Shown here in pieces: positions 1-64,000 of a DNA stretch of 64,000 nt (its first letter is position 1; each line of letters opens with the position of its first letter). The DNA lies in NCBI GenBank assembly GCA_034401135.1, contig JAWZSP010000003.1, positions 4,774,001 through 4,838,000 on the forward strand. The letters run 5' to 3'. The notes under the pieces are model-generated. The model saw only the letters and a list, made by a program, of their open reading frames with translations, was not told the origin of the DNA and made no database searches. Both the position numbers and the translations under genes were made by a program. Origin of the DNA: Volutella citrinella. Lineage: Eukaryota > Ascomycota > Sordariomycetes > Hypocreales > Nectriaceae.

Positions 1-3000
1 CCCCCCCTCCAACCTTGACCATTTTTAACCTGTCAAAAGGATCGAACGGTGGGTGTATCACCAGGCCAGAATGAATAATGCTGTTGCCTAGGATGGAGAA
101 GAACAGAAGAAGAACAATCACCCCTGCCCGGCATCTGTCATAGCGTCTGTGTGGTTTGGTCGGAGTAGGGCGAAGGATCAAGACTAAGCCCTACCCCAAC
201 CGCTCTGCTGGAGAGCGAGGGATGATCCTACGACTCGTGTTTCCATATTTGGCACACTGCTCGTGGCCAGCGTCGTAGACAGGGCACGGAGCCTCCATCG
301 CTGGTCCTTGCTGAAACAAAGCACAAATCTATTTCAGCGCTGGAGATGCGGAGGGGCATATCGCTGCGCAATTCCGTAGATGGTGCGATGCGTGGAGCAT
401 TTCGAGGGGGCGTGTGGGAGACAGTGAAGCCCCAAGCGCTGGCCGCATTGGGGGGCTCCCTGCGACGGCTGGTGATTGGGTTGGTTACGGTGGACCAGAC
501 GGAATTGAATACGATACATACTAGCGAGCAACAGTGAGCAGCCTATTCCTGCCATCATGCCTGCATTGCATAGTCCGATACCCGAGCCACCCATCGGACT
601 CGGACTCAGCCAGCCTTAGGAGGAGTTTAGTCGGAGCAACACAGCAAATAGCGTCTTGGGTCCTCTGCTCTGTACCAAGGTTAGTGCTCATGGATCATCA
701 CATGGGGTTGCTGGGTTCTAGTGCTGACGGCGTGCTGACCTCGACGCAGGGCTGGCTGGGCAGCTCTCCATGTCCTGTCCTGTGACTCCTGCCTGTCAAC
801 AGTCGGCGCTTGTCGCTGCGCCGCTACACGGGCGGCCAGTTCCAGAAGGGGGAAAATAGGCGGGGTTTCTGCGTGTTGGGGGGGCAGCTGGAGTTGCTCC
901 TATTGACGGGGAGTTGGAGCGCGGCTAGCCAGAAGTGCATCATCTCATCTTTCTCCCAGACTGTGGCTGGCGTCTCGTGTGCCTCGAGCTGGAAATATTA
1001 GTTATTGCGGACGTAGTTAGCGCCGATACATGCCATTCGACACTTCCGTGCTCCAGTGGTCTCGCATCCTCCCCCACCACCATCTATATCCAACATCTTC
1101 CCAGGCATCGCCAGTGCACCCCCGGTGATTCCTCCATGCGGCAAGGGCCAGGCCCGGATTCGCAATGGACGCCAGTATACGGGTGGCAATAGCGGTGCTC
1201 TGGCATCTTGTCACTGAGAGCTCCGCCAATAGAGGTTCAATAGCCTATTGAGCCATCCTCGCTTGTGGCTGAACTCGTATCGGCGCTTCCTTCGATGCAA
1301 CGCCACTCTATCGGAGACACAGCTCGAGCCAGCGCGAGGCCTCTGTTGGGAAACAAGAGCAACAGCAGACTGGACCCTCCGCCAAGACAAGAGGGGGATT
1401 GAGGGGGCGTGTACGAAATCGGCGCCACGAACGGGCCAGTCGGTGACATCCAGCCCTATGCAGGATTCGAGCGAGCCTCTCTGCGCCTCGGCCAAACAAG
1501 GCGCTGAAGAAGGCAATAGTGGCAGGATCTAGCCCGAGGACACCGTAATTGAACGCCGTATGCCACTCGAATGGGCGCTATCGCCGTCGAGGGTGGAGAT
1601 CGGGTATCCGGGGACGGCGGCAGCGTGGGGAATTCGAGGATCAAAGGGCTCTGGTATAGCGGCAAGTTCCGTGGCATGCCATGTCGGGACCGAGCAGGAG
1701 CGAGCTTGGTCTTTGGCTCCATTACAGGTACGAGCGATACCCATGGCAGGCAACCAAGGTGGATTGGGGTTCATTTTACGAGTTACCCGATCTTGTGGCG
1801 CAGTCGCTGCCATCACCTGCCCAATACCCGCCGAAGCCCTCATCTAATCTCATCTCATCAAAGGACCCTTTTGGACGGGGCTGGAGCGAGATGGATGGCC
1901 CGGCTGTCAAAAAAAAAACGAGTCCTGCCAACACAAGGGGCCGCAAGGCTGTGTGGTGTTTGTGGTTTGCTGTTAGTTGTTTCGGGTCCGCGTTTCTGCT
2001 GTCGTTGGGCGGCTAGAGACGAGGCGCAGACTCTAAGCCTCTGCCGTCGCCAAAGCCGCCTTTAAGTCCGTTGGGTCCTGGTGCAAAAGGAGATTCGGAG
2101 ACTCTTGAACCAGTTAGTGACGGCGGCTAGTCGATCAATGCAGGGAATTGAAGAACGACACAACCAATCAACCAACCTAACAAAGCAGCAATGCCTCAAA
2201 GCAATAGCCTTTCGTCCCCTAATATCCGCTTGATCCTAACTCTCAGCCTCAAGACTCTGGATTCTCGGAGTGACGGGCCTGTGATTGATTGGGCTGTTGG
2301 TTGGCCGTTTGACTACCACCCACCCGCGTCATGGATGCAGCAGGTTCCCGCGCGTCCCTGGCCCTTCCTTGCAAGCAGCCGGCCGAGGCTGGCACTGGAT
2401 TCGACGTCCCTCAGCCCTGTTGCAGCGCGCAGAACGGGCATTGGCCGCAAAAATGGTGGGCACTGGGCAGCCGTCGCGTCCCACGCACATCGGTAATGGG
2501 TAAAACGGTTGGTACTTGTTTACATGAGACGTTTCGAACCAGGCTCTTGCAGGCCTTGGCGTCCATCCCCGGTGGGGCACACGGGACCCCTCTCCGGGCC
2601 CTCCCCAACCTTAACTTGCCCGCCCATTCGAGCCTCAGGAAGAGCTGTCAGCGGTCCATGCAGCCGTGGGCGTGTTGTAGTAATAATTCACATCCACACC
2701 TGCAGCACTGAAATACAAGATTACAGAAGCTGTCAAGCGCCAAAAGAGCAAAGATGCACCGCCGCGCCTATGCTCGGACCTCCCTGCGCCTCTAGGAATT
2801 GCTCCTCCTCGTCTTGGCTGTGTCACTCTCGCTCTCACTCTCTCTGTAAGGCGCCAATATTCGCACTATGGCTTTGAGGCGCATGTCTTATCCACCATGT
2901 GATGATGACAAGACGGGGCGTCTCCATAAAATCACCATCATCATCATCGCAATAGCCGCATCAATATTTGCGCTCCGTCAGCACCGGTTCGCAAACTGAA

Positions 3001-3407
3001 GCCCAGCCAGCCAGCCAAGGCAGTAATTACCTACCTACCGCCGGCAGTTTTGGTTTTGGATCGGCCGCTAACATGCCTCGGCCGCGGGTGCGACTCTGCG
3101 CCGTCAGCCCCAGTGTGCTGCGGGTACTGGACGTGCATGTGGATGGCACAGGTGGAGAGGCTGGATGAGAATCATAGGATAGCCTCTCTTCTTCCTTCAA
3201 CCCCCGCCCGCGCCTACAGGGCAATATGCCCGCGCCCACGCCTGCTGAGCAGCCCAGCCCGCTGGAGCCCCACGCCGATGCTTCTTGGCAGGCCGTAGGG
3301 CCAGACACAAGTCGCCGAAGAGGCCGGCGTCGTCTCATGTACGCAGCACGCAGCAAGCAGCATCCCGCGCAACGTGCTCGTGGGGCGTAGAATAATATCT
3401 CATGCCA

Positions 3408-3428
3408 CAGCAGCAGCAGCAGCAGCAA
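3408..3428 (+). repeat. CAG trinucleotide microsatellite
   Basis: About seven tandem CAG units in non-coding sequence, followed by an interrupted unit. It is not in a supported reading frame. Confidence 0.9.
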
Positions 3429-5294
3429 CGCAGCATGTCGTCCATTCTTTTCAGACCGGGCCTTTCTAGCCGACTCGCTCGCTTGTGCGATGTCTCCTCT
3501 CTTTCCCCCCACCGACCGAGACACACATCGTGGGGAACGAATCCTCCCGAGCACGAAGCGTTTGATTTAACTCCGTCTTGTCGTGCTGCTTGGCCGGCCT
3601 GGCGAGCCAAAGTGCCCACACTAGCCCCGTAAGGCATCTCGTAGTTTGAAATTAACCGCTGCGCGCACAAGTACGGCAAGGCAGGTCGAGTCTATAGCGC
3701 CTAGTCCCCTAATATTCGAAGGCTCGCAAGGCCGCACAGCGACGGGCGGTGCGAAGGAGCCGAAGCCATCTGGAAGGGCTGGGCCATGCCTCTCTTGGTG
3801 GGTTGGGGTTGCAACGGCCTCCTCTCCCTTGCATGCCCATATCCCAGGCCCAACAGCGAATTCAGTGCGTCCACGCCCGGCTTCCGCCCTTTTGCTCGTG
3901 CCCCGCGTCCGGACGCCTACAGTACAGCCCACAGGCAAGGATGGCGTGCTCAAAGGGGAATCACACGGGGACCGCGCTGGCCCTGTAGGGACCTCCCAGG
4001 TCGGCGACGGAGGGGGCGTATGCCGTTGCCTTGCAGACCCTGGCATGCCCATGAGGCTGTCAGCCCTGAGGTACAAAGGGTTCGAAATGCTCGAAGTACC
4101 TACCATCGGACATCTACACGCCCTCCCCCCCCTGGCGACCTGGCCCTGTAGCCTTGCGGTGGGAGACCCACGGTTCGGAACCCTGCAAGGCTTACGGCGG
4201 CCGTGTGTGTGTTGCTTCTCCTCAACCTCTAAACACACATACTTGACCTAACCGCGATGGCGGCCTTGTGGTCATCTCACCCAACCCGCGTATCACCCAT
4301 GGTCCCCGGGCATTGCCAGAAACACCTCTCGGACCGGGCACCTAGCACCACCAGCCGCCCTTCCTCCACCAAGGGGAGCCAGCTCCGGGTCATCGGCCGT
4401 CGGAGCGGAGATGACGAGCACCCTCCGTAGCTCCCCCGTCGAGTCCGCCAACTGCCCGGCCGGTCGATCGGGGTTACTAAACCGCCGCTTACTACGTCAG
4501 AGTCGTCAAGGCAGCTAGGGCAGCTCACAAGGCCGAAAGGCAGAGCTCGATGGGGTAAGCTCCCCGATGGGCAAGCCCAAGCAAGCAAGCAAGCGGAACT
4601 AAACAACGCCCACCGGCGAGGTGGGTTACGCCTCGTGCTTGTTGGCTTTCCACGTTTTCCTGTTGTTTGCTTGCCCACTCTGGATGTTTGGCGCACGAAG
4701 GGGGGGCGGGGGCCATCGCTTGGGAAACGCCAAACAACATGCAAGTCGGAGTGTATATCCAACAACCAGCACCCGACCCCGCCTTGTGCGGCGCCCAGGG
4801 AGCAGGGTTGATGACAGAAGGTCACTTTTCTTCCCGAGGAATTGGCACCGATTCGAGCTCTGTGGCTGGCCCTAGTGGGCGTCACTAAGCCTATGGCCGC
4901 TTGCTGGAAAGGGAATCAAGTTGCGAGCCTCAAGCTCGGACTGGTTCTCCGGTACTTGGGGATATCAGCCCTCACATATGGTCTCGCCAATGACGCCCGC
5001 ATACGTCAGTGTCCCATGGGAACCCCTCTCAGAAACACCAAAGTCCTACAATGCCCCGCGCGGCCATGAGCTCCTCCACTGTGCCGAACGCTCAGAGTCG
5101 TGGTGGATGTGTGTCACGATGCAGCTGACGGTGCACCTACATACGGAAACGTACAAGTGCGGAAGCACCTTGATCACCAAACTCTTTGCGAGGAGAGAAA
5201 CAAGGCAATGCGCGGAATGGTTTAGTCTCATGTCTTGTGGGGGGGCGGGAGTACAGTATCCTCTGCGTTCCATCCAGCCCACAACGGCGACTAC

Positions 5295-5321
5295 CATCAT
5301 CATCATCATCATCATCATCAC
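5295..5321 (+). repeat. CAT trinucleotide microsatellite
   Basis: Roughly eight to nine perfect CAT units in non-coding DNA, with no supported gene across it. Confidence 0.9.
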
Positions 5322-7012
5322 GCCAGACACAAGCACGCCCCCATCCTCAGCGCAGGGCTCTATGGAGCTTCTCCGACGGGCTTCGATCTTTGGCCCGTTT
5401 CTCACACATCCCAAGTGTCAACCGGGATGCTGCAATGACAACAGCTCACCAAGATGCACACACCCAAGCGGCCCGCTGCGCTAGCAGTGCCGAGCTTGCT
5501 GACGACCGATGATAAAAGACACTCCAACTGGCACCAAGCTGCGAATGCTGACACTCCACATCAGCCGGAAAGCCCAATCATGATGGCACGACCCCGGGCC
5601 AGCCACACTCGGTCCCTAGACATCGAAAGCGTCGAATCATGAGCTCGGGCACCCCCAAATAGGGTGGTGTGTCGTTGACCTGTCAGTCTCTCTAGCGTGC
5701 CGGCGGGGCGTGTGCCCGGCCATCAGCGGGGAGGCGTCTTCTCAGCCTTACAGTGAGCGCCGCCGTGGCATTCTGGAGGGGGAGGTGGAAACATCGGCGT
5801 CCAATGTTTCCGGAAAGGCCCCTTTGGGCGAGCTACAGAGCTCCCGTACACCCTCACTGCGTCATGGCCCTAGACACGCGATTATCGCGGAAGCAGCTGG
5901 CGATCCCAGGGACAAGGGGGGTTCGGGCCTGAGGGAGGAAAGGGAAACTGATTCGACGCCGCATTGTAAATGGGCATTATTCCCCTCATCAAGATCGAAC
6001 TGCAAAATACCAGTTGGCCGCACGTGGTGGAAATCGACCGATGGGCGATGCGGTGTCGGGCAGCCTCGACGTCGGCCGAGAGCTAGACTATTGGATAGCA
6101 AACAGCTCGCGTATGCGGCATCGTGGGTGCAATGCTGCCTCACACACAGCCTGGTGCGTAGTTGGGTCTTTTGGCCAATACATCTCCATCATAGGGGGCC
6201 GCAAGTACAGTTGGTAGATTGTCAGAGCGCGGGTGTCATACGCGTCTCCATGTCGGTGCGCCGCCAGTCAGCGTAAATCTTTGAAGTCTCCCTCGCTCCT
6301 TTCCGGTCCAGAAGAAGGCCCCTGTCACCGAAATCGAAGGCTTCTCTCGCACGAGGAACCATCCGATCCTCCCGTTGCCATCTGACGATCACCGACATTG
6401 CCATAGATGGTGCTGGTATGACTGACCACCTAATATCCACTGGCGGCCATGAAGCCACCCCATGCCATGTCCACCCTCTGCTTCGGACGCCGATCTGACA
6501 GTTCCATGTAACAATGTGCGACGGGACTCGTTGTCGCATGGGAAAACCTCCCTCCGCCCACACCGTAAGCCCTAATGCCTTTCCCGCCTCACAGCGCGCA
6601 GGGCACCACCCCCCTCCTCTGCGCCTCGCACGTAACCTCGCACTTGGTCCACTTGTAGCGTGCCCGCGTACTTGAATCAATCATAGGCAATCCAGCGACA
6701 CTAAGCAATCTGCATGCCTGGGTGGTGTAAGAATGCCAGGGAAGGTAGGAGGAATAGAATCCCCGAGGAATACTGCCCTAAACGTCCTAGTTGACATCAT
6801 TCACCCTCACCCCTTCTTCCCCTAAGCCGCAGTTATCTGACAAAGATCAATCAGCGTCATAATATTTCCCTGAGGCTTGTCCAGTCCGAGGGTGAAGTGC
6901 GAGGGCCGTGCGACATCCGCCTGGGACCTGGGGTTTGTAGAGTCTGACGGGCCTTAACCCTTGTAGCGAATTCGGTGAAGGGACGGCTGAATCCAGTAGA
7001 CGATACGCCCAA

Positions 7013-8294
7013 TCAGAGGTTCCCACCGCCTCTCGGGCCCGCTCCGGGGGGCATACGGATACCCATCGCGGCCAGCGTGCCCGCCGGCCTCTTCACGACA
7101 TCATCGACCCTGGCCTTCTGGAGAGAAAAGGCGGGCGTCACCCAACCGCTACAGGAGCATTTGAACCCCTTCCAGTCATACCGGCCGACGCCCGCGCCGC
7201 ATTTGGCGTTGGGGCACAGTAGCCGGCCGTTGAGCTCGCCCTGTTCGAGGGTGCCACGCATCCAACTGAGGGGCTCGAGGAAGTAATGCTGGCACGCGGC
7301 GGAGGCAGCGGCGGCGGGCGGCTGGTGGTCAACGATGAAGGGCGCAGTGGCCAGGGTTCGGCGGCACTTCTTGCATCGCAGGCTGAGACCCGACTCGTCG
7401 CCGTGCTGCACCTGCTCGTCCTCGAACCGCAGCCTTGTGGGAGCCTGACCCACCGCTAGGTCCTCCTCCACCTCGCGCCGGTACGCCCACCGCTGGTACA
7501 CATAGTGTGCCTCGACGTCGTCTGGGCAGCCCATCTCCCACCAGAGGGTGAGCTGCTCCATGAAGCCAGGATTGGGTTCGCCCATCGGGCGTGTGCGCCG
7601 GACAAATGTCAAAGCTGCATGCACCGCTTCCTCGGCAGTCTCCTTCCGTGAGCGACGTTGAAGTTGTGACGCTTCGCCAGTCGACTGCGAGGGATCCGAG
7701 ATGGACGTTGGTGTTACGTTGGGGTCGAACCGGTTTGGGTATCGCCAAAGAAGGTAGGCGATGACAGCGGACACAGATCTAGACTTGCCCGCTGCACAAT
7801 GCACAAAGACGGCACCCTTGTTGCCCCTGCTACCGTTCAGGCTGAGACCATCCATGTCCTTGTCAAGAGATGCGCCTCCCGCCTCTTGGTTCTCCTCTTC
7901 GAGGGGCGCATGCCCGGCCCCCGGACCTGTCAGCCCTTCGTGGATGAACTTGACGGCCTTGGGAAGCTCGACTAGGATGTTGGCATCGTCAACATCATCG
8001 ATGTCAATGACCAGATGCTTGAACGCCTTGCCGTACTCGGCCCACTTTTCATCCTTGAAGTTGGTCAAGGATGAGGTGTCAAGCCCAATGACTGACAGGA
8101 CGTGTGTAATGCCACGATCCGTGAGGGAGTCAGAGCGGCGTAACGCCCAGAGCCTTGGGGGATGTCAGCAAGAAAACAGTAAACGAGGGCCACCAGGGCT
8201 GGCCCAGGAAAGGATTAGAGACAAGCAAAAATGATATCAATACTTACCCGCCAACGTACAGCTCGTCTTGACCGTCAATTCGACTGAGCGCCAT
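7013..8294 (-). CDS. YVH1: YVH1-type dual-specificity protein phosphatase
   Basis: Dual-specificity phosphatase with a C-terminal zinc-binding domain, 395 residues in two exons (8294-8248 and 8153-7013). The intron has donor GTAAGT at 8247 and acceptor CAAG ending at 8154, and joins GGLWALRR in frame. The N-terminus (LYVGGLWALRR, then RGITHVLSVI) is typical of the family. The catalytic P-loop HCAAGKSRS has its cysteine near residue 135. The C-terminus carries CKKCR (276/279), H305 in the HYFLEPLSWM block, C329, C334 and the CSC at 348-350, which form the zinc site. In yeast, Yvh1 acts in 60S ribosome assembly (release of Mrt4) and in growth and sporulation, and the zinc domain matters more than catalysis. 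The ATG at 8294 has G at -3 and opens directly into the conserved core. An in-frame ATG at 8456 would add 54 residues and cannot be excluded. Low-complexity insertions flank the P-loop (about 90-127 and 160-185). Confidence 0.93.
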
Positions 8295-11200
8295 CTCGAC
8301 GATGCTCTCTTTGAGCGCTTCTAGTTCTTCAGGGTTGAACCGGTGACCAAACTCTTCCCACTGCTGAGGGCGTGAATCCTGCAACTCCGTCTGTTGGTCT
8401 GCGGCTGGTCCCGAATGCCCAGTAGAGGATACCTTTGCGTCCACGGCTGGAGTCATCAAAGGTGTGGCGCGTAAGCACAGGTCTCTCAACCGACTGCCGA
8501 GGCTGCTGGGAATGCAATATCGACTGGGCGAGCTGAACTGAGCTGAACTGGGCCGGGTGTCTTTCCTTGCTTCGAGCGTGATTGCGTCGTAGACTCCGTA
8601 AAACACCGTTGTTAAACTGGTCTGAAAACAAACTGGCGTGTTGCACAGGCTTGGGAAGGCTGACCCGTGTGGTTGCTAAGCGTTATACGCGATCAGATGT
8701 AGTTGAATATACATGGCCGGTCGGCACATCGGTGCGATTTTGTGCATTGCCCCTCGTTTGGACTGCGCCACACTTGCCCTACCCCGCCATAGGGAAGATA
8801 GGGAAGTCGAGGGCTAGATGTGGCTCAGCGGCGTTTCCTGAATCTCCGCTTAGTAACTGCCCTGTCTCGCCGTTGGTCGCGCCAGGGTAGGCCGCTAGAT
8901 GTATCAGCCACACGCCACTGGGGGCCGATCCCCCAGCCACAGCAAGCTTGTCCCGTTCTTCTCAAGCCGCGCCCTAAGGCTCAAACTGCTCCAAAGAAGC
9001 TCGCCTCCACGGCTCTAACCGAACGGGGCAGGCAATTCGCTGGGCGGAAACACTCCCCACGCCATGGTTCAGCCTCACCGCGTGGGCTGGTGTGGTGCCT
9101 CTCTCCCGGGCCAGCTGCGCGTTCCGCGACCGTGCTTCGCGGGGTTGAGCAGTCCCAATTCCAAATACAGCCCTTGTTCTCCCGTGCGCTGTGTCTGCCT
9201 GTGCTACGCGACAGTAGCTCAGGACGCAATCTGCCTTCCTCCTCCACTCGCTCTCAGGCTAGGCGGGATCAGCTCGAGGACTGCCTGCCGGGGGCCTGGG
9301 GCATAAGGTTTTCCATCTTGGGCCCTGAGTGACCTAAAGCACCTCTCTGCAGTAGCCCTGTAGGGGTGCTGGCAGCGGCCTCCTCTTAGCTGGCCCCACC
9401 ATCCCGTCACTGGCGGCGACCGGCTCGGGCTGAATATGGTAAGGCGTCCACATCATTGCGGAACGGTTCTGGTCATATCACGTGATGATTTGTGTTTCGC
9501 CAAAGAGTGTGCTCTGATTGGCTGGTGCGTTTAGGTCGCCAGTCAACATCCTGTGTGCATGTCCAGGACCCTTCACTGCACAATCTCATCTCGAGGTGGT
9601 GGTGGTGGGTGGTGCTGCTGCCGCTTCATCCCCCTCGTCCCATGCCATGGTGCTGTTGCTGCAGGCACGCAAGATACGTAAGAATGCCTTTCAGCCCTTC
9701 ATCGCCAAGCAGACTAGCAGCCCCCAGCAATGAGACCTCACAAAATGCCCCACCAGCTGCCGGCCGATGAGTACGGGCCATGGCATGGTTGACTCTTCAG
9801 CCGCACGGTGGCAACTCTCTCCAGCTTGCGTGTTAGTGCTCCAGACGCATCCGTGATTTTGATTACCGTGCCTGTTGCTGCCGGTACTAATGCATGATTA
9901 TCCCGAATCTCTACCCGTGCTCTTTGGTCGTGCGGCTGTATCTCGCATTACTGACTCACACTGGCTCACAGACAGCCTGGGCCTACCCACACACACCAGA
10001 CACACCACACCACGCCTACCACCACAAGCCTGCACCGACCACATCGTGAAATTTGCTAGGTTGACAGCGACCAGCACCACGACTGCCTTGCTCCTTCATT
10101 CATCGCCCCTCATGTCCAGTGACGAACTTCCACCTGTGGCGGGGTGTCGACCTATCCACCCTGGATTTCCGCGTCCTGGGGATTCCATTCCGCACATTTC
10201 CTCTTTTTTGCCTCGATGCCACGAACGCCACCACCGTTTTGCCCCTGGAACTCTAAGCCAGCCATGGCTTCGGTGGAGGCAATTGGGCTTTGTCACGTCA
10301 TGATTACACTTCTGCCTGTCAGGAACTTGGCTTTGATACTAGCGCACCTTTTTTGGAATTCACTTATCCTATCTTTCGCGCTGCTCTGCTAATATGTTGT
10401 GTTCAACAAACCCGCCCCGTGCCGAAGTACCTGATCCCTGCTCCCGTTTTGGTGCTGTTCCCATCCAAAGCCATTGCCTCAGCATCCAGCCAAGCCGCCC
10501 AAAATAGCGACACCCTTGGCGAAATCCTTCACTTGGTCGGCGGGGTATAAACAGATGCAAAGAAACAAGGGGGAGAAAAAAAAGACAATGAACTTAATCC
10601 TTCTAACGCCCGAGATGATAGGGCGGCTTCTTTTGCTGAAAACCACTTTCTTGTCGAAAAATGTGCTGCTCGTGTTCCCCCTATCCCGCATATGTTCCAA
10701 TGAGTGCCATTTCCCAACGTTGCCTAACGCCGTGTTGATCCAGGGATCTTTAGCCCAGTAAGAAAGTAACGCCGCCACAATGCATGACAAAGACCAGGCC
10801 TCGTGCCATCCATGCAATCATATGTCAATAATATGCTCGCATCCGATCGTAAAAACCATCCCTTGAATGCATATAAAGTCCGAAAAGAGGACCAAAAAAA
10901 TGTACCAGAAAGTGAGCTTCTTCTAATGTCGTCTGCTCTTTGCAACTCGTAGCCAGAGACGCATAGTATCCGCCGTCCCCGTGCACTATGATGCTAGCGC
11001 CGCTCTGTCCAGACGTAAGCCGCCATGAACTTTGCCCTTGTGGACGAGCACTGCCACGGTGGCAGTCCCCGTCATCCACTCAGAAGCGACAAAATCCGAC
11101 AGGGTGCGCGTCCTCGAGTCGCATGCAATATCCCGATTGGGCTGCTTCATATCGGTGTACGCAGCCATACTTGTGTTCTGATCTGTGTTGACCGCCGCCA

Positions 11201-11425
11201 TCCAGACGAGCAGAATCCGGTCGTGACTCGGCTTACTCGGCCATGGTCGCACACCTTTGTGCCATCCATGACACTGGCAAGTGACGGGACTGTTGTGAAG
11301 ACCCCGGCACTAGGCAGGGATGCAGGGCTATTGAGCACCCCGCCAGTCCCCACCACAGCTTCATTCCCCAGCTTGTCGAATTCCCCCATTGTCGTGGGTC
11401 CTGAGAATGAGCATGGAGCCATTCA
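8295..11425. other. Intergenic region between YVH1 and the C2H2 gene
   Basis: This stretch contains the YVH1 5' leader and promoter at its left end. The frame stays open upstream of the chosen start as far as 8606, so a longer N-terminus is possible. Its right end holds the 3' side of the C2H2 gene. Open frames here are short, mutually overlapping and without domains. Several T-rich and A-rich runs near 10,560-10,720 are compatible with 3' untranslated sequence of the minus-strand C2H2 gene. No RNA gene is visible. Confidence 0.55.
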
Positions 11426-13406
11426 TTACCTGGGAGTCGGATCCTCCTCCAGCATGCATGCATTCTCGAGCATGTTGGTCCACTTGCCACTTGTGCCTGC
11501 GTGACTGTGCTTGAGGTGTTGTCGGAAGTGGTCGGCGCGGTAAAACTTCTTGGAAGAGTTGCACTCCCTGAACTTGTGAACCTCTTGCAAGTGCCGGATT
11601 CGCTCGTCCCAGTCTTGGTCCGTCGCGATTCGGGGCGGGGAACCACCGCTCAGTGCACCGGTACCAGGTCCAAGTCCAGAACGGGCGAATTCTTCGCCGC
11701 AGTAACCACAACTGTCGGCCTCACCGGGTCGGTTGGTTGAATCGTGGAATGCACGGTCGTATCCGGAAAGAGCTGAGCAAGACCATGAGTGACGGCGCAC
11801 GTGGAGGGAGTTTTGATGTCGTTCCATCTCATTCTTATTCTTGAAGCGATTGCCGCAGAATGAACATTCGTATTGCTTCTCGGCCTCGTGAGCACTGCGT
11901 AGTTACCGTTAGTGAGTGTTGCAGATTTCGGCAGCCGTGGCAAGAGTATACATACCTGAGCTCTTCAGCTGTGTCGAATCGCTTTGGCTTCTTGGGGCAG
12001 CACTCGCACATGTGAATGCTTTGCAGCTTGGTACCTCCAGGCTTCTGTACCTCGTTCAGCTTTCGTGCGCTCGCGTTAGACACAGTCCTCGAGTGGACAG
12101 ATCCTCGGGCGGAAATTGAGGCCCGCGGACTGGGGTTGAGGGAGCTCGGCGTGGCGTAGGGCGAGTTGCATGATGTGGGAGAGATGCCACCGGTGGACAG
12201 ACCGTTTGGTGATCGTCGGCCGAACGAATTGGCGGTTGTGATGCTGGAAGCAGGCATAGATATCGTAGACATATATGAGTTGGACCTCGAGGTCGAGGGG
12301 ATTGATGAGAGGGAAGAGCCCTGGGGAATGGTGCTGAGTCGGGGGGTAGGCGAGCCACGGGAGCCCATCTCTCGACGGCGGGCGACGTCAACCTGGCCCA
12401 TCAACATGTGCTCGTCGGGGGGACTGGCTGCTCGTCGCTTGAGACCACCAGCCGAATACGCGTCGTCAATGTGAAGCCGCTTGAGCGACTGCGCGTCCTC
12501 CATTTCCATGTCCTCAGCAGCGCTGAAGTCGAAGCTCCCCTGTGTTGAGCTGGCATCGTCACTGTTATTCCTCTTGACTCGAGTCCGAGGCGATCGGTCC
12601 AGATCTGAGCCATCCTTGGGCGAACGTTCTCCGTAGTGGAATGGGGTACTGCGCGGCGACAGGGTGGAGTGTTGGGGGGTGTCCATCCTCGCAGGAGAAC
12701 CAAGGATAGTTCGTGTGTGGATGGGAAGGCTCAACGGAGGGAAGCGGCCCTCGGCAGACGGGCGTCGGGAGATGAGTTCATTCGCGGAGGCGCTGAGGAG
12801 AGATCGAGGGGGGGATCGTTCTAAAGGTCGCATGGGATCCAACTTCTTCATCATGCTGTTAACATGATCATCTGCAGCTGACCTCAGGCGGTAATGGTTG
12901 TGGAGTAGGCCGAATTCAGTAGGGCCAGAGTCGCGGGACCTGTTGAGGCCATGTCAGTAAGCCGATCCGCAATGGCACCCTCCTCAATTTGAAGATATTG
13001 AGAAATGCGAAGGCAGTAAGGGAGGGAGGTCGGGTTACCTGTCAGTGGACGAAAAGCTGGCGTAGCCCTCGTCGGCATGCTTTTCCCGTCGCTGGTAATT
13101 GGGGGATTCTTCGGCGAAGGAAGAGCCAATGCTGCCGTAGCCGCTGGGAGCAAACGAGCCAGGCCCATAGCCATTATCCCGCTTGTCACGCATGCCGTCT
13201 TGGGCGCGTGGCTCGGAGCCAGGGAGGTATCGCGGTGGAGGAAGAGGAGGAGGGACGTCGGATTGTTGGTGCATTCCCGGGATTGACATGGCCGGACTTC
13301 TACCAAAGGGCGTATCATGATGGACACCGTTCCCTCGAAGGCGGTCGGCAGAGGGGACTATAATACTCGGGAGCGCGTGCTCCCTGTACTGTGGCGGAAA
13401 GTTCAT
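11426..13406 (-). CDS. C2H2 zinc-finger protein with N-terminal disordered region
   Basis: Three exons (13406-13039, 12939-11956, 11894-11426) give 606 residues. Introns are GTAACC..CAACAG and GTATGT..TACGCAG, both joining in frame. Residues 1 to about 440 are Ser/Pro/Arg-rich and probably disordered. The C-terminal 160 residues hold clustered Cys/His units. The first is a CECC unit ending in EELSAHE. The second is a canonical finger, YECSFCGNRF with a paired H-x4-H ending in SLH. The third is a CGYC unit with a long spacer before its HLQEVH. The last is an atypical unit ending in QHLKHSH. The layout resembles conserved, uncharacterised C2H2 proteins of Sordariomycetes, and a nuclear DNA-binding or regulatory role is inferred. 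Start: ATG 13406 is the first ATG in the open exon. The frame continues upstream into a run that could follow another splice acceptor (near 13,465), so a further 5' exon is possible. I do not recognise an orthologue by name. Confidence 0.85.
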
Positions 13407-16400
13407 GGCTGACGAAGGAGCCTTGGCAGTCGGTGATGGAGCTGAGATCAAGTGGGAGGCGAGCTGAATCAGACTAGGGCTGAGACGTCAAAGTGCGTCA
13501 TCCGAAGTAATGGCCGGGTCGCCAGACCGCGTGATGTGCTTGAAGCAAGGGAGTCTCCTTTTGCGGTGGTCCGGGGGAGGCGGTCGTATTGTATTGTTGG
13601 TGGTGGCAATGGCGAGTCTGCAGTAGCTCACTGGGTCCCGGAGAGGCCGACAGTGCAGGTGAAGCTGCTGAATGGACGGCTCGGTGAACGAGTACTCGAG
13701 GGGCAAGCAGTAGTGCGTTGTGCTTTGTATTCCCCTGTTCCAGGATAAAGGGGAAATGGGGTTGGAGAAGCAGAAGCACGAATTAAAACCATAAACCAAA
13801 AAGAAACAGAGACTTGCCCGGTGGGCAAAGTTGGGGCGTGCTGTGGAGGTAGTCGGCACGATTCAGCTGCCTGGGAATGTCGGCGGCCTGAGCGACGTGA
13901 CGAGAGCAGAAGTAGCCACAGTCACGAGAGGAGATTGCACCGCCGTCGTCTAAGCCGTTCAATGAAAATGGATCCGTGAAATCTGATCTCGAAGTCGGCG
14001 ACGACAGCACGATGCATAGAGGCTAGGAGCTGGAGAGGAGAGAGGAACTCAACCGACTGGCGTCGCTGTGTATTAAAAGAGAATGTGCCCAGGATTGTAG
14101 CAGTAGTACGTAGGTACATTGCAGTAGCAGGAAGGGGGGGTGCACCGACAGCAGGGGTGCGTCTACTTGAGAGCTGAAAGGACCCTTAGGGGTATTCTTA
14201 GCAATAGGACTTTGTTACGCTGTCGCAGGGTGGTACCCAGGTGGGCAGTTTGCGAGGGCGACTAGTTCCCGCACTGAGCCGTGAAGTGCATCCGCTCAGG
14301 GCTGTCATGGAGACAGGGTACCGTGCGCTTCTGCCCTCCCCAGCACCAGGCAAGGGGGGGTCGACTATGGGAGGAGACATAGGTAGAGGCACAGTAAGCT
14401 GGGCTGTCAGCATACTGCGCATACGCGGAGAGTGCTCAGGTCGGTCGGTGGGGATCGTAGGCACAAGACACAAGACCAACAGGCAGACAGAGGGAGTGTT
14501 GATCTTCGCAGTGGTGTTGAGGCGCTGGCATCATCAGTACGGAGGTATCCACGGAGGGCTGGATGCGTCACTTAGGTTGGAGGGCTGCTGGTGAAGGCGC
14601 ACGTTGTTCCAACGTTGTGGTGTGGGGGGCTGAAAGGCTACTGGTAGACGGTGAGTGATGGGCAGAGTCAGGCTTCCTATTACTCGTTCACGGCAAAGAA
14701 GGCTGCTCACCTTTTCCATCCCGCCAAACCTTGGAGTGCAAATGACATCCCAAGGCAGCACGAAGCAGCACTAGTCATGAAGCTAGCACCGTCTCCGTAC
14801 ATATGTCTCGTTGCAGGAGCAGCGTAGTGATTCGTGTGCCCGACATGAAGCCAGAAGAATGCAGAGGCGGATTCCCATGGCCGCCGCTTCGTCCGCGTCG
14901 GCCGAAGCCATCCTCTGCTGGACTGGCCTTTTGTTGCGTCGTTGCTATTTTGCAGTACCGTTCTGCTCCTGGTGCACTGTACAACCCAACCTGGTTCAGA
15001 GTCAATCCAACCTTTCCCTTGCCCAATCCATGACTCTGCTGCACCGGAGCCTCGGAGGGGGCCTCGTTGCAGCCAACAGATTCTGCACTCTCCATGCCAC
15101 ACATGGCTGCGCCGAATTACCTTCCCAGTAAAGCCAACGCATGGAACCAGGCATTGCAGTCCGTAAATCACGGCCCAGTCAGTCAATGCTCGTGCTCGTC
15201 TGCGAGGGTGCCCAGGTGCGTGCCTGACCCTTCCACCCTCACGGGCTCACAAATCTTCCAAGGTTTCTGCCACCGGAACCCTGGGCTAAGAACGGACGAG
15301 CTGGGCAAAGCGGCTGCTGTCATCCATTCGGAGTAAGGTGAGTGAGTACGGAGTAGGCGCTAGATTTCTCACCGGCCAGGGCATGTTGGGAGTCTCTCGC
15401 TTGCCACAGCCCAGAGAACACAAACGGAGAGGGCAGCACTGTTGACAAAAGTCTCCACCGCCCCGCCGTAGACTGCCCTGAACCACCATGGGGTCCTGGG
15501 AGCCAGTGTAAAGCCTACCCAAACCTCAGTGGGCAATGCATGGGGATGGTCAGCCCTGTCAAGCGTGCAAGCAGCCCAGCTCAAAGGTTAGTCGCCTAGC
15601 AGAGCGGGTGTCGGCGACCGGGAGCGGGTTTGGGGTGGCAGTGGGAGTGGATTACCCCCCGGAGGGGATGCTCTGTAACGAGGAACGAAGGGGCCCCGGA
15701 CGAGGCAGAGGTACGTACTTGTTGTTGTCCTGCTTGCTTGCATCGTGGGCAAGGGGGGGTGGGTGTGGATGCTCCGTAAGGCTTCGTAGGGCAGTGGCCC
15801 CGGGCCCGACAGCGGCTTGGAAGGTGGAGCCCGCACTGAGGTGAGGTGTGGGCAAGTGCGGAAGTACTTCGCTCCAAAGCAAGGAGTACGTACCCTGTAG
15901 GGCGATGCGGCCGAGGGTGTGTCTGTAGAGCCGCCCACGCTACATCGTAATAGAATACCTGTCTTGGCACTGCTCGAAAGTACCAGCTCCTCTTGCCCTT
16001 CACCTCCGCCACACAGCGACCAGTTCGCTTCACACCCCGAAGGCCCAGCCAACGAGGCCGAAACCGAAGCAGCACTGTTGCGGCGCACTCGCGCCCAGAG
16101 CAACACAACGACGCAGACATTCGTCCGCAGCGGGCAGGATCCCCACTGGGCCACTGCATCAATTGTCCCAACTTGGCATGGTATGGCATATCAGAGCAAG
16201 GCGGCCCTGACGTCGGGGCTGGTGTTAGTATAATCGTTTTGGCGTCCATCAGTCGCCGCAGCACTGGCTGTTGGATGGTGCCAACCAGGCCACATGGCCA
16301 TCTAGCGCGCGGAACGCGGAAGCCTCCAAGTCCGCCATCAGACTGACTCTTCGTGTGCCTCGCATGAATACGCTGCGCCCTATGAACGGGTCATCCGAAC

Positions 16401-16746
16401 TCACTCACTCGATGCGGCGGCTCGGCAGCCCTACTAGGAGAAGTAATCACCGTTCTCGCTCCCTCCCTGGTCTATAGACGCGCACAACCCAAAGGCTGAG
16501 AACCCCTGTCAGTCCTTTTAGGTTCTTGCCAGCAAGGAGGTATGTCTGATATGACCCAGACTTTCCCCTCGTGTAAAAAGGGCGGTTCATGCTTTGACAT
16601 TGTCAATTTCGCGAAAGCGGCAACCCGACTAATACCTGGCCGCGTGTACATTCGACCCTTCCCTTAGCAGCCTCCTATGCCCCCATACGACCAGGAGACC
16701 GACTCTTGCTAATTCATTGGGCTTTGGGTCTGACCGTCTTCTTACA

Positions 16747-16765
16747 GACGACGACGACGACGACG
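16747..16765 (+). repeat. GAC trinucleotide microsatellite
   Basis: Six tandem GAC units in non-coding DNA, with no gene assigned across it. Confidence 0.85.
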
Positions 16766-17490
16766 GTCCAAACTAACGTTAGCAGCCAGGTTCAGCACTA
16801 GCGGGCACATTTCGGATCCGAGAAGAGCCTCCAGCATGCGGCGTCAAAACTGAACATCACACCACACATCGAGCCAGCTTCTGCTGGCTGCTCTGTTGCT
16901 AAAAGTGAGCCCCAGGCCGTCCCAGTTTCCGGATTCTCAATACTGCGAGGCCTGGCTCAACTTCGGGGGTGGAAGCAGGCCAGTGGCCCAGCAGCCCACA
17001 ACCCGCACAAGGAGGCCGTGGCACTCGGACAAGCCCTGGCCTAGATCTGCCAGGATGCCACCAAGCGAGCACCCACCCCCTCGCCACAGGGCCCAAACTG
17101 GATCGAATCTATCTTGGCGAAGCTTTGTCAGGCCTTGTCAGTTTTTTATGGGATCCAATCCGCGAGTGCCTCGTAATGAATGTAGCAATCTGGATGGGGG
17201 ACGTTCAGCCTTGACCATGAGCGGGCACCTGGTAAGTCCAGAGACGGCCAAGTTCCCACTAATTATGTTTGAACCGTCAACATCCAATGGGTTCCCCATG
17301 ACGAGGGCAACCCCAATCTCTTCCCACATCATGGCCTAACGTGAAACCGCAAGGGGCGGTCCTAAATGAAGATCTTGTACCCACGCCTTTACAACTACTA
17401 TGGACAATGGCCCCGTACAGGCAGCACTCTCTGTATCTGCCAAGCTATCTCGAAACGCTGACAGGCCGTCTGTTCCTGGGGAGTCCTCTC

Positions 17491-17524
17491 AATCGGCCGC
17501 CTGCTCGGCCGATTTGGCCGCCTG
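17491..17524. repeat. Perfect 9-bp hairpin with overlapping direct repeat
   Basis: AATCGGCCG at 17,491-17,499 pairs perfectly with CGGCCGATT at 17,506-17,514 around a 6-base loop. The 9-mer GGCCGCCTG occurs at 17,495-17,503 and again at 17,516-17,524, so hairpin and direct repeat overlap. No T-run follows, and no gene boundary lies nearby, so a transcription terminator role is not supported. Confidence 0.7.
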
Positions 17525-18875
17525 ATGAGAGCGCATTAGACTGACAGATCCGGCATTCTGGGTTGGCCCCCGAAATACGAACCACGCGGCCGCCGGCAGC
17601 CAGGACCATTGTGATTGTGTGTCTGATTAATAAGACCCACATTATTTCGTCAGCTGTCGCCTGTGCGCCCGTGTTGGTTATAGGAACTCGTGCCCGATTC
17701 CCTATTCGTGGGTATCAGAGGAGGCGACAAGAAGGCTCGGGCAGATGTAAACAGGCCGCATCTCAAACGCTTCATTTTAAGTCGTTCAGTTCCGGAACCG
17801 AGAGGCTTGGTTCAAAGTAGGCAGAAGCTAGGATGAGACTGCCATACAAGACTCGCCAGAAGCTGGTGGGCAGGCCTAACTGCAAAGCGCCAGCAGCCAT
17901 TGGTTCCTAGGGTTGATGGCTTCGAGTGTGGGCTAATTAGGCCATTCGACGGCCAACTATTGTAAAGTGTGTAGACGTACTATGCTTCTTGGCGACAACG
18001 CCCCTCCGGCAGGCCCCTGACTCAGGTGAGGTCGCCCAAACATGGAACCATGTGCCGCCCTCCAACTTGTCGTCTCCAGCCCTGCGTCCGACTTGCCCGC
18101 GGCGGAGACCATTCGGGACAATTTGTGACATGCAATCCAGAAGGCTGAAAGTGCAAGGAAATCAATCCTGCGACAGATCGTGCTACGGATTCCTCCTCTT
18201 GGGTGAGCCCGATTTAGAAATCTAGGCGCCCGCCCGCCCGCCTGCCGCCCTCCCAGCCGTGCACGGCTCCTTGGTGTGTGCCATAATGAGGCCGAAGCTA
18301 TGAAGCTAAAATCCTTCTCTGGGGAGCATAGTGTATCCCATCGCGGCCGACAGAGAAACCGTCATGACATACGTATACACGGCTCGGCCGCCCCTGGGAC
18401 GGATGCTGGACGGGCCCGGCAAAGTGGTACGCGCGGTGCAACTACGACGGAGTGGGTTTGAGAGCTCCGCCAAGGCAATAAACCGTAAGGCGCCCCCCGC
18501 CCGCCCGTGGCCCGACAGGAGGATACTAAGCCTTATCGACGGCTGGTCATTGCAAGGACCACGCCATGGAACAGGCCCATGAATCGTAAGGACATGCACA
18601 AGACAACTGTACCTTGCCTGAGAAAACGCAGCACTAGGATCAACGCTGATCTTGCGTAATGTGGCCCCCGTCCTTTTGGTGTGGTGGTAGCGTCGGTGAG
18701 GCTACGGCGAGTAATTATCTCGATTCCCACAAAGCCGCCATGCTTGAGAGCGCCGCCTTCTGAAGCTGAGGCTACCTCTTGGGATGTGGGGCTCTCGAGT
18801 ACCTTCCTTACGAGACAAAGCGGCGACAACTGGTCTCGGCGCCACACCCCGATACGGTGCTAATACATGCGAGCG

Positions 18876-18925
18876 GCGCCAGCCTTCTGGCGCGTGCTGG
18901 GTGCTGGTTGGCCCGCCGGCGGGCC
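18876..18925. repeat. Cluster of two perfect GC-rich inverted repeats
   Basis: GCGCCAG at 18,876-18,882 pairs with CTGGCGC at 18,887-18,893 over a 4-base loop. Seventeen bases further on is a perfect 16-bp palindrome, 18,910-18,925, composed of GGCCCGCC and its complement with no spacer. The two lie within 50 bp in non-coding DNA. Function unknown. Confidence 0.75.
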
Positions 18926-21900
18926 TCAGCCCTACAATTCGCCCGCGTGGCTTGTGCAGGCCGCCTGGCTGCTACTCTGGGGGGGGAAGGTGGGCGGCAC
19001 TGGGCCGGCCGGGTGCTGGAGAGCGGGAACAGCAAGCGTCGCCGAGCCACCCGCGTCACCAAGCACGCGTACAGTACACAAGGCCGGATACTGTGAAAGA
19101 CTCTGCCCTCAACAGTTGCGTCACGACACGGCGACATCTCCGTTTCCGTTGGGTGTGTCCGATTCTGCCGCGTTGCCCTGCTTCCTGCCTCGGCCGCCGA
19201 TGGCCCCCGCGGGATGTGACTTTTGGTATGGACCAAGGCAGCCAAGGTCACTGACTCATTGAAGCTGAACAGGGTCAGCCAGCGGGACATAAAAAACAAG
19301 AGAGGTCAGCCCTGTCCGAAGCGGCAAAAAAGCATGGAAGGGCAGAAAAAGCAACACCCGGGACGGAACGCTGGCCAGGGTCTGACGGGCCCTACCAACC
19401 CCAACACAGCGCAACTTGCTGGCCACATGCAGTGCGGTACAGTAGCCCGAAAGTATGCCCGCCCTCCAGTGCCCTACTGTGCGATGCAAAGACAAGTCCC
19501 GGCCACGAGATGCAGGGTGTGTGATCGGCTCTGCATTGGAGCGCGGTTCGGCTGGCGGGCAACTGGATGCCTCTAACCTCTTACCCCTCTGGCATCTCTA
19601 GCCCTACGACGGCTGCCGTGCTAGCTCGAGCGGCAAAGGCCATATGCGTGATAGCCACCTCTGTCTCTGGCTCTAGCTACCGACCGTCGCTAGGGCGCCC
19701 CCAGTGGCCGTGTTAGTGCTCGGTTTAGCCCCGGACTCAGCATTTGTCCACCGCTCAGTGGCACGGGAGATATCCGGCAGCTTGGGCCAAGCTGAACCGG
19801 CCTTGGCTAAGGGCTGCTGCGCCACACCTACCCGCCTGGGGGCCCGCCCAGGAATGGCCACCTGGGGAAGTAACAACCCAATCACCAGTTGCTGGTTGCC
19901 TCTGATTGACCAGGGGCTTGACAGTGGACAGCTGAGGACGGCATGTCGCAACTCAGGTCATCGCTGCCCTGTGGTAGCCCTGTGCGTCTTCATCTTAACC
20001 ACCAGCCAAGCAGCGCAACGATGTCGACCTTGGCCATCGAGAGCCACGTCAATGCGGCGCGTGATTTGCCACGATCAAAATGGGTAGCCATTCCCGTCGC
20101 GAGATGCCCCCAGACCCGCCGCAGTCTCGGGCAATTTGCTCCAACAAGTCTCGGCCTTACCCTGGCAGTCGGAGCCAGTCCATGACGGCACATTGGCGAC
20201 GCAGCGAAGCGCAATGCGAAGCAACGACAGATTCCGACTCACACGCCTCCAGAGGTTGCACTCCCAGGAGCTACGTAATCCCCAGGTGACCAGAATCCAG
20301 TTCTCGACTCCGGCCACGTACGCAGTTGCATGCCAGAAACACGACAGGCCGCCTGTGGCAGCCTCTGATATTCATTTCGTCACGCTCGGCTGCACAAGCA
20401 ATACTAGCCCGAGCCGCCGCCAGTCTGGACCGGGACGATCAGTCGGGCAACTCGCCCTGCCATGCCTGCTTGAGGCTTGCTTCCCTCCAACATCGCCTTG
20501 TAGGGCGAGTCAGTGCACCTGCGTGCCTCACCCCCGGTAATTACCTGCCAAAGCATTGAAAGCTGCCTAGGGAGTTTCAAGTGTCATTCTTCGGCTTTAC
20601 TCCCAACCACAACTGCATTGCATGGCCTCTTCTTAGCCGCCGGTTTCGAATCATTTTCGTTGAACTACTTCAAAGGCCAGCAGCCTAATTGCCGGGATGC
20701 GCCTTAATGCAAGGCGGTCAGAACCTTGCGTTCTTGTCCCGGCACAGAGAATGTGCCCGCATACCACCGACATGGAGCAAGCCACCCTCCTTAACCCACC
20801 ACCACGTCTCAGACTTATCACATATGTATCGTTACTACCATACTATGTGCCGTCTGGCCGGGAATTTCGAGTCCACTGTTTCCCCCACAGGAGCGCAACG
20901 TAGTGTTTTTCCCTGTTGATTACAGAACGCTTGTGCCAGTGGCATGCCGGATTTTGCCGCCCCAGTTTTGCCAAGTCGCTGTTTGAACACCAAAAGTCCA
21001 ACCTGTCTCGCAAATTGAGTTTCAAAACGGCCCCTCCAACGACCTAACGGAGCACCGTACCTTGTTCAGTCTAGCAGCGATTGCACCTCGACGGTGCGAC
21101 GCTAGTGGATGGGAAGCTGTCACTCCCAGCAAGCCAGGCTTACGAGGCTTCTGCACCAAAATAGGGAGCTGGTGTGGTTCTCTGGCACGACTATGGCTTG
21201 GAATCGCCTGCGTCGAACACACCACCGGCCCCGTTGCAACAACGGAGCAACTACTTCGCACTTAGCAGCAACCAACGCCCGCAAGCGGATACTGTTTCGG
21301 CACTTCGCCAGTTCTCCGTGGAAGCTTTACGACGTAGATATGAAGTAAAGTGCTGCATATCCTGATAGCACAAACCCACATCCCCCCCATGCATAGCATG
21401 TTTGTGATCCGCAAAAGCCTCAAAGTGTTGAACACTTGGCTGTTTGAGCAAATGTCTAGCCGAGTGGCTTTGGTAGCTTGAAGGTGCAATTCCACTGCAG
21501 CTGCAACCTGCGAAGGTGGGGTCAAACTGCCTGATCAGCAATAAGCGGCAGATCCTTGATTCTGCCGTCTCGCACAGGGATATTTGGCGGCTTCTCACCT
21601 TGGGCGAGATCCTCGTCTGACTGCCTATGGAGCCTATCAAAGGTGCCAGAGTTTCCAGCACATGGAATATCACCGCGTGGGTGGTTGATTGACTTTGTGG
21701 CCCTCGGGGCCGATCCCCAAAATCATGCAGTAAGCCGCCGGGATCTGTGTAACTCAGCCACCAGATTGACGACAGCAAGTCTAAATATCAAGTTTCAGTA
21801 CGGAGTGGGCCGATTACGGCATGCACTTTGAGAGGCTGAGTGAAGTGGGAGGCAAAAACTTCGAGACAAAAGTGGCTGATGGACAATCGAGTTGTCGGCT

Positions 21901-22290
21901 GCCAGTACACGAGGGTCTGCCATCTGCCGGGTTCCAAGGAGGGTTGTTGGGCTGCCATGTAACTGGCCGGGCCAACACCAACGGACGCGCCATCTTCTGC
22001 TGCTGGTGTGGAGGAGAGATGATTCCGCAACAACTAGAGTTTGGTTTACGCAATCAACGATAGATACACCCTCGGACGAAGCGGGATTTTCGCAAAGACC
22101 AATCACGGTCCCCATATCCTGTACACCCCTTGACGAATGCGGTGGGTATTAGAGCGCAAGATGTAGATTCTCCTACAATCATGTGGCTGTCGTATCTGAC
22201 GACTTCTGGGAAGGTGACGAGGCGAGTTGGTTGTGTGCTACGGGATGTGGGATGATGCTACTTCAGCCTCTTGGGGGTGTTTTTCTGCAC

Positions 22291-22312
22291 ACACCAGCCC
22301 TTCAGCTGGTGT
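22291..22312. repeat. Perfect 8-bp hairpin
   Basis: ACACCAGC at 22,291-22,298 pairs with GCTGGTGT at 22,305-22,312 around the 6-base loop CCTTCA. It lies in the gene desert and has no assigned role. Confidence 0.7.
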
Positions 22313-25300
22313 CTCTCACGATTCAGGTGTGGCTGAACTAACCAAATAGGCGAATCGTGTCGGGACCGTGCTCCCTGCCCTCTCCCCCGCCCGCGCTACA
22401 CTGTGTTTGGAGATATTTTGATGGCAGGCTGGGTGCGATGCCATGCGTACGGGATGGACGGGAGCGAATTACTGTCAAATGCAAGTCATCCAACCACGGT
22501 TGGCAGGGCCATTGTTTGAACGGCATATTTGGGAAATAGTCTGGCATCGGCGGCGCGCTATTGACTGAGTGAGCATGTGCGACAAGGGGTTGGTTCTTTT
22601 GCAGCCTCGCTAGTGGATGATGCTGGCCTGCGAAAGGTGATTGGTCTGGGCTGACTCTATCAAGCTCGTTGGCTGCTTTTCTGGACAGTTCGAGCCAGGA
22701 AAGGAGAGGGTGGGATGAAGCGAGACTTGAGCGATCATTCTCGTTAGGAGCCTCCGTTATCCTATTCCCTCCATTCCGGAGTCTTGGCCATACTCGGTCA
22801 TGTCACGGTCGCCGCTGGCTGGTAAACTGGCAGCCCCGGAAAGGCGTTCCCTGAGCGCCTCTGGTTGATGGCCAGGTGCAAGCGCCCCTGGTAGCTGCGC
22901 TTCATTTCCGGTCCGATCCAAGGGCTACTGCAGAAGGCTCGCTTCGAACCAAGTCTCGCACGAGAGGTGCTCCCTGGACCGAAGCCCGCCGACGTCACGC
23001 ATCGCCTTACGAGGGCATTGGAGAGCAGCGCCTCGCCTTTCGGCCAATCGCCTGCTGCAACGGTGGTGAGCTGAATAATGGTGGCGGTCGTGGTATGCGC
23101 CTCGCGCCGAGCTATCGTGGGGTATCACCGACAGGCCCCATCCCATCCACCCTCGAGTGAGTTTAATTCCGCACTGCGCCGCGGCGCTCTGCCAAGAAGA
23201 CAATGCCCAGCCCGAATCCCAATATCGCTTGGCCGGTGCTGGCAGCTGGCTTCTCTATCCTATCAGCCTCAGTTGCCCTTGATCAGTCGTGCAAGTGCCA
23301 GGGACTATTGGAGACATTCACGAGCATCATAAGCATTGGTACACCACTCACCGTCCCTTGTCCATGGCGCCTTTGACATGACAGAATTCAGCAACTCCCG
23401 CCATTGACGGGCTCAACTTTGTAAGCAATGGCTGGCCGTTGGTCACCCGTCTAACCGTCAGCTAGGGGCAATGTGGGCATAGCGGATGAACAAAAGAAAA
23501 AAGACAGCTCGACTGATCATGCCACCACCACCGGTGCAGACCGAGTCGGACCGGATGCATGCACTCCATTGCACTGAAGGGCCTACAAACTCGAATGCGA
23601 TAGACCTCGACGCTATTGGGGAGCGCGGCCCTTTCGGTCGACCAAACGGCCCACGTAGTCCGAATAGGGTCACGCCCTTGATGCTGCCCCCTTCCATCTG
23701 CAGCCGACGGTGTGTTGAGACCAAAGGGTGAACTACCCGTCTAGACGCAGCACGCTAGCGGTTCCAGAGCTCTAAAGGCCGATGCTTGGAGTGAAAACAA
23801 ATCTACCTGATACAAGCTGCAACCCCGAAGCAGACAAGGCATGCCAGGGTTAACACTCTTGGCTTGCAGCAGCTTGTCAAGCCTCCGAAATGAGCATGTC
23901 ACGGGACAGACGGGGAGGGTGCAGGGTTGATGACCTTTTGAAGACGGGCATAAGGGCAACACCATCGGCGAGAGGGTTATGCTTCACGGACTGCAATCCA
24001 GCTCCTTCCCACGCATTTGAGGAGGCAGTGCCTTTAACTTGCAAGGGGAACAGGAACGTATTCTAATACCCGACGGAACTTGCACTGCATTGAGCATGCA
24101 ACGCCCAGGATTCCCTGCACCGCTCCAAGATTCGGCAGGGTGATAGGGCTGGTCGCCTTGCGCTTTTGGGATAGACATGGGACCAACCCCAGTACCATCG
24201 TTCCTTTCCCCTTCCACGCATCTACCAAGGAGGCGTCTTGATCGAACTGGTTGGCTCCTTCGCGGCGATATCGTCGGCCGAGAGCACATCACTGCACAGC
24301 CACGATCTGCCATCGGTCGCAGCTTGGCCATACACCGGCCTCGTTGTCCAGAACAAGGAGTTTATACAGTCGCAGCAAACCAACTGGAGATTGGGAGAGG
24401 CGTTGGTGCCAACACCCACCCAGGGACGACGACATGAGAAGGATTTTGGGGCTCTGTCGGGGGTTAAGCGGCCAAGAGCAATCCCAATGACGCATTGGCT
24501 GCAACAGTCGACGGTCGGCCGCGGCCATTCTCCGACCGCACCGATGCCTCCACGCTTGGGCGCTTGGATGTCTGGACATGGCTTCTGACTTGGTATATCC
24601 TCCGAAGCACTGATCCCTGGCAATGGGAGTTTGCGACACTCCCTTGCTGACATCCCGTTCCAGCGATCCGATTGGGAAGCATTCTAGAACACTTCCAGAA
24701 TACTTCCTCTTCAGACAAGCGGCCAGGGGGAACGTGGTTGTGTGGGCCCAGGGCTACTAGCCTCGGCTCGGTGTTGGGCCACGCAATCAGAGGGACAAGC
24801 CTGGCCCGTCGAGAGGGAGTGTCTCAATTCGCCACCAATACGACACAGCCAGTCAAGTCAGTCTCCAATGCTGTGGGAATCTAGGAGATGGGCTGAGACC
24901 TGGAACGGGCTCTCGGTGCTTTTGCGGTAGCCTGACCTGACAGGCGAACCGACGAGCAATGAAAGCTGCATTGCCAATAAATTGCAACGAGACTCCAGGC
25001 GGTCCGATGCGTCACATGCGAACGCCGCAGTGGGGACCTAGTCGTCGACAACAACCTCAACGACGTCTCGGCCCAATTCCGCGTTGGCCACCACCACTAC
25101 CGGAGCGGACGGGAGCGGTGTTTCGGAAATTCGCCCTCAATTAATTCATGGGGGGGAAACGTAATGGGCACGGGTAACGACGACGACGATGTCAATCCAG
25201 ACGCAATAGCATGAAGACACACGACATGGCGCAGCGCGAGGACGGAGGCGTGTCCCATTGCGGCATACCGAGATATCAATGGTTGGACCGTTCCCACCGT

Positions 25301-27332
25301 CAATGGTGGCCCACCTGCTCCGTCATGGTGACCATGCTCCGTTCTGAGCCGCATGTTCCGTCGCATCACGGCGGTTGAGGGTTGCACCGCTGGCCCGCGT
25401 GTGCGGTAGTAGGGCTCCAGGGGTCTTTGTCCTGGCCATCCGCTTGCTGGTACCGGCAACATATTGTGCGTTGCAGGGGAGGGTCGATCTTGGGCGGCGT
25501 CATGCTAAGGATTTTGGCTCAGAGCCCCCCGCACGAAGCGGCGATCTGGAAAGACGGTGTCCGGACACGAGGCACGGAACAGCACCAGGGCCAGGGCTAT
25601 TGCATGCTAATCAATGCCGTGCCATGCCAGGAAAGGACTCGCCGCCGGACATTATGGGCGGGGGCTTGCAAATGAAGTTGTCGCCCTGTCCTGTCTGGGC
25701 GCTCCGTCTAACAACATCTCCATGCTCTCCGCCCTCCCGGCAGGGTGTGCCCAGACTCAAGCACAGGCTAAAAGAGGGACTGCTGAGAGCGGCCGAGGCT
25801 GGCTCGTCTCCAAATTGATCGGCCAGAGACCCATACCCCCGCAATTGCGCCCGTGTTGGCTGTTGGGCTGGCGGGACCTGGCCAGGCAGCGGAATAAAAT
25901 AATTGGTGCCATCGTGGACCTTGAAAGCAGAGCCCCATCCAAGGCTGACGGACGACCGACATTGGCGGTAGGGCGAGGGGGCCTTGGACCTTTTGATGGC
26001 CCGGAGCTCACGGACCCGCGCTGCGAAGCAAGGGGATCGGTACTATTGGGAATATTATCGGTGGTATCAGGGCGAGGATGCCCGTGGCCCGTGGCTCGTC
26101 AACCTGGGGCCCCCTCTCCGTGAGTCCTCCAGTCAATGACAAGCGAGAGATGGCGATAAGCCCATGCACTCAGAAAACACCACCGCCACTCAGACTCGCA
26201 TCGTATGACGGACGCAGGTCGGGCGTCTGGAAGGCTTCTCGAATGTCAGCACTCAGCCTTACAGGGGACGGCGGTGACTCTGTAGACTGCATCGCCGCAT
26301 CAGTTCCTTTGGTGTCTTGGCGTCCTAGGACGGCACTTGCTTGTAGTCCCAAGCGCAGAGCAAAGAAGATGATGGGATGGATTCTGACTCGGCCAAGGAT
26401 CGCTTCCTGTATACGGAGCGCGGACCCTTTGCCTCATCCTGAGGTAAGAATGATGCCGGTTGCTGATGGCCTCCTCCTGGCTTGGCTCGGGCTCGGCTTG
26501 GCATGGCCCAACTCATCCACTGGCTCCAAGCAGGGCTTTGATGGGAATCAAGGGAATCGACAGGCTCCAGTCCGCTGCGGACGGCCGGTGGTTCCCCATC
26601 CATCGATGACCCTTTCAGCCCTCGCCGCCCATCGGCACTTATTATCGTCTGGGCGCTATTACTCCATTCTCCGATGGTCAGCGTCTCCGCAAGGCTGCTG
26701 TTTTCGTTGTCTCGGACATCAGACCGCTAAAGTCTGCCAGTTGGGTGTGCACGATCCTGGATGATCTCCGATGGCTCCTCGCGGACCATCCTACAAATGG
26801 AGTAGCAGGAGTAGCACGACGGTAGTGCCTACGTAGGAAAATGGTAACATGCCGGTTCCAGGGACCGTCGACAGGGCTGAGTGTAGACGGACCCCACTGC
26901 TGGTTCAAGAAACCAAGCCGCAGCCAAGGACATGACCGAGGTTCACATCACACGCAAGGAACAATACGTAGCTATGCCATGATCAAGTAATTATTACGAC
27001 AGTTCTTCTCCCTGCCAAGCCAGGTAAGCCCTATCTTCTTCCGCAGAAGGGGAGGGGGGCGTTCACCATCTTGCTGGATCTGGGACTTTGGGGGACTTTG
27101 GACGCCCCAAACACCAAAGGCCCAATGACTTTTAGGTTATTATTACAGGATTTTCGGTAGCCTTGCCGAAAGGTTAGCATTGGATCTAACCAATTCACGT
27201 TGCAATATTCACGGTATCAGAGGCAGTGTTGTACCAGCGCGTGGAGTTGTTTGCACTTGGTGCCTATTTTGGATATTTCTGTGCCTGGCATATGGCCATT
27301 ACTATCACCATCCCAATCTGGAGTTTTTCAGC

Positions 27333-27347
27333 GCGGCTCGGAGCCGC
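27333..27347. repeat. Odd-centred 7-bp inverted repeat
   Basis: GCGGCTC and GAGCCGC flank a single central G. This is a short palindrome in non-coding sequence and could be chance in GC-rich DNA. Confidence 0.5.
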
Positions 27348-29970
27348 ACGCCAAAGGAGAAAGGAGTCAAGACCCTGACAAACTCCGGGGCGCCCGGTAG
27401 GGCTGCAGGCTGCTGACAAGATGCTCGTTTTTTCCTTGGGACCCGGCGGTGGCTCGGCCGGACAAACAGGATTCCCGGCATACGCAGAGTCTGAGTGAAG
27501 CGGAGATGACGAGGGGGATGTGCGATTATCGCCGTGAGGCTCAGCCATGCGCTATGGTATTATGGGATGGTGGTGTTGGCAACGTTGAGGCCCAACTGTT
27601 GCCTATCCCAAGCCTTTCGCGCTGGTCAGACGTGGCTGCTCAGATGCCATTCTGGTTGATCTTGCCCTATCCGCCGCCAAGATACTTCTAAGACGAGCTT
27701 GCTAAGTGATTCCTCGCTTGCGGGGGAGGGCAGGTCAACCCCCCTTCTTCTCTCGCCTCGAGGAGGCCAGGTACCAGGGTGATAGTTGACGACTACTAGG
27801 AGTACTACAGGTCTGCACCCCTTGTCCGAAGTCGCATCGTCCCTTGTGCAATGGGAACTTTAGCCAACAAAACGGGCCGTTAGCACCGGCGTGTCGGTAC
27901 TGCACAGCCCAACCTAGAGGGCTTCGCCGGGCGACAACGAGGGTTTTTTTGGCACCCTCCCCTCCCCCAAGCCGTGCTGTCGTTTCAGAGTTTGGGGGGT
28001 GGTTTCGTGACGCGGCGCCTTGGGCCAAGCAGCATGACCCGACGCTACCACCGGCTGTCTGGATACAGAAGGATCAGCAGGATTTTGGCTGCAGGGCGGG
28101 CGCCTCGCGAGATGCTTGTTTCTGCCGCGCCGCCGCCGCCTCCAGTTGCGGCCGATGACAACGGTGTCTCGGGCTGGGGGTGGGAAGGATTCGTCGTGCA
28201 TTCGTGTATGCGGCGGAGCCTCGTTGCAAAATCTCTGATTCCACGCCGCTCGATAGGTTTGTGATGATGAGATGGAGGCTTAGCTGCCCGAATCTACTGT
28301 CCGTTCTAGGTGAATGGACAGGTGGTCAATGTATCGAAGGGCCCTTTGTCAGAGGCGCCTAGAGTGTCGAGCATCTAGGGCGATGCCATATTGACGTGCT
28401 GGTGGTCGGTGGACCATGTAAGACGAATGTTTGCCAACTCTCCGCGGCCACATATGGTCTTTGGTGAGCATAACATCCGTGTTTCTTTTTTTGGGCTGCC
28501 TTGAGATGATACAAGCCACAAGTATTTCAACTAGAATCGCTCCGTATCCTGCACAGTATCCGCAAGGATGCTCTGATGGGTGCTTCAATTGTCATTCAGC
28601 ATTATCGCTGACGGACTAGAAATGTAGATGTATTTAGGTGCAGATCAGGCAAGTAGCATTGAAAGTATCAGGCGCTCATGGCCTTACTCTGGGCTGTTGG
28701 TCTGCGATGGATGCAGAACGGTGGGCGCAACGCAGCAGAGTTTTCCCTGCTCCTTGGGGGAGAGTTGCAGTACAGTGGGTGCTTGCGGGAGGCAATAGTG
28801 CAGTTGATGTAGCATCCGGTCCAGTCGACGCGACGAAATTGGAGTTTCGTATCACCAAGCGAGCAGGCTGTCACGACCACGGACATCGGGGCTACACGAG
28901 ATGCCCATATTTGCTTGCCCGTGTGACCCGTATTGTTACAGCTAGACGATATGTCTCTGCTTACATTCTTTATTTAGTTACTGTCGCATCAGAGATGCGT
29001 TCAGCGTAGTGGAAGCCGGTCTGTTCACTGGGCCTCATTCATTCCATGGAAGGAAACAGTGGGAAGTAAGGGCGTCTGAGGTACGAAATAGAGTGAGGAG
29101 AAGATTTACTTGTGTCACGGGTACAGTGCAACATCGCTCGAAGTCCTAGGGCTGGATCCGGGCGTTTTTGCCATTGGCAAATATGCTGAGGGCTGGCAAT
29201 GTCAAGAATCTCGATTACAGCCTGCGACAAACAATTCACATCGACGTGGCATTTGTAGACTCTGCAAGGCGCAACATAGTTTCTTAGATAAATATTTGCC
29301 CGGATTTTCAATGCGTGGTTCCACCGAGCCTGATCGTGCCGACTACAGCCACGGCTAATGATGTCAACGTGCAAGCAATGATTTCACATCTGCCGCAAGT
29401 TGGCGTAACTCAAGCATCAGCATTGCTGCGTATTATCTATGTCTCCACATGCCAATTCTAATATAATGAATGGCTAGTATGATAATCGGACATCAGTATT
29501 CGCAATAAGATCCATGAAATCGTCACAGTTGTCCTTTGCTTATTCTGCTCATGATGTATTCTTGACAAACGCTTGTCACAACACCCACCACCCAACAACC
29601 CAAGGCTGTAACACAACAAACATTCCACTGCTTGCTTGAATCATCTAAACAGGCCAAACACTTATCTGCTAGAATGAATTCCCTGATTGCTAATTCGTAC
29701 ATTTTTTCAGATGTTTGAGAGGTGGCCTACCCTAAAGTTTCGACACAAACAGACAGCCTTGTTTGTAGGTCTAGTGAAATGAGCTGTAACGACATCTCGT
29801 ACGCCTTAAAAGGTGTAGATTATCATCTTAGGTGTGGCAGGGAATAGATGGCCATGTTGGCATGTCAATAGCCAGAAGGAAGTTGTACAGCCTCGCACTT
29901 TCACCCATCGTTCGAGTCATCGGCCGTTGAAGCGAGCTTCAGTGTCCAACAGAACGTACTCTTCCCCAGG

Positions 29971-30411
29971 ATGGATCCCCAAATCCTCACGAGCGATGAG
30001 TCTATACTCTCTGCGCCTCCAGCGTACGAGGAGGTCAGCTTAGGCCGGCGTCCATTTCGTCGCCGCTCCGATGACGATGACAGTTCTCTGGCAGGCCGCG
30101 CGGCTGATCAGCATGCCGAGTCAATCGCCCAACTAGGGAACCGGGTTGAAGAGATACAAGCAAGACTAGAACACATTATCCGGCTCTTGCGTGCACAGGG
30201 GTGCATCGACCCCACCAACCTGACCGGGCATGACGCGGCGATCCAGGAGCGAGACGAGATGTGGCAACGGGATATCACCGAGTACTTCTACGGGGCGCTC
30301 GTGTTCGGCATCCTGAAGCTGCTTGCTGTTTATTACATCGTCGTCGCGATTTATTCTTTCCTGGCAACGGTCTTCGTGGATAACTCATCCAGCCGCGGCC
30401 GAGAAAAGTGA
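29971..30411 (+). CDS. Small PPxY-containing single-span membrane protein
   Basis: Intronless, 146 residues, starting at the ATG within CCAGGATGG. The N-terminus carries a PPAY motif at 16-19 (a PPxY ligand for WW domains) followed by acidic residues and an Arg-rich patch (26-32). Residues about 48-75 have the heptad-like hydrophobic/charged spacing of a coiled coil (SIAQLGNRVEEIQARLEHII). Residues about 107-136 form a hydrophobic span (ALVFGILKLLAVYYIVVAIY), and the final ten residues are polar and basic. There is no N-terminal signal peptide, so a tail-anchored or type II single-span topology with a cytosolic N-terminus is likely. In fungi PPxY membrane proteins often recruit the Rsp5 ubiquitin ligase, but that role is inference here. 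No family is recognised. The gene converges on the transcription factor to its right, with 120 bp between stop codons. Confidence 0.72.
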   Translation: MDPQILTSDESILSAPPAYEEVSLGRRPFRRRSDDDDSSLAGRAADQHAESIAQLGNRVEEIQARLEHIIRLLRAQGCIDPTNLTGHDAAIQERDEMWQRDITEYFYGALVFGILKLLAVYYIVVAIYSFLATVFVDNSSSRGREK

Positions 30412-30531
30412 CCAGCTCTTGAAGAACTGCATGGTTCGGATGGGATTTTGGTGGGATATTAGTGTGGTTGGGATGCGCTGTCATCAGGGGTTTATTATCA
30501 CACCGTCTTAGACAACCGAACTTGCTTAGGG

Positions 30532-32351
30532 CTATGCGAAGCCATCAAATACCGCGCTGAACTGCAACGCCTTTCCCATTTTGATATCCTCAAACAACCG
30601 TCGTCCTAGCCTATCGTGGATAAAGTCAATCCAGATAATCTGTTTTAGACGCCCCCGTACGTGGTGCCATGTCTGAGAGCCGACGAGGTCCCGTATGGAT
30701 ATGATGAGCCAGTCTTCGTACTCGTTGTTGGTGACTATGGCGACAATGAACAGCAGCCAAAGCTTCAGGTTCGCCATGGCCGGTCCGTCGACATGGATGC
30801 CCTCGATGGCCATGCGGAGCCGCTGTGAGAACATGGGCGAGCCCAGCTTCATGCCTGATATCTGGATGAAGACGCCAGCCTCCCAAGTGAGCAGGCCGAG
30901 GGCCATGGCGTGTTGTATAGGGTAGTTTATGGGCGAGTATTCCAGCCTGAGCACACGGTACTGGATGGCAATCAAGGCTTCCTGAAACAGATCGGGGTCC
31001 AGTTTCCGTTCGCCAAAGATGGCCGAGTTTGACAGGTCGGAGAAGTCGCGCAAGTCTTGGAAAACGTCTCGGAGCCGGCTGTCCCACGTGTCGACCTGCT
31101 TGCGCAGATCCGTTGACATGGGCGTCCTCTCGACTTGGTGATGCTTGAGGAGTGGCTCAACCTTAGGTTCCCAGGTTACATCGACATCGAAAAGGTCCAG
31201 GCCACCGTCGTGCTTGACGGCCCAGCTAAGATCAACTCTTGAAGGGGGGGGCAGACCATTAGTGAACTGCAGCAAAGGTGGGAGTGCGAGAGGAACAACA
31301 TACCGACAGAGCTTCATCTGCAGTTGCCTGTTGTCCATAAAGGCGTGAATGCCACCTTTAAGGCCCACAATCTTTTTCAGTCCTCTGACATGCATCTCAA
31401 AGGCAGGCCAATCTCCCAGTACCTCTGAGATTAGTGCAAGAGAAAGGACGATGGCAGCGGTCACCTGGCTGACGCTGCCACCAGAGTCCTCGATACTCTT
31501 CTGCAGGAGATGGATCGTCCTCTTTAAATAGCGACGGGTCGCGAAGGAGAGGACCCTCTTCTCCTTCAGCACCAAGCCGTTGCCGCCTTGTTGGAATTCC
31601 ATGGTGTCTCGGAAGGCGCTGGCCATGAAGAGGGTACATTGAAGATATGAATCATTGTCCAGGAGCCAGTTGAACCAGTGAACGCTCTTGGAGACTTGGT
31701 TGAAGCACCACTCAGACGGGAATATGGACTGGCGCATAGTATTGAGAACTAGAGCGGAAGTTACAAGTCAGGGCGGGAGGACAACAACGACACGGCATTT
31801 TGAGACGCTAGGGGCTTCTTACAAGTAACGATCAACGCCTGGGACGGCTTATCAAGCTGGGATGCAAAATTAAAGAAGTTGAGGCCAGGGGGAGACCAGC
31901 TCGGTGCTGGGATCTGTAGTTGCGGCGAAAGCTTGGCTGCATGGAGGTAGAGGCCTAGCTCAAACGACTCCCCGGGCCAAGTAGCGGCAGCAGCCGGCCC
32001 GGATGGCGGGGCCACGGCAGTGACGGGTCCTTGTTGAGGGCCCGACACAGAGGATTCCGGGGTCAAGGCATGGTGGGCTAGCTGGGTGCGGCGCTTCTTG
32101 TTCTTGCCGCGCATGACATGGCTACGGATGAACTGGCGGCGGGCGGTGTCTGGCTTGCCCGATGGCCCTGTGGAGATGAACTCGAAGGATGTGGCTAGCT
32201 TGTTATCAGAATGGAATTACAGAGAGGAAGCATAATAGAGAGGCGGCGACGGCATACGGGTAGATGTCTGAGTGATGCTCGTACTTGACGATGCGGGGCG
32301 ACGGGTCGGGTTAGGCCTCATCGTCGTCGGCCTCGTGAGGGTTTCTGCCAT
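30532..32351 (-). CDS. Fungal-specific transcription factor-like protein (fungal_trans_2 type), no zinc cluster
   Basis: Four exons: 32351-32258, 32194-31823, 31748-31304 and 31237-30532, giving 538 residues. Introns are GTATGC..CTAG, GTAAGA..CTCTAG and GTATGT..TTCAAG. The last is 66 bp and in frame, so the longest open frame reads straight through it. Removing it gives the conserved-looking KLCRVDLSWA and uses a CACTAAT branch point. The N-terminus has the hallmark FEFI (35-38) followed by FIRSHVMR (53-60) and a basic KNKKRR patch, as in fungal_trans_2 (PF11951-like) proteins. The rest is the alpha-helical middle-homology-like region. There is no Zn2Cys6 cluster ahead of it, which is common in this group. 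The role is probably transcriptional regulation in the nucleus, target unknown. The ATG at 32351 is the first in the exon. Confidence 0.85.
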
Positions 32352-32794
32352 GTTATAATGTGCCAATACGGGCTACTGTCATGGGGAACATGGGATCGAT
32401 GCCCCGAAGGAGAAGGAAATGTGCAATGGGGAGGTGGATGCCATGGCCAACGGACGGAGGTGCAGCATACCGATAGCTCCGGGGCTCGCGTAGACAGCCG
32501 TTGCGGCTGGGTGATACGTCGATATGCTAAAAATGGAGAGCGAAGAGCCTCGACTAGGCATAGCCAAAACGAGACTGTTTTCCTATTCGGGAAAGGTGCC
32601 ATCTGCGCGCTTGAGCTCTCGGCCTGGAGCCAATGACGACACGGCGTTGGTGCTGTTGGCCCCATCGAAGGCTGCGATTTGCATTTACGCTGTATTCTAG
32701 AACAGATCCTGATTCCTGATCCTAGCATGTCATTCTTGAGCAAACATGTGAATTCGTGTGCGGGCAGAATGTCTTTCGGGGCACAGAATTGCCA
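32352..32794. other. Short intergenic/leader region between divergent genes
   Basis: This is the 5' leader and promoter side of the minus-strand transcription factor. A CCTAG splice-acceptor-like site ends at 32,725. Downstream of it the frame of the next plus-strand gene is already open (a TAG stop overlaps the site), so an upstream exon of that gene could lie here. No convincing one was found. Confidence 0.45.
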
Positions 32795-33166
32795 ATGAAT
32801 GTGGCCGCGATTTTCTGGCGCACTCTCGATGACTTCAATGTTCCAATCCAAACTACAGTCTATCTATCCCTGGACGTGTTGACGTCCTGGGATGATCAAG
32901 GTGCTCCCAGGCGCACTACCCTCGAGGCTTCCTTGAGGAAATACCCACCGGAGGAACTGGTCAAGGACAAAATATGCAGTCTTGTTGAGACGCCGAGGCT
33001 CTGCTGGGTTGGCGGAATTGACCAGCGTGGTGAACTTGTGCGGGAGTCTAACCTCTGGCCCTTCGATTACTACAGCACGGCCATCAGAGACGCTGAGAAC
33101 AGAATTGCCGTTCAAAATCAGATGGCACGTCTCGATGAAGAGATGATGAATGGAAAATTCATATAA
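32795..33166 (+). CDS. Unrecognised coding-like frame, possibly a terminal exon or gene fragment
   Basis: From the ATG at 32,795 the frame encodes 123 residues to a TAA. The protein has a balanced mix of charged and hydrophobic residues (for example IFWRTLDDFNVPI and STAIRDAENRIAVQ), unlike the low-complexity Arg/Pro/Ser-rich shadow frames around it. The same frame is open upstream to a TAG at 32,723-32,725 that coincides with a CCTAG acceptor-like site. The true gene may therefore have an earlier exon and this may be its last one. No signal peptide, membrane span or known domain is recognised. It is transcribed divergently from the transcription factor at its left. It could instead be a relic of a larger gene or, less likely, a chance frame. 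Confidence 0.4.
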   Translation: MNVAAIFWRTLDDFNVPIQTTVYLSLDVLTSWDDQGAPRRTTLEASLRKYPPEELVKDKICSLVETPRLCWVGGIDQRGELVRESNLWPFDYYSTAIRDAENRIAVQNQMARLDEEMMNGKFI

Positions 33167-36063
33167 AAAAAACGTGTCGAGCACAATAGTTCCTTCTGTC
33201 CATGCCGCCATCCGCCCCCGGGTTCGTTTCATTCCGCCACGGGTTCTGGTCGATCCCCGGCTTGTGGGCTTTTCTTGGCCCCCTGCCGTCCGTCCCGTGG
33301 AATCCCTGTAGCGGCGTCGGGCATGTGGACTGTAGATGGTACTGTACATTGCCCTGCGGCCCTTGCTTGGCTTCCTTGGCTTGGCTTGGCAGGGCCGTCA
33401 GCGGCCGAGATGGCTGACACCAGACGGTCTGAGAGGCTCTGAGTCTCTGGGATGGTCGACAGGGGAATGCTCCGCATGGGAATTCCGGATTTGCAAGGAG
33501 CTGGCACCTGACTGAGGTGCCCTGACGGACGGGCGCTTTCATGACTTGTTCATGGTCACAGCCTTGCCTGGACAATCGATGCTTAGAATGTGAATGTTTA
33601 ATTATACTACATCACAATGCTATCATTCGAGACACCAGCAGGGACAACTTGTGCTGGAGCACACAATGGACGATCACTGATTAAGTACCAGTAGTGAAAA
33701 AAATATTTCGTTTCATCCTGCGTATCGGACAGAATTGGCTAAAAAGATGATGCTCTCCGCATCACTCTGTCTCTCACTGAGCCCGATCGGCCTGTGCAGC
33801 GCTGAATTTGTGTGAATATCCATACCATTGGTATTTGCCCTGAACAAACCACAGACTGGTGCCGAGGCCGTCATCAAGTCACACCGTCTTGTTGCCGTCC
33901 TTTCCGGCCTAATGCACCCATCCATCCCCCTGCTGGCTATTTTGCAGCTGACGACTGACACGTTTTTGCCTCTGTTGCGATAACAATCCGATACCCGATA
34001 CCATGCGAAGTCGTGCCGCACGATGCGGGGCACACAGTCGGTTCGGGATTGAGTGGCCACATTCCGCGGGCCTGGGATGAGTGGATTGAGGATTCCTGCA
34101 ACGGGCGGCGCCCGCGGTCTAGAGTGTTTCGTCCCGGATCCCGCCATCGTCATACGCCTAGGGAGCTTGATACTATTGAGAGCAACATCGACAAAGGCCT
34201 CGTCCGTCTCTCAGCAGTTACCTCAAACCCGAGCAGCTTGTACCTTACAAGCCGGAGTCGAGAAATCGTTCGCAATAATGCTACGACTACTGTTGGCCTA
34301 AAACATGTGCTGTGCGGCGGCCGCATTCGTCGACGGCATGGTGACCGATGCCACGAGGCGTAGGGCACAGTACATGCCGACAGGGCCAAAGCAGCACCAC
34401 CACGGAAGTACCCAGCTTCTGCCACGCTCATACGTCAGACTCGCAGGTGCACCGATCCTTCCAGCTGCAACGCATCATGTGCCGAGAGCCGTCTGGTGTT
34501 GTACGGGGCTACAGTGTGAGTCGGGCTGAAAGGGCGACCCCACTGTGCTCGTTGCAGCGCGCGCGCTGTTCTCACGCAACCCAGGCAATTAGCCTATGCC
34601 GCAACTGCTCGGGCCAGTCCGTCCTCCCCGTCCCAGGGCCCATTTTGCCCTGTCCACACAGGACACAGGGGGCCAAGTGGCGCCCGCGCGGGCAACGGGT
34701 GGATTCCTCGGAGTCTTGAACCTCCGCCCGCACTGAGGTTGGCAAAATTGCCAAGTCTCCTCCACGCATGCCCTCGAGACCCTTGTTCCCGCTTCTGTCT
34801 CGTCAATCGCTGAGTACGATGCCACCTATTAGCGGCCATTCCTACCTACAGCCATGGCAAGCAGGTGGTTCCTTCACTGACCGTCGACTTTTGCAACACC
34901 AGCTATTAGTTGCCTCTGGCAGGAACGTCCACGTTCGCGCTTCGGCATGCCCAGGCCTAGTCTGAAAACCGAGACTCTTTGGGAAAGAACGCCCAAGCCA
35001 CCGTGAAACCTTGGAAGGGCAGGAGCACCGCCGTCGTTGCCGTGTTCCGGTGCTGCGACCAATGACGTGTCGCCTTGCGTTAGCTAGACAGTGCGGCCTG
35101 CCTTCCTGACCCAGACTTCCCCGGCTCGCTTCTTCCGAGCTGGCGCTGCTTGGCATCGTCCCGCCGATATGTTCCCCACCAATACTGTGCGCGTGGCAAG
35201 AGCCCTGTGCCCAAAATTTATTAGCACTGTCCTCTGCTTCGCATTGTGGCTGTCTACCGACGCATGGGCCAGTAAGAGCAGTGTGTAGGGCACGGTATTA
35301 CAGTGCGACATACTGGGCACACCCAGGCTTTCGGCCCTGCCTCGTGGTGGTCTGTCGCCCCAGGCCTTCAAAGCATGACGAGAGTGTTGTAGCGCTTGGC
35401 CATCCCTAGGGCAGTGCACCTCAGCGCCTTTTTACACCAACCCAGCCCCCAGCACCGCTGCAAGCAACTACCACGTACCTGCTGCAAGTACTACCTGGTG
35501 CGCTAGTAGCCTGCTCCCTCTGGGTTAGCGCCTCTTCGCCCCCAGCCGACTTCTACTTACCATTCCCACCACCACTCCCGCTTCTTCCATCCCATCCCAT
35601 CCATTCATTCAGTCCCTCTCTTCCGCTGGTGCCTCAGCATCGTCGTCGCCGCTCCGACGTTGCTTCTCCGACACGAAAATCATTCGTCCTTCGAAAACGG
35701 ACCTCTCGACGTCTTTGCTGGCTCCCTCACGGACTAGTCGCGACTCGCATCCCCTGGCCGCGCCATAGCACCACCTCAACCCGCGGCCCCCGAAGCCAAC
35801 ATCGTAACCCAACCCACGCCTGGGTATTCACTCGACGTTGCCGATTCACTCCGGTCGAACCCTGAGGCAGCCTCGGCTCTATGCAGGCGTGACTATTGTT
35901 TGTCGCTGCTCGCCCAAGTTCTTGCCGATTCCCAGCACGCCAGTATTCCCGCCGCCAGTGCTCCATTGCGCGCGAAACGAACCGACCGATTGTAGGGGCT
36001 TCTGCCACGCCGAACGTGAAGGTGGAGGAGTGGCTATCGCTTTAGCTTTTCGGCCTCCTGGCC
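33167..36063. other. Intergenic region upstream of the OPT transporter
   Basis: No frame here shows a domain. Around 33,360-33,395 there are imperfect tandem CTTGGCTT-like units. The right third is probably the promoter and 5' leader of the OPT gene. It is pyrimidine-rich from about 35,560 to 35,660 and contains CCCAT repeats. No RNA genes were seen. Confidence 0.55.
35560..35660 (+). promoter_or_regulatory. Pyrimidine-rich promoter tract of the OPT gene
   Basis: A C/T-rich stretch with CCCAT repeats lies 400-500 bp before the OPT start codon. Such CT tracts commonly precede transcription start sites in filamentous fungi. Assignment rests on position and composition only, and no TATA box or specific factor site is claimed. 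Confidence 0.35.
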
Positions 36064-38878
36064 ATGGCGGACACCCGGAGAACGCCCTCCCCTCAGGGAG
36101 TGCCCATGACAGACAACCCTCGCCATTCGCATCAGTCCCGGCGATCGCAACAGGGTGTTAGTGATGTCTCCTCGGACTTCAACGAGGTAAAACGCCCCAG
36201 ATCTATATCCGCCCTTCAAGCCCCCATGTACCTGTCGAGCTCTTGCACCAGAGACGCCGAGAGCATGCGTGGAACCCATCGCTAACCTCCTTGTTTTCCG
36301 CAGTCCTTTTCATATGATGAGGATGACCTCCGCGACTACAATACCGAACAAGACCTTCATGTCACCGAGGACGATCTGCTCGAAGCCCGTGAGCTAGCTT
36401 CCAAGTACACCCTCCATGATGTCAGACAGATTATGGCCCGAGTCTACCGAATCCACGAGAAGGACCCCAATTTCCCACTCATCGTCATTCAAAAAATCAA
36501 ATCTTTCCTTGACAATGAAGAACTTTTTGAGTTTCCCGAGAAGCACGAAAATCTTGTCCAGGAGATGAAGCTCGAAGCTGCACTCATCACCAATAACAGC
36601 CCCTATGCGGAAGTGCGTGCTGTTGTTGGCAACAAGGACGACGTCACCGAACCATGCTCAACCATTCGAAGCTGGGTCATTGGCCTGAGCTTTTCCATCC
36701 TTCTCGCCTTTACCAACCAGCTATTCGATATTCGCCAACCTGCCATCCGAATTCTCGCCAACGTTGCCCAGCTTTTGGCGTATCCTGTGGGAAAGGCATG
36801 TGAGCGCTGGCTCCCTGACAAGGGAATCACACTCTTTGGCGTCAGGCACTCGCTCAACCCGGGTGCTTTTTCCAAGAAGGAGCACATGCTCATCACTGTC
36901 ATGGCCAACGTCGCATACAACACGCCCTACACAAACTACATCATCTGGGTCCAGTACTTGCCCCAGTATTTTGACCAAGAATACTCGTCCTACTTTGCCT
37001 ACCAGATTCTGATTGCTCTGAGCACCAACTTTATCGGGTACGGAATGGCTGGCATCTGCCGGCGCTTCCTGGTGTACCCGTCATACTGTGTCTGGCCTGC
37101 GTCTCTTGTCACCATTGCTCTCAACGCTGCCTTCCACAACGAGAGCAACACGCCTGTCGAGGGACCCTTTGGCAAGATTTGGCGTATTTCCCGGCTCAAG
37201 TTCTTCTACCTCATGTTCGGTGCCATGTTCCTTTGGTTCTGGTTCCCCAACTACTTGTGGACCTCCCTTTCCAACTTCAACTGGATGACCTGGATCGCCC
37301 CGGATAACCGCGACCTTGCGACTATTACAGGCTCCAACAATGGTCTCGGTATCAACCCATGGCCCACGTTCGATTGGAACATTCTCCTGTGGGACTCGGC
37401 CGATCCGCTTATGGTTCCCTTCTTCAGCACGTTCAATCGGTTCATCGGCGTCTTGATCTCCCTCCCCGTTGTCATCGGCCTTTGGTATGGTAATGTTTAC
37501 AACACTGGCTACCTACCCATCAACACCAACAGAGTTTACGATCACTTTGGTGAGCTGTACGACATCTCTCGTGCGGTCGATGACAGGGGCTTGTTCAACC
37601 CCAAGGAATACTACGAGTACTCGCCACCCTTTGTCGGTGCCGGAATGGTGGTCATTTACATGTTCTTCTTCGCCATTTACACTTCGACATTGACATATGC
37701 GGCGTTGTACCACCGACGCGAGATCGTCACTGGATTCAAGGGGTTGTTCAACAGCATACGCAAGAAGAAGGGCAGCTCGCAAACTAGCGAGGAAACCCAC
37801 GACTTGGATGTGCACAGCCGCCTGATGAGGGCTTATCCCGAGGTGCCAGAATGGTGGTATATGGTTTGTCTCGTACTGGCAATTGTGTGCGGCATTACTG
37901 GCATTGCCTGTTGGGATACACACACCACTCCCGGAGTCATTTTCTACGGCCTGGCCTTGTGCATTGTCTTTGTCATCCCAGTCGGCATCATCAAGGCTAT
38001 GACTGGTATCGAGGTGACTCTGAACGTCCTCGCCGAGTTCTTGGGTGGATCCATGGTTGCGGGCAACGCTCTGGCCATGAATTATTTCAAGTCTTTCGGA
38101 TACGTGACTTGCGCCCACGCCATCATGTTCTCGAATGATCTCAAGCTCGCCCATTACGTCAAGATTCCGCCTCGGCACACTTTCTCCGCCCAGATGATTG
38201 CGACTTTCATCAGCACTTTCGTTTGCGTGGGAGTGCTCAACTTCCAGATGGACCACATTGACAACGTCTGTACCGAGACTGCTCTTTTCAAGATGACGTG
38301 CCCCGGTGTCAACACGTTCTTCACCGCATCCGTACTTTGGGGCACTGTTGGGCCTGAAAAGATCTGGGGTAAAAACGGCCAGTACACGGAGACGCTGATC
38401 GGCTTCCCGCTCGGCGTGATTGCCGTTGTCATCGTATGGCTCATCAACAAGAAGTTCCCAAAGTGGACCTGGACCAGACAGATCCACCCCGTCGCAATCA
38501 TGTACGGCGGCATCGTGTGGGCCCCCTACAACATGTCCTACGTCTGGCCTTCGGTCCCCATTGCCTATCTGTCGTGGATTTATCTGAAGTCACGCTTCCT
38601 CGGCTTCTGGTCTAAAGTGAGTGGAGCGCCCCTTCAACGCCAAGGCTTGCCTGCTAACGCTTTCACAGTACAACTTCGTGCTCTCTGCAGCCTGGTCATG
38701 CGGCATTGCCATCGCTGGCATCATCATCTTCTTCACACTGCAACTACACGGCACGGAACTACATTGGTGGGGCAACGATGTAGCCGAGGATGGTTGCGAG
38801 GGCGTTGCCTGCACGTTATTGAAGCTCGACAGAACCAAGGGAGAGTACTTCGGACCTCGCATGGGAGAGTTCGCCTAA
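36064..38878 (+). CDS. OPT-family oligopeptide transporter (Isp4-like)
   Basis: Three exons (36064-36186, 36304-38616, 38669-38878) encode 881 residues. Introns are GTAAAA..TTCCGCAG with a GCTAAC branch point and GTGAGT..TTCACAG with GCTAAC, both phase 0. The first 115 residues are a hydrophilic cytosolic region. Multiple membrane spans follow from about residue 150. Family signatures are NPGAFSKKEH (226-235), a GYGMAGICRRFLVYPSYCVW block (about 286-305) and KIPPRHTFS (from 661). Length matches fungal OPTs. These proteins are proton-coupled importers of tetra/pentapeptides, glutathione or peptide-type metallophores at the plasma membrane. The exact substrate is not readable from sequence. The start ATG (CCATGG context) is followed by a plausible short exon. 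A pyrimidine-rich tract lies upstream. The gene converges on the NRPS-like gene, with about 1 kb between their stops. Confidence 0.96.
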
Positions 38879-39881
38879 AATCGCGTGTCAGAGAATGACG
38901 AGAGGGTGGTGTAATGATTATGATTGAGCGTTCTATACTTGCATATCTGGGGTCAGGGTTACCGACATATGGTGCTTCATTTTCTGGGCTACTGGGTTGG
39001 GAACGGAGTTTTTATCGCTTGCGTTTTGTTGTAGATGCATTACTGGGGATAGAACCATGGCGGTACAAGGACAGCCGAGAGCAGCAGAGTTTCTATGCAT
39101 AGAGACCACCATTGCAGAAAATTGCGCAGTGACCTTTTTTTTCAGCTCATTCCCAATACGCATTCCTTGGGCTGGCCCATGAACTTGATGAGATTGTTGA
39201 TATTCGTACACTCTGATGCTCGCAAGTTGCGCGGTTTCTAGCTCTTCGTTGTTTGGAACAGGGACATGTCACAGGATGAGGCATTAGGTTTTTATGAATT
39301 GTTCTCTTTTGTAAACTGACTTCTGTTGTATCAACAGCAGTGATGGCAATCTTGCCCTAAAACTACTCATGACTTTTTCCGCAGAGAAAAGAAAAACGTC
39401 GAGGGCAATTTCGCTGCCCCTACAGCCAAGATGCAGCAAGCCTAACCGGCTGTCTGTCATAACAGTAAAAAAACGATGGAAGAGAAGTAGACAGGTATCT
39501 TCGTTGAATGCCTCCCGAACCCAACCGCTTTGTCCAATAACGCCGGTTCCAAAAACAAGACCAAAAAAGACAATGAAGAAAATAGAAAAGAAGAGGTCGA
39601 GGAACGATGTTCGAGCCTGAAAATGCCTAATTATACAGGACATGACCGCAGGAGATCCCAGTGTCGTAATTGTACCCATAGATATAGAGAGAGGACAATA
39701 TTGGAGACGTGTTTCCCATGGTGTCGGATGCTTTGCATAATAAAAACCCAAAATGATGCTCAACGAATGATGCAAACAACAGAACCGGATAAATGACGAA
39801 ATCCGCTGCAAAGATTGAGAGAAAAAAGTAGATGTGGAAAAGATGAACAGAGAATAGAACAGGAAGGTGGGAGCACGCTGG
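38879..39881. other. Convergent 3' region between OPT and NRPS-like genes
   Basis: One kilobase, clearly more AT-rich than its flanks, holding the two facing 3' untranslated regions. Open frames on either strand (for example 39,284-39,940 on minus) are hydrophobic or Lys-rich readings of AT-rich DNA without domains. A-rich runs such as AATAAAAACC near 39,740 could act in polyadenylation, but no site can be fixed. Confidence 0.6.
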
Positions 39882-42800
39882 CTAGTTGACTTTGGCCAAC
39901 GTGACGCCACCTTCGCAGACAGTCTTGTTGCCATAGTCATTCAGATCAACTCCGCCAGAGAAGCTAATTGGGCTGATGGCGTCGATCTCGCCAATGACGG
40001 GCGCTGGGCCGATGACGGGCGCTGCGGCATTGCGATCGCGATCGGAGGAGGCGCTGTTGCGACCAGATCGCGAGCCCTGCTGCTGCTGCTGCTCGCCGGC
40101 GCTGTCCTCCTTAATGGTGTGGAAGCGGGCAGTGCTGGCTCGTCGCGCGGGGGTAGCGGGCGTAATAGGCGACAGCTGGGACTCGAATTCGCGGAGCGAG
40201 TTCTTGCGCTTCCAGCTGGGGGAGGGCTTGATGGCCAGATCCTTGACGTTGCCACGGCTGTCCCTGCCGCGGAGGCGGCGGATGCTGTGCTTCCAGGAGG
40301 CGTCGGAGGGATCCCTAGTGATGTTGTTGTAGTTGCTGACGGTGCTGCCCAGGCTGCTGACGCTGTTGCCATTGAGCGGCGTAGTTGAGCGCGGGCGCCA
40401 TGGCACGGCGGCCTGGCTGAGGGCGTCGAGGCGAGAGGCCATGCTCTTGTGGCGCAGGGGCAGGGAGAGCGATCCCGACTCGCGGAGGCGGCGGGCGATG
40501 AGCTCCAGCTGCGCAAAGGCCGTGGGGTTCTCGATGATGTCCTCGGGCGTGAGGTTGATGAGCTCAAGGCCGTTGATCCTCACCTTGGCGGGAAGGTCCA
40601 CGTTGAGACGCTGGGCCAGAGCGTGGGCGGGTAGCAGCAGTGCTGATGAGCTGCCCTCGAGGTTGTAGAAGGCAGTCTGTTGGCGCTCGGCGTCGGACAC
40701 GCCCTCGGTTGGCTGCTTGAGAACATCGGCCCAGACAGCCGAGATGGCTGCCTCGAGGTCGGTGCGCTGCTGGGGAAGTAGCAGCTGGTCCAGAGGAATG
40801 CGCAGCGTGCTGGTCTCGGGCATGGGCAGCGGGATCTGCTTGTCGGAGCGCGCAATCTCCTCGGCCGACTGCATCAGGGGCTGGTCGAGTGTGTCGGTGT
40901 AGGTGAGCGTCTCGATCGCCGCCACGAGGAGGCGGAGGCAGTCGTGGGCGAAGCTGGGGCTGACACGGCTGTCGGCAAACTTGAGCTCGAGCTTCAGGCG
41001 CTCGGCGCCTTCGGTGGAGGAGCAGAGCATCAGGTCCGGCATGTCCTGCGCCTCGGGGTCGACGGTGCGGAAGGAGAAGGTCGTGTCCGCCATGTTGAGC
41101 GTCGCGGAGCCCAGGGACAGGGGCTTGCTGCGGTGGTGCACGACGGTGCTGAACTGGGTCCACGACGGCCAGTTGGTGCACTTGGCCACCAGCTCGCGCA
41201 TGCTGAAGCCCTCGTACTTGGCGTTGCTGCGGCGCTGGCGCTTGACGTACTTCATCAGGTCGATGGGGCTACTGTGCAGCGACGGGAACTTGACGCGCAC
41301 CGGGATGGTGTTGGTCAGGGGACCGATCATGCAAGCGACGTCCGTCTCCTCGGGGAGAGGGACGTGGTGGGCTTGGATGACCTCGCCAAAGAGCACATCG
41401 CTGTTGCCAGAGATGGTGGCCAGCATATATGCCCAGGCAGCCTTGACGACCATGTCCTGGGAAATGCCAACACTGCCGAGGGCGCCCATCTTGACCGTCT
41501 CCTGGATGCTGGTGATCTGACCAGTCGGGCCATAGGGCTTGGAGTGGTCAATCACCTGCGTCATCCTGGCGCCCTCGAGCTGGGTACGCCAGAACTCGAG
41601 GCCCTCCTGGTAGTACTCCTCCTTGCGCGTGGCTCGCACGTACTCGAAGAAGCTGGCGACATCGCTGGCAGGGTCCTTGGTCTCCTCGTACAGTCCGATG
41701 AGGTCCTGCACTAGGAGCGGCACCGAGGCGTCGTCGATCTGAGTCCTGCTGAGGCGCATGATGAGTGTGCCCTGCTTTCCGGCATCCAGGTAGGTGAACT
41801 GGGTGACGGGCTCGTGGGGCTTGAACTCCAGCTCCTGGTCCTGCTTGATGAGCTTGGTCGCCACGGTCTCCAGTCGCCAGTGGGGGCAGGGATACTTCAG
41901 GAAAGCAGCCTTGAAGGCGCCGCTGAGTACCTGGCAGACGCGGTCCTCGTGCGCGACAAAAGCGGTGCGGAGGACGGGGTGCATGCGCGAGAGGGAGTCG
42001 CAGGCCTCCTCCAACTTGGACACGTTGATGGGCCCGTTGAAGTCCAAGACCAGGGACACAATGTCAGCGCGCGACTTGTACATGCCAAGCTCAAGGCTTC
42101 GCACCTGTGGCGCGGCGGCGTCAGTCACGTCTAGGATCTCGTGCGACTGGAGGTTGAGCTTGGGCGCGATGACATCCTTGATCAGCTTCTGATCGCCGAC
42201 GGCAGAGATGGTGATGCGAGACCCCGTAGCAGGGGTACCGCTGCGCTTGGCGACCTTTTCAGTAGCCATGGCGCGGCAAATCTCAGTGAGGGTGGCATGG
42301 CGGCAGATGTCGTTGAGCGTGATGCGAAGGCCAAATTTGCGGCAGGCCACGACCAGCTCGGCGGCGAGGAACTTGTTGCCGCCGCAGGAGAAGAAGCTGC
42401 TGGTGCCCTTGATGTCCGAGGGCGATGTTCCCAGGACGCGGGCCCAGATGGAGCGCATCACCTCCTCGGGCCGGGTCAGAGGCAGAGGCTTCTGGGCGAG
42501 GATCACGCGCTGGATCTCGAGCGGGTTCGGCACAGTCGACATCTCGAGAAGCTCGCCGTATGTGTGCTCCGCAGTAATGCGTTGAAGCTTGCGGCGGTTG
42601 ATCTTGAGCGACGTCGAGGTGGGGAACGACTTCATCGGAATGAAGAGAGACGGGACACAGTGGTCAGGAAGGCGAGGCGTGTTGGCGTCGACAGTGTTGT
42701 CCAGAGACGCCTCAAAGAGGCGCTGTGCGATAAAGGTGCGCTCCTTGACCTGGAGGCTGACGTTGTCGAAGCCCTCCTTTCCGTGGAACAAGGCACCGCC

Positions 42801-45800
42801 CAGCTCGATAAAGGCGGCGAGGACCTTGAGCTGATCCTTGGTGTAGACGGTGTCGACGACCACGTCGATGCCGTGGCCGAGAACCCGTCGCATGTAAGCC
42901 TCAACATCGGAGACGTCGACGCTGGAGCCGTCCACGACGACCTCGTCACGGGCGCTGGAAATGAACTGGACGTTGCCATTGTCCAGGTAGCGCACGCGGT
43001 GGCCCGTCTTGAGGTATCGCGGCTTCTGCTTCTCCGCGGGGGTCATGTGGTGCATGCTGGGAGCGACCAGGGGCTGGTCGGGCAAGTATCTGTGAGGAGT
43101 GACAACGGGGGCGTCAATGGCGAGCTCGCCAATGGCACCGATGGGCATCATCTTGCGCGGGTCGGTCGGGTTGAGGACCCAGAAGCGACCGGAGAGGGGA
43201 GGTGCGATGATGCTCAGGTCCTTGTCCTTGGTGACCTCGGTAATGGAGATACCAAGCGGGCAGATGTCGGGGGCGCCATAGGCGAGCAGGATGTTGCGGT
43301 TCTCCATCCAGGGCTCGTAGGTATCGGGGTCCAGCTTGCGGGTGCGGAAGCAGAGAGTCTTGAGCGAAGGCACCTCGGCGGGGCTGATGCGTCGTGCGAG
43401 AACACCCGTCATGTAAGTCCAAGTAACCTTCATGCGAGCCATGACGCCAGGCAGGTCATGCATGCGATCGCGAGACGAGGGGATGCAGACACAGCCGCCG
43501 TGGACCATTGTGCCGAGCATCTCAACCAGGGAGATGTCGACGTTGAAGGCCGAGAGCTGCATCACGCGGCTGGTGCTGTCCATCTTGAGCGCCTCACCCT
43601 GGCTGGTGAAGACGGAGCAGAGGGAGGCGTGGGTGAAGAAGATGCTGCGGGACTCGCCAGAGCTGGTGCGCTTGGGGGTCACGAAAACGCAGGCAGCGTG
43701 GTCGGGAGTCGGCTTGCGGGCGAGGAAGGACATCTGCTGAGGCAGCGAGGCAAAGAAGTTGTCATTGATCACCACCAGATTGAGCACGATGCTGCTGAGA
43801 TCCTTCCAGCCCGTCTCAGAGCTCAGGACGATGCGCGGGCTGAGGTGGGTGATGGTGGAGCGGACCGTGATCTGGTCCTGGCAGTCGAGAGCGACGAAGG
43901 AGGCGCCGGCCTGGAGGACCGCAAGGAGCATGATGGGCGCCCAGCGGTTCTTGTCCAGGACAACAGGTATAACCATTCCAGGGCCGACACCCAGGTTGAG
44001 GAGATAGGTCCTCAGCCGGGTGGCCATGGTGGCCAGCTCGAGGTAGGTCACATCACCGTCCCAGGAGCAGATGGCCTGCGACTCGGGCTCCAGCTGAGCG
44101 TGGTGGAGGATGAGCTCGTGGAGGCACCCGGGCACCCTCTTGGTGCGCTGGGTGGACTCCCAGTCATGGAGGACGAGATGGGCGTAGTCGCGGTCGTTAA
44201 AGAGGTCCGTCTCGGCGATGAGGCGCGTAGGATACTCCAGGATGCTCTTGACGGCCTGCTCGAAGCTGTTCATCACACTGTGGATCTGGTTCGGCGACAG
44301 GTGCCGCGAGCTCAGGCTGGCGTGCAGGCGGTCGTCGGCGAACATGGCAGTCATGGAGAGCTCACAGTCGGACTGGCGGCCGCAGGTGACGAGGTTGGGA
44401 GTCGCGCCAATGGCGCCGTCTGACGACTCGACAACCTCGCCTGCGACAGTCTTGGCCTCCTCGAAGAAGAGGCAGGTGTTGAAGAGAGACTGGTCGCGGA
44501 CACGCAGGGCGTGCTGGATCTCGGCCATGGTCAGGTTCTGGTGCTTTTGAGACTGGGCCATCATGTCACGGATGATCTTGAGGAGGTGGGCGACAGTCTT
44601 GTTCGGCGACACCTCGACTGAGCAGGGCAGGTTGGTGGCGAAGCTGCCAATGGCATCGGTGATGCCACTGAGCATGTCCTCGTCGCGTCCGCAAAACTGA
44701 TAGCCAAAGGTGACGTGGTCCATGCCGACAAAGGCACGCAGGACGAGCGCCCAAGCCAGCTGCAGCACAGTAGCGGGCTCAATGTCACGCTCCCAGCAGA
44801 AGGTGACAAGCTGCTCGCGCTTCACGTCCAAGTCGAAGGGCTGGTGTCGGGGAGCGTCCTCGGCGTTGGGGCTAAGTCGGGGGAAGATGCACGGTCTTGT
44901 GTCGAGGAGGCCGGCCTTCCAGACTTCCAGGCTGTAGGCTGTGTCAATAGAAGAAGTGTGGTAGAGGTAAGTCTTGTGGAGGGCTTCGTTGTGAGTAGGG
45001 GCTTCGCCGCAGTAGACGCGGCTGAGCTCCGAGACCAGGTTGTGGACGCTGCCGAGATCGCAGATGGCCTGGCTGACATCGATGCGGACAAACGTCTTGG
45101 TCTTTGTGCGGCACACGGAGAGACGGTGACGGGGCTCCGTCAACTGCGACTTGTTCAGCGTGGGGAGTTGGGACAGTGCCTCCTCGGGTCGCGTTGACTC
45201 GATGAAGAGCATTTGGGGTGAGATCTTCTTGAGAACGACCTGATCGAAAAGGCCGTCCCGGGAGACACTATCGATGAAGATGCTTCGTAGCGCGGGCTTC
45301 TCGTTGACGATGCTCTCCCAGGCGGCGCAGAGGCGCGTCTTCTCCACCGCCGTGCCGTCAAGGGCTCGGAGCTCGTAGACACCGTGGACGTGGAAGTTCT
45401 CAATGTCCTGGCTCTGGGCCATGAGAATCTCCTGCTGCGAGGGAGTGACGGGGTAAATGGTCTCCATGTCGTAGACACTGGGGATGCTGCCTCCAGCAAG
45501 CCTGTCACTCGTGAGCCTCGCCAGCGCCTTGTAGGTTGTGCGCAGTAGAGGGACATCAGAGAGAGTCAGCTCGGGTTCGTGGTATCGCAGCTTTCCAATC
45601 GCCTCGAGGACGAGGTGCTCAAAGGTCTCAATCCACGTCTCAATCTTGGAGCACAGGCTAGATGTCTGGTTGTAGGTAAACTCGACGTGGGTTCGAGTGT
45701 CGTCCCGGATAACGGAGCACTCGAAGACGGCGATTCTGCCCACCTCGGGGCCGACCTGTGATCGGACAGACCCAACTTCCTGGCCGGGGGCCGAGGTAGG

Positions 45801-47846
45801 CTCCAGGATGCCTCCCTTTCGCTGGATCTGCTGCAGAGCGTCAAAGTAGCTGAAGAGGATCTCGACGGGGATGCGGGTAGCGGCGCTCTGGCCGCCCGAG
45901 AACTCGGAGGTGAAGAAGGGAATGCCGTCTCGGGGGATGGCCCGTCGGGTATCCTTCATGAGCTTGATGGTCTGGATAATGTCGGTGGCGGCGTCCATGC
46001 CCACGCCAATGGGGCAGAGGGAGGTGAACCAGCCAACAGTCTCCATGATGTTGAAGTCGGCGTGGACGGCGTCTCGGCCGTGCTCCTGCTTCCATAGTGT
46101 GGGAGGGGCCCGGTTGGGGAAGATCTGGCTGAAGGACAGGAGCAGACAGGCGAGGAAGATGTCTGAGGTCTCGGTGCGCAAGACATTGTTGCAAGTTTCC
46201 TGCAGAATGGCTGAGAGCTCCTCGCTTAATGAGAAAGACACCTTCTTGCTGTTTCCGTAGGTGTTGGTGTCCTGGGTGACGCCCCAGTACTCCAGGTTCG
46301 CTGGTAGCACGTCAAAGGGGAGTGTGGGCTCAAAGAGGCGCTGGCTCATCTCGAAGCTCTGGAAATCCACCCAGTGGGGGAAAGGGATGGAACCTTCGGA
46401 CAGAAGGCAGCCCTCGCGGAGGAGCTCGTCCAGGTCATGGGTGATGATTCGCCATGAAATCAGGTCCACCACCAGGTGGTGGGCCACCAGGTAGATGAGC
46501 TGCTCATTCTCATTCTTGATGTGCTCGACGGCGAAGACGGGGCCGTCGACGGGATTGATGGCGCGCTCCGCCTCCTCGATGGACTGCTGGATGTCCTCCT
46601 GGTCCGCATCAGTGTGGTAAACAAACCGATAAGAGTTGGCAGCCTGGGGGATAATAGTTTGCGCCCAGCCATCCTCGACGGGGCGGAAGCGGGCCCGGAG
46701 CATGGCGTGGCGGGCCACAACGGCCTCGACAGCCGCCTCAATGTCTGAGGGCTCGGCTCCTCCCTTGACTCGGAGCATAATGCTCTGGGTGTAGCGGAAC
46801 CCGGCATCTCGGATCGTCATGGACTGCCTTTGCTTGCTCATGGAGATCTGGAAGTAGAGCGCCTGCATGGGGGAGAGGGAGAAGCACTCGGCCTCGGGCG
46901 CCATCTCCTCCTCCTTCCACTGCTCATGGCGGGACTCGACCCAAGAAAAGGCCACCTGCTCGCGCGTCGACTGGCCCTCTTGGAGCCGGGGCTCGGGAAT
47001 CTGTAGCTTCATAATCTCATTGTGCAGGGTCTCATTAGCGTTTTGCACCCAGGTCTGCATCTTCCTCGTGTCTGGTTTGCCCTCGCTGAGCTGGGGCATC
47101 GACTTGAGAGGGATCCAGATGCGCGGGCGCTGGGCTTCAGTGGCCCATTCCTGTACTATTAGGCGAAGCGAGCGAATCTCTCGCTTGTGAATGCTGTAGT
47201 CTGAGGGGGGAGGTAGGGAGACCTCGTTTGAGGGGTGGAGTTCAATCTGGGATCCGGCGTTGATCATGACGAGGGCCACCAGCTGGCCGTCAAAGGGCCC
47301 AGCCTTGGGCTTCACCAGGAAGACCTCATTGACGTGAGGGTTCGAGCGCAGCAAGCTCTCAATGTCGTCGGACTTTTGGGGAGCGGCGGTGCCGGAATTA
47401 GAGCTGGGCCGTGTCGACACGGAGCCATAGCTGGATACTGAGTCGGCCCAGCGGCGGTGACCGGGAGTGAACATGTCCTCGGCAGGACTCTCGCTAGAGC
47501 CGTTGGAGTCGTCCTCTGATGAGCTCGCCTTTGTGTTGTTTAGGGCAGCCACGGCGATGTTGGGGGGGAAGGGTGTTAAGCGGGTCTGGAGCTCGGCGAG
47601 GGTGTGACACTGCATGGTATCGGCGGGTTTGACGTCGACACCCTTCCTCCGGCAGGCGAGCTGGAGGGCTTCGGCGGCTTCTAGGTCGCCACCGAGGTCT
47701 GTGAATGAATCGAAGAGAAGGATTTCGTGGCGGGGGATGTTGAGGGTCTGGGCCACGGCCAGTATTAGGCGCTCCTCGGCAGGCTCGTCGTGGATGACAT
47801 CGGTGTCTAGCCTAGGTAGGCTTCGTCTGAATCCTTCCTCGGTCAT
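39882..47846 (-). CDS. NRPS-like multidomain protein with degenerate catalytic motifs
   Basis: Intronless, 2,654 residues from the ATG at 47846. Domains in order: carrier-like (about 25-92), a piece resembling the C-terminal adenylation subdomain (about 160-268, ending in an EGKPDTRK motif), epimerization (about 320-765), condensation (about 795-1,215), adenylation (about 1,237-1,772), carrier (about 1,795-1,865), condensation (about 1,910-2,315), carrier-like (about 2,365-2,455), then a basic Ser-rich tail with a Gln run. Many active sites are changed. The carrier serine is Leu in GGDL (55) and Lys in CGGNK (1,825). The condensation SHAxxDG motifs read SQAICDL (about 926) and SRTQIDD (2,033). 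Adenylation A3 reads TPKRTSSGES and the A7 TGD is TGH. HHLVVDLISW of the epimerization domain (456-465) and a Ser in the last carrier (EGSSS) survive. An uninterrupted frame argues against decay. It is probably a pseudo-synthetase of unknown role. Confidence 0.92.
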   Translation of the reverse strand: MTEEGFRRSLPRLDTDVIHDEPAEERLILAVAQTLNIPRHEILLFDSFTDLGGDLEAAEALQLACRRKGVDVKPADTMQCHTLAELQTRLTPFPPNIAVAALNNTKASSSEDDSNGSSESPAEDMFTPGHRRWADSVSSYGSVSTRPSSNSGTAAPQKSDDIESLLRSNPHVNEVFLVKPKAGPFDGQLVALVMINAGSQIELHPSNEVSLPPPSDYSIHKREIRSLRLIVQEWATEAQRPRIWIPLKSMPQLSEGKPDTRKMQTWVQNANETLHNEIMKLQIPEPRLQEGQSTREQVAFSWVESRHEQWKEEEMAPEAECFSLSPMQALYFQISMSKQRQSMTIRDAGFRYTQSIMLRVKGGAEPSDIEAAVEAVVARHAMLRARFRPVEDGWAQTIIPQAANSYRFVYHTDADQEDIQQSIEEAERAINPVDGPVFAVEHIKNENEQLIYLVAHHLVVDLISWRIITHDLDELLREGCLLSEGSIPFPHWVDFQSFEMSQRLFEPTLPFDVLPANLEYWGVTQDTNTYGNSKKVSFSLSEELSAILQETCNNVLRTETSDIFLACLLLSFSQIFPNRAPPTLWKQEHGRDAVHADFNIMETVGWFTSLCPIGVGMDAATDIIQTIKLMKDTRRAIPRDGIPFFTSEFSGGQSAATRIPVEILFSYFDALQQIQRKGGILEPTSAPGQEVGSVRSQVGPEVGRIAVFECSVIRDDTRTHVEFTYNQTSSLCSKIETWIETFEHLVLEAIGKLRYHEPELTLSDVPLLRTTYKALARLTSDRLAGGSIPSVYDMETIYPVTPSQQEILMAQSQDIENFHVHGVYELRALDGTAVEKTRLCAAWESIVNEKPALRSIFIDSVSRDGLFDQVVLKKISPQMLFIESTRPEEALSQLPTLNKSQLTEPRHRLSVCRTKTKTFVRIDVSQAICDLGSVHNLVSELSRVYCGEAPTHNEALHKTYLYHTSSIDTAYSLEVWKAGLLDTRPCIFPRLSPNAEDAPRHQPFDLDVKREQLVTFCWERDIEPATVLQLAWALVLRAFVGMDHVTFGYQFCGRDEDMLSGITDAIGSFATNLPCSVEVSPNKTVAHLLKIIRDMMAQSQKHQNLTMAEIQHALRVRDQSLFNTCLFFEEAKTVAGEVVESSDGAIGATPNLVTCGRQSDCELSMTAMFADDRLHASLSSRHLSPNQIHSVMNSFEQAVKSILEYPTRLIAETDLFNDRDYAHLVLHDWESTQRTKRVPGCLHELILHHAQLEPESQAICSWDGDVTYLELATMATRLRTYLLNLGVGPGMVIPVVLDKNRWAPIMLLAVLQAGASFVALDCQDQITVRSTITHLSPRIVLSSETGWKDLSSIVLNLVVINDNFFASLPQQMSFLARKPTPDHAACVFVTPKRTSSGESRSIFFTHASLCSVFTSQGEALKMDSTSRVMQLSAFNVDISLVEMLGTMVHGGCVCIPSSRDRMHDLPGVMARMKVTWTYMTGVLARRISPAEVPSLKTLCFRTRKLDPDTYEPWMENRNILLAYGAPDICPLGISITEVTKDKDLSIIAPPLSGRFWVLNPTDPRKMMPIGAIGELAIDAPVVTPHRYLPDQPLVAPSMHHMTPAEKQKPRYLKTGHRVRYLDNGNVQFISSARDEVVVDGSSVDVSDVEAYMRRVLGHGIDVVVDTVYTKDQLKVLAAFIELGGALFHGKEGFDNVSLQVKERTFIAQRLFEASLDNTVDANTPRLPDHCVPSLFIPMKSFPTSTSLKINRRKLQRITAEHTYGELLEMSTVPNPLEIQRVILAQKPLPLTRPEEVMRSIWARVLGTSPSDIKGTSSFFSCGGNKFLAAELVVACRKFGLRITLNDICRHATLTEICRAMATEKVAKRSGTPATGSRITISAVGDQKLIKDVIAPKLNLQSHEILDVTDAAAPQVRSLELGMYKSRADIVSLVLDFNGPINVSKLEEACDSLSRMHPVLRTAFVAHEDRVCQVLSGAFKAAFLKYPCPHWRLETVATKLIKQDQELEFKPHEPVTQFTYLDAGKQGTLIMRLSRTQIDDASVPLLVQDLIGLYEETKDPASDVASFFEYVRATRKEEYYQEGLEFWRTQLEGARMTQVIDHSKPYGPTGQITSIQETVKMGALGSVGISQDMVVKAAWAYMLATISGNSDVLFGEVIQAHHVPLPEETDVACMIGPLTNTIPVRVKFPSLHSSPIDLMKYVKRQRRSNAKYEGFSMRELVAKCTNWPSWTQFSTVVHHRSKPLSLGSATLNMADTTFSFRTVDPEAQDMPDLMLCSSTEGAERLKLELKFADSRVSPSFAHDCLRLLVAAIETLTYTDTLDQPLMQSAEEIARSDKQIPLPMPETSTLRIPLDQLLLPQQRTDLEAAISAVWADVLKQPTEGVSDAERQQTAFYNLEGSSSALLLPAHALAQRLNVDLPAKVRINGLELINLTPEDIIENPTAFAQLELIARRLRESGSLSLPLRHKSMASRLDALSQAAVPWRPRSTTPLNGNSVSSLGSTVSNYNNITRDPSDASWKHSIRRLRGRDSRGNVKDLAIKPSPSWKRKNSLREFESQLSPITPATPARRASTARFHTIKEDSAGEQQQQQGSRSGRNSASSDRDRNAAAPVIGPAPVIGEIDAISPISFSGGVDLNDYGNKTVCEGGVTLAKVN

Positions 47847-48285
47847 AGCGAAGAGGCGTCGACGGACCACGAGGCCCGGAGTGAGGAATCAAGACACAAT
47901 GGAAGATTTCGCCTGCAGTTAATTCTTGGAGAGCAGGACAGGAGAGTAAGCAAGGAGAAAATGTCGAGATTGACAACGTCGCCGGTAGTGATTCCGTCTG
48001 CGTCTGCCGGCAGGGTATGCGGTAACGGCTTACAGGTTGCAAGGTGTAGGCAAATTGGATTGCCCGAATCAGCCAGGTCCAAGTCGACAGCCAAGAGGTC
48101 GCCGAACAAGAAGCTGTGAATTTGTAGAAGAAGCCAAAGTGCAACCCGGTGCAGATGCGAAGAAGAATGGGAAAAAGAGCTTCGGTCAGCAAGACGACGG
48201 CTTCGACGAGACGAGTGCAGGCCTGCGCCTCTAAGTAGGAAGCCGTGCATCATGGCTCCGGGGCTGGCTTCATGGATCGCCACCC

Positions 48286-48422
48286 ACCAAAGGAGCGGTA
48301 GCAGCACCACCACCAGCACCACCCCAAGACCCAAGACAACCCACACCTACCCACGCCCACAACGGCCACACACCCACGCGCATGCCCATACCCCTGCTCA
48401 AACCCACGCCCACCAAGACCCG
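48286..48422 (+). repeat. C/A-rich asymmetric tract upstream of the NRPS-like gene
   Basis: About 140 bases made almost wholly of CAC, CCAC and CCCA units on the plus strand, hence GTGGG-rich on the sense strand of the NRPS-like gene. It begins roughly 440 bp before the start codon. It could be a promoter element or simply low complexity. No specific binding factor is claimed. Confidence 0.5.
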
Positions 48423-51400
48423 ACCAGGGAGTCGTGCATAGCACTGAGGACCGCCACAGCAGGGTAGCTTCCGTTGCTCGCGTGGTAAGGATGGCCAATG
48501 GCGAGGCGGATCGCCGCACGACGACGAGCCACGGCGGGCAGGCAAGATAGGAAGCCAGGGATGGTGTGATGGTACTATGTCTGGTCTGGGGAGGAGGAGC
48601 AAGCTGCGCTATCTCGCTCTCGCTGTTCCTGGGCCGCTCCCATCTGGCGGGCTTCCTTCGCTCTGGCTCGCCTGGGCAAGCGCAGCAGCGAAGAGCCAAA
48701 CGCGGACGGCCGTGTCTCTCAGCATGCATGGGCCCAGGCAGGCAGGCAGCACCTTGCCAGGCACTGGCTCCGTGTCCCACATCGCATCCAATGTCCTCTG
48801 CCGAGTGAGTACCCAGAGTCGTGGGCATCGAGTGCGTGCTCGTAGGCTTGGGGTCCCGGCACACCACAGAAGTTGCTATACTGGGAGGCGGCTCGTGGGA
48901 CCGTCCGTTTTTGTCTTGGGGGCGCGGTCGCCCTGGCCGCAGGGTCCTGCCTGCGTCCTGGCTCAAAATGGTCGGAGTTGGGCGAATGGCGGGCCGTCTC
49001 ACATCTCCCTCCAGACTGGATCCTGCCTAGCTTCCCGACCCAAGGATTCGAGGGATCAAGCAGGGTTGCTGCTCCACGACGTTTCCACGTCGGCCCACAC
49101 TCGAGCGAGTCGTCCTCTGCGCCGCCAACACCAGTGTCGCCCGCTCACTGTGGTGCCAGAGCAGTTTGTCGTCGGCACCTGTGTAGCCGAGATGGAATCG
49201 GGTTGGTTGGGCTCGTCTGCCCGTCCATGGCCGCAAGGAGCACTGCGTAGGAAGCCCGCTGTAGGACACGGTAATCTAATTGTTTGTCCATCCGTGTACA
49301 TGACACGGGCAATCCCAACAAGGTCAGGAAAGTCCTAGGTCGGGGGGCGCGATGCTGATGATGCTGCTGTCAGTGCTGCAGCAGAATGCGACAAAAGCTC
49401 CGATGCTGATGCTGCCATGCTAGCATGATGACTCTGCCTTAGGTTCTTGGCCGGTGTAGTTCTTGGTGCCTGTTACTGGTCGATGGCGGTAAATGGCCGC
49501 CTGCTGACTGGCCCCGTGACAGACGCCGTGCAGCGAGGGCGGGTTCTGCTGTAGGGCTTGACGTCCAGGCGCGAGACAGGACTTTGGCAGGCGCAACCAG
49601 TCAGCGGCAGAAGCACCAGCAGAACTTCAGAAGCGCTGTAGCGCAGCAGCCGGCGTGCTGCGCTAACCCCGCCACCAGTTTAGCGTCTTTCTACGCCCAG
49701 CCTCCCAACCTGGTTCGCTGAGGGCGCCGATCTGCTGCCGTCTCGGCAGGTGAACTTGCTGACTCCATTGCTATTCCCGTTCACACAGCCTCACAGGCCC
49801 GGTCCAATCCGTAGCCACAGCAATCGACCCGCCGTCGAATCTCCGGCTGTTCACGTACCATCATGGAGCCCATGATGACTAGGAGCCGCCTGGTTTGTTT
49901 CGAGAAGCTCTCCCGCGCCCGAAGTGGTTGCAACTTTCCGGTTCCTTTTTCAGGGAGGGGGGACTTTGGGAAATGCAATCAAATCAATAGACGGCGAGGC
50001 TTGTCCCAGATTGGGTCATGCTGCGCCGTAGGTGATCGCCACATAATCAAGATGGCAAAACAGCCAGACCAGATCTGGAACTGAAGGGGGGTTGGTTTGC
50101 TACATCATCACCAACAACATGTGTTGAGAAAACAGGAAGAGGGGGGGCAAGATGCAAGCCAAACATGGAACCAACCAAACTAGCAACCAACCAACGAGGC
50201 AATCAAGCAATCAAGCATGAAGATTCTACCGGTAACTAGACTGACCACGACTCTTACATGAGAGACATGCCATCTGCACTCTGGCCAGCAGCTGACAACA
50301 ACTGTCCGCGCACAAGCCGTGGCCCTGTTTCACCCGCTGCGTAGAAGTCCATCAGCCAATGACGGCAGCGCCTGGTGGTGTCTCAGGATTGAAATAGAAA
50401 CGTGGCTTGGCCCTGCCCTCTGTTTTTAACCTTTCGGGTCGGGGGCCTGCTGACAACGAAGAGTCCAAGGACGGCAATCAGCAGCATCGCAGTGTGGCAC
50501 CCAGCGCGCGCTACTACCTCTGGCCTGGCACTCGGGGCTACTGCGTGTAGTAATGCCCTGCTAAAGAGTTAGCACCCGACCCCGACTCGGCATTTCAGTC
50601 ACCCGTCCACGGGCTCCCGCCCAGGCGTCCCGACTCACAGGTCCGCTGTTACGGCCGTCGTCCATCGCTTGGTGTTGGTGCTCGCCCATCGCCGTCTGTT
50701 CCCGTTTTGCAGTGGGCAGTGGCTGTTGGCGCAGGGGTTTGCATATGGCAGTACCGGCGCAGTACTTGAGCGGACGTGCCCATCAGACACTGCAGGTTTT
50801 GGTTGCCTGTTGTACCCAGCAAGTTCCTCGTCCTGCTCCTCCCCATCCCTCCACATCCACCTCGAATGCCAGACCCAGACGTGGACCGTGCTCAGCCCGC
50901 AATGCCCGAAATAGCCTTCTGTAGCTTTAAATAAGCCGGAAGTGCCAGAGGGCCAGAGGGGCACCGATACTGGCATATGCGCTGTAAAAGACGCCTGCAA
51001 TGCGCTGCAACTGCACTGCACCGCCCGCCTGGCCCTGCAATGGAGGGTCCCCCGCCAGCCAGCAGCCAATGGGCGCCGGGCCAGCGGTGCCGGCAAACTC
51101 TAAAATCGTCCCCGTCCACAGGCCTCGCTGTGTGCTCAGAGGAGCACCTACCAAGAACGGCAACAATAAATTAATAATACTCATCATCACCGCCGCAGCA
51201 GATGGGAAGCCCCGAATTGCCCCGTCAAACACCCGCCGCCGCTGCAACATGCGAGCAAAGAAGGTATCGAAAGGTGCGCAGTTCCTGCAGTTGGGACAAT
51301 CGCACGAGCGCGTGCCCGCACAACCAGGGCACCACCCTCGCCATGGGCCGAATCGGGTCAAGAGTGCTACTGAAGCAGAAGGCAGAGTGCCAGAAAGAGT

Positions 51401-54400
51401 TTTGTATCGCAGGCATCACGCGCCGCAGAGGGCAAGGTCGGCATTGGGGTGCTGGGTATTAGACGTCAAAGGGTGTTAGTGCGGGCGAGGTGGGCAGTCG
51501 TTGCAGCAACTCATCTCGCGACATCGCCCACGTTCCTCTCCCGCTGCCTCACGTCATTCGACCTGCCATCTGGGCCCATCGCCGTGCCCTTGTCCCCTGG
51601 TGGCACTATCCTCCCACTCGACAAGGAAGGCCGAGAAGGCTGAAGACCTGTCAGGATTCGAATCCCAGCAACCCCCTCTGTCCTCTATAGGCAAAGCCGG
51701 CCACTATCGCATCGCACGCTTTGCTCTCGGTCCAGTCATTGTGCCCGGCACCCTCATCTCCCTAGTAAGAATTAGTAGTATGGTCTCTTGCACCTGGGGG
51801 AGTTTACAAGGGCAACCAGCGGTCAAACTAATTGACACGGCTGGTCAGTCGCCGTAGTCGTCTTCGCCATCTGTTCCAGTTGCCGGTTCGAGCCAATTGC
51901 ACTGCAACAAGCTGGCGGCTGTCTTGGAAGCGAGGCCAGAGCGGGAAACTGGTGCGCAAGCCTAATGCAACTCCCCCAGTCTGGCCTCGCAAGCCCACCG
52001 TAGCCATGCGATTGCTGCATACGTTAATTGCTTGCGGTGGGTGAAGCCAACATTGCAGAGCAGGGTTGTTGCCCGCCGTGGAGACTCCCACCATGCCTGG
52101 TTGTCAGTTGTGATGTGCAAGCGTTGGCCAAGATTGCTCGCCAATGGTGGTTGGCGGACAAACGAGCAAACGGGAGAACTGGTCTCCGAGATTCCCGAGT
52201 CCGAGATTGTACGCGCACGTTCGTTCGCGGATGCTACTGTCTGCCTCGCTTTTGCCAATCAAGAATTTTTGGCCCCATACGCGCAATTACGCAGTCTTAC
52301 GCAGCATCATCATCACTTGGCGGTAGTTTAAGCCCCAAGTCCTCCTTGTAGAGTATTGATTATCTCTTACATCACCAACCAACACTGCTGCAGCGTCGCA
52401 TCGACAGCAGATCCGACCCCCCGAGGTCATGCACCTCGATCCTCTGACACCAAGCTGCAGAACGAACATTCGGGGTCCAACACTCTCCATCAAGCAATCA
52501 AATCAAATCAATCATCCAATTTCATTCGTCTCCGTCGTCCGGTTCGCCACTCCAGCGTCATCCCGCCCCCTTTGCACACGCGGATCCTTCTGTTGCCGCT
52601 GTCACACTGCCAAGAGTGCATACTCTGTGACCATGACCCTCCCCAACCCCATAGCCGGATAGATCCACGACCTGGGCCATGAACCATGCAGCCAACCACG
52701 GCGGCCGGAGTCCGCGCGGGTGTGCGGGAGGCTAATCGTCGTTGGAAGCTGGTCGGCCCATCCAAGCCTTATGGCCGGTCAGGGCAACGGCCGACGGGGA
52801 CAAGTTCATGGCAGATGATGAAACGTGTCACTGCGTTGCTTTCGGTGACATCCTCAAACAAACTCGTCATGTTTCCCCCATCGCATCCCAATCCATGCAT
52901 CCAATGCGTGACCGACATGTCGCCCCGGACGACACCGAAGCAAAACTGCGTACCGTCTGCTCCGTACGTGGACGCTAATTACCTGATGGCCGGCAATACC
53001 GTAGTGAGGCTTGCGAATTCTCCGGGACTCTTTGATTAGACGCAAAATATAGCTCGACGCCAAATATTTATAGCATCCGCTTCACCTTCTCCTTCCCAAG
53101 ACAGAGCGCCGTCAAAACGCCCATCAAACAAGCGCCGCCCGCTGCACGGCCGCGGGTCTGTTCCTCCTCTTCGCGTAACATAAAAGAAAGGACACGGTAC
53201 GTACGGTCCACCAGTCCGTCAAGATGGAGGTACCTCGCCCCCCATGGCTTGGCCAGGATTCAGCGCCGTGCGCCGTGAGTGTGGGTGCCTGAATCCTTCT
53301 CTGGACACACGCGCTATTACACGGCTGCCGATTACATCTCCAACGTCAACCCACACAGCACACCACGGTGCCGGGGCAAACATGACAGGCTGGAGAAGTT
53401 GGAAGGACGAGGGTATGGAAGAAGCAGTCAAAGAAAAATCCTGATCCCAACAAAAGGAGATGCCCCCTGTCGCTTCCCACGCAATGTAGATGCTGGATTG
53501 ACAATCATCAATCGACTGGAGCGCCGCTCTCCTGCCCGAAGCGGCAGGCCCCCAGCCCCGCGGTGAAGTCATTGTCGTCGACGAATCCCTGCGGCTTCGC
53601 CCAACCCGCTCTGCCAAGTTTCCATTTTCTGGCCGCACAGCACAGCGCAGCACGGCGATAACCTCGCGGTAGTGGCCCTGGGGTTCATGGGTCGGCCTGG
53701 CCAAGTGGATTTGCTGTGCGTTGCTGTGAATCCTGACTGCATCCTGAAGTGCCTAGTACCGAGAGGGAATGCTGCTGCCTTGCGTCCCCCGGTCAGGATA
53801 GTGACCATCACTTCCTGATCTGTACTGCCCCAGCTGCCTCTACCCTATGCAACATTACAGACAGCAGGAACAGTGTCCCCTGGTGTTGTTTAGCCTTGGC
53901 GAGTTAAATCTCTGCCAGCTTCTAGAACTACACGAGACGACCAGCCTACCCTATGCCCTTGCGCATTCCATTGCGCAATAGATCCAGACCATCTCAGACC
54001 ATGGAGCAATGATTGAGGCAACAAGTACACGTTGGATAGGCTATGTATTTCTGAAGGGGAATATTTCGTTTGGTTTCGTCCGGAAGCTGCGGCATGGTTC
54101 ACAGCATTAATGCAAACCGACCAATGGAAACATCAATGCGTAGTAAACCACAGGGCTTGGTTCCTCGAAGGAGCTGACGCAGAGTTGTCACATCTGCAAA
54201 CCCAACAATCACCGACTCAGCTCGGAAATTAACTACTTTGTCTATTTGGCCACACCCCCTCCAGAAAGCCTCTGTCGATCGCACATAGTCGGCCATTTAC
54301 AGGTCAGACTGGCGAGACAACCCATTGAAGGATTCTGCAGCGACACATGGGGGCCGCCACATCTGACAGCCGCAGCCAATAGCGTAACAGCCTCACCCGC

Positions 54401-54422
54401 CGTAAAAGCCCCGGACCAACTG

Positions 54423-54450
54423 CTGCGGCTGCGGCTGCGGCTGTGGCTGT
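54423..54450 (+). repeat. GCGGCT hexanucleotide-type repeat
   Basis: Three CTGCGG units followed by diverged copies in non-coding DNA. Confidence 0.7.
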
Positions 54451-56099
54451 TGGGTGTTGGCCGACTTGCCAGCCGCCGGCCGTTTGTGCAACTCTGTTCT
54501 TTGTTGGTGATGACCGATGGGCCCGGGGGATGCAAAGAGCCTGACCCAGATCCATCCCTGCGAGACACTCATCGGCGACCACCAGACTCCCCGCGATAGG
54601 TCCATAGTACGGCCCGTATAGTCCACAGCCCACAGCCCACACGAGCCCAACCCAACAACAGCCCACACTTGCTCACGCTCTCCATACAATCCTGCAAGGG
54701 GCGCCCTCCCCCGGGGGCTCTCCCGCGCACCCCATGTCGAACTGCTGCTTACCTCCCGCGTTGGCTTTGCTGCGCTGTGCCTGAGTGCGAGCCTGTGCCT
54801 GCTGCGCCATGGGGAGCCGTGTTTCATGACGACGCTAAATGCAGATGTGGTGCTGCGAGCCCAGCCACAAATCGGGTGGACGGCTGGCCCTGCTTCCCTG
54901 CAGTGCGAGGGACGACTGCCAGGCCCTGCCTCCCATCACTTGACTGGCGACGGAACGAGGCTAGCGGCCATCGCTCGACTTATCCATCTGCCTATCGCGT
55001 CCCTCCTCGATACACGTTTTGTGCCAAAGATGGCCTGCCTCTGGACGCCTCCATGCCCCAGGGCCGGCAAGCTTCTCCAGCAGTCAATCTAAAATCATGC
55101 AACCCATCCTCCTCCTTGCCTCGCCTCGCTCCCACATGCGCCCAGCTCGATAGGGCTTGCGTGAGCACCTTGGATTCACGTCCCCAGGGAAAGAGTAGTC
55201 TGGCTCTCTCTCGACCCGACCCAACAACCGCAGCGGCCCAGGGTATATCGTGCAAACTCCATCGCAATCTCGGAGTCTCTCCCGCACGTGCCCTCCTCTG
55301 CCCCTGCCCCCCTCGTCCTCTGAAGTTGGGGCCTTCGTCCTGGTAAGATATGGGGGCTTTTCTTTAAATACAAACATTATCAATTGAATGGGGCAGATGG
55401 AAAATTAAAGAGGGTTCGGATGATGTGAGACGGGAGGCCAATTCTGGAGCCGCCCCCCGCTAATGAGCAGCGACAATCGACGATCCCACAGAGTCCTACC
55501 CTCGTTCAGGCCCCGAGAACCTGGTCTGCAAGGCTCAGGGCTATTGCGAGCGAATACAGCCCAGTCCGAGGTCGACCATGTTGCGCTGCAACTGGAGACA
55601 CCAGTCCGGGACCGGGAAATAGGGAAATAACTAGGGAAGGGCGATGCGAAACACTCAGCCCTTGTCTGTTCCGCGGGCTGACTGCTCGAGTCTTCTCCTC
55701 ACTAACCTCAATGGTTCAAGTTACTCCCACACGATACACTTTATAGTGCCGGAATGAAATGAAAGGACTTGAGAGGACTTGAGATACAACCACGTCTCCA
55801 TAGCTCCGGTCAACACGTACACGCATGACACACTCAACAACCGTAATCGAATCATGCAAGTCCTATATATCGTATCGTACATCATTTCCTCCACAACATC
55901 AGCATTATTTACCCTAACCCTATGCCTATACCTGTTACTCTTGACTCTCAAACATGTTGAACCTCGTGAACCTTGCCTAGCCTATGCCTCCTCCATGCCT
56001 CGCCAAACCCCCAAGGAGCAACTGACCCCCGTGTCTATACGCAGCCGTGATACCGGTTTTGACCGAATGCCATGATGCCTCTGTATTGCCCTCCCCCCT

Positions 56100-59000
56100 T
56101 CAGACGACGACTTCGTCATCGTCCGGGTCCTCGATGCTGGTCCGCCTCTTTGCCTCCTTGACCTCGATGGCCTTCTTGTCGTCCGCGTCTATACTGCCTC
56201 CCTGCTGTGATTCCGAGCCTTCTTCGGACGCAATTCGGCCACCTTCCTTCTCCTTCTCAGCCTTGGACAGCCCGAATGGCCACAAGCCACCCAGTCCGCG
56301 CGCTGCTCCTTCCTTGGCCGGGTTGACGGCCAGAGGCTTCAACACCCCCGTTTGGCTCGCATCATTTCCCGTCGTGGCCCGATCTCGGTCGTCTTCGGCC
56401 ATGGCGAAATCTCCAAACTCATCATCGTCATCGTCTTCGCCACCCTCATCGTCGGACTCATTGCCATCCGTCTTGCCTCCGCGGTCCTGGACCATACTTC
56501 GCCACCATGCACCCCGGCCATCGCCCTGCGATCCGCCGCGATCGTCATCATCATCGTCGTCGTCGAGATCCTCCTCCGTGTCCGCAAACGGATCCATAGG
56601 GTTTTCGTCATCATCATCGTCATCCCCGCGATGTAGCGTAGCAGTTGAGGACTGCGCCGCCGCCTGGTTGTTCTTCTGGTGCATCGCCAGCCGTGCTGCC
56701 AGCTGAAGCCGGGCCCTCGACGGCGGGATGTTCAATGGCGGCGGCGGAGGGGGGGGCGGAGGGACCGAGGGAGGCTCCAGAGACCCTCCCGCGTTGCTCA
56801 GAGGATCAGTGTAGGCTCGGAACTGTGAGGCCAACGTTAGCATCCGACGGCATTGTGAGATCTGGAGACAGAGTAAGAAAAGTGATCCCGTGACGGCATG
56901 GACATCCTGCGTAGAAACTTGGCATCGCTCATCATCCCCATTCCATTCCATTCCCTTTCCTGCTGAAGCAGCCCTAGCTCTTGTTATCCTTTGGTCCTCT
57001 TGTTGATGTATACACAACCCCGACTCTCAACTCCGATTGCAGTGTAATATACATGACTCCCCGTGTGTAACCAAAGCGTGCGTTCCATCCATGCCAACCC
57101 ATCCAAGCAGAATTAACAGGCCCCTCGCGATGATGTCGCGCAAGTCAGCAACCGCAGAAGATCCTCCAACTCTACATCTTCAAACGCCTCTAGGTGACCA
57201 AGAACCGTGTCGTCATCGTGAAACAAGTCGTCAATAGCATCAGACGTGGGCAACGGGCCGCCGCCCCGGTCTTGGTACTGGCAAGACCGCCCCTCCTAAG
57301 GACCATTCGCCGGGTGGACCGCAGCGCTGGCCGACCCTGCCTCAACTTGAGGCTGTTCCGATGTCACCGGCGTCTTTGCCGGCTCCATCGTACTATCCAA
57401 GTCCATGGGAGAATCCATTGGAATGTCCAGATCGCGGCCAGCTTCGGGGTACGCTGCCCTAAGCGGTTCCGGAGATCCCATCACTACATCCTCGAGAGAT
57501 TCCACGATGCCGGTGTGTCCAGAAAAATCCATGCCCTCTCCGTCGCCGAGATCTTCAGTGGAATCACCACTCACCTCTGAATTCACATCTTCCTCGTCTC
57601 CTTCACCGTCGTCGTCTTCTTCGTCGCTACTACTGCCGAATCCAGACATGAGGGTGCTGGCGCTGATCGCAAAGGGGCCGATTCCGTTGCCGCCGCCGTT
57701 CTCGCTCAATTCGATGCCTCCGTTGAGGCCGGCTTCCGTGAGAGCGTTGGAACTACCGCCAACACCGCCACCAGCACCACTACCACCGCCGCCACCACTG
57801 CCTGCGCCTCCTAGACCAGAGAGGCCGACGCCGCCAAGTCCGCTGCCGCTCATTGCACGGTTGCCAAGCGCCACCTCTGGACGCACTCCGCCAAGAATAG
57901 CGTTGTCACGCTCACGCGTCTCGGCAAGAGCACCCTCAACGTAGTTGATCCACTCTTGGCTCATGACTCTATCGAGAACAGTCTCGGACAGTAGCTCAGG
58001 AGGGTGTCGCTCTGTGAACTTGACCACCTCCTCGGCAATAAGGGTCAGGTGGCCCATGTAGCCCATACGGGTCTTGGTCTTGGCTTGCGACTCGTCGCTG
58101 GCTTGTTGGCCGTTGATAATGGCGCTGGTTACGTCGGCCGCCTCGAACAGCGAGATGGCCAAGTTAGGGTTGAAGCCGCGGTCCATTGGGCCATTGAAAA
58201 CTTGTTGCACGATATCGTAGACGACATTGTGCAGGAAGTTGTTCCAGGGATATGCGAAGAAGAAGGACTGATTGTGTGAGTGTATGGTAGGAAAAGAGCA
58301 ACACTACAGGGAGGAAGACTTACCAGAATGGTTGGCACAACACGATACTCTACAAACTGCAGCTTCAGATAGTCTCCCACAACAGGGTCGACAGGGGGAT
58401 TGGCCACGAGTTCATCCGTGGTCTGTTTTCCTTGGATCTCCGACACATTAAAAGTCCTGCTGTCTTCCACAGAAATCTCCTTGTCTCCGGTGGGGAGGAG
58501 AGGAAGCGGCTTGTCAAGTGCCAGAGGAGGCTTGCTTGCTCCGGACTCGGGCGCAGGAGGGGCAGAAAACAAGGGAGCAGGAGTGTCTTCAGGGTGAGGG
58601 GACAGCTGCTTAGCCTTGGTTGCATCGTCAGGAATACCGGCATCTGCAGTCTTGTCACCGGCTTCAGAAGTGGCCGGGGTCAGGATGACGGAGGAGTCGT
58701 CATTCTTGGAGCTTTCCTGGGCATCAGTAGCGGCCGTGGCATCGGCTGACGGGACCTTGCTGTCGATAGCGGATTCCTTCTCTTCGGCTTTAGGAGCCTC
58801 GCTGCCGCCGGCGAGATCTGCAGGCTTCGGTTTTGTGGGCGAGAGGGGAGCAACCACCAGGTCGGCCTCTTCAAACTTGGGCGAGCTGAGTTTCTCGCTG
58901 GTGACGACTGCTGTTTGCGGGGGACTGAGAGGTTCATCCACAAAGTTATCGTCATCCTTGACCGCAAGCGAGGACACAGGCGCAGGCGAGATATCGGCTT

Positions 59001-60529
59001 CAGCCTTGACAAACTCGTGGGACGTATCTTCACTCATCTCCTTGCTTGGCTCTACTTCCTCAAAACCGTCGTCGTCGGCGTTCGTCACTTCAAGGCGCCG
59101 GGGCTCATCAGGGACGCCGTGAGTCCGTCGCATCGTCAAGTCGTCGGCTGAGTGATCATCCTCCTTGACAGGGCCGAGCTTGCCCTCATATCTCAGACGT
59201 TGTCTCTCGGTGTCGCGCTGAGCAATCACATCCTCGGAGCCCAATTCGTTCAATAGGCCCATGTTACTGCAGTGCAGAAGCTCGGCCATCAGCTCGCAAG
59301 TCTTGAACCGATCGAAGCCAAGGGGCTCAAGTTTGTCGCCAAAGGTGGAGTCGATCTTGCTCTTCTGGGCGGGAGTATCCATGATGAGGTGCATGAACTT
59401 GGGGACGTTGTCGGCGAAGAGGCGGAGCAGGGTGCCCAGGTAGATGGGGTCGCGGCTGGATGGAACAGCGCTGGCCTCGGTGCCCATGTCCGGGTCGTAG
59501 TCGGAGTTGTTCTTTCGAATGACCTCGATAACGATGCCAACACCCACGGTTAGCGGGTTGCCGCCTCTGAGCATGTAGCCAATCAACTGCTCGACGCATG
59601 CCTTGGAAACAAGTTGGCGAGTCAATTCATTGGGGCCGATACACTGCTGCTCGTTCTGGGAAGCGTTGGCAGAAATGGTGATGATTGCCTTGATGAAGTC
59701 ACCAGCGGCGGTCTGGACGACCCAGTTGTTCTCGGGGGCGAGGCATGACAGCAGGGTGGGAATAATGTCTTTCGAGTAGAGCCACTGCGGAGGAGCTGAT
59801 TAGTACACTGCGAGTCAATAGTTGGGGTCGCAAAGTGCATACCTCGACAACGCCTTGACCGCCATCGTTGCGGTCTAGGGCGATAACCTTGAGCAGGAGA
59901 TCCATAATCATGGGGCACTCGACGTGCTTGAGCAGATCGGGGACAGCATCGGGGATGCTCATGAGGAGCTCCATCATATCCTCGGTCTTCTTCTCGAAGA
60001 GCGACTCGTTGACCTTTGTGAAGTAGCTTGCTTGTAGCGGGTCGAGCGGGGCTGGGCGCGACAGGAACTTCCAGAAGTTGCGAATGAGCTGGCGGTTCTC
60101 GGCGAGAGCCTCATAGATGGACCATGTGTCGGAACTCAAGATCTCGCAAGCCACAAAGGCGTAGCGGTTGCGCTTCTTTTCTTGCTCCTCCTCGTCGTCG
60201 TTGCCAGGGTCGGTGGCAGAGGAGGCGCGGGGGCGGGAGAAGACGAGTCGCTTTTTGCTCTTTTCATCGCTGTTGTCGCCGGCGGCGTCGTCGTTGTCAG
60301 CAGCGTCGTCCGGGGCCGCGACGGACTCTAACTTGGGCGCGACGACATAGTCTAGGAGGGTCTCGAGGATCCTGTCCTCGCGCAAATACTCAATGAGCTT
60401 TGTGTTGTGCTGCTTCAGCTCCTGGATTAGGTCGCTTTCGTCAAGCAGCTCCTCGAGGGTGAAGTCAGGCTTGTCGAGGATGGTATCGATGGTGGAGATG
60501 TTGGCGTAGCCGCCAAATCTCCAAAACAT
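56100..60529 (-). CDS. SAPS-family Sit4 phosphatase-associated protein
   Basis: Regulatory partner of the PP2A-like Sit4/PP6 phosphatase (yeast SAP155/185/190, fission yeast ekc1). Exons: 60529-59843, 59784-58324, 58267-57575 and 56822-56100, giving about 1,187 residues. The first two introns (GTATGC..CCGCAG with a TACTAAT branch, and GTAAGT..AATCAG) are secure. The N-terminus MFWRFGGYANISTID and the block PWNNFLHNVVYDIVQQV are family hallmarks, and the alpha-helical SAPS domain spans roughly the first 270 residues and resumes after a disordered acidic/Ser-Pro insert (about 390-690). The C-terminus has a Gly-rich run, an acidic run, a polyproline stretch, an RARLQLAARLAMH segment and more Asp-rich sequence. 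The last intron (57574-56823, GTGAGT..CACAG with GCTAACG, phase 0) is 752 bp, very long for this gene set. Without it the protein would end at a TAG (57,296-57,298), giving 1,039 residues. Function: Sit4-dependent G1/S and TOR-linked signalling, by homology. Confidence 0.88.
56823..57574 (-). other. Candidate 752-bp last intron of the SAPS gene containing open coding-like sequence
   Basis: The splice sites are strong (GTGAGT; GCTAACG then CACAG) and phase 0 on both sides. However, the first 93 codons inside stay open in the exon frame with acidic, protein-like content until a TAG at 57,298-57,296. After that stop the same frame continues for 60 codons with another acidic run (PTSDAIDDLFHDDDTVLGHL) to a TAA at 57,115-57,113. 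An alternative donor, GTAGAG near 57,175, would also join the final exon in frame. A run of ATTCC units occurs near 56,937-56,958. Either this is an unusually long intron or it holds alternative terminal or cassette exon sequence. Confidence 0.55.
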
Positions 60530-63500
60530 GGTGACGGATGAAGGCCACAGCCCCTATCAAGGAGAACTATGGCTAGTGTGGAAGAATGAGAGGATTGACT
60601 CGAGCCGTCAGATGGGTCGGTCGGTCATGTATTATTCAAAATGGCGCGGTCGAGCATGCGGCTGACCTGGGATGGTAGCGGGCGCTAGAGGCGGCGAGGC
60701 AATGCGATGCAAGGCCAGGCAGGGCAAAACGGGGCTGCGGACAGCCGCGAGGGTAGAAGCAGAGGCAGAGTCGGCCGGCGGGTGGGCGGCGTGACGAATT
60801 AATTTGAGGGGGTTGAGCGCAGAGGCGGAGAGCAGCGGCCCGTCTATGGCATCCCGGAGCGGTAGCGGGCGCGGTCTGGGAGTCGCAGTGCTCGGGTATC
60901 GAGGTGCAAAAGGAGCGAGGCGACCGCGAGATGCGATGGATGCAGGCACGATGAGGTGAGGACGTGACGTGGTGGTGGAGGAGTAGAAGAGGAGGGTGTG
61001 GTGATGTCAGCCGCGACGGCGAAATGGTGGGAGCGAGTAGCGAGCACTAATTAGCAGAGGCGGCAGCAGCAACGGCAGGGCAGCGGGTGGATGGGGTGAA
61101 CTGCAAGCCTGCGAGTGTGCGCGGGCCGGTGCTGGCCCTTCACTGGGCTAGTAGGGCCCAGGGCAACTCAAGAGAGGGACCACCGACACGAGCGCTTTTG
61201 TACAGTGACTTGATATCCTGCTTGGTAGAGGGCGATACCTGGTAGTAGTACCCCGACATTATTCGCAGCTGCAATTCCTTGAGCGAGGATGGCGGCAGCG
61301 GCAACAGCAAGAGGCCCCAAGGAAGCAGCCAGCAGAAGGGACGAGCACGCAAGTGGTTGCCCTGTTCCACAGACGGCGAGAGGAGAGGGAAGGGTTAGAC
61401 AGAGATCACGTACGTCGAGTTTATGGTCAACCGGGCTGGTGTCGAACACAGGATGCACTTTGATCTGACGAGGCACACACGGGCACGCGACACTGGTTAC
61501 AGCGGTAAGATTGGCAGCGCGTGCAGCGGCTACACCCACTGTGGTTTGTTCATTCAGTGCTTGGCGAGCTGTAGCTAGTGTTGCGCCATTGACCATCAAT
61601 CAATCAAGGAGTTGACTATTTGTTCATTTCGGGCATCTCTACGAGCCATAATGATGATGCCCTTGGGATTTGCGGTCTGTCGCAGGGCGAGACTTGACAG
61701 GACATCCGAGTCTCTCGGACCCCAAGCTGCAGCCAACAGCTGTATGCTGAAGATCGGGCGGCTACTGGGCACCAAACAGCTGTCGCAAGCGAGCGTGGCT
61801 GGCTTGGCTGCATCGATGCTTTGCTCAGCTTCAACAGGACTCCAGTCGGTGCCTTTTTACAACAAATGCGACGGCGGGGACGGGCGACAGCTTACGGTCA
61901 AGGCATCGATAAGGACGAGCGGCACACAGTAGAGATCCAAGTTCCCATCAGCCCCGTCACTTGGTACTAGGGCACCAGCTAGTGGTTGTGCAGTCATAGG
62001 GTCACATCACGGTGGCTGCGCATCCCCAAGTGACAGCGGCGGCGGAATTCAGACGTGTGGCACATTGCGTGTTGCGGTGAGCAATCAGCCATCCTGATCT
62101 GCCCTCACACTGCTCTAAGCGATGCCCTGTTGTTGATGTTCTTTTTTTTTCTGTGCGCCGCCTGGGGCTTCAGAGGTGGATGTGGGGGAAGAACTGAAAT
62201 AGGGGCCTCAAGAGAGCGGCCCCACCGCAGCGCCTAATGAATCCTGCGATAGGCAGATGTACTAATAATATGTACGTGGGAGTCTCGGCAACCCTTCGAG
62301 CCACAGCATACAGTGGCATGCTATTATATTCAAGAGAAATAATTAGCCATTTTGATCTACTCTTGGCTTGACTTGATCCTGCCAGGCACAAAGGCTGGCC
62401 CGTCGAAGTCAGACTCCGTGGTAAGGGGAGCCAGGAGAGCGCCGCACAGCCGGAACCTGGCTTCGATCCCACCGGGCGGCAGGAATGAGACATTGACAAT
62501 GGACCCTGGACTTCTGAGTGATCCAAGCAAGCCTGCCGGATCGGTGGCGAGTCGCACGAGTCTGGTCGGCAGTAGGCCGAGGCGACACGGTCAAATCGAT
62601 TACCGCAGTAATAGCAAGAACTACTGGGAGGAATCGTGGATTCGTCCTGCTTCACTAGCCGTGGTTGCAGTTGCAGTTGCAGCGCTGTAACCCCCGCGCC
62701 GCTCGGACAACGACAGGTCGGACATGTTGTGATTCGGCCCATGTTGACCGTTGCACTCATGGCTTTGGCGACTGACGATGATGGATCGATCCCTGATCCA
62801 TTCCGCTCAACCTCGTAGCCTCCGCCGGCGCTCGCCCGACCATCTCTGTCCTCCACCGGATACTGGCCTGCTGGTCTGGTGTGTTGGTGGCACAGAATAC
62901 CTCCTTCGATCGCAGCTCTCTCAGCATTGGGCAGGCGTTTGTTTGCTTGTGTGTGAGCTCCAACCATGTGCTGATCCATGTATGGCCAAACTCACAGCTC
63001 CATCGGCCACATGTCGCGCCCTCCCTGGCCTGCCACGTTTTTTACCCTGCGCCCACGCCATGTTGGCTCCAGCTAGGCGGGCAGAGGGCCGCCCCTCCTT
63101 TTGGTGCCTGATGAGCCGTCGTGGCGCACATGGCAAATCCCGTGTGACTGCCGATGCACACATTCCCTGGGTAACCCGGCTGTTGAACTTTGCCTAGAGG
63201 CTTCTGAAGCAACGCTGCGCAATGTGGGTGGTTCACCTCGAAGTTCTCGATTCTAGCGTTCCCTTCAAATATCCAGGGCATGATCCCGGCCAGAGTCGAC
63301 ATTGACAGGATCACTCTATTCGCTATTTCGCCACATCTAGCCTACACCAGCGACAGTTGGCAGAGGCAAGGGGCCGGGGAGACTAAGAACAAACAAGTGT
63401 ATTCAGTCTAATATCTAAAAGTCAAAACTAGCAGGGCGAAGAAGTTCCAATCCCAACTTTCAAGACCAACAAGCAGACAGAACATGTATCTCTACTGCCA

Positions 63501-63577
63501 AAGGAAGAAGGAGACAGACACAACAAGGTCAGAAAATCTACCCAGTCACCAACGAGACCACCCCCCACACCGCCGAC
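60530..63577. other. Intergenic region between SAPS and subtilase genes
   Basis: The left 0.5 kb is the SAPS leader and promoter, GC-rich with GAGG and GCAG motifs. Two minus-strand frames of some length occur. The one at 61,168-61,599 is Ala-rich and the one at 62,170-62,979 is Ser/Pro/Cys-rich over 269 codons. Neither shows a domain, a splice-consistent extension or coding-like composition, so neither is called. The right end, about 63,380-63,577, is A-rich and is probably the 3' untranslated region of the subtilase gene. A T10-type run lies near 62,140. Confidence 0.5.

Positions 63578-64000
<423 letters not shown>

Follow-up and report, generated by a model that had tools for sequence, protein, structure and literature searches.

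What keeps a reading frame of 2,654 codons open when the NRPS-like protein that it encodes has lost nearly every catalytic motif? This question is raised by a locus in Volutella citrinella, lying within a window of 64,000 nucleotides (contig JAWZSP010000003.1, positions 4,774,001 to 4,838,000), the whole stretch of DNA that was analysed. A preliminary description of the locus had reported an uninterrupted gene with altered carrier, condensation, adenylation, and epimerization motifs, and had proposed that selection for a non-catalytic role maintained it. The frame (ORF 47846..39882, minus strand) is indeed open throughout after its ATG, with GC contents of 0.60, 0.43, and 0.82 at codon positions 1, 2, and 3, respectively.

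The V. citrinella protein is composed, in order, of T1, a truncated A domain (Asub only), E, C, A, T2, a terminal C domain, a weak T3, and a tail (Table 1). It is an NRPS by fold and descent, its C, A, and T domains standing in NRPS order and being detected by family models; above cut-off, PF00668 matched three stretches, PF00501 one, and PF00550 two. The weak third carrier-like domain, the truncated A domain preceding E, the kept A10 lysine (K1748), and the long tail had been overlooked in the preliminary description. The order T-E-C-A-T-CT is that of TqaA- and FmqA-type NRPS, and the last C domain is related to the CT domain of TqaA (PDB 5dlk, 94 bits); in contrast to this type, most of the tested catalytic motifs are altered here, the core is missing from the first A domain, and a weak T3 and a tail are added. 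A missing upstream A-domain exon was considered and rejected: no AMP-binding match adjoining the gene was found in the genome scan (14 of 101 candidates scored), and T1 is also the first domain in four mapped relatives. An antisense ORF of 760 aa (42141-44423, plus strand) extends across A and T2 and most likely results simply from the high GC content of third positions.

Table 1. Coordinates, within the window, of the V. citrinella gene, its domains, and two neighboring genes.
Feature	Position	Strand	Remarks
Whole gene	39882..47846	-	2,654 aa; one unbroken frame from ATG to stop
T1 carrier-like domain	47592..47792	-	res. 19-85; GGDL in place of Ser motif
Asub1	46986..47381	-	res. 156-287; A-domain C-terminal subdomain, core missing
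E domain	45540..46922	-	res. 309-769; HHxxxDxxSW kept, EGHGRE to QEHGRD
C1 condensation domain	44235..45470	-	res. 793-1204; second His to Gln
A domain core	42882..44162	-	res. 1229-1655; PF00501 76.8 bits; A3, A5, A7, A8 altered
Asub2	42522..42881	-	res. 1656-1775; A10 Lys1748 kept
T2 carrier-like domain	42282..42494	-	res. 1785-1855; PF00550 38.9 bits; Ser lost (GGNK)
C2, terminal condensation-like domain	40890..42194	-	res. 1885-2319; second His to Arg
T3, weak carrier-like domain	40578..40787	-	res. 2354-2423; PF00550 17.6 bits, below cut-off 20.8
Ser/Arg-rich C-terminal tail	39885..40577	-	res. 2424-2654; low conservation
OPT oligopeptide transporter gene	36433-38898	+	just downstream of the whole gene, tail to tail
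SAPS (SIT4 phosphatase-associated) gene	57296-60529	-	across three ORFs

Each motif change named in the preliminary description is present in the sequence, and domain-wise alignment with three canonical NRPS (P0085, P0086, and P0089) makes the correspondence clear. The phosphopantetheine serine of the canonical GGDS is absent from both T1 (GGDL, residues 52-55) and T2 (CGGNK, residues 1821-1825), and the canonical carrier pattern occurs nowhere in the V. citrinella protein. The second histidine of the condensation motif is replaced by glutamine in C1 (canonical SHAxxD, here SQAICD, residues 925-930) and by arginine in C2 (canonical SHAQYDG, here SRTQIDD, residues 2033-2039). Among the core motifs of the A domain, A3 reads FVTPKRTSSGESRS in place of SGSTG, A5 reads YGAPD in place of YGPxE, A7 reads TGH in place of TGD (residues 1614-1616), and A8 is altered as well, only the A10 lysine, shared with the canonical proteins, being intact. 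The E domain has kept HHLVVDLISW (residues 456-465; HHLVVDL.SW shared with canonical NRPS), and thereby its histidine, but the glutamate of EGHGRE has become glutamine (QEHGRD, residues 587-592). Because neither T1 nor T2 possesses a serine able to accept phosphopantetheine, the protein should not work as a thiotemplate synthetase.

Two protein searches (best 120 of 755 and best 120 of 501 matches) gave 204 proteins; three canonical NRPS, two of them from Penicillium, were set aside, and the 201 relatives together with the V. citrinella protein made up 202 rows. A third search, in which a member of 1,446 aa served as query (best 120 of 154), added fragments and short members, which remained outside the counts. 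Since these lists comprise the best 120 of 755, 501, and 154 matches, more members may exist than were counted. Among the matches listed in the third search, 27 proteins scored at least 517 bits, their named genera being presumably Sordariomycetes, and were followed by bacterial or other NRPS at 297 bits or less; as this search missed known Fusarium members of allowed length, it gives no proof of absence beyond Sordariomycetes. At the nucleotide level, one scan of genome_contigs, a set of bacteria and archaea, revealed no relative.

The named relatives among the matches listed belong to Hypocreales, Glomerellales, Microascales, Sordariales, Coniochaetales, Magnaporthales, Diaporthales, Lulworthiales, and Xylariomycetidae, and span all four Sordariomycetes subclasses that NCBI lists, the placement of genera other than Zalerion being our assumption; Zalerion is the only Lulworthiomycetidae row among them. 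The gene has descended vertically: in a tree built from 45 selected rows, all seven orders or groups represented by at least two rows come out as single clades, and nine groups need 8 changes, the minimum possible, as expected under such descent. A few members stand out individually. Two listed members come from Fusarium commune (P0018 and P0020), and some Fusarium may have duplicated the gene; Anthostomella pinea has, in addition to the full-length P0133, a protein of 1,255 aa (P0221) with Condensation matches only and 34% identity to P0200; and P0103 and P0108 (Diaporthales) reach about 3,470 aa, with tails near 690 aa.

The relatives lack the canonical motifs at the same positions, save for particular cases of C1 His, A7 Asp, T2 Ser, T1b Ser (T1b being an extra carrier), A5 Glu, and A10 Lys. 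Among the matches listed, neither EGHGR nor YGP[TASC]E occurs in any of 202 rows, the C2 histidine is found in 0 of 199, and a serine aligns with the T1 site in 4 of 195 rows, yet in none of them within GGxS. The T2 serine is present in two of the 199 rows (P0126 from Pseudomassariella and P0188 from Colletotrichum, both within GGxS), and the second histidine of C1 in 11 of 195, all from Colletotrichum and accounted for by one change on the tree, again among the matches listed. The same matches show aspartate in A7 in three of 200 rows (Daldinia), with histidine there in 165, glutamate or aspartate as the fifth A5 residue in 82 and 108 of 200 rows, respectively, and the A10 lysine in 138 of 199. 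The A5 glutamate occurs in 11 of the 12 Xylariomycetidae rows examined, and the A3 motif of Camillea (P0088) is near-canonical. Because identical positions are altered in relatives, sequencing error is not the cause of the changes; a recent local loss was likewise rejected, since the relatives among the matches listed share them. The losses in T1, T2, the E glutamate, A5, and C2 are common to all sampled orders and, on a tree without outgroup, most simply predate the class.

Mean inter-order identity (32 chosen rows, 422 pairs per domain, 393 for T1) is 0.46 for E and for T2, 0.43 for Asub2, 0.42 for A, 0.40 for C2, 0.37 for C1, 0.35 for T3, 0.34 for Asub1, 0.33 for T1, and 0.27 for the tail. 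The first histidine of E, Asp461, Trp585, Arg591, Asp1437 of A4, Arg1619 of A7, and Glu1649 of A8 are invariant, and several lost sites have seemingly been re-fixed, with glutamine at the E glutamate (0.84 weighted), histidine at the A7 aspartate (0.82), and Gln2036 in C2 (0.98). At the former serine sites of T1 and T2, entropy reaches the 93rd and 97th percentiles, respectively, of their own domains, and the C2 histidine site shows average variability (53rd percentile). The argument of the preliminary description that a neutral pseudogene would have gained stops holds in simulation, as random drift to 62% identity introduced an average of 38 stops over 10 runs, never fewer than 30, against the open frame found here.

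Pseudoenzymes, such as pseudokinases, conserve a fold, lose their catalytic residues, and are retained for long periods. The V. citrinella protein resembles them, its relatives having lost catalytic residues while keeping fold and length across species, with the exceptions given above; it differs from them in that the loss affects most of an assembly line's domains together and not a single one. With no modifiable serine in T1 or T2, no catalytic residues in C, E, and A, and domains conserved throughout the class, the protein is best read as a pseudo-synthetase. There is good support for the view that it is dead as an NRPS and yet conserved, and we consider it probable that it is an ancient pseudo-synthetase that purifying selection has preserved as a folded protein of several domains, most likely for a non-catalytic role. 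The selection postulated at the outset is supported by relatives without canonical motifs (exceptions apart) and by domains conserved across orders. Enzymatic activity is presumably absent, and, by exclusion, a scaffold or ligand-binding role would be the most economical, because folds and not active sites were kept. Several features count against this reading: E retains His456, His457, and Asp461 with the adjacent Glu588; the A10 lysine, the A5 glutamate, the near-canonical A3 of Camillea, and the exceptions in C1, A7, T2, and T1b persist; and the tail is poorly conserved overall.

The main rival, which we regard as unlikely, is a residual E-type activity towards a substrate or towards a carrier provided in trans, the remainder of the protein being structural. 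It would agree with E being, with T2, the most conserved region and with the preservation of HHxxxDxxSW: among the matches listed, the first histidine and the aspartate are kept in all 202 rows, the second histidine in 173, and Glu588 in 187. The glutamate at its canonical position is nevertheless found in 0 of the 202 rows listed, and T1 and T2 of V. citrinella lack the serine. The second histidine is glutamine, arginine, glutamate, or asparagine in the 29 other rows listed, with at least 10 state changes on the 202-row tree while the gene was kept (at least six for Glu588), and its repeated change weakens this explanation.

Also deserving of little credence is the idea that the protein is a structural subunit that attaches to a working NRPS in the same cell and contributes a dead module to it, which would tie its job to one metabolite. 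The carrier and condensation folds through which such contacts are made are retained, but the gene is widespread in the class, whereas EAS-type NRPS are largely lineage-specific in architecture according to the retrieved sections of PMC2823734. Moreover, no further condensation-domain gene was found on the contig of the pseudo-synthetase. 

The genomic setting favors the pseudo-synthetase reading. One copy of the gene was detected in the genome (45.1 Mb, 26 contigs) within the sensitivity of the search; the possibility that it is a paralogue of a working copy was rejected, the next-best matches being 22-27% identical. Condensation domains occur at five loci, the pseudo-synthetase included. Each of the other four has A domains with SGSTG or SGTTG, YGPxE, and TGD and C domains with HHALYDG-type motifs; two have a serine-bearing carrier, and in the remaining two no carrier was recognised by the profiles used. 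Several single domains at these loci, either truncated where a stretch stops or degenerate (the second A domain of L009, for example), showed no motif. Around the pseudo-synthetase, Pfam matches among the 30 scanned of 51 listed ORFs of at least 150 aa comprise an OPT transporter, SAPS (three ORFs), a C2H2 zinc finger, and a DSP phosphatase, the last three being families not known to act in biosynthesis, with no tailoring enzyme among these 30, a scan that may miss intron-rich genes.

Real peptide synthesis by a non-canonical route, for example through a serine of T1b in some Xylariales and Zalerion or of T3 in V. citrinella, appears very improbable. T1b is absent from the V. citrinella protein and was recognised in 120 rows and in 0 of 14 Hypocreales rows (V. 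citrinella included); its carrier position holds serine in 19 and glutamate in 64 of these 120 rows among the matches listed. The T1b serine requires at least seven changes on the tree, a pattern that could reflect repeated regain under selection, and Zalerion retains GGDSI in T1b and is altered elsewhere; both the T1b serine and the C1 histidine of Colletotrichum may be either retained or regained. The glutamate in an otherwise carrier-like LGGDE of 64 of the 120 relatives listed is a frequent, possibly favoured replacement of serine. T3 finds PCP-C structures as its top Foldseek matches (best E 0.068) and compares weakly with T2 in profile-profile comparison (probability 7%, E 0.005). Its serine (EGSSS) occurs only in the V. 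citrinella protein, inside a four-residue insertion missing from 201 of 201 relatives among the matches listed, the residue there in an ungapped reading being Leu in 133, Ile in 21, His in 20, Met in 13, Val in six, Thr in one, and Phe in one. The E glutamate and the C2 histidine are gone from the same proteins. A decaying pseudogene or an assembly error, which the many altered motifs might suggest, is already contradicted by the length and motif changes conserved in 201 relatives among the matches listed and by the strong codon-position GC asymmetry, and can be given practically no weight.

Partial degeneration is found in other fungal NRPS. NPS6/SidD-type siderophore synthetases likewise include a degenerate A domain, and V. 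citrinella itself has an A-T-C-(degenerate A)-T-C gene (L009, G000:C2:1129500-1137500), which we take to resemble the NPS6 siderophore synthetase; unlike the pseudo-synthetase, it keeps GGDSL, GGDSI, HHALYDG, and SHAQYDE. ChNPS6 contains one degenerate A domain, and the retrieved sections of the same study mention no dead NRPS class (Bushley and Turgeon, PMC2823734). Our literature search of open-licence PMC papers found no description of a dead, class-wide conserved NRPS. Verticillium dahliae VdNrps3 and Neurospora crassa NCU04531, each of which accompanies two other NRPS-type core genes in its species, may be orthologues. In the sections retrieved, VdNrps3 is described as divergent, falls in a long-branch clade of low support, and is repressed in planta relative to culture (PMC6502550), and a predicted cluster that also contains laccase and nuclear-migration genes has NCU04531 as its core (PMC9239088); in contrast to the pseudo-synthetase reading, these sections treat both as core genes of secondary-metabolite clusters. 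A link to NCU04531 through a spindle-pole-body neighbor proved unsupported, the GCP genes of V. citrinella lying on other contigs. Many records of relatives among the matches listed carry NRPS names, two being auto-named fmqA, and "NRPS 12" in several of them was probably transferred from Aspergillus fumigatus nrps12, which is fmqA according to the retrieved part of PMC6737921. The Fusarium NRPS number (NRPS3 or NRPS12) is not settled by the retrieved parts of PMC10455376, PMC6480918, PMC10967133, PMC3694855, and PMC10455296.

We propose that the pseudo-synthetase derives from a fungal NRPS of order A-T-E-C-A-T-CT, in which the first A domain would have lost its core and T1, T2, E, A, and CT their catalytic residues, as would C1 in most lineages. 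This inactivation would have occurred before the Sordariomycetes radiated, and would have been followed by retention as a folded multidomain protein under purifying selection, the E, C, A, and CT folds most likely offering a platform for a protein or a small ligand. The tail would bear short, possibly phosphorylated motifs, through which the protein may be regulated. Among 192 tails of at least 60 aa, [VIL]SP[LIMVF][STG] occurs in 99, compared with 5.5 on average and at most 14 in 100 shuffles, at a density of 0.76 per tail versus 0.17 per body, and [KRSG]x[FILVM][RK][RK][LIF] in 108, compared with 5.3 (maximum 13) in 200 shuffles. The V. citrinella tail has the SP pattern twice (LSPIT, residues 2558-2562, and ISPIS, residues 2624-2628) and no match to the other. 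These motifs are a lead only, because the shuffles preserve composition and ignore relatedness and the patterns were picked after the tails had been viewed.

More tentatively, a complete NRPS assembly line might have been exapted before the Sordariomycetes radiation as a non-catalytic scaffold or sensor, with the E, C, A, and CT tunnels binding a ligand or partner and the conserved SP and basic motifs of the tail linking it to kinases. If so, it would be, to our knowledge, the first case of an assembly line preserved almost in full as a pseudoenzyme. The pseudo-synthetase reading is directly testable, because laboratory Neurospora or Sordaria is likely to have an orthologue, given a relative from Copromyces among the matches listed. 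Given the many NRPS-named records, fungal secondary-metabolism inventories probably count the gene as an orphan NRPS and seek its peptide. If the pseudo-synthetase reading is right, there is no peptide to find, and a class-wide multi-domain pseudo-synthetase would add a new kind of function to those of assembly-line proteins.
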